Assembly (NCBI GenBank): GCA_012517675.1
Contig: JAAYUL010000001.1
Location: 1-37,928 of the forward strand
Direction of reading: 5' to 3'
Source: Clostridiales bacterium
Lineage (GTDB): Bacteria; Bacillota; Clostridia; Oscillospirales; Acutalibacteraceae
DNA: 37,928 bases
Under the pieces are notes generated by a model. It was not told the origin of the DNA, did no database searches, and saw only the letters and a list, made by a program, of their open reading frames with translations. Positions 1 through 37,928 of the stretch are shown in pieces. The stretch's first letter is position 1. Every line of letters begins with the position of its first letter. A program made the position numbers and the translations under genes.

Positions 1-15
1 CTGAGCTATGCTCCC
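1..15 (-). tRNA. 5' end of a tRNA gene, truncated by the window edge (acceptor strand and start of D-arm); possibly tRNA-Val
   Basis: Reverse complement reads GGGAGCATAGCTCAG, a typical tRNA 5' acceptor/D-stem sequence; a strong sigma-A-like promoter lies upstream. Anticodon is outside the window, so identity is uncertain. Confidence 0.7.
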
Positions 16-49
16 AATCAAATAGCCGCATTCATCAGCGACGTGTTAT

Positions 50-78
50 ATAATACTATATCTTGTGCGTATTGTCAA
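50..78 (-). promoter_or_regulatory. Sigma-A-type promoter for the left-edge tRNA
   Basis: Minus strand TTGACA-17 bp-TATTAT. Confidence 0.7.
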
Positions 79-102
79 CACTAAATAGCGATTTTCTTCA
101 TA

Positions 103-1002
103 TTATTTTTGACCTGACGAACGCGCCGCAGATGCCGCGATATTTTCCAGCTCCCCGCGTGTAAGGCGATAAACGCGGTTGCAGTACTGGCACTTGATCT
201 CGGCATACCCCTGCTCCTCGGCAAGCGAGACAATGTCCTTTGGCTTCAGGGTGGCAAGCGCGCGCTCCACCCGCTCCCTGCTGCAATGACAAACATAAGA
301 AACCGGAATTTCATCAAGAATCTCCAGTTCAAACCCTTTCAGCGCCGCGCGGCACATATCTTCCGTGCTCATCCCTTTCGCAAGCATGGTGGTGACCGGC
401 TCCAATGCCGCGGCATTCTTTTCCAGGCGGTCAATGTCGCTTTCCGACGCGCCCGGCATCACCTGAATCAGCATACCGCCGGCCAAAAGCCGCCGGATAT
501 CGTTTTTATCCACCAGGACCCCAAGCGCGCAGACGGTCGGAATCTGTTCGCTGACCGCGTAATAATGGGCGATGTCCTCCGCGATTTCTCCGGACTGGAG
601 CCGCACCTGCCCGCTGTAGGGAACGCCCTCACCAAAATCCCGGATCACGCCGAGCAGGCCGTTGTTTCCCACCGCAGCGCCGACATCCAGTTTACCGTTC
701 GGCTTTAGGGGCAGCTCCACATCGGGATGTTCGATGCCGGCGCGGCAGTTTCCGCTGCTGTCCGCAATGGCGGTCAATGTCCCAAGGGGGCCTCCCCCGC
801 TGATCTTCAGGGTCACGGAGGCATCCTTTTCTTTCAGCATTGCCCCCATCATGGAGGATGCGGTGAGCAGCCTTCCAAGCGCCGCCGTCGCAACGGCGGA
901 GGTATGGTGAAGCTGCTGCGCGGTTGCGACAAGGTAAGTGGAATCAATCGCGGCAGCCATAACGCCGCCGCTGCCCGTCATACATCTGATGATTCTATCC
1001 AT
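103..1002 (-). CDS. hslO: Hsp33 redox-regulated molecular chaperone
   Basis: 299 aa; C-terminal CHC...CQYC zinc/redox cysteine arrangement and Hsp33-like N-terminus (MDRIIRCMTGSGGVMAAAIDST). Confidence 0.95.
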   Translation of the reverse strand: MDRIIRCMTGSGGVMAAAIDSTYLVATAQQLHHTSAVATAALGRLLTASSMMGAMLKEKDASVTLKISGGGPLGTLTAIADSSGNCRAGIEHPDVELPLKPNGKLDVGAAVGNNGLLGVIRDFGEGVPYSGQVRLQSGEIAEDIAHYYAVSEQIPTVCALGVLVDKNDIRRLLAGGMLIQVMPGASESDIDRLEKNAAALEPVTTMLAKGMSTEDMCRAALKGFELEILDEIPVSYVCHCSRERVERALATLKPKDIVSLAEEQGYAEIKCQYCNRVYRLTRGELENIAASAARSSGQK

Positions 1003-1013
1003 GGAAATATTCC

Positions 1014-1766
1014 TTATTTATTTTCAGAAATTTTCTTTGCCGCGATGACAATTCTTTCCGAATCTTCACGCGGCGGAACAAAGCTGAGATCGTCAAAGGC
1101 ACAAACGGCCTCCAGCCCCGCCCGGGCTAAGAGCGATACAATCTGCTCCATGCGGTAAGCGCGTTCGTAAAAACGCTCCGAGCTTCTGTGATAGACATTC
1201 CCGTCGCGCCCGAAAAAATCAAGCGTAATGCCGATACGGCTGGTCTTCTCTTCCAGACGGTTCTGCCACACACAGTAAACCTCGTCCATATCGTAAACAA
1301 ACACCTGATTCGCAAGCACACACTTGTGTTTATAAACCGTATTCATGTCAAAAATAAAGACACCGTCGGGATCAAGAAAAAGCGAAACACGCTGAAAAGC
1401 CTTCAGCACATCGGCTTCGCTCGTCAAATGGTTGATGCTGTCCAGCGCACAGACCACCGTGTCCACCGTGCCGTAAAGATCGATATTCTGCATTTTCTGG
1501 CATAAAAACAAAAGGTTCAGGCCGTTTTCCGCCGCCTTTTGCTGCGCCACGGAAAGCATGGCCGGGGAACCGTCGATTCCGTACACGTCAAGCCCGCGCT
1601 TTGCAAGGGCAACGGTAAGGCTTCCTGTTCCGCAGGCAAGGTCCAGCGTAATGCCCGGAGAATGATGCAGGTGTTCCAGCACACGGCAAAAATAGTCCGC
1701 CCGTTTTTCATACTCCACGTTCCGCGTCAGGCAGTCATAATACTGCGCAAAGGACGAATAGCTCAT
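1014..1766 (-). CDS. class I SAM-dependent methyltransferase
   Basis: SAM motif LDLACGTGSLTVALAKRG; N-term YSSFAQYYDCLT. Confidence 0.9.
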   Translation of the reverse strand: MSYSSFAQYYDCLTRNVEYEKRADYFCRVLEHLHHSPGITLDLACGTGSLTVALAKRGLDVYGIDGSPAMLSVAQQKAAENGLNLLFLCQKMQNIDLYGTVDTVVCALDSINHLTSEADVLKAFQRVSLFLDPDGVFIFDMNTVYKHKCVLANQVFVYDMDEVYCVWQNRLEEKTSRIGITLDFFGRDGNVYHRSSERFYERAYRMEQIVSLLARAGLEAVCAFDDLSFVPPREDSERIVIAAKKISENK

Positions 1767-2065
1767 TTGGAATTTTTCCCGTCCTCCAGCCTTTGAAAGA
1801 CCAGCTCGTAGCCGTCGCAGCCATAATTCAGCGAGCGGTTCACGCGGCTGATGGTTGCGGTGGAGGCGCCGGTCTCCGCGACAATATCGCTGTAAACACG
1901 CTTTGTACTCAGCATATGCGCCACCAAAAGCCGCTGGGACATCGCCTTGATTTCAGGAACCGTGCACAAATCTTCAAAAAAATTATAGCATTCATCGACT
2001 GTTTTTAATGTCAATATCGCCTGAAAAAGAAAATCCACACTGTCGTCTTTAATTTTTGAATTCAA
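1763..2065 (-). CDS. YerC/YecD family TrpR-related protein
   Basis: 100 aa with LCTVPEIKAMSQRLLVAHML...ETGASTATISRVNRSLNYG; overlaps the methyltransferase start by 4 bp. Confidence 0.9.
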   Translation of the reverse strand: MNSKIKDDSVDFLFQAILTLKTVDECYNFFEDLCTVPEIKAMSQRLLVAHMLSTKRVYSDIVAETGASTATISRVNRSLNYGCDGYELVFQRLEDGKNSK

Positions 2066-2107
2066 AAGACTTCACTCCTCTAATTCTCATAACATCATTC
2101 AAATAAA

Positions 2108-2136
2108 AGTTTATCACGCGAAAGTATAAATGTAAA
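2108..2136 (-). promoter_or_regulatory. putative sigma-A promoter upstream of yerC-like gene
   Basis: Minus strand TTTACA-17 bp-TAAACT. Confidence 0.45.
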
Positions 2137-2238
2137 GAAAAACCACATTGTGTACAAAATATTGATATCGCGGAAGCATTCAGTGTTGAGTTTCAACAGA
2201 ACCGCGCTTTTCGGCTTTTATCTTATGCCGCCATACGG

Positions 2239-2817
2239 TTATTCGCACGCGCGGTCGATCCTGCCTCGGATTTCCTCCACCCCTTCCGCGGTAACGGCGG
2301 AAAACGGGACGACCGGCACTCCCAACGGGTCGAAGCGGTCATGGAACGTCTGCAGCTGTGCGGTTCTCTGTGTTTTATTCAGCTTATCGCTTTTGGTCGC
2401 GGCAATCAGAAACGGGCAGCCAGACTGCAGCAGGAACTCCACCATGTGCAGATCGTCCGCAGTGGGATTGTGCCGCAGGTCCACAATCTGAATGACAAGA
2501 CGGATATTCCGCCCGGAGCTCAGGTATCCTTCCACAAGCTCCGCCCAGCGCATTTTTTCAGACTGCGACACCTTTGCGTAACCGTAGCCCGGCAAATCCG
2601 CCAGGCGGCAGCTGCTCAGCCGGTAAAAATTAACCGTCCCGGTTTTGCCGGGCGTCGCGCTGACCCTCGCCAGGGATTTCCGGTTCAGCAGCTTATTGAT
2701 GAGGGAGGATTTTCCGACATTGGAGCGGCCGGAAAAGACGATTTCGGGGACCGTCGATTCCGGCAGCTGATTCAGTTTTCCCGAGGCGGATTCAAAAAAA
2801 GCGTCTTCAATTTTCAT
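2239..2817 (-). CDS. engB: ribosome biogenesis GTP-binding protein YihA/YsxC (EngB)
   Basis: GRSNVGKSSLIN, DLPGYGYAKV motifs; next to lon as in Firmicutes. Confidence 0.95.
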   Translation of the reverse strand: MKIEDAFFESASGKLNQLPESTVPEIVFSGRSNVGKSSLINKLLNRKSLARVSATPGKTGTVNFYRLSSCRLADLPGYGYAKVSQSEKMRWAELVEGYLSSGRNIRLVIQIVDLRHNPTADDLHMVEFLLQSGCPFLIAATKSDKLNKTQRTAQLQTFHDRFDPLGVPVVPFSAVTAEGVEEIRGRIDRACE

Positions 2818-2827
2818 TTCAGCACCA

Positions 2828-5260
2828 TCACTGTGTCAGGCCGGCAGACTGGGGCCGGGTGTGGACAGGCGGCGGAGGAGCGGCAAAATCCGGTTCCTTT
2901 GCTTCGAACGGATTCGGCTGAGGCATTCTGACCAGCGCCGCTTCAAGCACCTGATCGATTTTTTCCACCGGCAGGAACTCAACGGCGTCTTTCACCACGC
3001 TGTCGATCTCCGCCAGGTCCGAAACATTGTCGGCCGGAATAATCACCCTTTTGATCCCGGAACGATACGCCGCCATGGTTTTCTCTTTCAGGCCGCCGAT
3101 CGGCAGGACCCTGCCCAGCAGCGTGATTTCACCGGTCATGGCAACGTCGTGCTTGACCGGAATGTCGGTAAGCGCCGAGGTAATCGCGGTCGCCATCGCC
3201 GTGCCGGCGGACGGGCCGTCCTTCGGGATGGCGCCTTCCGGCGCATGGATATGAATGTCAAACTTGCTGTAAAAATCGTGGCTGATTCCCAGCATGGAAG
3301 CCCTTGTGCGGATGCAGCTGATCGCGGTTTTCGCCGATTCCTTCATCACGTCGCCCAAAGAGCCGGTCAGCTCGATCTTTCCCGTGCCGTCCATCACGGC
3401 AACTTCGATCGGCAGAATCTCTCCGCCCACGCTGGTCCAGGCAAGTCCGTTCACAAGGCCAACCATGTCGTTCTTTGCAAGCTGGTCATCCTTGAATTTT
3501 CTCGGCCCCAGCAAATCCTCCAGATTTTTCGGGGTGACGGTTATCTTTGCCTCCTGCTGCTCCACTATTTTTTTCGCGCATTTTCTGCACACCGCCGCAA
3601 TCTGGCGCTCCAGATTGCGCACGCCGGCCTCCCTTGTGTACCCGTCAATCAGCTCATGAAGCGCCGCGGGCGTAAATTTCAGCATCCTTGCATTCATCCC
3701 GTGTTTTTTCAGCTGTTTGGGAACAAGGTGCTTCTGTGCGATGTTGAATTTTTCCTCATGCGTGTAGCTTCCTAGCGTGATGACGTCCATTCTGTCAAGC
3801 AGCGGTTCCGGAATGGCGGTGTAATCGTTGGCCGTTGTAATGAACATGACATGGCTCAGGTCGAAGGGCATGTCGATGTAATGGTCAAAAAATGCGGAAT
3901 TCTGCTCCGGGTCCAGCACCTCCAGAAGCGCGGCGGCAGGGTCCCCGCGAAAGTCATTCCCGAGCTTGTCGATTTCATCCAGCAAAATCAGGGGATTGTT
4001 GGTTCCGGCCTGCTTGATGGCGGCAATAATCCTGCCGGGCATGGAACCGATATATGTTTTCCTGTGGCCCATAATATCGGATTCGTCACGCACGCCGCCG
4101 AGGGAGATCCGCACGTATTTGCGCCCGATCGCCCTTGCAATGGAGTGTGCGACGGAAGTTTTCCCCACGCCGGGAGGCCCCACAAGGCAGATGATCTGCC
4201 CTTTGATGTCGGGAGCCAGCTTTTTCACAGCCAGAATTTCAACGATGCGCTCCTTGACCTTTTTCAGGCCGTAGTGGTCGTGGTCGAGCACCTTCTGCGC
4301 CTTTGCAAGGTCGATATGCTCTTTGCTGGAATGGTTCCACGGCAGCTCAAGGCAGGTTTCGATATAGCTTAAAATCACGCTTCCCTCGTGGGAACCCTCC
4401 GGCATTTTAGCAAGCCGGTCGCACTCCTTCATCAGCTTGTCGTTCTGCAGCTTGGGCAGCTTGAGCTTTGCAATGCGCGTGCGCAGGTCGTCCGCCTCTT
4501 CCTGCGGATTGTCTTCATCGCCCAGCTCGTAGGAAATCGCCTTCATCTGCTCCCGCAGAAAATACTCCCGCTGGTTTTCGCTGATCTGTTCCTTTGCCTT
4601 CTCGCTGATCTGCGATTCGATCGATAAGACCTGGATTTCATTTCTCAGAATTTCAATCAGCTTTTCCAGCCTGCGCACGGGGTGAAGCTCTTCCAGTATG
4701 GTCTGCTTTTTTTCATAATCCAGCATGATATTGGAAGCGATATAGTCCGCCAGTTCGCCGCAGTCCTTTTTCTGCACCACGCCGATGATGATGTCCGGCG
4801 GAATGCGGGTATAGTTCTGAAGATACTCTTCAAACAAACTCTGGGTGTAGCGGGTCAGCGCCTCGGTTCTATGAGAAGACCGGTAAGGCTTCGTTTCCAC
4901 TTTCCTGATATCGGCAAAGAGAAACGGATCCTCACTGATCATGGATTCGATTTCAGCGCGGTAAAGTCCCTCCGCGAAAAGGCGCACGCAGTCTTCCGTA
5001 TGGCGGATCACCTGCTTAATCTGCGCCACCACGCCCATGTGGTAGACCTGTTCGCCGTTGGGCTCGTTTTCCTCCAAATCCTTCTGGGCCACCAGAAGAA
5101 CCTGCTGACCCTCCTCCATCGCCTTGGAAAGGGCAAGAATGGATTTTTTTCTTCCCACGTCAAACTGCAGCAGCATACCCGGAAAAATCACAAGCCCCCT
5201 CAGCGCAAGCACAGGGAGCGCGGCGGTTTCAATTTTTTGCAGTTCATGATCTGTACTCAT
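2828..5260 (-). CDS. lon: endopeptidase La (Lon protease)
   Basis: Walker A GPPGVGKTS, catalytic PKDGPSAGTAMATA; preferred start MSTDHELQ at 5260 with RBS AAGGAGC (ORF track starts at 5302). Confidence 0.97.
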   Translation of the reverse strand: MSTDHELQKIETAALPVLALRGLVIFPGMLLQFDVGRKKSILALSKAMEEGQQVLLVAQKDLEENEPNGEQVYHMGVVAQIKQVIRHTEDCVRLFAEGLYRAEIESMISEDPFLFADIRKVETKPYRSSHRTEALTRYTQSLFEEYLQNYTRIPPDIIIGVVQKKDCGELADYIASNIMLDYEKKQTILEELHPVRRLEKLIEILRNEIQVLSIESQISEKAKEQISENQREYFLREQMKAISYELGDEDNPQEEADDLRTRIAKLKLPKLQNDKLMKECDRLAKMPEGSHEGSVILSYIETCLELPWNHSSKEHIDLAKAQKVLDHDHYGLKKVKERIVEILAVKKLAPDIKGQIICLVGPPGVGKTSVAHSIARAIGRKYVRISLGGVRDESDIMGHRKTYIGSMPGRIIAAIKQAGTNNPLILLDEIDKLGNDFRGDPAAALLEVLDPEQNSAFFDHYIDMPFDLSHVMFITTANDYTAIPEPLLDRMDVITLGSYTHEEKFNIAQKHLVPKQLKKHGMNARMLKFTPAALHELIDGYTREAGVRNLERQIAAVCRKCAKKIVEQQEAKITVTPKNLEDLLGPRKFKDDQLAKNDMVGLVNGLAWTSVGGEILPIEVAVMDGTGKIELTGSLGDVMKESAKTAISCIRTRASMLGISHDFYSKFDIHIHAPEGAIPKDGPSAGTAMATAITSALTDIPVKHDVAMTGEITLLGRVLPIGGLKEKTMAAYRSGIKRVIIPADNVSDLAEIDSVVKDAVEFLPVEKIDQVLEAALVRMPQPNPFEAKEPDFAAPPPPVHTRPQSAGLTQ

Positions 5261-5282
5261 TGTTTTGCTCCTTAGTAGAAAA

Positions 5283-5324
5283 GGCTGTTGCCGCGGCACC
5301 AAATGCTACCGCGCTGCAACAGCC
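5283..5324 (-). terminator. stem-loop between clpX and lon (possible attenuator/weak terminator)
   Basis: Perfect outer arms ggctgttgc/gcaacagcc with inner cgcgg/ccgcg; only a short T-rich tail on the minus strand. Confidence 0.45.
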
Positions 5325-5337
5325 ATGATTCTGTAAT

Positions 5338-6645
5338 TCAAGCGGTGTCCTTGCGGCCACGCTTCCTCGGAGTTGTAATTTTGATTTTCACCGGTTTTCG
5401 TTCCGGATTGTATACAATCTCCGGTTTTGTTCCGTTCTTTACCGTATCTGCGGTAATGGTCACCTTTTCAACAGTATAATCGGAAGGAACATCATACATC
5501 AGACTGGTCAGCAGGTCTTCCATAATGGACCTGAGGCCTCTGGCGCCCGTCCGGCGTTCCAGTGTTTTCTGGGCAATCGCCCTGAGCGCCTCCGGCTGGA
5601 ACTCCAGCTCGACCTTGTCAAGCTGAAACAGCTTTTTATACTGGCTGATCAGGCTGTTTTTCGGTTCCGTCAGAATGCGGACAAGAGCGTCCTCGTTCAG
5701 CCCGTTGAGGGAGGTAATGACCGGAAGACGGCCGACAAGCTCCGGGATCAAACCGAACCGCACCAAATCGTGCGGAATCACTTCTTTCATCCAATCGGTG
5801 GAATCGAGTTCCGCCCTGCTCTTGACCTGCGCGCCGAATCCCATGGCTGAGGAAGCCTTGCGTTTTTCAATGATCTTATTCAGGCCGTCGAACGCGCCTC
5901 CGCAGATAAACAGGATGTTGGCGGTGTCGATCTGCAAAAACTCCTGCTGCGGGTGCTTTCTGCCCCCCTGCGGAGGGACATTGGAAACGGTTCCCTCCAG
6001 AATTTTCAGCAGCGCCTGCTGAACGCCCTCGCCGCTGACGTCGCGGGTAATGGAGGGGTTTTCCGATTTACGGGCGATTTTATCGATTTCATCGATATAA
6101 ATGATCCCGCGCTCCGCGCGTTCAATATCAAAATCCGCCGCCTGGATCAAGCGGAGAAGGATGTTCTCCACATCTTCCCCCACATAGCCGGCTTCCGTCA
6201 GGGTGGTCGCGTCCGCAATGGCGAACGGCACATCCAGGATTTTCGCCAGCGTCTGCGCGAGAAGCGTTTTCCCAACGCCGGTCGGGCCCAGCAAAAGCAC
6301 GTTGCTCTTGGTCAGCTCGATGCCGTCTTTCCCGTAATAAATGCGCTTATAGTGGTTGTAAACCGCGACAGAAAGCGAAATTTTCGCCTGTTCCTGCCCG
6401 ATGACGTAGTCGTCGAGCATTTTCTTGATTTCGTGCGGCTTCGGCAGCTCCGCCGAGGTTTCGCTGTAACCGGATTTCCGGTTGGAGAGGTTTTTTTCGT
6501 CATCCAGAATCGACATGCACAATTCAATGCACTCGTCGCAGATGTATACCCCGGGGCCGGCGATCAGCCGGCGCGCCTCGCTCTGCGGCTTTCCGCAGAA
6601 CGAACAGCAGATCCCTCTTTCCTTCGTCTCATCGTTACTCGGCAT
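5338..6645 (-). CDS. clpX: ATP-dependent Clp protease ATP-binding subunit ClpX
   Basis: N-terminal zinc-binding [11 protein letters not shown]...[23 protein letters not shown]. Confidence 0.97.
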
Positions 6646-6663
6646 TTCATCACCAACCTTACC

Positions 6664-7245
6664 TTATCGATTGTATATGACTTTGTCGATCAGGCCGTAT
6701 TCCGTCGCCTGCTCCGCAGTCATAAAGTTATCGCGCTCCGTGTCTTTCGCAATGATTTCGATCGGCTGGCACGTTCTTTCGGAAAGGATCTGATTCAGCT
6801 TTTTCTTGGTTGCAATAATGTGGTCGGCGTGAATCATCACATCGGTGGCCTGGCCCTGCGCCCCGCCGCTCGGCTGATGGATCATAATGTCGCTGTTCGG
6901 CAGCGCAAAGCGTTTCCCCTTCGCACCGGCGGCGAGCAGGAACGCGCCCATGCTGGCCGCCATGCCCATGCAGATTGTGGACACATCGCACTTGATATAC
7001 TGCATGGTATCGTAAATCGCCATGCCCGCGGTAACGGAACCGCCCGGGCTGTTGATGTAAAGGCTGATATCCTTTGAGGGGTCCTGCCCTTCCAGATACA
7101 GAAGCTGTGCGACCACAAGGCTGGCTGTCGTATCGTTCACTTCTTCGGTCAGCATAACAATCCTGTCGTTGAGCAAACGGGAAAAGATGTCGTAAGAGCG
7201 TTCGCCGCGGTTTGTTTGTTCAATGACATAAGGGACTAAACTCAT
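6664..7245 (-). CDS. clpP: ATP-dependent Clp protease proteolytic subunit ClpP
   Basis: [35 protein letters not shown] signature. Confidence 0.97.
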
Positions 7246-7305
7246 TCTGAAGTACCTCCAATAAAAAACTGACAGTAATCTGATGATTGGCAGGAATGAT
7301 ATGCA

Positions 7306-8607
7306 TTATTCAGCGTCTTTTCCGCCTTCAGCAACTACTGCGGTGTCACGCACAAGATTAATGGCCTTTTCCACCGCGATGTCTTTTTCAAGCGCGTCTT
7401 TCGGAATAAAGGTTTTCACCTTGTCTGCGTCGATTTCGTAGCTTTTTGCAAGCTTTGCGTACTCTTCTTCAATTTCCTCGTCGGAAGGCTTGATCCCCTC
7501 CAGCTCGGCGATCTTTTCAAACGCAAGGCGAACCTTCACCTGGCGCTCCGCCTGGGGACGGAACTGGCTGCGGATGGAATCCTTGTCCATGCCCGTGTAT
7601 TTCAGGTAGGTTTCAAAGTCAAGCCCCTGGGACTGCAGGCGGTAACCGAACTCGCGGATATCCTCATTGATCCTGTTTTCAAACATGGCTTCCGGAATTT
7701 CCGCTTTCAGCTTTTCAATCAGCTGGTCGATCAGCTGGTTTTCCACATCGTCCTTCGCCTGCTTTTCCTTGGCCTCCTCCAGCTTTTTCCGGATGTCTGC
7801 CCGGTACTGGTCAAGGGTATCGAACTCACTGACATCCTTCACGAAGTCGTCGTCGACCTCCGGCAGCTCTTTCATTTTGATTTCATGGAGCTTGATTTTA
7901 AAGACAGCGTCTTTGTCCGCCAGCTCTTTCGCCTGATAATCTTCGGGGAATTTGACGTTTACGTCAAACTCTTCGCCGGACTTGTGGCCCACGACCTGCT
8001 CCTCAAAACCGGGAATAAACTGGCCGGCGCCCAAAGTCAGACTGTAATTGTCCGCTTTTCCGCCTGAAAAAGGCTCGCCGTCCACATAACCGTCAAAATC
8101 AATGACGGTGATGTCGCCGTTCTGCGCGGCGCGGTCTTCCACGGTTACCATTCTGGAGTTGCGTTCCTGAACCTTTTTGACTTCCGCGTCGATTTCGTCC
8201 TCCGTCACTTCAACGGTTTTTTTCACCGCGGGAAGGCCCTTGTAGCCTTCGATTTCGACTTCCGGTTTTGTGGTGATGGTCGCTTTGAAAACAATTCCTT
8301 CTTTACCGGCGGAAACGAGATCAAAATCTATTTTATCTTCAATCATTTCCAGCTTCGCTTCATTGATCGCCGCGTCCAGCGCATCCGGATACACGGCGTT
8401 GATGGCATCCTCGTAAAAGACCTTCTCGCCGTAATACTTTTCAACAAAAGCGCGGGGCGCCTTGCCCTTGCGGAAGCCCGGAATGGAAATTTTCTTAATC
8501 TCTTTATGATACGCCTGATTGATTGCTTTTTCAAAAACTTCGGCGTCAACCTCCACTTCCAGCTGATAGCGGTTGGTCTCTACCTTGGTCGTTGATTTTA
8601 AACTCAT
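7306..8607 (-). CDS. tig: trigger factor
   Basis: 433 aa; IPGFRKGKAPR motif and FKBP-like domain; clpP-clpX neighbourhood. Confidence 0.96.
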   Translation of the reverse strand: MSLKSTTKVETNRYQLEVEVDAEVFEKAINQAYHKEIKKISIPGFRKGKAPRAFVEKYYGEKVFYEDAINAVYPDALDAAINEAKLEMIEDKIDFDLVSAGKEGIVFKATITTKPEVEIEGYKGLPAVKKTVEVTEDEIDAEVKKVQERNSRMVTVEDRAAQNGDITVIDFDGYVDGEPFSGGKADNYSLTLGAGQFIPGFEEQVVGHKSGEEFDVNVKFPEDYQAKELADKDAVFKIKLHEIKMKELPEVDDDFVKDVSEFDTLDQYRADIRKKLEEAKEKQAKDDVENQLIDQLIEKLKAEIPEAMFENRINEDIREFGYRLQSQGLDFETYLKYTGMDKDSIRSQFRPQAERQVKVRLAFEKIAELEGIKPSDEEIEEEYAKLAKSYEIDADKVKTFIPKDALEKDIAVEKAINLVRDTAVVAEGGKDAE

Positions 8608-8702
8608 TTTTATTCCTCCTGCAAAAATGCAAATTATCTCAAAGTATTATATCACACGCTACGCTGTTATTCTATATTTTCGTTGAAATATTAATAATTT
8701 GT

Positions 8703-9392
8703 TCACCGAACCAAAACCGGCGTAAACCCGACGAAATCGCAGGAAACCAAGTGCATTTCAATGCCTTCGTACTCCCCCGTCATTGCCCGTCGCGCGGCCT
8801 GGCTGCCGTGAATATGGCCAAAATAGCAACGTGTGATTTTTCTTTCTTTTAAGGTACCAAGAATTTCTCGGCACTGAACCCCGTCGTAAACGGGCGGATA
8901 ATGCAGAAACACAATGGGTTCCGCGCCCTGCCGCACCGCGTCGTCGATGGAGGCGTTCAGCCGGCCGACCTCGCGGTTCACTATTTTTTTGTCTTCCTCC
9001 GTTTCGGCGTTGTAAAGCCAGCCGCGCGTTCCGCACACCGCCGCGTTTCCAACAACGACCGCGTTGTTGTGAATGATATGCAGCGTGTGAAATCCGTTTT
9101 GGGCAAGGTAAGCGTCCATCTTCTTTTTCGTGGTCCACCAATAATCATGGTTTCCCTTCAGAATCAGCTTTTCGCCGGGCAGTGCATGGAGAAACGCGAA
9201 ATCGGCCGCCGTATTCTCCAGCTTCATCGCCCACGACACGTCGCCGGCAATGACGACCGTATCCTCGTTCTTCACAATGGCGCGCCAGTTTTTTTCCAGC
9301 TTCTGCGTATAACCCTGCCAGCCTTCAAACACGTCCATCGGTTTGTCCGCGCCAAGCGAAAGGTGCAGATCGGCAATTGCATACATTGACAT
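8703..9392 (-). CDS. metallophosphoesterase (Calcineurin-like)
   Basis: YAIADLHLS, GDVSWAM, LKGNHDYWW, FGHIHG motifs; start MSMYAIADLH at 9392 preferred over the track start at 9473. Confidence 0.9.
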   Translation of the reverse strand: MSMYAIADLHLSLGADKPMDVFEGWQGYTQKLEKNWRAIVKNEDTVVIAGDVSWAMKLENTAADFAFLHALPGEKLILKGNHDYWWTTKKKMDAYLAQNGFHTLHIIHNNAVVVGNAAVCGTRGWLYNAETEEDKKIVNREVGRLNASIDDAVRQGAEPIVFLHYPPVYDGVQCREILGTLKERKITRCYFGHIHGSQAARRAMTGEYEGIEMHLVSCDFVGFTPVLVR

Positions 9393-9403
9393 GGCGGTTC
9401 CTC

Positions 9404-10921
9404 TTACTTCCGCGCGATTCCGGTTATTTGCAGCACCGTGTCCTGCATGGCTGCCGCGGTGCAGCGGCCGCAAAACCGAACCGGCTTGCTTTCCAGCCCT
9501 GCAATCGGGGCGGGGATCGGCGTACCGGTCACAACGGAAAGCTCCTTGACCTTGTCAAAATCGGAAGCCGCGCTGGCATCCCCGGTGATGGCGTTTAAAA
9601 CGCTGCCCGCAAATTTATAAGGGCTTGCGGTGGAAACGACGACCGTTGGGGTTTCGGTATCATCGGTTTGAGCCACATATTGATGATATACGTTGACGGC
9701 GACCGCGGTATGCGTGTCACAGACATAATTTTCCGTATTGTGGATTTCTTTGATCGTCGCCTTTGTCGCCTCGTCGTCACAGAAGCCCGAGAAAAATTGT
9801 TCTTGCACACGCGCCAGGACCGCGTCGTCCACCCGGTATTTTCCGGAAACGGCAAGTTCCTTCATCCAGCCCGCGACCTTTGCGCTGTCGCCGCCGGTCA
9901 AATCATAAAGCAGGCGCTCCAGATTACTGGAGATCAAAATGTCCATGGAGGGAGAAATCGTTGTGTGGAACGGCCTGCTGCGGTTGTAAACGCCGGTGTT
10001 CAAAAACTCGGTGAGCACATTGTTCGCGTTGGAAGCGCAGATCAGCTTTTTCACCGGCAGCCCCATCTTTTTCGCATAATAAGCCGCAAGGATATTGCCG
10101 AAATTCCCGGTCGGGACAACGATATTGATTTCCTCGCCCTCCCGGTCGATTTCGCCGTGCGCCATCAGATCGCAGTACACGGAAAAGTAATACACGATCT
10201 GCGGCAGGAGGCGGCCCCAGTTGATGGAATTCGCGCTGGAGAACATCATGCCGTTTTGTTCCAGCAGGCGGTTGAGCTCCCGGTCGGTAAACAGCTTTTT
10301 CACACCGGTCTGCGCGTCGTCGAAATTGCCCTCAATGGCGCAGACGGAAACATTGCCGCCCTCCTGTGTGTCCATCTGGCGTTTCTGCATGGGGCTGACA
10401 CCGTTTTCCGGGTAAAACACAAGAATTTTGGTGCCTTCGACATCCTTGAAGCCCTCCAGCGCGGCCTTGCCGGTATCCCCTGAGGTGGCGACCAGAATGA
10501 CGGCGGTTTTCCCCGATTTGATTTTTTGCAGGGATTTCGTCAGCAGATGCGGAAGGAGCTGCAGCGCCATATCCTTAAATGCGCAGGTCGGCCCGTGCCA
10601 AAGCTCCAGCATATACATATTAACCTTGCCGTTTTGCAGATAAGTAAACGGAGCCGGGTTGTCATTGTCAAATTTGCCGCCCGTATAGGCTTTGACAACG
10701 CAGTCCCTGATTTCCTCCGGCGTAAAATCGGTGAGAAACGCGGTCAGAATCCGTTCGGCACGCTCCGCATAACCGAGATGCTGCATGCCGCAAAGATCCG
10801 AATAAGAAAAACGGGGCAGTTTTTCCGGAACAAACAGGCCCCCGTCGCCGCAAATTCCCTGCGCGATTGCCTGTGCCGCGGTCACACTGACGCCATTGTC
10901 TCTTGTCGATTTATAATTCAC
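9404..10921 (-). CDS. thrC: threonine synthase
   Basis: 505 aa; YKSTRDNGVSVTAAQAIAQGICGDGGLFVPE, HGPTCAFKDMALQ (PLP Lys), VATSGDTGKAAL. Confidence 0.95.
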   Translation of the reverse strand: MNYKSTRDNGVSVTAAQAIAQGICGDGGLFVPEKLPRFSYSDLCGMQHLGYAERAERILTAFLTDFTPEEIRDCVVKAYTGGKFDNDNPAPFTYLQNGKVNMYMLELWHGPTCAFKDMALQLLPHLLTKSLQKIKSGKTAVILVATSGDTGKAALEGFKDVEGTKILVFYPENGVSPMQKRQMDTQEGGNVSVCAIEGNFDDAQTGVKKLFTDRELNRLLEQNGMMFSSANSINWGRLLPQIVYYFSVYCDLMAHGEIDREGEEINIVVPTGNFGNILAAYYAKKMGLPVKKLICASNANNVLTEFLNTGVYNRSRPFHTTISPSMDILISSNLERLLYDLTGGDSAKVAGWMKELAVSGKYRVDDAVLARVQEQFFSGFCDDEATKATIKEIHNTENYVCDTHTAVAVNVYHQYVAQTDDTETPTVVVSTASPYKFAGSVLNAITGDASAASDFDKVKELSVVTGTPIPAPIAGLESKPVRFCGRCTAAAMQDTVLQITGIARK

Positions 10922-11033
10922 GGTATTTCCTCCTTCGCTTTACACAGGATGCCAAAAGCGGAAAAGCCGGTTCCGCAGCGGTTTTCACCCATCCATCCCG
11001 TATCCAACTGAATATAATATAACATGAATCACA

Positions 11034-11960
11034 TTAAAGGGAAAGGAAAAACTGATACGCATTTTCAAATAACAGGGCATTCACAAGGGATTCCCGGTAG
11101 TTGTGCCGAAGCATCCGCTCCGCTATCGCTTCTACGGACTCGATCCCCGTTATTCCCCCAGGCACATCGGCGCCGTCAAAATCGCTGCCGAACGCAAGGC
11201 ATTTTTCCCCTCCGAGCGAAAGGAAATGGTCGATATGGCGGATCACGTCGTCGATCCCGGCCTTACCGGAAGCGTTCAGGAATTTTGGGACAAAGGTGAC
11301 GCCGACCAGCCCGCCCCGGTCACGGATGACCTGAAACTGTTCGTCGGTTAAATTTCTGGGATGATCGCAAAGCGCCCGCGCGTTGGAGTGGGTCGCGATG
11401 AACGGTTTTTCCGTACACGCGGCGACGTCGTAAAACAGCTTCTCACTTGCGTGCGAAACATCCACCGCGATATGGAGGCGCTCCATTTCCTTTACGGCAA
11501 GCCTGCCGAACTCCGTAATTCCCTTGGGGGAAGGAACCCCCGCGCCGTCGCCGAAATCGCCGGAGGCATTCCATGTCAATGTAATCACCTTTACGCCGCA
11601 GTCGGCCATGTATTTCAGCCGGTCAAGGCTGCCGCCCGCCGCCGCGCCGCCTTCCACCGTAAGGATCGCGCCGGTTTTCTTCTGCTCCCGCACGGCCTTC
11701 AAATCCGCCGCGGTTCTGCAAAAAACCACCGCATCGGCATTTTTCTCCATTTCCCGGTGAAAACAGTCCAGAAGGGCGTCAAAGGAATCCATGGCATCCC
11801 GTCCCCGCTTATCGTCGCTGATCCAAAGGGCAAAGCACTGGAACCAGGGTGAATATTTCCGCCCGCGCTCAAGGGAGATCCGCAGGTTTCCGTTGTAAAG
11901 CGGCTGGCCTTTCCCGTAACATTCCGATATGGTATCGCAGTGCAGATCAAAATAGTTCAA
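11034..11960 (-). CDS. membrane dipeptidase (peptidase family M19)
   Basis: FDLHCDTISE metal site, VDVSHASEKLFYDV, ATHSNARALCDHPRNLTDEQ. Confidence 0.93.
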   Translation of the reverse strand: MNYFDLHCDTISECYGKGQPLYNGNLRISLERGRKYSPWFQCFALWISDDKRGRDAMDSFDALLDCFHREMEKNADAVVFCRTAADLKAVREQKKTGAILTVEGGAAAGGSLDRLKYMADCGVKVITLTWNASGDFGDGAGVPSPKGITEFGRLAVKEMERLHIAVDVSHASEKLFYDVAACTEKPFIATHSNARALCDHPRNLTDEQFQVIRDRGGLVGVTFVPKFLNASGKAGIDDVIRHIDHFLSLGGEKCLAFGSDFDGADVPGGITGIESVEAIAERMLRHNYRESLVNALLFENAYQFFLSL

Positions 11961-12337
11961 TAATATCCTCCCCGCGTAAAAGCGTTTTCAATGTGTTCCG
12001 CCGAGCCAACGGTGCGGCGGTCCGGCTTCATTACAATGGCAATCACGTCAAACCGAGGCTGAAGCGGCGTCGGGTTTGATTGCAGGTACAACAGCGCTGT
12101 TTTGTAAATCTTTTTCTGCTTGCCTGCCGTCACCGCCTCCAGCGGGCTGACCTGATAGTTTTCATCGCGGGTTTTTACCTCCGCAAAAACAAGGTATTCC
12201 GAATTTCGCGCGATAATGTCGATCTCGCCATAGCGGGAGTGATAATTTCTGCACAGAATCTCATAGCCCTTCCGGCGCAGGAGCGACGCCGCGAAATCCT
12301 CCCCCGCCGCGCCGCAGTTACCGCTCAATTGCAGCAT
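11957..12337 (-). CDS. YraN family protein (UPF0102, nuclease-like fold)
   Basis: GEDFAASLLRRKGYEILCRNYHSRYGEIDIIARNSEYLVFAEVKTR. Confidence 0.93.
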   Translation of the reverse strand: MLQLSGNCGAAGEDFAASLLRRKGYEILCRNYHSRYGEIDIIARNSEYLVFAEVKTRDENYQVSPLEAVTAGKQKKIYKTALLYLQSNPTPLQPRFDVIAIVMKPDRRTVGSAEHIENAFTRGGYY

Positions 12338-12935
12338 CCCCCAAAATCTTTTTCAGGAAGGTCCTTCTGTGCACCGGGCAGGGGCCGTACTGCAAAAGCA
12401 TTTCCCTGTGCAGCGCCGTTCCGTAGCCTTTGTGCTTTGCAAACCGGTACTCGGGGTACAGCCGATCAATTTCAAGCATCAGCCGGTCCCGGCTCACCTT
12501 CGCAAGGATGGAGGCCGCCGCGATGCTCTCGGAAAGCGAGTCTCCCCGGACCACCGTCTGCACCGGCACGTCGAGAGGCGGCATTCGGTTGCCGTCCACC
12601 AGCGCATAATCGGGACGCACTTCCAGTCCGTCAAACGCCCGCTTCATGGCAAGGAATGTCGCCTGCAAAATATTGATCTCGTCGATTTCCCGCTCCGTGG
12701 CAAAGCCGACCGACCAACCGATCGCTTTTTCCTGAATGACGCCGAACAGTTCCTCCCGCTTTTTTTCGCTGAGCTTTTTGGAATCGTTGATTCCCTCTAT
12801 GTAAATACCAGCGGGTAAAATCACCGCGGCGGCAAACACGGGGCCGGCCAGCGGGCCGCGCCCGGCTTCGTCGATGCCGCAGACCGCCCGGTACCCCTTT
12901 TCTCTCGCTTTGTTTTCATAGTCCAGCCAATCCAT
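12318..12935 (-). CDS. rnhB: ribonuclease HII
   Basis: VCGIDEAGRGPLAGPVFAAAVILP; start MDWLDYENKAREKG preferred (track ORF extends upstream to 13031 within rbgA). Confidence 0.95.
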   Translation of the reverse strand: MDWLDYENKAREKGYRAVCGIDEAGRGPLAGPVFAAAVILPAGIYIEGINDSKKLSEKKREELFGVIQEKAIGWSVGFATEREIDEINILQATFLAMKRAFDGLEVRPDYALVDGNRMPPLDVPVQTVVRGDSLSESIAAASILAKVSRDRLMLEIDRLYPEYRFAKHKGYGTALHREMLLQYGPCPVHRRTFLKKILGDAAIER

Positions 12936-13800
12936 TTGATTCCCCAACCTGTTCCAGCGTGATTCTTCCGATTTTTGCACCCCTGAATTCATCGAGCACC
13001 ATAATGGAAGCGCGCTCCGTATCAATTTCACCGCCCGAAATCAGCATGCCGCGTTTTTTTCCGATCATTTCAAGCAGCTCGTAGCCCTTTAGGCCCTCGA
13101 TTTCTTCCAGTTTATATCTCTGCCGAAGCGCGGCGGGGTAGCGGTCGCGCAGAACCTCCAGCAGGCGCGCGGCAAGCCCCTCGGTATCCACAACCTCGTC
13201 TTTTACCGCGCCGGTAAACGCAAGCCGCTCCCCCACGTTCTTATCGTCGAACTTCGGCCACAGAACGCCCGGGGTGTCGAGCAACTCAAACCCCTTTCCA
13301 ATGGTGAACCACTGGTTGGAGCGCGTCACGCCGGGTCGGTCTTCCACATTTGCCTTGCTGTTTTTCGAAAGCCGGTTAATCAGCGACGATTTTCCCACGT
13401 TTGGAATTCCGACCACCATCACCCGGATCGGACGGCCGACCATCCCTTTTGACTCCCACCGGGCAATCTGCTCGCTTAAAACATTCCGGACCAGAGGAAT
13501 AAAGCCGTTCAGGTTTTTCCCCGTTTTGCAGTCGATCGGAAGGGCGGGAATCCCCCGGGAACGGTAAAATTCGACCCAGCGGGCGGTCTGAACGGGGTCC
13601 GCCATATCGCATTTATTCATCAGGATGACACGCGGCTTGTTCTGAATCAGGTTGTTTAAAATCGGGTTCCGGCTGCTGACCGGAATTCTGGCGTCGATAA
13701 TTTCGGCGGCGGCGTCCACCAGCCTGAGACTTTTTTCAATCTGCCGCTTTGTTTTTGTCATGTGGCCCGGAAACCACTGTATGGATTGCGCTTCACTCAT
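12916..13800 (-). CDS. rbgA: ribosome biogenesis GTPase YlqF/RbgA
   Basis: IQWFPGHMTKTKRQI, circularly permuted GTPase motifs NKCD then GIPNVGKSSLIN. Confidence 0.95.
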   Translation of the reverse strand: MSEAQSIQWFPGHMTKTKRQIEKSLRLVDAAAEIIDARIPVSSRNPILNNLIQNKPRVILMNKCDMADPVQTARWVEFYRSRGIPALPIDCKTGKNLNGFIPLVRNVLSEQIARWESKGMVGRPIRVMVVGIPNVGKSSLINRLSKNSKANVEDRPGVTRSNQWFTIGKGFELLDTPGVLWPKFDDKNVGERLAFTGAVKDEVVDTEGLAARLLEVLRDRYPAALRQRYKLEEIEGLKGYELLEMIGKKRGMLISGGEIDTERASIMVLDEFRGAKIGRITLEQVGESNGLAGL

Positions 13801-13827
13801 GTTTATGATTCCAATCTAACGGTTACT

Positions 13828-14430
13828 TCATTTTATTTTTCCGATTCTGCCGAACGGAAATACCACAAATTCCGCTTTCCCCAGAATATTATTCACATCG
13901 ATCATGCCGATGTCCTTATAGCGGCTGTCGTTTGAAACCTTGCGGTTGTCGCCCAGCACAAAAACATGCCCCTTCGGAACGGTGAGCGGAAAGGAATAGT
14001 CGGAACGCTGGGTCGTAATACCGTTCTGTATGTAAGCGGATTCATCCAGCGTGACGCCGTCCACGGAAACCGTGCCGGTCTGAAAGTCGATGTTGACCAC
14101 CTGATTTTCCAGCGCGATCACGCGTTTGATAATCGGCTCGTCAAGTTGTTCCGCATGGGTAATGACAACCACGTCGCCGCGCTGCGGGTGGTAAAAATAG
14201 CTTTGCAGCACAACGCGGTCCCCCGACTCGAGATTCGGCTGCATGGAGGGCCCGCTGACGTTCACAATCCGGAACAGAAAGGTAAACAGCATCACCACCA
14301 CAACCAGCGAGGTGATCAGCGCCTCCACCCATTCAAAGCAATTGGTTACCGTTCCGTTGGACGAACGGTCTTTCGGACGGACTTCATCTATCTCATTTGT
14401 ATTTTGATACTTATTTTCTTCTGATATCAA
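13828..14430 (-). CDS. lepB: signal peptidase I (copy 1)
   Basis: GPSMQPNL (Ser), PIIKRVIAL (Lys), VLGDNRKVSNDSRY. Confidence 0.95.
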   Translation of the reverse strand: MISEENKYQNTNEIDEVRPKDRSSNGTVTNCFEWVEALITSLVVVVMLFTFLFRIVNVSGPSMQPNLESGDRVVLQSYFYHPQRGDVVVITHAEQLDEPIIKRVIALENQVVNIDFQTGTVSVDGVTLDESAYIQNGITTQRSDYSFPLTVPKGHVFVLGDNRKVSNDSRYKDIGMIDVNNILGKAEFVVFPFGRIGKIK

Positions 14431-14527
14431 CGGAGAACCATCTCCTTCTGTTCCTACGGGCCGCCTGTCAAATCCTTTTCAGCCGTCTGCCGAACCGGTC
14501 CCGGCAAAGCCCGAAAAACCCCTGCTT

Positions 14528-15109
14528 TTATATTTTCCCAAACTTTGAAAACGGAGTTAAAATCCATTTTACTTTCCCAATAATATAGCGCTTCTGAATC
14601 ATACCGACCGCCTGAAAGCGGCTGTCTTCCGAAACGGTTCGGTTGTCGCCAAGAACAAACACACAGCCGGACGGAACCTTTTGCGGGAACTTCACATCGT
14701 ACTGATTCGTGGTGATTCCGTTTACAAGGTATGCCGATTCGTCCAGTGCGGCGCCGTCCACGTAAACCGTGCCGGTCTTAAAATTGATATCAACTGTCTG
14801 CCCCTCGGTTGCAATCACCCGCTTGACAAGCACATTGCCCAGCGTGGTAGCTTTTGCGTCGATGACAATAATATCCCCGCGGGAAAGCGAGGTATACGTG
14901 CAGGAGACAAAAAGCCGGTCCCCTTCCTGCAGATTCGGCAGCATCGACGTGCCGTTCACCGTAACAATCCGAAATAAAAATGTGAACAGGACCAGAACCG
15001 CAATGATGGACGGAATCAAAGCCTCCATCCAATCAAAGCAGCCGGCCGCCATCCGGCTGCCGGGCTCCTGCCCGGACGGGCGGACGGGCGCATCAGCATG
15101 CTGAGCCAA
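14528..15109 (-). CDS. lepB: signal peptidase I (copy 2)
   Basis: GTSMLPNLQEGD, VLVKRVIATEGQ, VLGDNRTVSEDSRF. Confidence 0.95.
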   Translation of the reverse strand: MAQHADAPVRPSGQEPGSRMAAGCFDWMEALIPSIIAVLVLFTFLFRIVTVNGTSMLPNLQEGDRLFVSCTYTSLSRGDIIVIDAKATTLGNVLVKRVIATEGQTVDINFKTGTVYVDGAALDESAYLVNGITTNQYDVKFPQKVPSGCVFVLGDNRTVSEDSRFQAVGMIQKRYIIGKVKWILTPFSKFGKI

Positions 15110-15184
15110 CGAACATCACCTCTTCGGAGATCTTGAAAGGAACAGGCCCGCGGCACGGGTTTTCCGCCGCAGTCCCGCAATAGC

Positions 15185-15211
15185 AAAAAAGGGACACATA
15201 CATGTCCCTTT
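15185..15211 (-). terminator. Rho-independent terminator downstream of rplS
   Basis: Stem aaagggaca / tgtcccttt with 6-nt loop followed on the minus strand by a T run. Confidence 0.85.
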
Positions 15212-15226
15212 CAAACGCGCTGCCGA

Positions 15227-15571
15227 TTATCTGATTTGTTCCTTGACCTTGGCCGCCTTGCCGACCCTGTCGCGCAGGTAATAGAGCTTTGCTCTGCGCA
15301 CGCGGCCTTTGCGGACAATTTCAACGCCCTTCACGTTGGGGGAATGAATCGGGAATACTCTTTCAACACCAACGCCGTAGGACACACGGCGAACCGTAAA
15401 GGTTTCGGAAACGCCGCTCCCCTTGCGGGCAATGACGGTGCCTTCAAAAACCTGAATTCTTTCTCTTTCGCCTTCTCTGATGTTTACATTGATTCGAACG
15501 GTATCACCGATTTCGAACTTCGGCATTTCTTCCTTAACAGAATCCTGAGCAATCAATTTTAATGCGTCCAT
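15227..15571 (-). CDS. rplS: 50S ribosomal protein L19
   Basis: [35 protein letters not shown]...[18 protein letters not shown]; start [11 protein letters not shown] with RBS AGGAGGA. Confidence 0.97.
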
Positions 15572-15690
15572 GAAAAATCCTCCTAAATATCCAGACATTC
15601 ATGCCCTGAGGCAGAGGACTGTCCGCTTCAATGTCACGGTCAAACCGGGCATTGAACCCCACCGGAAAAACCGACGGTATCCAAATGCCT
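15572..15690 (-). promoter_or_regulatory. structured 5' UTR of rplS, candidate L19 leader
   Basis: ~115 nt between the predicted promoter and rplS, with complementary segments AUGCCC...GGGCAU and CGGU-UUG-ACCG; location matches the known L19 leader class of Firmicutes. Confidence 0.35.
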
Positions 15691-15694
15691 ATAT

Positions 15695-15723
15695 ATCATA
15701 CCACAAGGCGGAGCAAGGTGCAA
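15695..15723 (-). promoter_or_regulatory. sigma-A promoter upstream of rplS
   Basis: Minus strand TTGCAC-17 bp-TATGAT. Confidence 0.65.
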
Positions 15724-15736
15724 GTTTTTTCGTCAT

Positions 15737-16396
15737 TTATTCGAATATTTTTTGGCTTTCGCCGTAAAGGCAGGTCCGTCTGATCTTCGCGTAAAATTCC
15801 AGATGCAGATACTTCCCGACCGCATCCGTCAACAGCGTGGGATTGATATTCAGACTGCTCCCCGCGGGCAGAACCGAACTGATTTCCACCGTGGTTTTTG
15901 CGGCGGAAACTTCGATGTTCCCAAGGTACGGCGCAAGATCAAAATCGCTCCAGCCGCTTTTCGTGTGTTTGGAAACGACCAGCGTTTCCGAGCGAAACAG
16001 CTCCGCAATCCGGCCGGCGGCCTGTTCGGCATCCATATTTTCCACTTCCAGCGAAATGCGGTAGGAGGCCGCGGTGATCTGCCCTGGCTTCATGACCGGC
16101 TCGGTCACGGCGTAAACCCGGATGTCCGGCGGCAGACCGGCGTTCATCCGTTCCATCAGCTCCGCGTCCGATAGGGCGTTGTCCTCCAGCTTCATGTCCA
16201 TACTTTCCCGTTCGCCGCTGATTCCAAGCGACAGCGGCAGCGCAAAGGTGAGAAACGCATGCGGATTGAACCCTTCCGTATACCAAAGCGGGATTTTTGC
16301 TTTATGAATCGCCCTTGCCATGCATCGGTTCAAATCCAAATGGGAAATAAAGCGCGCCGTTCCGGTTTTGCGGAACCAGACCCTAACGGTTTTCAA
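15737..16396 (-). CDS. TIGR03936 family radical SAM-associated protein (DUF2344)
   Basis: VRVWFRKTGTARFISHLDLNRCMARAIHKAKIPLWYTEGFNPHAFLTFALPLSLGISGERE; likely TTG start at 16396 with AAAGGGGG RBS. Confidence 0.92.
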   Translation of the reverse strand: MKTVRVWFRKTGTARFISHLDLNRCMARAIHKAKIPLWYTEGFNPHAFLTFALPLSLGISGERESMDMKLEDNALSDAELMERMNAGLPPDIRVYAVTEPVMKPGQITAASYRISLEVENMDAEQAAGRIAELFRSETLVVSKHTKSGWSDFDLAPYLGNIEVSAAKTTVEISSVLPAGSSLNINPTLLTDAVGKYLHLEFYAKIRRTCLYGESQKIFE

Positions 16397-18227
16397 CGCA
16401 GATTCCCCCTTTGAAACAGGCCGCGCCACACGCGGAGCATTTTTCCCTGCAATTCGGCGTGGTCCGGTTTTCCCGCGCGCGTTTCCACTCCTCGATCAGG
16501 AAAGACTTTGTCACACCGTAATCCAGATGGTCCCAGGGCAGGACCTCATCCGGGCTTCTCCTGCGGTTGGCGTAAAATTCCGGGTCAATTCCACAAGCCC
16601 TGAATTGCTCCAGCCATTTGGAAAGGGAGAAAAAGTCTTTCCAACCGTCCATTTTGCATCCGTTTTCCCACGCTTTCAGCAAGACGGCGCCAAGCCGCCG
16701 GTCGCCGCGCGCAAACACGGCTTCCAGAAAGCTGGTTTCGGCGTCGTGCCAGCTGAGCTCTATTTTCCTCGTTTTGACCGTGCGGACCAGGTGACGCTGT
16801 TTTTCCCGCAGCATTTCCATGGTGTCCTGCGGTTCCCACTGGAACGGGGTGAACGGCTTGGGGACAAAAGAAGCCGTGCTGACGGACACCTTTACGCTTC
16901 TCCCCTTCGGCTTGTCCGGATTGCTGTAAAACGCGTCGACAACCGCCTGCCCCAGATTTGCGATCCCCTCCACGTCCTCCATGGTTTCGGTCGGCAGGCC
17001 GATCATAAAATACAGCTTGATGGTGGTCCACCCGCCGGCAAACGCGGTGTTCACCGTTTTCAGAAGCTCCTCTTCCGTCACGTTTTTATTGATGACGTCG
17101 CGCAGACGCTGGGTGCCCGCCTCCGGCGCGAAGGTTAGCCCGCTCCGGCGCACCGATTTGATTTTGGACATCAGCTCGGTCGAAAAATTGTCGACCCGCA
17201 GGGAAGGAAGCGAAACGCCGATTTTCTGTTCCGGCGTCCAGGTGTGGAGCTTGTCCAGCAGGCCGTAAATATCCGAATAATCGCTCGTGCTCAGGGAAGA
17301 AAGCGATATTTCATCGTATCCGGTATTCTCGCACAGGTCAAAACACTGTTTGTTGATTACATCCACGGACTTTTCCCGGAACGGGCGGTACAGAAACCCC
17401 GCCTGACAAAACCGGCAGCCGCGGATACAGCCGCGCAGGACCTCCGCCACGGCACGGTCATGCACGATTTCAATCGCGGGAACGACAAACCGGTCGGGAA
17501 AATAGCTTTTGTCCAGATCAGGCATCAGACGCTTCTTTACGGTTTTCGGCGCGCCGCATTGGGGGCGCATCTCCCGTATGGTTCCGTCTTCCCGATATTC
17601 AACCGTGTAAAGGGACGGCACATAGACACCCGGAATCTGCGCGGCGGCCTGCAGAAAATTCTGCTTGGTCCCGCCTTTTTTCTTGAATTCCCGGTAAAGT
17701 GCAAGGACTTCAAGGTCGACCTCTTCCCCTTCTCCAATAAAAAACAGGTCGAAAAAGTCTGCCAGCGGCTCCGGGTTGCACGCGCACGGCCCGCCCGCGA
17801 CAACAAGCCGGGAAAGGGAATGCCGATCACACGCCTTCAGCGGAACCCCGGCAAGGTCGAGCATATTCAGAATATTGGTATAGCTCAGCTCATACTGCAG
17901 CGTAAAGCCGATGATGTCGAAATCCGCCAGGCTGTCGCCGCTTTCCAGGGCATACAGCGGCACCTGACAGCGGCGCATCTGCTCTTCCATGTCCGCCCAG
18001 GGAGCGAATACGCGTTCACACCAGATGTACGGCACCGTGTTGAGCTGGCTGTAAAGAATCTTCATGCCGAGGTGGGACATTCCCACCTCGTAAATATCCG
18101 GAAAGCAAAACGCGAAACGGATTTCCACGTCCTCTTTGCTTTTGATCACGCTGTTCAGTTCCCCGCCAACATAGCGGCCCGGCTTCTGCACCTTTGAAAG
18201 CAGTTTTTCTATTGTTTTACTGATCAT
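16383..18227 (-). CDS. TIGR03960 family B12-binding radical SAM protein
   Basis: RGCIRGCRFCQAGFLYRP (CxxxCxxC cluster) with N-terminal B12-binding-like domain; adjacent to its usual DUF2344 partner. Confidence 0.93.
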   Translation of the reverse strand: MISKTIEKLLSKVQKPGRYVGGELNSVIKSKEDVEIRFAFCFPDIYEVGMSHLGMKILYSQLNTVPYIWCERVFAPWADMEEQMRRCQVPLYALESGDSLADFDIIGFTLQYELSYTNILNMLDLAGVPLKACDRHSLSRLVVAGGPCACNPEPLADFFDLFFIGEGEEVDLEVLALYREFKKKGGTKQNFLQAAAQIPGVYVPSLYTVEYREDGTIREMRPQCGAPKTVKKRLMPDLDKSYFPDRFVVPAIEIVHDRAVAEVLRGCIRGCRFCQAGFLYRPFREKSVDVINKQCFDLCENTGYDEISLSSLSTSDYSDIYGLLDKLHTWTPEQKIGVSLPSLRVDNFSTELMSKIKSVRRSGLTFAPEAGTQRLRDVINKNVTEEELLKTVNTAFAGGWTTIKLYFMIGLPTETMEDVEGIANLGQAVVDAFYSNPDKPKGRSVKVSVSTASFVPKPFTPFQWEPQDTMEMLREKQRHLVRTVKTRKIELSWHDAETSFLEAVFARGDRRLGAVLLKAWENGCKMDGWKDFFSLSKWLEQFRACGIDPEFYANRRRSPDEVLPWDHLDYGVTKSFLIEEWKRARENRTTPNCREKCSACGAACFKGGICVENR

Positions 18228-18258
18228 TGAGTTCCTCCGAGCAGTTTATATGGATTTT

Positions 18259-18287
18259 ATTATACCGCCCGCGGGAAAAGAATGCAA
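18259..18287 (-). promoter_or_regulatory. putative sigma-A promoter upstream of the B12 radical SAM gene
   Basis: Minus strand TTGCAT-17 bp-TATAAT. Confidence 0.55.
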
Positions 18288-18288
18288 A

Positions 18289-18888
18289 TCAATCGTACCG
18301 TTCCCGTTTCAGAAGCAGCAAAAGCATCAGATATCCGCTCACAACCAGAAGGGAAATGTTCCACGGCGACCGGAACAGCGCCACAAAACACAGAGCGGCC
18401 AGCGGCGTCAGCACCGCAAACGAAATGACGGACACCACCCCGGCCGCCCGGTTTTCCGGAAGTTTCATGCACAGCAGGGAATACAGCGCCTGCCCCCCGT
18501 CAAGCGGTTCGACGGGGAGCAGATTAAAGCCCGCAAAAACACAGTTGGCCAAAAGGAATTTCTGCGCCGTCCCGCAGGGAAAAGCCAGGCAAAGCGGCAC
18601 GGCGGCAAGATTGGCCGCGGGTCCCGCCAGAGAAATCAAGGCGTCCTTCCCATAGCTTCGTTTTGTGCCGCCGGATTTGACCATGTCGATGCCGAACGGC
18701 GTAAAGCGGATTTCGGAAAGCCCGGCGCCGAAGCAGCGCAGAGCGCCTAGATGCCCGGATTCATGCAAAGCGGCGGCCGAAAAAACGGGAAGCGCGGACC
18801 CGCTCCTGTCTTCTATCAAAAAAAGCGCCAGCACGGCAAAAAACAAAAAGCTGACTGTGATTTTACAGTTTTTTACGGAAAAGATCAT
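18289..18888 (-). CDS. M50 family site-2 metalloprotease, SpoIVFB-like
   Basis: HESGH zinc motif in AALHESGHLGALRCFG and NLLPVEPLDGGQAL in a multi-pass membrane protein. Confidence 0.85.
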   Translation of the reverse strand: MIFSVKNCKITVSFLFFAVLALFLIEDRSGSALPVFSAAALHESGHLGALRCFGAGLSEIRFTPFGIDMVKSGGTKRSYGKDALISLAGPAANLAAVPLCLAFPCGTAQKFLLANCVFAGFNLLPVEPLDGGQALYSLLCMKLPENRAAGVVSVISFAVLTPLAALCFVALFRSPWNISLLVVSGYLMLLLLLKRERYD

Positions 18889-19400
18889 CCGTCAATCAGC
18901 TTCTGCGACTCCACTGCCGGAGCCGAACCCGTCGATTTGGATGATGCCGGTCCGCTGCCGGATGAAGGAGCAGCCGCGGAAGAAGCGCTTTTTGCGGACG
19001 CGGCTCCGGACGCGCCCTGAGAAACCGCGGAGGACGGCGCACCTTGCGACTTTGTCCCCGCTGCCTGGGAGGCCGTGGAAGAAGCGGCCTGCGAGGAAAC
19101 CGGGAACAGAGAAATGACTGTTGTTTTGATCTGGCTGATGGTCTCGTCCGGAATAATCGTCTGGTAGGCGTACTGAATGTACCAATCCCGGACGGTTTGA
19201 TATGCCTTGCCGCCGAAAACCCGAAGCATCAGAATGGTGATCACGACTACGGCGCACACGGTGATCTGAATAATCGTCAGCAGCTTTGTGCTGGCTGCCT
19301 TTCTCCTGTAATTTTGCAGCAGCTCCTCGTCCGTTTCCTGCTCGAAATCCTGATCCTCACAGTTTTTATCATCGTAGTCTTTATCCTTGTTGTCCTTCAT
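18885..19400 (-). CDS. single-pass membrane protein with acidic N-terminus and Ala/Ser-rich C-terminal tail, coupled to the M50 protease
   Basis: Start MKDNKDKDYDD at 19400 with RBS GGAGGAAT; TM segment LLTIIQITVCAVVVITILMLRVFG; 4-bp overlap with the protease gene. Confidence 0.75.
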   Translation of the reverse strand: MKDNKDKDYDDKNCEDQDFEQETDEELLQNYRRKAASTKLLTIIQITVCAVVVITILMLRVFGGKAYQTVRDWYIQYAYQTIIPDETISQIKTTVISLFPVSSQAASSTASQAAGTKSQGAPSSAVSQGASGAASAKSASSAAAPSSGSGPASSKSTGSAPAVESQKLIDG

Positions 19401-19473
19401 GGTAATTCCTCCTGAAAATGAATGTCCGGTCTTTAATTCATATGAAATCACGCGGAAGAAGAGAACCGGACAA

Positions 19474-19503
19474 ACAAAAAACAACCGCCGCAAAAGCGGC
19501 GGT
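19474..19503 (-). terminator. Rho-independent terminator after the gltA/nfn gene
   Basis: Minus strand CCGCCGC-TTTT-GCGGCGG followed by TTGTTTTTTG. Confidence 0.85.
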
Positions 19504-19511
19504 CGGAGAAA

Positions 19512-20909
19512 TTATTTGGATCTGATGTATTCGTCGATGGAGCGGGCTGCTTCCTTCCCGCCGCCCATGGCCAGAATGACGGTCGCCGCGCCGCTGACGG
19601 CATCGCCCGCGGCATAAACTCCCTTTCTGGTGGTTTCCATGGTTTTTTCATTGACAATAATGCAGCCGCGGCTGTTCGTGTCCAGCCCTTTGGTGGTCGA
19701 GTGAAGCAGCGGATTCGGGGAATTGCCGATCGCCATAATCACGCAGTCGACCGGAATCTCAAAGTGCGACCCGTCTATCGCCACCGGCCTGCGCCTGCCG
19801 GAAGCATCCGGTTCGCCAAGCTGCATTTTTACGCACTCAATGGACTTCACACGTCCGCTCTCATCCCCATGAATCGCCACGGGGTTGCGCAGCAGGTTGA
19901 AGATAATGCCTTCTTCCTTTGCGTGGTGGATTTCCTCTTTACGGGCGGGCATCTGTTCCTCCGCGCGGCGGTAGACGATATAGACGTTTTCCGCGCCCAG
20001 CCGCTTGGCTGTCCGCGCGGCGTCCATGGCAACGTTGCCTCCGCCGACCACCGCGACGTTCTTCGGGCGGAGAATCGGGGTGTCGTATTCGTCCCGGTAA
20101 GCCTTCATCAAATTCACCCGGGTAAGGAATTCATTCGCGGAATAAGTTCCCACCAAACTCTCGCCGGGAATATTCATGAAGCTGGGAAGACCGGCGCCGG
20201 ACCCGACAAAGATGGCTTCAAACCCCATATCAAACAGCTCGTCTATGGAAAAAACCCTGCCGATCACCATGTCGGTGTCAATGGCAACACCCTTGGCCTT
20301 CAGCGCGTCCACTTCCTTCTGAACGATTTCCTTCGGAAGACGGAACTGCGGAATCCCGTACATCAGAACGCCGCCCGCGGTGTGAAGAGCTTCAAAAATC
20401 GTGACGGCATAGCCGAGACCCGCCAGGTCGCCCGCGCAGGTCAGGCCGGCAGGGCCGGCACCCACGACCGTCACCTTGTGGCCGTTCGATTCCGCGCGCG
20501 TTTCCTCCTGTTTTCCGTTTTTCATGTACCAGTCCGCGGCAAACCGCTCCAAACGGCCGATGCCGACGGGTTCGCCTTTGATTCCGCGCACACAGTTGTG
20601 CTCGCACTGGCTTTCCTGCGGGCAAACACGGCCGCAGACAGCGGGAAGAGAATTGGTCAGCTTGATTTCGCGGTAGGCGCCCGCGAAATCTCCCTTGGCG
20701 ATCAGCCCGATAAATTCCGGAATATGGACGCCGACGGGGCACCCGCTCACACAGGGGTGATTTTTACATTGCAGGCAGCGCTGCGCTTCTTCCAGCGCCA
20801 TTTCCTCCGTGTAGCCAAGCGCGACCTCGTCAAAGTTTTTATTGCGGACGTTGGGATCCTGTTCAGGCATCGGCGTCTTTTTCATCGACATGTTAGGCAT
20901 TCTTCGCAC
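19512..20909 (-). CDS. gltA: NADPH-dependent glutamate synthase-like flavoprotein; likely NfnB-type subunit
   Basis: CLQCKNHPCVSGCPVGVHIPEFI Fe-S motif; GAGPAGLTCAGDLA and GGGNVAMDAART dinucleotide folds. Confidence 0.93.
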   Translation of the reverse strand: MRRMPNMSMKKTPMPEQDPNVRNKNFDEVALGYTEEMALEEAQRCLQCKNHPCVSGCPVGVHIPEFIGLIAKGDFAGAYREIKLTNSLPAVCGRVCPQESQCEHNCVRGIKGEPVGIGRLERFAADWYMKNGKQEETRAESNGHKVTVVGAGPAGLTCAGDLAGLGYAVTIFEALHTAGGVLMYGIPQFRLPKEIVQKEVDALKAKGVAIDTDMVIGRVFSIDELFDMGFEAIFVGSGAGLPSFMNIPGESLVGTYSANEFLTRVNLMKAYRDEYDTPILRPKNVAVVGGGNVAMDAARTAKRLGAENVYIVYRRAEEQMPARKEEIHHAKEEGIIFNLLRNPVAIHGDESGRVKSIECVKMQLGEPDASGRRRPVAIDGSHFEIPVDCVIMAIGNSPNPLLHSTTKGLDTNSRGCIIVNEKTMETTRKGVYAAGDAVSGAATVILAMGGGKEAARSIDEYIRSK

Positions 20910-21741
20910 CCTCCATCAAATGGCAGTTAAAATCGCGCGCGGCCTCCCGTTCCTGTTCGGCATAGGTGCGCGACCTTTTGATTGCTTCGTCGAAATCGAC
21001 TTCATGGCCGTCAAAATCCGGGCCGTCCACACAGGCAAATTTGGTTTTTCCGCCGACCGTCAGTCTGCAGCCGCCGCACATGCCCGTGCCGTCAATCATA
21101 ATCGGATTCATGCTGACGATAGTTTTGATTCCGTATTCCTTTGTCAAATTGCATACGGCGCGCATCATGACCAGCGGGCCGATCGCAACAACAAGATCGT
21201 ACTTTTTCCCGTCTTCCAGATTCTTTTTCAGCGCGTCGGTGACAAAGCCCTTATTGCCGTTGGAGCCGTCATCCGTCATAATGATCAGACGGTCGCTGGC
21301 CGCCCGCATTTCATCCTCCAGAATCACAATATCCTGATTGCGGAAGCCCACGATCATGTCGACTTTCGCGCCGAGCCGGTGCAGTGCTTTCGCCTGCGGG
21401 TACGCAATCGCGCAGCCCGCGCCGCCGCCGATGACGGCTACATTGCGGTAGCCCTCCAGTTCGGAGGCTTTTCCGAGGGGACCGATAAAGTCCAGAATGG
21501 CATCGCCGACATTCAGCTGATCCAGAAGCATCGTGGTTTTTCCCACCTTCTGATAGATGATGGTCACCGTGCCCTTTTCCCGGTCATAATCCGCGATTGT
21601 GAGCGGGATTCTCTCGCCGAATTCATTTACACGGAGAATAATAAACTGCCCCGCCTGCGCTTTTTTGGCAATGAACGGCGCATCGATGGACATCAATGTC
21701 ATGGAGTCGTTCAATACACGCTTTTCCACTATTGCGAACAT
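20893..21741 (-). CDS. sulfide/dihydroorotate dehydrogenase-like FAD/NAD-binding protein; likely NfnA-type subunit
   Basis: Ferredoxin-NADP reductase-like; CGGCRLTVGGKTKFACVDGPDFDGHEVDF C-terminal cluster; overlaps the gltA-like gene. Confidence 0.93.
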   Translation of the reverse strand: MFAIVEKRVLNDSMTLMSIDAPFIAKKAQAGQFIILRVNEFGERIPLTIADYDREKGTVTIIYQKVGKTTMLLDQLNVGDAILDFIGPLGKASELEGYRNVAVIGGGAGCAIAYPQAKALHRLGAKVDMIVGFRNQDIVILEDEMRAASDRLIIMTDDGSNGNKGFVTDALKKNLEDGKKYDLVVAIGPLVMMRAVCNLTKEYGIKTIVSMNPIMIDGTGMCGGCRLTVGGKTKFACVDGPDFDGHEVDFDEAIKRSRTYAEQEREAARDFNCHLMEGAKNA

Positions 21742-21776
21742 AAAACAGACACTTCCTTTTCTTGCAGCATAAATCC

Positions 21777-21804
21777 TACAACCATATTATAAATGCTGGT
21801 TGTA
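21777..21804. repeat. 8-bp perfect inverted repeat spanning the -10 of the nfnAB-like promoter
   Basis: tacaacca-N12-tggttgta. Confidence 0.75.
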
Positions 21805-21814
21805 TTATTATCAA
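21786..21814 (-). promoter_or_regulatory. sigma-A promoter for the nfnAB-like operon
   Basis: Minus strand TTGATA-17 bp-TATAAT. Confidence 0.7.
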
Positions 21815-22037
21815 TCCCAAAAAGACATACCGTTCATTTTTCAGGCATAATTTTCAATAAAACAACCGGTATTCCGCCGTTGCTCCGGTCGAACGGGAAC
21901 CTGTTTTTGCTCCGTCGCTACTTCGGACCCAAGCCTTGTAGGCCGCGTCGCTATTTTTGTTTCGTGCAATCCTAAATATGCAGAATAACAGTTCCTTGCC
22001 TTATCTGTATATCAATATAATTTATTTTATTTTTCTA

Positions 22038-22065
22038 TTGACTTAAATAATATTTAGTATATAAT
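22038..22065 (+). promoter_or_regulatory. sigma-A promoter for the plus-strand regulator/membrane protein genes
   Basis: TTGACT-16 bp-TATAAT. Confidence 0.75.
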
Positions 22066-22075
22066 AAATATTATT
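22046..22075. repeat. 11-bp perfect inverted repeat overlapping the plus-strand promoter (operator candidate)
   Basis: aataatattta-N8-taaatattatt, flanking/overlapping the -10 hexamer. Confidence 0.8.
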
Positions 22076-22101
22076 AAGTTATTTATGAAAGAAGGGATAA
22101 A

Positions 22102-22398
22102 TTGGACATTGATAAAATCCCACAGTGGATACTTGCCTTAGAACAGGAAGATGCGACTTTCCTGAAAAATTTTGTTTTAAAATCAGGTTCTCTAAAAGAG
22201 ATCGCGAATTTATACAGGGTATCTTACCCTACCGTCCGGTTGAGGTTAGACAAGCTCATACAAAAAATAGAAATGAGCGACCAGGAAGAGGATGAACCTT
22301 TCCAGGCTTTTATTAAAGGATTAGCGGTTGATTCCCGTATTGATTTGGAAACAGCAAAAATTATTATTGAAAAATATAAAAAGGAAAAGGAGAGATAG
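22102..22398 (+). CDS. DUF2089-like helix-turn-helix protein lacking the zinc ribbon
   Basis: TTG start after GAAGGG RBS; HTH-like SGSLKEIANLYRVSYPTVRLRLDKLIQKI. Confidence 0.8.
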   Translation: MDIDKIPQWILALEQEDATFLKNFVLKSGSLKEIANLYRVSYPTVRLRLDKLIQKIEMSDQEEDEPFQAFIKGLAVDSRIDLETAKIIIEKYKKEKER

Positions 22399-22405
22399 TT
22401 TTATT

Positions 22406-22729
22406 ATGGATAGAAGTTTTCTTATCAGCATTGGAATCGCTGCAATCAGTTGTGTTGTTGAAGCCTACTGCGCCAGATTAAAAAATCCGATTTGGGGCGG
22501 TATCATCCCTCTGTTGGTTTTGGCAGCCAGTATTTATATTTTGGCCACTGGACGGATCGCCTTTCGCCTTACATCTTTTATAATTTTTCTTTTTTTGAAT
22601 CTCGTCCTATGGGAAGGATGGATTACCAGCAGAGAAAAGTACAAAAAGAAGCAAAAAGCGGAATTAGACAAGATGAAAGCACAAGACCTTGATGATTCAA
22701 AAGAGAAGGAATCGTTGAAAGAAAAATAA
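22406..22729 (+). CDS. small hydrophobic membrane protein
   Basis: Start MDRSFLISIGIAAIS at 22406 with RBS AAGGAGAG; three hydrophobic segments; 7 nt after the regulator stop. Confidence 0.75.
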   Translation: MDRSFLISIGIAAISCVVEAYCARLKNPIWGGIIPLLVLAASIYILATGRIAFRLTSFIIFLFLNLVLWEGWITSREKYKKKQKAELDKMKAQDLDDSKEKESLKEK

Positions 22730-22786
22730 GGGATGCTTCGCCCTATTGTGAAACAAAACGCAAACAAGCAACTTTGAGGAAAGTTT

Positions 22787-22980
22787 TATTATGGAACAGG
22801 GTCAGTAATCAACAAACCAGACGCCAAAAATACAGAGCCGATCACCAATGAGATATACATGCTGATCGGCTCTGCTTGTATGGTAACGGTGATCCCCTTT
22901 GCTCCAGTTTTTCATCTCACGCGCGCAGGTGCGCGGATTGTCGTTCTCCAACCGGCAAAACGTTTGGGAAACCCGCCAAA
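22787..22980 (+). pseudogene. possible degraded third gene of the plus-strand island
   Basis: RBS-ATG-like gaggaaagttttattATGGAACAGGGTCAG then TAA; an alternate frame continues SVINKPDAKNTEPITNEIYMLIGSACMVTVIPFAPVF with TM-like character. Confidence 0.3.
22833..22874. repeat. 12-bp perfect inverted repeat, 18-nt loop
   Basis: cagagccgatca-N18-tgatcggctctg; no T-tract follows. Confidence 0.75.
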
Positions 22981-22985
22981 GCAGA

Positions 22986-23014
22986 CAAAAAAGCCGCGGC
23001 TTTCACCGCGGCTT
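22986..23014 (-). terminator. Rho-independent terminator downstream of spoIVA
   Basis: Arms aagccgcgg / ccgcggctt, T-run on the minus strand. Confidence 0.85.
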
Positions 23015-23032
23015 TTCCGGTTTATTTTCTTG

Positions 23033-24511
23033 TTACAGGATAATACAGATCAGGCCGTTGCACCCGTCGTTGATGATGCGCTCAATCGTTTCGCGCACCT
23101 TGTCGCGCGCGTCGCCCGGCATCCGGTACAGCTTGTTATGGAGCCCTTCGTTGACAAGCTCGTGCAGGTTTTTACCGAAAATATTGGATTCCCAGATTTT
23201 CGCGGGGTCCGCCTCGAACTCCTTGAGCAGATACATGACAAGCTCCTGCGACTGCGCCTCGGAACCGACGATCGGCGTAAGCTCCGTTGTAATCCGCGTT
23301 TTCATCATGTGAATGGAGGGTGCGGCGGCTTTCAGACGAATGCCGTACTTTCCGCCCTGCTTGATGATTTCGGGTTCCTCCAGCGAAAGCTCCTCGATTC
23401 CCGGCATAACAATGCCGTAGCCGGTTTCCTGAACATCCTGATACGCCTGCCTGATTTTGTCATACTCTTTTTTGGTCTGCGCAAGACTGAGAACCGTGTC
23501 GAGCAGCGTTCCTTCGTCATTGATTTCAATTCCGGTTTTCTCGCCCAGGATTTTATAAAACAGATTCTGGTCGAGCAGGACGGAGATTCTTGCATGGCCG
23601 GAACCCAGCTCGATCGAAGTGGTTTTTGCCCCGCGGACATATTCGCATTTCTGAACGTCGTCCACAATCCTGTCGACGTCGCGGATTTTCGATATCTGCG
23701 CGGCGGATTGCTGTATGGTTCCGTAAACTGCCGAACGCAGCCAGTGGTCCTTTTCCAGGGTGGAAATCCAGTGGGGCATATCCACTTTTATTTCTTTCAC
23801 CGGGAATTCAAACAGGACCTTGGCCAGAATCTCGCGGATCTCCGTTTCGTCCATTTCCAGACAGTTGACCGGAAGGACCGGAACGCCGTAGCGCTTCTGT
23901 AAATTTTCAGCCATGGAAACCGATTCCCCGGAAGCGGGGTTGACACAGTTCAAAAGAACGATAAACGGCTTTTGAATCTCCTGCAGCTCTTTAACGACAC
24001 GCTCTTCCGCTTCCTCGTATTCCGCGCGGGGAATGTCGCTGATGCTGCCGTCCGTGGTAATCAAAAGGCCGATGGTGGAATGCTCCGTAATGACTTTTTT
24101 CGTTCCGATTTCGGCGGCCATGTTAAACGGTATCGGCTCGTCGTACCAGGGCGTCATCACCATGCGCGGCATATCGTTTTCTATGTAGCCGAGCGCGCTG
24201 GGAACAATATAGCCCACGCAGTCGATCAGGCGGACGGAAAAAGTCGCGCTGTCGTCCACATGAACCGTTACCGCCTGCTCCGGCACAAATTTCGGCTCGG
24301 TTGTCATAATGGTGCGTCCGGCGGCGGACTGGGGCATCTCATCAATCGCGCGGTCGCGGCGGTAGGTGGAGTCCATGTTCGGGACAACGATCAAATCCAT
24401 AAACTTCTTGATGAAGGTGGATTTCCCGGTCCGGACCGGGCCGACCACGCCGATATAGATATCCCCGTTGGTGCGCTGCGAAATATCGCTGTAAATATTG
24501 CGTTCTTCCAT
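23033..24511 (-). CDS. spoIVA: stage IV sporulation protein A
   Basis: NIYSDISQRTNGDIYIGVVGPVRTGKSTFIKKFMD Walker A; conserved C-terminus GCNGLICIIL. Confidence 0.97.
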   Translation of the reverse strand: MEERNIYSDISQRTNGDIYIGVVGPVRTGKSTFIKKFMDLIVVPNMDSTYRRDRAIDEMPQSAAGRTIMTTEPKFVPEQAVTVHVDDSATFSVRLIDCVGYIVPSALGYIENDMPRMVMTPWYDEPIPFNMAAEIGTKKVITEHSTIGLLITTDGSISDIPRAEYEEAEERVVKELQEIQKPFIVLLNCVNPASGESVSMAENLQKRYGVPVLPVNCLEMDETEIREILAKVLFEFPVKEIKVDMPHWISTLEKDHWLRSAVYGTIQQSAAQISKIRDVDRIVDDVQKCEYVRGAKTTSIELGSGHARISVLLDQNLFYKILGEKTGIEINDEGTLLDTVLSLAQTKKEYDKIRQAYQDVQETGYGIVMPGIEELSLEEPEIIKQGGKYGIRLKAAAPSIHMMKTRITTELTPIVGSEAQSQELVMYLLKEFEADPAKIWESNIFGKNLHELVNEGLHNKLYRMPGDARDKVRETIERIINDGCNGLICIIL

Positions 24512-24557
24512 TTTACCTCCCCCTCAGGCAGAGAAATATTGTTTTGTTTTCAGAAAA

Positions 24558-26093
24558 TTACATGGGAATCAGCAGCATCCTCCTGTTCTCAACGGAATCG
24601 CCGGAAAAGTCGTTTTCCAGCCGGATCGCATCCGCGGAGGTGCAGTAGGTCCTTGCAATATTCCAAATGGTTTCCCCGGCGTCCGCATAGTAAATGCTCA
24701 GCGCCGCGGATTGATCCCGTGCCCTCGGCTTGGTTTCATCCGCCGTTACTTCCGTAATCATTTTGAACGTCTGCTGAACGGAAACGTTGGCGCACAGCTT
24801 CAATTCCGCCTTTACCTCAAGCCCCGCACCCATAATGCGGTAGCTGATTCCCCCGACACAGACTTCGGCGGAGCAGCGCAGGTTCCCTGCCGGGGCCGTA
24901 TACGGCTTTGCATACTCAAAATCCGCCATGCGTTCAAAATAGAACGGCCTGCTTTCCTCGTTGAGCGCCAACACACACAGATTGATTTTCCCTTTAAAAA
25001 CAAGCTGGTCGTTTTCGCATGAGGCGGAAACCGTACTCATTTCATTCCAGATATCCAGCACTTTTGTTACGGTGGTGTCCTCGGTGCTCAGCGATGTTTT
25101 CAGCACGTAATTGTCACAGACGCACTGTACCAGGTTATCCATGCTTTTTTGTTTGCTCTCGATATTCATATCGTATTTTTTGGAATACGCATCGGTCACA
25201 ATGGTAACTTCCGAAGGCAGGTAGGCGGCGGCGTCCGCAAAAAGCTTGATCTGCGCGTCAAAAAAGATTTTGTCGCCGGAATAATCGTTTTTGATCTGAA
25301 TGTCGACCCCGATCACGCTGATTTTCAGGTCGCACATGCAGTCCTCCGTCGCGCCGTCGCAGTCCACCATCTGTGTAAACGGAACCGCGTACTCCATCGC
25401 CTCCAAATTGAAATCACTTTCGCCGGAGGAATACAGAAGCCTGACATACACCTCGCCCTTCGCCATGATTTTGTTCGGAATCACTTTAAAATCCTGAACG
25501 GCGACAAACGCATCCGTGCGCATGATATTGTCCGCCGTGGGCTTCCCCTGACCAAGCTCCAGCACTTCGTCCACACTGAACTGCTGCCGGCCCAGACCGA
25601 CCATGCGGTTGACGGTAAGGGTGTCTTTCTTCTGTTCCACATCATCGCCTTCAATACCGCTCACCACTTCGCTTTCCGTTTGTGCCATAACACGCGCACA
25701 GACGGAAAAAGCCCCGTGGATGTCAAGGCGGCGGGGGCTGGTGGCCCGGCAGTTGATATATTCCACGCGGGGAAACGCGATAATCTGTGCGTTTTCCGCA
25801 CTTTGCTTTAAGGGAATGGAAACACTGAAGGTATCGCTGCTGTCGCAGCAGCGTACAAAGGTGCCCGCCGAATCAAGATAAAAAACCTTGACAGTATAGC
25901 TGCCCTCCAGTTCCAGCCTATCCCCTGTGATTCCCTTCGATAAGATGCGGGGATAAACCTGGCATTTTAAAATGCGCTGAATATCCGGACAATAGTCGGG
26001 CAGGCTGACGTCAAGGTCAACAGGCTGTTCCTGGCAGCCGTCATAGATCAGCTCGCTGGCAGCCAACGCCTCGCGGTCAAGCATATAATCCAT
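24558..26093 (-). CDS. sipL: SPOCS (DUF3794) domain protein with C-terminal LysM; SipL-like spore coat morphogenetic protein
   Basis: 511 aa with repeated DUF3794-like segments (CQEQPVDLDVSLPDYCPDIQRILKCQVYP; SVDEVLELGQGKPTADNIMRTDAFV) and C-terminal LysM-like SIYYADAGETIWNIARTYCTSADAIRLENDFSGD; immediately upstream of spoIVA. Confidence 0.8.
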   Translation of the reverse strand: MDYMLDREALAASELIYDGCQEQPVDLDVSLPDYCPDIQRILKCQVYPRILSKGITGDRLELEGSYTVKVFYLDSAGTFVRCCDSSDTFSVSIPLKQSAENAQIIAFPRVEYINCRATSPRRLDIHGAFSVCARVMAQTESEVVSGIEGDDVEQKKDTLTVNRMVGLGRQQFSVDEVLELGQGKPTADNIMRTDAFVAVQDFKVIPNKIMAKGEVYVRLLYSSGESDFNLEAMEYAVPFTQMVDCDGATEDCMCDLKISVIGVDIQIKNDYSGDKIFFDAQIKLFADAAAYLPSEVTIVTDAYSKKYDMNIESKQKSMDNLVQCVCDNYVLKTSLSTEDTTVTKVLDIWNEMSTVSASCENDQLVFKGKINLCVLALNEESRPFYFERMADFEYAKPYTAPAGNLRCSAEVCVGGISYRIMGAGLEVKAELKLCANVSVQQTFKMITEVTADETKPRARDQSAALSIYYADAGETIWNIARTYCTSADAIRLENDFSGDSVENRRMLLIPM

Positions 26094-26172
26094 AAAGGTT
26101 CTCTCCTTTTCCTGTTTCTACCTAATTGTTATTCCAACCTTGTACCTTTTATGCTATGGATTTCAATAAAAA

Positions 26173-26198
26173 ATGCCGGCCGCGGTTGCGGCCGGCAT
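26173..26198 (-). terminator. Rho-independent terminator downstream of spoVM-like gene
   Basis: Perfect 11-bp stem atgccggccgc-ggtt-gcggccggcat followed on the minus strand by TTTTTATTG. Confidence 0.85.
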
Positions 26199-26205
26199 GC
26201 TCTGT

Positions 26206-26286
26206 TTACGCTTCCTTTTTGATATTGAAAAAAGTGCGGAGTAAAAAGCCTAAAAATTTCGGACTTTTAAAAACAACAACCTTCAT
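26206..26286 (-). CDS. spoVM: SpoVM-like stage V sporulation micropeptide (26 aa)
   Basis: Translated by eye: MKVVVFKSPKFLGFLLRTFFNIKKEA; RBS AGGGGG 7 nt upstream; shares the MK....K.PKFLG...R pattern of B. subtilis SpoVM (MKFYTIKLPKFLGGIVRAMLGSFRKD, recalled); lies next to thiN as in B. subtilis. Not in the ORF track (below its size cutoff). Confidence 0.9.
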   Translation of the reverse strand: MKVVVFKSPKFLGFLLRTFFNIKKEA

Positions 26287-26301
26287 GACAAAACCCCCTA
26301 A

Positions 26302-26475
26302 TTATGTTCTGCATCGCAGCAACGCAATACCCAATCCGACAATAATACAGGCCGCAATAAACAGCATCAGGCCCGGCGGACAAAAACAGGAGAAAATCAG
26401 CCCAAGCCCGAACACAATCGCATAGGAACCCGGAAAACACCATTTGTTGTTCCTTTGGCACCGCATCCGAACCAT
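26302..26475 (-). CDS. 57-aa predicted small membrane protein upstream of spoVM
   Basis: Translated by eye: MVRMRCQRNNKWCFPGSYAIVFGLGLIFSCFCPPGLMLFIAACIIVGLGIALLRCRT; RBS AAGGA spaced 6 nt from ATG; stop 15 nt before spoVM start. Confidence 0.65.
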   Translation of the reverse strand: MVRMRCQRNNKWCFPGSYAIVFGLGLIFSCFCPPGLMLFIAACIIVGLGIALLRCRT

Positions 26476-26595
26476 CACCTTTCCTTCAGGGCCGCCGCCT
26501 CCATAACTCTAATTTCATAATATTCAGGTGTGATATTTTTGTGCGATGAAAATAAGAAGTTTGTAAAAGCGTAACCACAGGGTATTTTCTGCCGA

Positions 26596-26633
26596 AAAGG
26601 AAAAGGGCCGGGATACAAGATCGTATCCCGGCC
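26596..26633 (-). terminator. Rho-independent terminator downstream of thiN
   Basis: Perfect arms ggccgggatac / gtatcccggcc, 6-nt loop, T-rich tail on the minus strand. Confidence 0.75.
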
Positions 26634-26671
26634 AACGAAAAAACGGTTCCACGGCAGACGGACAAATTCCG

Positions 26672-27301
26672 TCAGACATTCTCCAGCACGATGATCAGCG
26701 CATTGCCGCCGTGCACGGTTATTTTTGCATTTTCATCCACAACGACATTGCTGACCCCGATCGGCTGGGACGCGCAAAGCCGCGTTTCGGTCAAAGGATA
26801 CTTCAGCCCTTCGTAAGATACCGTGCAGGAGGAAACGCCAAAGGGAAAAACCGAAACAGTGGCGCCGACAATCCCGCTCAGGGTAAGCCTTCCCCCGTTC
26901 AGGAGGAAAACGCGGCAGCCGTCGCCGGAAATCATGGCGCGGCAGCCCTGCCCCGCCAGAAACTGAAGGATGTAAAGATTGGCAATGGAGTGGTCAATCC
27001 GGCCGCCCAAAACGCCCAGCAGTAAAAAATCGCGAAAGCCGCGGCGAATGGCGATTTTTACGGCCGCCATGGTATCGGTGTCGTCTTTTTCCCGCTTCAG
27101 GCGTATCGTTTCCACATTTTCCGGCGGCGCGCTCTGCGCCGAATCAAAATCGCCCACCACCAGGTCCGGCGTAACACCGTACCGCAAAGCGGAATCCAGC
27201 CCGCCGTCGGCACAGACGACAAAAGAATTTTTCCGGTCGAATTCTCCGGTAAAATCAGACTCCCTGCACGAAGCCGATCCGATAATCACGCATCTTTTCA
27301 T
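26672..27301 (-). CDS. thiN: thiamine diphosphokinase
   Basis: CADGGLDSALRYGVTPDLVVGDFDS, LKREKDDTDTMAAV, LLGVLGGRIDHSIANL; start MKRCVIIG at 27301 (alternative 27313). Confidence 0.94.
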   Translation of the reverse strand: MKRCVIIGSASCRESDFTGEFDRKNSFVVCADGGLDSALRYGVTPDLVVGDFDSAQSAPPENVETIRLKREKDDTDTMAAVKIAIRRGFRDFLLLGVLGGRIDHSIANLYILQFLAGQGCRAMISGDGCRVFLLNGGRLTLSGIVGATVSVFPFGVSSCTVSYEGLKYPLTETRLCASQPIGVSNVVVDENAKITVHGGNALIIVLENV

Positions 27302-28188
27302 TTCAGATTCCATTCCTTTATTTCTTTGACTTCCGCATACATCGCCGCATAGCTGTCATGCCTTGAGCGGCTGATTTTGCCTTCTTCCACCGCCCGAATG
27401 ACCGCGCAGCCCTTTTCACACACATGAGAGCAGGAAGTAAACCGGCAATGGTTCCGGTACGGTTCAAACTCGCGGAAGCAGTACTGAAGATCTTCTTTCC
27501 GGACAAGGTCGTACCGCTCGATCTGTATGGAGGAAAAGCCCGGCGTATCGGCAACATAGGTGTTTTCCCCGAGACGGATCAGTTCGACCTGGCGGGTCGT
27601 GTGGCGCCCCCTGCCCAGTTTATAACTGATCTCCCCCGTTTCCAGATTCAATCCGGGGGCGATGCGGTTCAGCAGCGAAGACTTTCCGACGCCGGAGTTC
27701 CCGGTAAACGCAGTGATTTTCCCGGCAAGCCGCGGGCGTACCGCTTCCACGCCGTCTCCCGTGGCGGAGGAAACTGAAAAGCAGAGGAATCCGGCCTTTC
27801 GGTAAATTTCTTCAATCTGCCCGCCGCTTTGCAGGTCGGTCTTGGAAATGACCAGGATCGGTTCGATCCGCTTGTCCTCCGCGGCGGCAATGGTCTTGTC
27901 GATCACAAAGAAATTCGGCGCGGGATCGCACACGGAGACCACAATCATCAGCTGGTCGATATTGGAGACAGGCGGCCGCACCAGAAAGTTTTTTCTGGGC
28001 ATGATTTCTTCTATGTAGCCCGTGCCGTCCTTTTCCGCCTGAATCCGGACCGTGTCCCCGGTCATCGGCGATATTTTATTTTTCCGGAAAAGCCCCCTTG
28101 CCCTGCACTCATATACCATACCGGCGGCTTCCACATAATAGAAACCGCCGATTCCTTTGATAATTCTTCCCTGATGCATTTCACTCAT
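27298..28188 (-). CDS. rsgA: ribosome small subunit-dependent GTPase A
   Basis: FTGNSGVGKSSLLN, DTPGFSSI, CRFTSCSHVCEKGCAV zinc site; start MSEMHQGRIIKG at 28188 preferred over 28338. Confidence 0.95.
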   Translation of the reverse strand: MSEMHQGRIIKGIGGFYYVEAAGMVYECRARGLFRKNKISPMTGDTVRIQAEKDGTGYIEEIMPRKNFLVRPPVSNIDQLMIVVSVCDPAPNFFVIDKTIAAAEDKRIEPILVISKTDLQSGGQIEEIYRKAGFLCFSVSSATGDGVEAVRPRLAGKITAFTGNSGVGKSSLLNRIAPGLNLETGEISYKLGRGRHTTRQVELIRLGENTYVADTPGFSSIQIERYDLVRKEDLQYCFREFEPYRNHCRFTSCSHVCEKGCAVIRAVEEGKISRSRHDSYAAMYAEVKEIKEWNLK

Positions 28189-28195
28189 AGGCCGT

Positions 28196-30238
28196 TCACT
28201 GTGTGACGGACGGAGCCGGAGTGATGCTGGCCGAGCTTGCGGAGGAGGAACTGCTGCTGGCGGGCGGCTCATATTCATAGCCCGCGGTTTTGGTGACGAC
28301 AGGCGTTGCCGAATCAAAATTGACGGTATAGACCGCATATTTGTTGCCGTCCAGCTCCACGGTTATGGTCTTTTTCCCACTGGTACCCGTGACCAAAATG
28401 GTGTAGTCGGGGTTATAAACCGGCTTTAATGAAACATCGGTATAGTTTTTCATGGGTTCATTGCCAAGATAAGCGTTCAAAGTGACCTCGTTGCTTACAC
28501 TCGGAAGCTGAACCACCACTTCCGCCGTCCGTTCGGAATATTTTCCGGAACTGACCACAAGGTTAACCACTGAACCTTTTGCGAGGGGTACCCCGGGCAG
28601 CGGGTCGGTCTCCAGAACCGTATCCTTCGGTTTTCCGCTGTCATCCTTGGAGGTTACCGTCCCAACGGTCAGACCCTTAGCCAAAATCTGCGTTTTAGCG
28701 TCCGATAAAGTCATGCCGAATACCGAAGGAACATTCACCTGCTCATCGGATGACCCGCTGCTGACATAAACCGTAATCAGCGTGGTCCCCTTCACGGCCT
28801 GCGTGCCCTGCGGCGGATTCGTGCTTTTCACATAGCCTTTCTTCACCGTATCATCCTGCACCGGCTCAATTTTATAAGGAAGATCAAGCTTCAGCAATTC
28901 GCTTTCCGCTTCTTCCTGCGTTTTATTGGAAAGGTCCGGCACAACGACCGGTTCCCCGCCGCCGTTGACCACAAGGGTCACCTTGGAATTTGCCTTGACC
29001 GTGGTCCCCGCTTTCGGCGTCTGGCTCAATATAATGCCGGCATCCTGGCTGGAATCGTATTTTGTTTCCGTTTCAAAGGTAAACTGGGAACTATACTGCT
29101 TTTGAACGTTCGTCAGCGTTTTTCCGACAAAATTCGGGAGTGAAACATCGCTTGGCTGCGCGTTGAAGCTGCGAATCAGGGCGGCAACCCCAAAACCGAT
29201 GGCGACAATCAAAAACGCGGCCGCAATGCCGGCGATGATTGCAACGGATTTCTTTTTCTTCGGTTTGGAGGTGTCCAGATCCTCTTCGTACTCATAGTTG
29301 TCGTTGTAGGCGGCAGACTCCGCATTTTTCACGCTGTTGATGGCGTCCACGTATTTGGTCGGGTTTTCATCCACAAAATATTTGTATTGGAAGCTGATGC
29401 TCGGGTTCCGGCGGAATTCCTCGATGTCGTTCAGCATTTGCGCGGCGGACTGGTAACGCTGCGCCGGATTTTTCTGCATGGCTTTCAGCGTGATCTGCTC
29501 CAGGCCCTCCGGAATCGCGGGGTTAATCTCTCTCGGCGGCTTCGGGTCGGCCTGCAGCTGCATAATGGCGACCGATACCGCGTTGTCCGCCTCAAACGGC
29601 AGCCGTCCCGTCAGCATCTCATACAGCATGACGCCGACGGAATACAGGTCTGCCTTTTCATCCGTAATGTCGCCTCTGGCCTGTTCGGGGGCAATATAGT
29701 GGACCGAGCCGATGGCTTTGTCCGTCATCGTCCTCGTTTCGCTGCGGGAAAAGCGGGCAATGCCGAAATCCGTCACCTTGATGGTGCCGTCCTGCAGCAG
29801 CATGATGTTCTGCGGCTTGATATCGCGGTGAACCACGCCCTTTTCATGAGCATGCTGCAGCGCGCGCAGAATCTGAACCGTGAAATGGATTGCTTCTTTC
29901 CACTTGATTTCCTTTTGCTGGTCCAAATATTCCTTCAGCGTAATGCCGTCAATATATTCTTCCACAATATACTGAATCCGATCGCCGAAGCTTACGTCGT
30001 ATACCTTTACAATGTTGGGATGGGAAAGCACCGCGATTGCTTTTGACTCATTTTTAAAACGCCGGATGAATTCTTCGTTTCCAAGGAATTCATCCTTCAT
30101 GATTTTAATCGCCACTGTCCGGTCGTCAATCGTGTCGTATGCGCGGTAAACAAGCGCCATTCCGCCAACGCCGATCAGTTCATGAATCTCATACCGTCCG
30201 TCGAGCCTCTTGCCGGTGTATTTATCCACACATATCAA
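28196..30238 (-). CDS. prkC: Stk1/PrkC family PASTA-domain Ser/Thr protein kinase
   Basis: GVGGMALVYRAYD, HRDIKPQNIML, DFGIAR; TM segment; three PASTA-like repeats. Confidence 0.95.
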   Translation of the reverse strand: MICVDKYTGKRLDGRYEIHELIGVGGMALVYRAYDTIDDRTVAIKIMKDEFLGNEEFIRRFKNESKAIAVLSHPNIVKVYDVSFGDRIQYIVEEYIDGITLKEYLDQQKEIKWKEAIHFTVQILRALQHAHEKGVVHRDIKPQNIMLLQDGTIKVTDFGIARFSRSETRTMTDKAIGSVHYIAPEQARGDITDEKADLYSVGVMLYEMLTGRLPFEADNAVSVAIMQLQADPKPPREINPAIPEGLEQITLKAMQKNPAQRYQSAAQMLNDIEEFRRNPSISFQYKYFVDENPTKYVDAINSVKNAESAAYNDNYEYEEDLDTSKPKKKKSVAIIAGIAAAFLIVAIGFGVAALIRSFNAQPSDVSLPNFVGKTLTNVQKQYSSQFTFETETKYDSSQDAGIILSQTPKAGTTVKANSKVTLVVNGGGEPVVVPDLSNKTQEEAESELLKLDLPYKIEPVQDDTVKKGYVKSTNPPQGTQAVKGTTLITVYVSSGSSDEQVNVPSVFGMTLSDAKTQILAKGLTVGTVTSKDDSGKPKDTVLETDPLPGVPLAKGSVVNLVVSSGKYSERTAEVVVQLPSVSNEVTLNAYLGNEPMKNYTDVSLKPVYNPDYTILVTGTSGKKTITVELDGNKYAVYTVNFDSATPVVTKTAGYEYEPPASSSSSSASSASITPAPSVTQ

Positions 30239-30980
30239 CTCCTGTCAAAAGTTCGTTTTCCACAACCGCAACGGTGATGTTGTCGCCTCCGCCTTCCTCT
30301 TTTGCCATTTCGATCAGCCTCAGGGCAAGCTCCTGCGACTCCACTTGTTTAGCAAGCGCGGCAATTGTTTCCGCATCGATATAATTTGTCAGTCCATCGG
30401 TGCAAAGCAGGAGCAGGTCTCCAAGCGCAAACGGATGCTCACAGTAATCCGTCTGAATGGATTCCTCCACGCCGAGCGCGCGCGTTATGATGTTTTTCTG
30501 CGGGTGACGCCTGGCCTGCTGCTCGGTAAGGTCTCCCTTTGCCACCATTTCCTGCACCATGGAATGGTCGGTGGTGATTTGCCTGATTTCCCCCTTTGAA
30601 ATCAGGTAGGCCCGGCTGTCCCCCGCGTGCGCAACGTGCGCCACTCCGCCGCAGACCACAGCTGTTACGACCGTGGTTCCCATGCCGGAAAGCTCGCTGT
30701 CCTCCATTGCTTTGTCGTGGACCTCAAGGTTGGCGTTCATAATGGCGGATAAGATCAGGTTGCGCACGGCGCTGTGCGGCATGCCCTCCCGGAAGGAGGA
30801 AATCAGCTGCTGAGAAATGGATTCCACCGCGATTTCGCTTGCAATATTGCCGCCGTTCACCCCGCCCATACCGTCACAGACCACAGCCCATGCGCAACCG
30901 CCGGGAAAAAGCCCGGTCCTGCACGCGTCCTGATTGGTGTGCCGAACAAGGCCGATGTCGGTTTTACTGAAGACTCTCAA
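30222..30980 (-). CDS. prpC: Stp1/PrpC-type PP2C protein phosphatase
   Basis: TDIGLVRHTNQDA, VCDGMGGVNGGNIAS, HAGDSRAYL; likely TTG start at 30980 with RBS GGAGGTG. Confidence 0.94.
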   Translation of the reverse strand: MRVFSKTDIGLVRHTNQDACRTGLFPGGCAWAVVCDGMGGVNGGNIASEIAVESISQQLISSFREGMPHSAVRNLILSAIMNANLEVHDKAMEDSELSGMGTTVVTAVVCGGVAHVAHAGDSRAYLISKGEIRQITTDHSMVQEMVAKGDLTEQQARRHPQKNIITRALGVEESIQTDYCEHPFALGDLLLLCTDGLTNYIDAETIAALAKQVESQELALRLIEMAKEEGGGDNITVAVVENELLTGVDMCG

Positions 30981-32028
30981 CGCTGTCCACCTCCTTATTG
31001 TACCTGCGCCTGAGCTGACCGCAGGAAGCATCGATATCCGAACCAAGCGTTCTCCGCACCGTTACGGGTATCCCCTTTTCCGAAAGGATCGCGCTGAACC
31101 GTTTGAGCCGGTCCGCAGAGCTTTTCTGAAAGCCCGCGCCGGTCACATTGTTCACCGGAATCAGGTTGACATGGCTCAGCGTTCCTTTCAGACGCCCGGC
31201 CAGCTCTTTAGCGCAGGCGTCGCTGTCGTTCACGCCGCTGATCATGGCGTATTCGAACGAAATGCGCCGGCCGGTTATTTCCCCATAATAACGGCAGGCT
31301 TTCAAAAGCTCCCCCACCCCCCACCGCCGGTTGACCGGCATGGTGCGGGAACGGATTTCATCGTTGGGCGCATGCAGGGAAATGGAAAGCGTCAGCTGCA
31401 GCTTCTTTTCCGCAAGGTCATATATTTTATCCACAATCCCGCAGGTCGAAAGCGAAATATGACGCATTCCGATATTCATCCCCTCGCTTGAGGAAACCAG
31501 CTCCAGAAAGCGCAGGACATTTTCGTAATTGTCCAGCGGCTCCCCCATGCCCATCATCACCACATTGGAGATGCGGGTGCCGAGATCCGCCTGCGCCGCC
31601 TGAATTTGAGCAAGCATTTCGGACGGGGCAAGATTCCGTGAAAACCCGCTTTTGCCCGTGGCGCAGAACGCACAGTTCATTTTACAGCCGACCTGTGTGG
31701 AAATGCAGATCGTGCGGCCGTGATGGTAATCCATCACGACGCTTTCCACAAGCTCGCCGTCATGGAGGCGGAACAGGTATTTAACGGTTCCGTCCAATTT
31801 GGATTTCTGTTTTTTTTCCACCGCGGCACCGGCTATGTAATATTGTTCGGAAAGCGTGCTGCGGAACGCGAGTGACTGGTCGGTCATTTCATCGAACGAC
31901 GCTGCCCCCCGGTGCAGCCAGTGGAAGACCTGGCGCGCGCGGAAGGCAGGCAGACCGGTTTTTGAAAAGTCCGCCTGTATTTCGGCCAGAGTCATGGATT
32001 TGATATCCTGCGGATTCAAGCGTTTCAC
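30964..32028 (-). CDS. rlmN: 23S rRNA (adenine(2503)-C(2))-methyltransferase
   Basis: CISTQVGCKMNCAFCATGKSGFSRNL radical SAM motif; VVMMGMGEPLDNYENV. Confidence 0.97.
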   Translation of the reverse strand: MKRLNPQDIKSMTLAEIQADFSKTGLPAFRARQVFHWLHRGAASFDEMTDQSLAFRSTLSEQYYIAGAAVEKKQKSKLDGTVKYLFRLHDGELVESVVMDYHHGRTICISTQVGCKMNCAFCATGKSGFSRNLAPSEMLAQIQAAQADLGTRISNVVMMGMGEPLDNYENVLRFLELVSSSEGMNIGMRHISLSTCGIVDKIYDLAEKKLQLTLSISLHAPNDEIRSRTMPVNRRWGVGELLKACRYYGEITGRRISFEYAMISGVNDSDACAKELAGRLKGTLSHVNLIPVNNVTGAGFQKSSADRLKRFSAILSEKGIPVTVRRTLGSDIDASCGQLRRRYNKEVDSVESLQ

Positions 32029-33365
32029 TCCTGTTTTTTCCGGAAAGCGGCAACAAAAAAGCCGTCGGTCCCATGCGCGTGCGGCATCATGGTGAACTGA
32101 TTTTCCGGCTCCCGCAATACGCGGATCATCGGCGCCGGAAGCGAGACCGGCTGCGGAAGAAAATCACCGTGATGTTCCGCGAATTTTTCAGCCACTTCGC
32201 CGTTTTCCTTTGGGTTCAACGTGCAGGTGGAATACACCAGGATTCCACCTGATTTTACCAATTCGGATGATTTACAAAGAATACGGTACTGCAAATCCGG
32301 CAGGCTGTCAAGTGCCGACGGATTTTTATACCGGATTTCTGGTTTTCTGCGAATAATCCCAAGCCCGGAGCATGGCGCGTCGCACAAGACGCGGTCGGCC
32401 GGCTCCAGCTCCCGCGCGGGGTTCAGGGCGTCGCGCATCTCCGCCTGAACGGCGGAAAGCTTCAGCCGCCGCGCGCCCTGCCGGATCAGCCGTACTTTCC
32501 CCTTGTACTGGTCGAACGCGAGCAGCTCCCCCCTGTTTTCCATCATTTCCGCCAAGGTGAACGATTTTCCGCCCGGCGCGGCGCAAACATCGATCAGGCG
32601 GCAGCCGGGAACCGGGCTGAGCACCGCACAGCACAGCTGGGAGGATAAATCCTGAATGTGAAACAGACCGTCCCGAAAGCTGAGGGAATCGCCGACCGCG
32701 CCGGTATTTTCCAGCTCCACCGCATTTTTCAGCCAGGGAACCGCCCTGGCTGAAATTTCTTCACCGGCAAGTCTTTCCAATAAGTTTTCCTCGGAAATCA
32801 GCGTATTATTCACCCGGGCAAACACCGGCGGGCGGTCGACACAGCTTTCCAGCAGAGAGAGCGTGCATTCTTTGCCATATGCCTTCTGCCAAAGGGAAAT
32901 GAGCCATTCCGGGAAGGAATATTTCACACTCAAAGAAAGGAGCGGCTGCGCCGTTTCGTCCGGGGGAGCGGCCTTTTCGGGCCGGCGGGTCAGGGAACGA
33001 AGCACTGCGTTGACAAACCCGGAAGCCCGGCCGGCATGGTTTTCCTTGGCAAGGGTCACCGACTCGTTCACCGCTGCGGACTGCGGAATTTTTTCCATAT
33101 ACAGAATCTGGTACGCGCCCATGCGGAGAATCTCAAGCACCGTCGGGGAAATCTTGTCAATCGAAACGGACGAAAAACGGGAGATGACATAATCGAGCGT
33201 GATGCGGCGTTCCAGCACCCCGTAAAAAATTGCGGCAGCAAGGGCCTTGTCGCGCGCGTCAAGGGAAAGCGAAGCAAGGGTTTTATCCAGCACGATATTG
33301 GAGTAGCCTTCGTCCACATCCACATGGAGCAGCGCGGAAAGCGCGGCGGAACGTGCGTTGTTCAT
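32025..33365 (-). CDS. rsmB: 16S rRNA (cytosine(967)-C(5))-methyltransferase
   Basis: DVCAAPGGKSFTLAEMM, DAPCSGLGIIRRKPEIR, VYSTCTLNPKENGEV. Confidence 0.96.
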   Translation of the reverse strand: MNNARSAALSALLHVDVDEGYSNIVLDKTLASLSLDARDKALAAAIFYGVLERRITLDYVISRFSSVSIDKISPTVLEILRMGAYQILYMEKIPQSAAVNESVTLAKENHAGRASGFVNAVLRSLTRRPEKAAPPDETAQPLLSLSVKYSFPEWLISLWQKAYGKECTLSLLESCVDRPPVFARVNNTLISEENLLERLAGEEISARAVPWLKNAVELENTGAVGDSLSFRDGLFHIQDLSSQLCCAVLSPVPGCRLIDVCAAPGGKSFTLAEMMENRGELLAFDQYKGKVRLIRQGARRLKLSAVQAEMRDALNPARELEPADRVLCDAPCSGLGIIRRKPEIRYKNPSALDSLPDLQYRILCKSSELVKSGGILVYSTCTLNPKENGEVAEKFAEHHGDFLPQPVSLPAPMIRVLREPENQFTMMPHAHGTDGFFVAAFRKKQE

Positions 33366-34069
33366 CAGTCCCTGCCCCGCCTGTTCCCCGCAATGGTCAA
33401 AAGCCGCAGCAGCGTCATAATCGCGGCAAAGCTGGCGGCAAGGTAGGTCATCGCCGCGGCGGTGAGCACTTTCTTCGCGCCTTCCAGCTCATCCGGGTAC
33501 AAAATCCCCGAATCGCCCAGCGCGCGGATGGCGCGGAAGCTGGCGTTAAACTCGACCGGAAGCGTTACCAGCTGAAACAGCACCGCAAGGCTGTACAGGG
33601 CAATGCCGGCGTAGACCACGAAATCATACTGCAGCGGCAGAATCAGCCCGACAATGACAATCGGAATCGCAAGGCGGGAACCAATATTCGTCACCGGGAC
33701 CAGCGCGGTCCTGATTTTATTCGGGAAATATCCCTGCGCGTGCTGGATGGCATGGCCCGCCTCGTGCGCGGCAACGCCCACCGCGGCGATGGTGGAGGCG
33801 GAATACACGTTTTCGGAAAGGCTGATGGTATTGTTCCGCGGGTCAAAGTTGTCCGTCAGGTTTCCCTCGACCCTCTGCACCTGAACGCCGTAAGCGCCGC
33901 CGCTGCGCGCAACCGCGTTCGCCGCCTGCGCGCCCGTCATGCGGTTCAGCGTGCCGACCCGGGAATATTTGCGGAACGCGGACTGAACCTTAACCTGCGC
34001 GATCATCGTGACGATGATCGCGGGAAGCATATAGATAAAATATGTATAGTCGAAATAATAAAAGCCCAT
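33365..34069 (-). CDS. zinc metallopeptidase, YugP family
   Basis: AAVGVAAHEAGHAIQHAQGY HExxH motif in a membrane protein. Confidence 0.92.
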   Translation of the reverse strand: MGFYYFDYTYFIYMLPAIIVTMIAQVKVQSAFRKYSRVGTLNRMTGAQAANAVARSGGAYGVQVQRVEGNLTDNFDPRNNTISLSENVYSASTIAAVGVAAHEAGHAIQHAQGYFPNKIRTALVPVTNIGSRLAIPIVIVGLILPLQYDFVVYAGIALYSLAVLFQLVTLPVEFNASFRAIRALGDSGILYPDELEGAKKVLTAAAMTYLAASFAAIMTLLRLLTIAGNRRGRD

Positions 34070-34090
34070 GGTAACACCTCCACGATATGG

Positions 34091-35017
34091 TCATTGAAGA
34101 ACCGTATTTTCCCCGACGGGATGCCCGCGCAAAAAATCGCGCCCGCTCATTTTTTTCCCGCCCTGCAGCTGCACTTCCAGCAGCTCCAGAGCGGAACCGC
34201 CGCCGCAGGACACCACAAAGCGGCCGTCGGATTCCGCCGCCTTTCCCGGCTCCCCGCTCCCGCAGGGGCAAAGCGCGGTTTTGTGTATTTTCAGCTTTTT
34301 ATTGTGAAAGGCGGTGAACGCAACCGGCCACGGGGAAAGCCCCCGCACCAGATTGTGAATGCCCTGCGCCGGTTTTGTCCAGTCGATGCGGGCCAATTCC
34401 TTGGTCAGCATCGGCGCGTAAGACGAGTCGGCGTCGTTCTGCGGAATTCTTTGGTCCGTTTGGTCCCGCAGGGCCTGTACGGTTTTCACAAGGAGCCGCG
34501 CGCCCATTTCAGACAGCCGGCCGTACAGCTCGCCTGAGGTTTCGTCCGGGCCGATTTCGGTGCTCTGCGAAAGCAGCATGTCGCCCGTGTCCAGTCCTTC
34601 CGCCATAAACATGGTGGTTACCCCGGCGTACCTGTCGCCGTTGATCACGCTCCATTGAATCGGCGCCGCGCCGCGGTATTTCGGCAAAAGAGAGCCGTGT
34701 ACGTTGACACATCCAAAGCCGGGGATATCCAGAATGGCTTTCGGAAGAATTTTTCCGTATGCCACCACTGCGATCAGCTCCGGCTGTAACGCCCGCACCA
34801 GCTCCACCGCCTCTTCCTTCCGGAGCGTGGCGGGCTGATAAACCGGAATCCCCCGTTCCGCGGCCAGCACCTTGACCGGCGGCGGGGTCAGGGCATATCC
34901 CCTGCCCTTTGGTTTGTCCGGCTGTGTAAACACGCCGCACACCTCATGCCCCGCCTCAATCAGACTCTTTAAGGAGGGCACCGCAAAATCCGGAGTACCC
35001 ATAAAAACAATGCGCAT
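34091..35017 (-). CDS. fmt: methionyl-tRNA formyltransferase
   Basis: MRIVFMGTPDFAVPSLKSLI, HGSLLPKYRGAAPIQW. Confidence 0.97.
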   Translation of the reverse strand: MRIVFMGTPDFAVPSLKSLIEAGHEVCGVFTQPDKPKGRGYALTPPPVKVLAAERGIPVYQPATLRKEEAVELVRALQPELIAVVAYGKILPKAILDIPGFGCVNVHGSLLPKYRGAAPIQWSVINGDRYAGVTTMFMAEGLDTGDMLLSQSTEIGPDETSGELYGRLSEMGARLLVKTVQALRDQTDQRIPQNDADSSYAPMLTKELARIDWTKPAQGIHNLVRGLSPWPVAFTAFHNKKLKIHKTALCPCGSGEPGKAAESDGRFVVSCGGGSALELLEVQLQGGKKMSGRDFLRGHPVGENTVLQ

Positions 35018-35034
35018 GGTGATCACCCGCCCTG

Positions 35035-35508
35035 TTATTTTTGTTGTTCCAATTCTTCCCTGTCCAGCATACGGATTACATGGGACGTGAAGATAATTCC
35101 GTTCAGATGGTCCGTTTCATGGCAGCAGACCGTTGAAAGGAGATCCTCGCCCTCGATTTCAAAGAATTCCCCGCTGCGGTTCTGCGCGCGCACCTTCACA
35201 TGCTTCGGCCGTTTGGTGATGCCGTACTGGCCCGGAAGGGACAGGCAGCCTTCCACGCATTCCTGCTCCCCGCTCTGTTCCAGAAAGACAGGATTCACCA
35301 GAGCCACGGGGCCTTCGCCGATATCAATGACCACAGCTCTTCTCAAAATTCCGACCTGCGGCGCGGCAAGCCCCACCCCGTCGGATTCCTTCATGGTTTC
35401 CGCCATGTCGTCAAGAAGCTGGGCAAGCCTTTTATCGAATTTTTCAACAGGGCGGCAAACCTTATTCAGAATCGGGTCGCCTACCTTTATAATGTTTCTG
35501 ATCGCCAT
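35035..35508 (-). CDS. def: peptide deformylase
   Basis: GVGLAAPQVG, EGCLSLPG, CHETDHLNG motif variant. Confidence 0.96.
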   Translation of the reverse strand: MAIRNIIKVGDPILNKVCRPVEKFDKRLAQLLDDMAETMKESDGVGLAAPQVGILRRAVVIDIGEGPVALVNPVFLEQSGEQECVEGCLSLPGQYGITKRPKHVKVRAQNRSGEFFEIEGEDLLSTVCCHETDHLNGIIFTSHVIRMLDREELEQQK

Positions 35509-35526
35509 CGTGATTATACCTCCGGT

Positions 35527-37928
35527 TTACAAAATTGTGTCTGGATTGATATCTGCAAACGCCGTAACGCGGGAAAATTCACGCTTTGCGGAAAATTGAA
35601 TCAGCAGCCTTGAAATCATTTCGCGGAATTTTCTGGTGCTGCGGCATTTTATAATCATTTTATACCTATATTTATTGCTGACCTTGCTGATTAATGCGGG
35701 GGACGGCTTTAATACGCGCAGCGGCTGTTCCGCATATTCCTTTGCCGCCAGCTCGCTGAGCATCCGAAGAAAGGAAAGGCTGGCCCGCCTTACCAGATCC
35801 TCGTCCGTGCCGACAAATCCGATCATGCAGATGTCTGAAAACGGCGGGTAAAGCATCGCCCTGCGCGTGCCGATTTCCTCCTGATAAAACCGCGTGTAAT
35901 CCTGATTGGCCGCCAGGCCGATCACCCGGTTTTCCGGCGTAAAGGTCTGAATAATCGCCCGGCCCGCATATTTTCCCCGCCCGGAGCGGCCCACGACCTG
36001 CGTCAGCAGGTCAAAGGCATGCTCGTAGCTGCGGAAATCGTCGCTGTAAAGCGCCTGATCGGCGGAAAGCACGCCCACCAGGGTGACGTTTTCAAAATCG
36101 AGGCCCTTGGCCACCATCTGCGTTCCGACAATCACATCATACGCGCCTTCGAAAAAGCGGCGCAGTTTTTTTTCATATGCGAACCGCGCCATGGTGGAGT
36201 CGGTATCCAGCCGCAAAATACGCGCTTCCGGAAAAATTTCCTGAAGCTGCTGCTCCGCGCGCTGCGTGCCGAACCCGGCGTAATGCACGCTGTTCTCATG
36301 GCAGACGGGGCATTCCTTTGTAAACGGCACGGAATACCCGCAGTAGTGGCACATCAGCCGTTGATTGGCCGAATGATAGGTAAGGGAGATGCTGCAATTG
36401 GGGCAGGTGACCACATGGCCGCAGGATTTGCAGGAAACAAATGTATTATACCCCCTGCGGTTGAGCAAAACAATGGATTGTTTCTTATTTTTCAAATTCT
36501 CTTCCAGCGCTTCCAGCAGGGGCGTGCTGAAAATGGTGGTATTGCCTTTTGCGAGCTCCAGGTTCATGTCCGCCACCGTTACCTGGGGCAATTTAGCCTC
36601 CCCGTAGCGTTCCGGCAGCACATTCAGGCTGTACCGGCCCGACTGCGCCAGATAGAAGGACTCCATGGACGGCGTGGCCGAAGCAAGAACGAGCAGCGCC
36701 CGGTTCTGCGCGCAGCGGAACTTTGCGACTTCCCGCGCATGGTAGCGCGGCGAGGACTCGGACTTATAGGTGCTTTCCTGCTCTTCGTCCATAACAATCA
36801 GCCCGAGGTTGGAAAACGGAGCAAACACCGCAGAACGGGTACCGACCGCGATTCGCGCTTCTCCGCTGCGGACGCGCTTCCATTCGTCCAGCCGCTCCGC
36901 AAGGGAAAGGCCGCTGTGGAACACGGCTACACTGCGCCCGTAACGCCGGTGGAATAACGCGATGATCTGCGGGGTCAGTGAAATTTCCGGCACCATGACA
37001 ATAATATCGCGTCCGTCTTTTTTGACTTCGTCGATCAAACGCATAAAAACAGAAGTCTTTCCGCTGCCGGTCACGCCGTAAAGAAGGGATACGCCGCCCC
37101 CGGAACGGTATTGCCCGCAAAGGCTGTGGAACGCGCGCTGCTGCTCCTCGGAAAGCGCGATCTCTTCGGCCTGATCCGGATTCTGCACCGAACCGTACGG
37201 ATTGCGGTACACCTCGCATTCATAGTATTCCGCGAGCCCCTTTTGGACCAGCGCGTTTACCACAACGGGCGTGACGCCGGAAAAATAACAAAGCTCTTTC
37301 AGGGAAGCGCTGCCGACGTCGTTCAGCACACGGTACACGCTGCTCTGCTTCGCCGTCATCTTCGGGGGGGTCTCGCACTCCGTGCGGCGCACCATCTTCA
37401 TGGCGGCGTCGCCGACATTGCGCACCGCGCCGCTGCTTTTTTTCAGGATGCCGTCCCGGCAGAGCTTTTCCGGCACGGGAGAATCAGCGGCAAGGCCCAG
37501 TGTTTTCAGCAGCTTGTCCCGTTCCATCGGTTCCTTCCGCCGGGAAAGAAGCAGAACGATCTGCCGTTCGGTTTCACTGAGAGAATCGGTGCAAATTTCT
37601 TCCAATACACGCGCCGGCGCATACTCCGTTTTAATTTTCAGATTAATTCCGGTCGGCAGAAGGAGCTTCGCCGCTTCAAAAAGCGTGCAGAAGTAATGCT
37701 CCTTCAGCCAGTAAACCAGTTGGATCCCCCGACTTGAAAGAAGCGGCGCCTTGTCAAGCACCGCCAGAACCGACTTTATTTGACCCGGTTTCTCCTGCTG
37801 CTGCTCCAGTGCAAGAATAATTCCCTGCCGGTGGCCGTTGGCGGCGCCGAACGGAACAAGGACCCGGCAGCCGGGAAGCGCCCTGTCCGCAAGCGCAGAG
37901 GGAACCAGATAATCAAAGGCTTTATCAA
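35527..37928 (-). CDS. priA: primosomal protein N' (replication restart helicase PriA), 5' end outside the window
   Basis: GVTGSGKTSVFMRLI, DEEQESTYKSE, cysteine zinc motifs CKSCGHVVTCPNC...CHYCG...CPVC. Frame stays open past the track start (37761) to the window edge: DKAFDYLVPSALADRALPGCRVLVPFGAANGHRQGIILALEQQQEKPGQIKSVLAVLDKAP. Confidence 0.97.
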   Translation of the reverse strand, partial: DKAFDYLVPSALADRALPGCRVLVPFGAANGHRQGIILALEQQQEKPGQIKSVLAVLDKAPLLSSRGIQLVYWLKEHYFCTLFEAAKLLLPTGINLKIKTEYAPARVLEEICTDSLSETERQIVLLLSRRKEPMERDKLLKTLGLAADSPVPEKLCRDGILKKSSGAVRNVGDAAMKMVRRTECETPPKMTAKQSSVYRVLNDVGSASLKELCYFSGVTPVVVNALVQKGLAEYYECEVYRNPYGSVQNPDQAEEIALSEEQQRAFHSLCGQYRSGGGVSLLYGVTGSGKTSVFMRLIDEVKKDGRDIIVMVPEISLTPQIIALFHRRYGRSVAVFHSGLSLAERLDEWKRVRSGEARIAVGTRSAVFAPFSNLGLIVMDEEQESTYKSESSPRYHAREVAKFRCAQNRALLVLASATPSMESFYLAQSGRYSLNVLPERYGEAKLPQVTVADMNLELAKGNTTIFSTPLLEALEENLKNKKQSIVLLNRRGYNTFVSCKSCGHVVTCPNCSISLTYHSANQRLMCHYCGYSVPFTKECPVCHENSVHYAGFGTQRAEQQLQEIFPEARILRLDTDSTMARFAYEKKLRRFFEGAYDVIVGTQMVAKGLDFENVTLVGVLSADQALYSDDFRSYEHAFDLLTQVVGRSGRGKYAGRAIIQTFTPENRVIGLAANQDYTRFYQEEIGTRRAMLYPPFSDICMIGFVGTDEDLVRRASLSFLRMLSELAAKEYAEQPLRVLKPSPALISKVSNKYRYKMIIKCRSTRKFREMISRLLIQFSAKREFSRVTAFADINPDTIL

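Follow-up and report, generated by a model that had tools for sequence, protein, structure and literature searches.

A two-helix hairpin gene heading the spoVM unit in many Clostridia is a candidate auxiliary factor in spore coat anchoring

In Bacillus, SpoVM recruits the coat scaffold SpoIVA and is essential, whereas in C. difficile it is largely dispensable. The spoVM locus described here, which lies in a window of 37,928 nt (the whole stretch of DNA that was analysed), carries a previously unannotated open reading frame (ORF) directly ahead of spoVM. It thereby raises the question as to whether this ORF is a genuine gene and, if so, whether its product takes part in attaching the coat to the developing spore.

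The ORF occupies positions 26302-26475 of the minus strand and encodes 57 aa from an ATG at 26475, and its stop is followed after 15 nt by the ATG of spoVM at 26286. The latter gene (26206-26286, minus strand) encodes a protein of 26 aa matching NF033436 (SpoVM_broad; E 1.1e-11, 44.5 bits, cut-off 31), and it possesses a strong ribosome site of its own, TTAGGGGG. The pair is enclosed by two intrinsic terminators on the same strand, one after thiN (26606-26633; a 12-pair stem with a T-rich tail) and one after spoVM (26173-26198; an 11-pair stem followed by TTTTTTATTG). The frame, the 15-nt spacing and both terminators are as the sequence-only reading had described them: the ORF heads a two-gene, terminator-bounded unit that also contains spoVM, and co-transcription of the two in the window is predicted. 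No sigma-70-type promoter was found between the two terminators (26633-26606 and 26198-26173).

The upstream neighbours, also on the minus strand, are thiN (thiamine diphosphokinase, 26672-27313; TIGR01378, E 8.6e-45) and rsgA (ribosome small subunit-dependent GTPase, 27298-28338; TIGR00157, E 2.5e-66, and PF03193). Downstream, the order hairpin gene, spoVM, sipL, spoIVA continues on one strand, with a sipL-like gene at 24558-26093 (PF12673, 'SipL, SPOCS domain', E 8.3e-31, 106.5 bits, cut-off 23.6) and the gene for the spore coat morphogenetic ATPase SpoIVA at 23033-24511 (TIGR02836, E 6.3e-222 over 23036-24511). Since the sipL-like SPOCS gene lies between spoVM and spoIVA, the three are neighbours in the window.

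The exact start of the ORF may differ from the one given above. A start at Met4 (26466), which would yield a protein of 54 aa, is as likely as one at 26475, and homology favours it, since in most relatives the protein starts with M-R where the window ORF has Met4. A GTG at 26478 provides a further possible in-frame start, and a ribosome site of the AAGGAAAGG type is within reach of both 26475 and 26466.

Being short and without a database family, the stretch between thiN and spoVM could have stayed open by chance, a reading that is already refuted by the conservation described below and to which we attach practically no probability. Homologues are present in 10/10 genomes of the same genus, with E values from 1e-16 to 4e-12, and there is no in-frame stop in any of the 11 genus members. 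Among these 11, the third codon position is variable at 42/47 sites and the second at 18/47, and the median pN/pS is approximately 0.4; in the other frames, pN/pS is 0.9-1.4 in four of the five and 0.47 in the remaining reverse frame. The predicted bias towards synonymous substitution is thus borne out, as is conservation of the frame in relatives with intact spoVM, which extends from the whole genus to far beyond it. Class-wide profile matches and their position also speak against a chance frame, as does a full-length profile-profile match between distant groups (score 45.7, versus at most 23.4 in column shuffles). A scan of genome contigs with the 57-aa protein as a single query found no relatives, the reason being that the family does not conserve identical words of 8 residues. 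We conclude that the ORF is a real gene under protein-level constraint across its genus.

Members of the family are approximately 47-60 aa long, with about 50 residues being typical, and have a common layout. A basic N-terminus, with a mean net charge of about +3 over the first 14 residues, precedes helix 1, in which Gly25 is invariant (45/45 in alignment A5); Pro33 marks the turn in 41/45, and helix 2 is followed by a short, weakly basic tail. Acidic residues are scarce, at about 0.3 per protein. The window ORF has the two hydrophobic helices, the turn Pro, the helix-1 Gly and the basic N-terminus, and its AlphaFold2 model, which is moderately confident (mean pLDDT 72.8, pTM 0.41), predicts helices at residues 15-30 and 35-56 around the Pro turn. 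These features uphold the earlier description of a small hairpin with a basic N-terminus and a predicted membrane location. Its description as Cys-rich, conversely, captures a trait that is frequent within the window's own family only: the Cys columns of the alignment contain 9-38% Cys, so that the hairpin family as a whole lacks an invariant or conserved Cys.

Scans of the ORF and 49 relatives against Pfam and NCBIfam returned sub-threshold matches only, and by this measure the family is covered by no model in either collection. Two candidates were considered and rejected. For DUF6249 (PF19762), no match is listed for the ORF, and five of the scanned relatives reach 14.6-16.9 bits against a cut-off of 33; for PRA1 (PF03208), the ORF scores 14.9 bits (E 0.019) against a cut-off of 30.1. 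The similarity of the two hydrophobic segments to these families was treated as weak and compositional. An identity with SpoVM itself was also rejected, as the ORF has no NCBIfam match, NF033436 included.

How far does the gene extend beyond its genus? In the 98 nearest relatives, approximately 57 of 68 spoVM loci have a double-hydrophobic ORF of 47-60 aa as the immediate same-strand neighbour ahead of spoVM, and the gap to spoVM in most genomes has a median of about 15-25 nt. Nearly all strong matches in a search of 240 class-wide genomes with profile A1 adjoin spoVM or spoVM-like ORFs; A1 included a row, G022, with mistyped letters, which was left out of the 80-locus scan and of A5. For that scan, 80 named loci were picked by SpoVM alone, with the SpoVM alignment A3 used in place of A2, which was too diverse. 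Among their 1806 ORFs, the profile matched the ORF just upstream of spoVM at 40 loci and nothing else.

A diverged hairpin is present at two more of these 80 loci. Of the other 38, most have only 41-105 nt between the end of thiN or rsgA and spoVM, showing that the hairpin gene is absent there rather than missed. The hairpin-less loci (within L222-L299) include many Ruminococcus-labelled metagenome-assembled genomes, and the pattern of presence and absence is a clean one. With about half of the SpoVM-chosen loci devoid of the gene, the hairpin is not an obligate component.

The merged profile A8 matches 111/240 genomes, namely 105/179 that are SpoIVA-positive versus 6/61 that are SpoIVA-negative (Fisher p 4.5e-12, a value that overstates the evidence because species are not independent, so that more weight falls on the occurrence in dozens of families). 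The other 74 of the 179 SpoIVA-positive genomes have no A8 match. Wherever both genes were called in this sample, the hairpin gene immediately precedes spoVM and shares its strand (43/43); A8 was built partly from the same 240 genomes, which favours matches there, but not their position. Judged by these profile matches, the family spans many families of Clostridia.

The region ahead of the gene carries a promoter-like motif, CACA-N15-AATATTATG (26516-26543, minus strand), found by pattern matching approximately 50 nt upstream of Met4 and of the SigK-like, mother-cell type. The form (A/C)AC(A/C)-N15/16-AATAT(A/T)NT(G/A) follows thiN in 11/11 genus members. A looser SigK-like pattern, mACm-N14-17-[N]ATAnnnT[AG], precedes the hairpin gene at 36/60 loci and is present in 52/3589 control windows (1.4%) from the same loci; as the pattern was formed by eye on the genus members, it is a description within the genus and a test only outside it. 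At hairpin-less loci, the same motif precedes spoVM itself in 30/40, which suggests that the hairpin gene has been inserted between spoVM and its promoter. By the Bacillus consensus, the motif resembles that of SigK, and a CATA-type -10 element is common to SigE and SigK. The spoVM gene of C. difficile is under sigma-E control (PMC5607322). Within the loci studied here, a scoring scan for Bacillus-type SigE promoters gave nothing above shuffles, and a strict SigE pattern occurred at 4/60 loci versus 2.7 expected.

A counterpart was sought in genus g239, one member of which (G347) has an RpoB that agrees at every position of a 180-aa stretch (100% identity) with chain C of the C. difficile structure PDB 7l7b. 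In these Clostridioides genomes, a gap of 35 nt separates an ORF of 50 aa, MRNNKSKVLLGILCLATGMAVILSMLLPGWIWSALTALILIGCGALLFFC, from spoVM, and rpmB is convergent. Ribis et al. (2017) reported a 50-aa protein of unassigned function, CD25622, co-transcribed upstream of C. difficile spoVM, and called it unique to Peptostreptococcaceae (PMC5607322). The Clostridioides family alignment matches the window family over 47 of about 49 columns without gaps, with a probability of 96.9 and a score of 45.7, whereas the best of 40 column shuffles scores 23.4 and the reversed control 14.6; the 50-aa ORF of g239, rather than the CD25622 entry sequence, served as the CD25622 counterpart in this comparison. On the strength of the profile match, the window hairpin and CD25622 are homologous, and the family extends beyond Peptostreptococcaceae. 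The novelty claimed for the window protein is thus lost to a homologue published in 2017.

The same study provides the available genetics. Insertions in CD25622 were judged to be polar on spoVM and resembled spoVM mutants, with heat resistance lowered 3- to 5-fold and coat detachment in approximately 20% of cells (PMC5607322). The CD25622 insertion caused no defect beyond that of the spoVM mutant (PMC5607322), although, being likely polar, it does not represent loss of CD25622 alone. The mildness of this polar mutant, together with the many spore-formers that do without the gene, argues against an essential role.

Family f43 departs from the usual arrangement. The main hairpin is present in all 22 of the f43 genomes examined, and at several loci (L303, L306, L311, L319, L321) it lies between thiN and rpmB, which is convergent; a second small hydrophobic ORF (MRYTYKKISGLLALLSGIMLISRFSPNWLFY...) separates thiN from the main hairpin. 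No recognisable spoVM was seen between the hairpin and rpmB at the f43 loci that were read, where the gaps are 40-290 nt and some are too short for spoVM. In the class sample, most f43 genomes have SpoIVA, and none has a SpoVM match at E <= 0.01; a diverged SpoVM may lie elsewhere in these genomes. An earlier genomic survey also did not find SpoVM in some Clostridia (PMC3533761). In family f45 (G145, G168, G189, G228), two close profile matches occur at the spoVM locus, which suggests tandem hairpins in another family as well.

We interpret the observed coding constraint, family, position, promoter motif and SpoIVA co-occurrence as follows. The hairpin gene is on balance likely to be a sporulation gene, the first of the mother-cell spoVM unit, whose product would be an auxiliary and non-essential anchor or stabiliser, acting at the outer forespore membrane beside SpoVM, SipL and SpoIVA. 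Transcription in the mother cell would begin at the promoter ahead of the hairpin gene and proceed through it into spoVM. Both helices would then enter the mother-cell membrane, and by the positive-inside rule the two ends of the protein, basic at the N-terminus and weakly basic at the C-terminus, would face the cytoplasm. At the outer forespore membrane, the protein may help to hold SpoVM, SipL and SpoIVA in place, and could thereby serve the basement layer of the coat as a dispensable membrane anchor or stabiliser. The apparatus by which the coat is fixed to the forming spore thus probably includes the hairpin as a component that had escaped notice. Of the sequence-only reading, the selected hairpin linked to coat-anchor genes therefore stands, novelty and Cys-richness do not, and the anchor role continues as a proposal.

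Other roles would also fit parts of these data. In a variant of the anchor proposal that we think unlikely, SpoIVA or SipL would have in the hairpin an alternative anchor in the membrane, which shares this job with SpoVM and took it over in f43-like lineages, with their tandem hairpins and no recognisable SpoVM; if true, this could explain the near-dispensable SpoVM of some Clostridia. An equally unlikely option is a sporulation membrane protein unrelated to SpoVM and SpoIVA, for instance in cortex formation, engulfment or transport, that merely has a promoter in common with spoVM. Persistence of the hairpin in f43 would suit such a role, and the linkage to spoVM may be for timing alone, yet the exclusive adjacency to spoVM (43/43) and the continuation of the window order to sipL and spoIVA point away from it.

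SpoVM is a substrate of FtsH, and small hairpins are common as protease adaptors or inhibitors. Both facts, and the discussion of SpoVM with FtsH in the literature, would accommodate a protein that modulates proteolysis in the membrane, for example by FtsH, and so protects SpoVM and other membrane proteins of the mother cell or sets their timing, instead of forming a structural part of the anchor. We found no sequence link to a known FtsH modulator, however, and the neighbourhood gives no pointer to one, which leaves this role improbable. More improbable still is a leader ORF whose translation serves spoVM in cis by translational coupling, the peptide itself being without function. The closeness of the ORF to spoVM, seen in most genomes, and the low expression of spoVM in C. 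difficile (PMC5607322) are what such a leader would predict. It is opposed, however, by the selection on the amino-acid sequence, by the class-wide retention of Gly25, Pro33 and the hairpin layout, by the f43 loci that retain a hairpin with no recognisable spoVM before rpmB, and by the strong ribosome site that spoVM has in the window.

The preferred role as an auxiliary anchor can be set beside three known systems. With CD25622, the window protein has in common a length of approximately 50 aa, the first place in the spoVM unit and the hairpin layout MR...G...P...G; identity is only about 26%, however, few Cys are in common, and the Clostridioides unit is followed by convergent rpmB, whereas that of the window is followed by sipL and spoIVA. 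What is new is that a CD25622-type family, absent from Pfam and NCBIfam, reaches far past the single family to which it was thought to be confined. Its presence in the spoVM unit across a large part of Clostridia makes it a direct candidate for the missing clostridial coat-anchoring factor. Like the hairpin, SpoVM is a small membrane-associated sporulation protein of the same unit, but it is a 26-aa amphipathic surface helix, while the hairpin is built from two hydrophobic segments; the sequences of the two proteins show no similarity. Finally, SpoVQ (CD3457) of C. difficile belongs to the mother-cell membrane proteins and meets both SpoIVA and SipL at the outer forespore membrane (PMC8265636). 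It is bitopic, with a large soluble part, and was reported as specific to Peptostreptococcaceae, unlike the two-helix hairpin; as a functional analogue rather than a relative, SpoVQ nonetheless offers a model for what a hairpin-like partner could do (PMC8265636).
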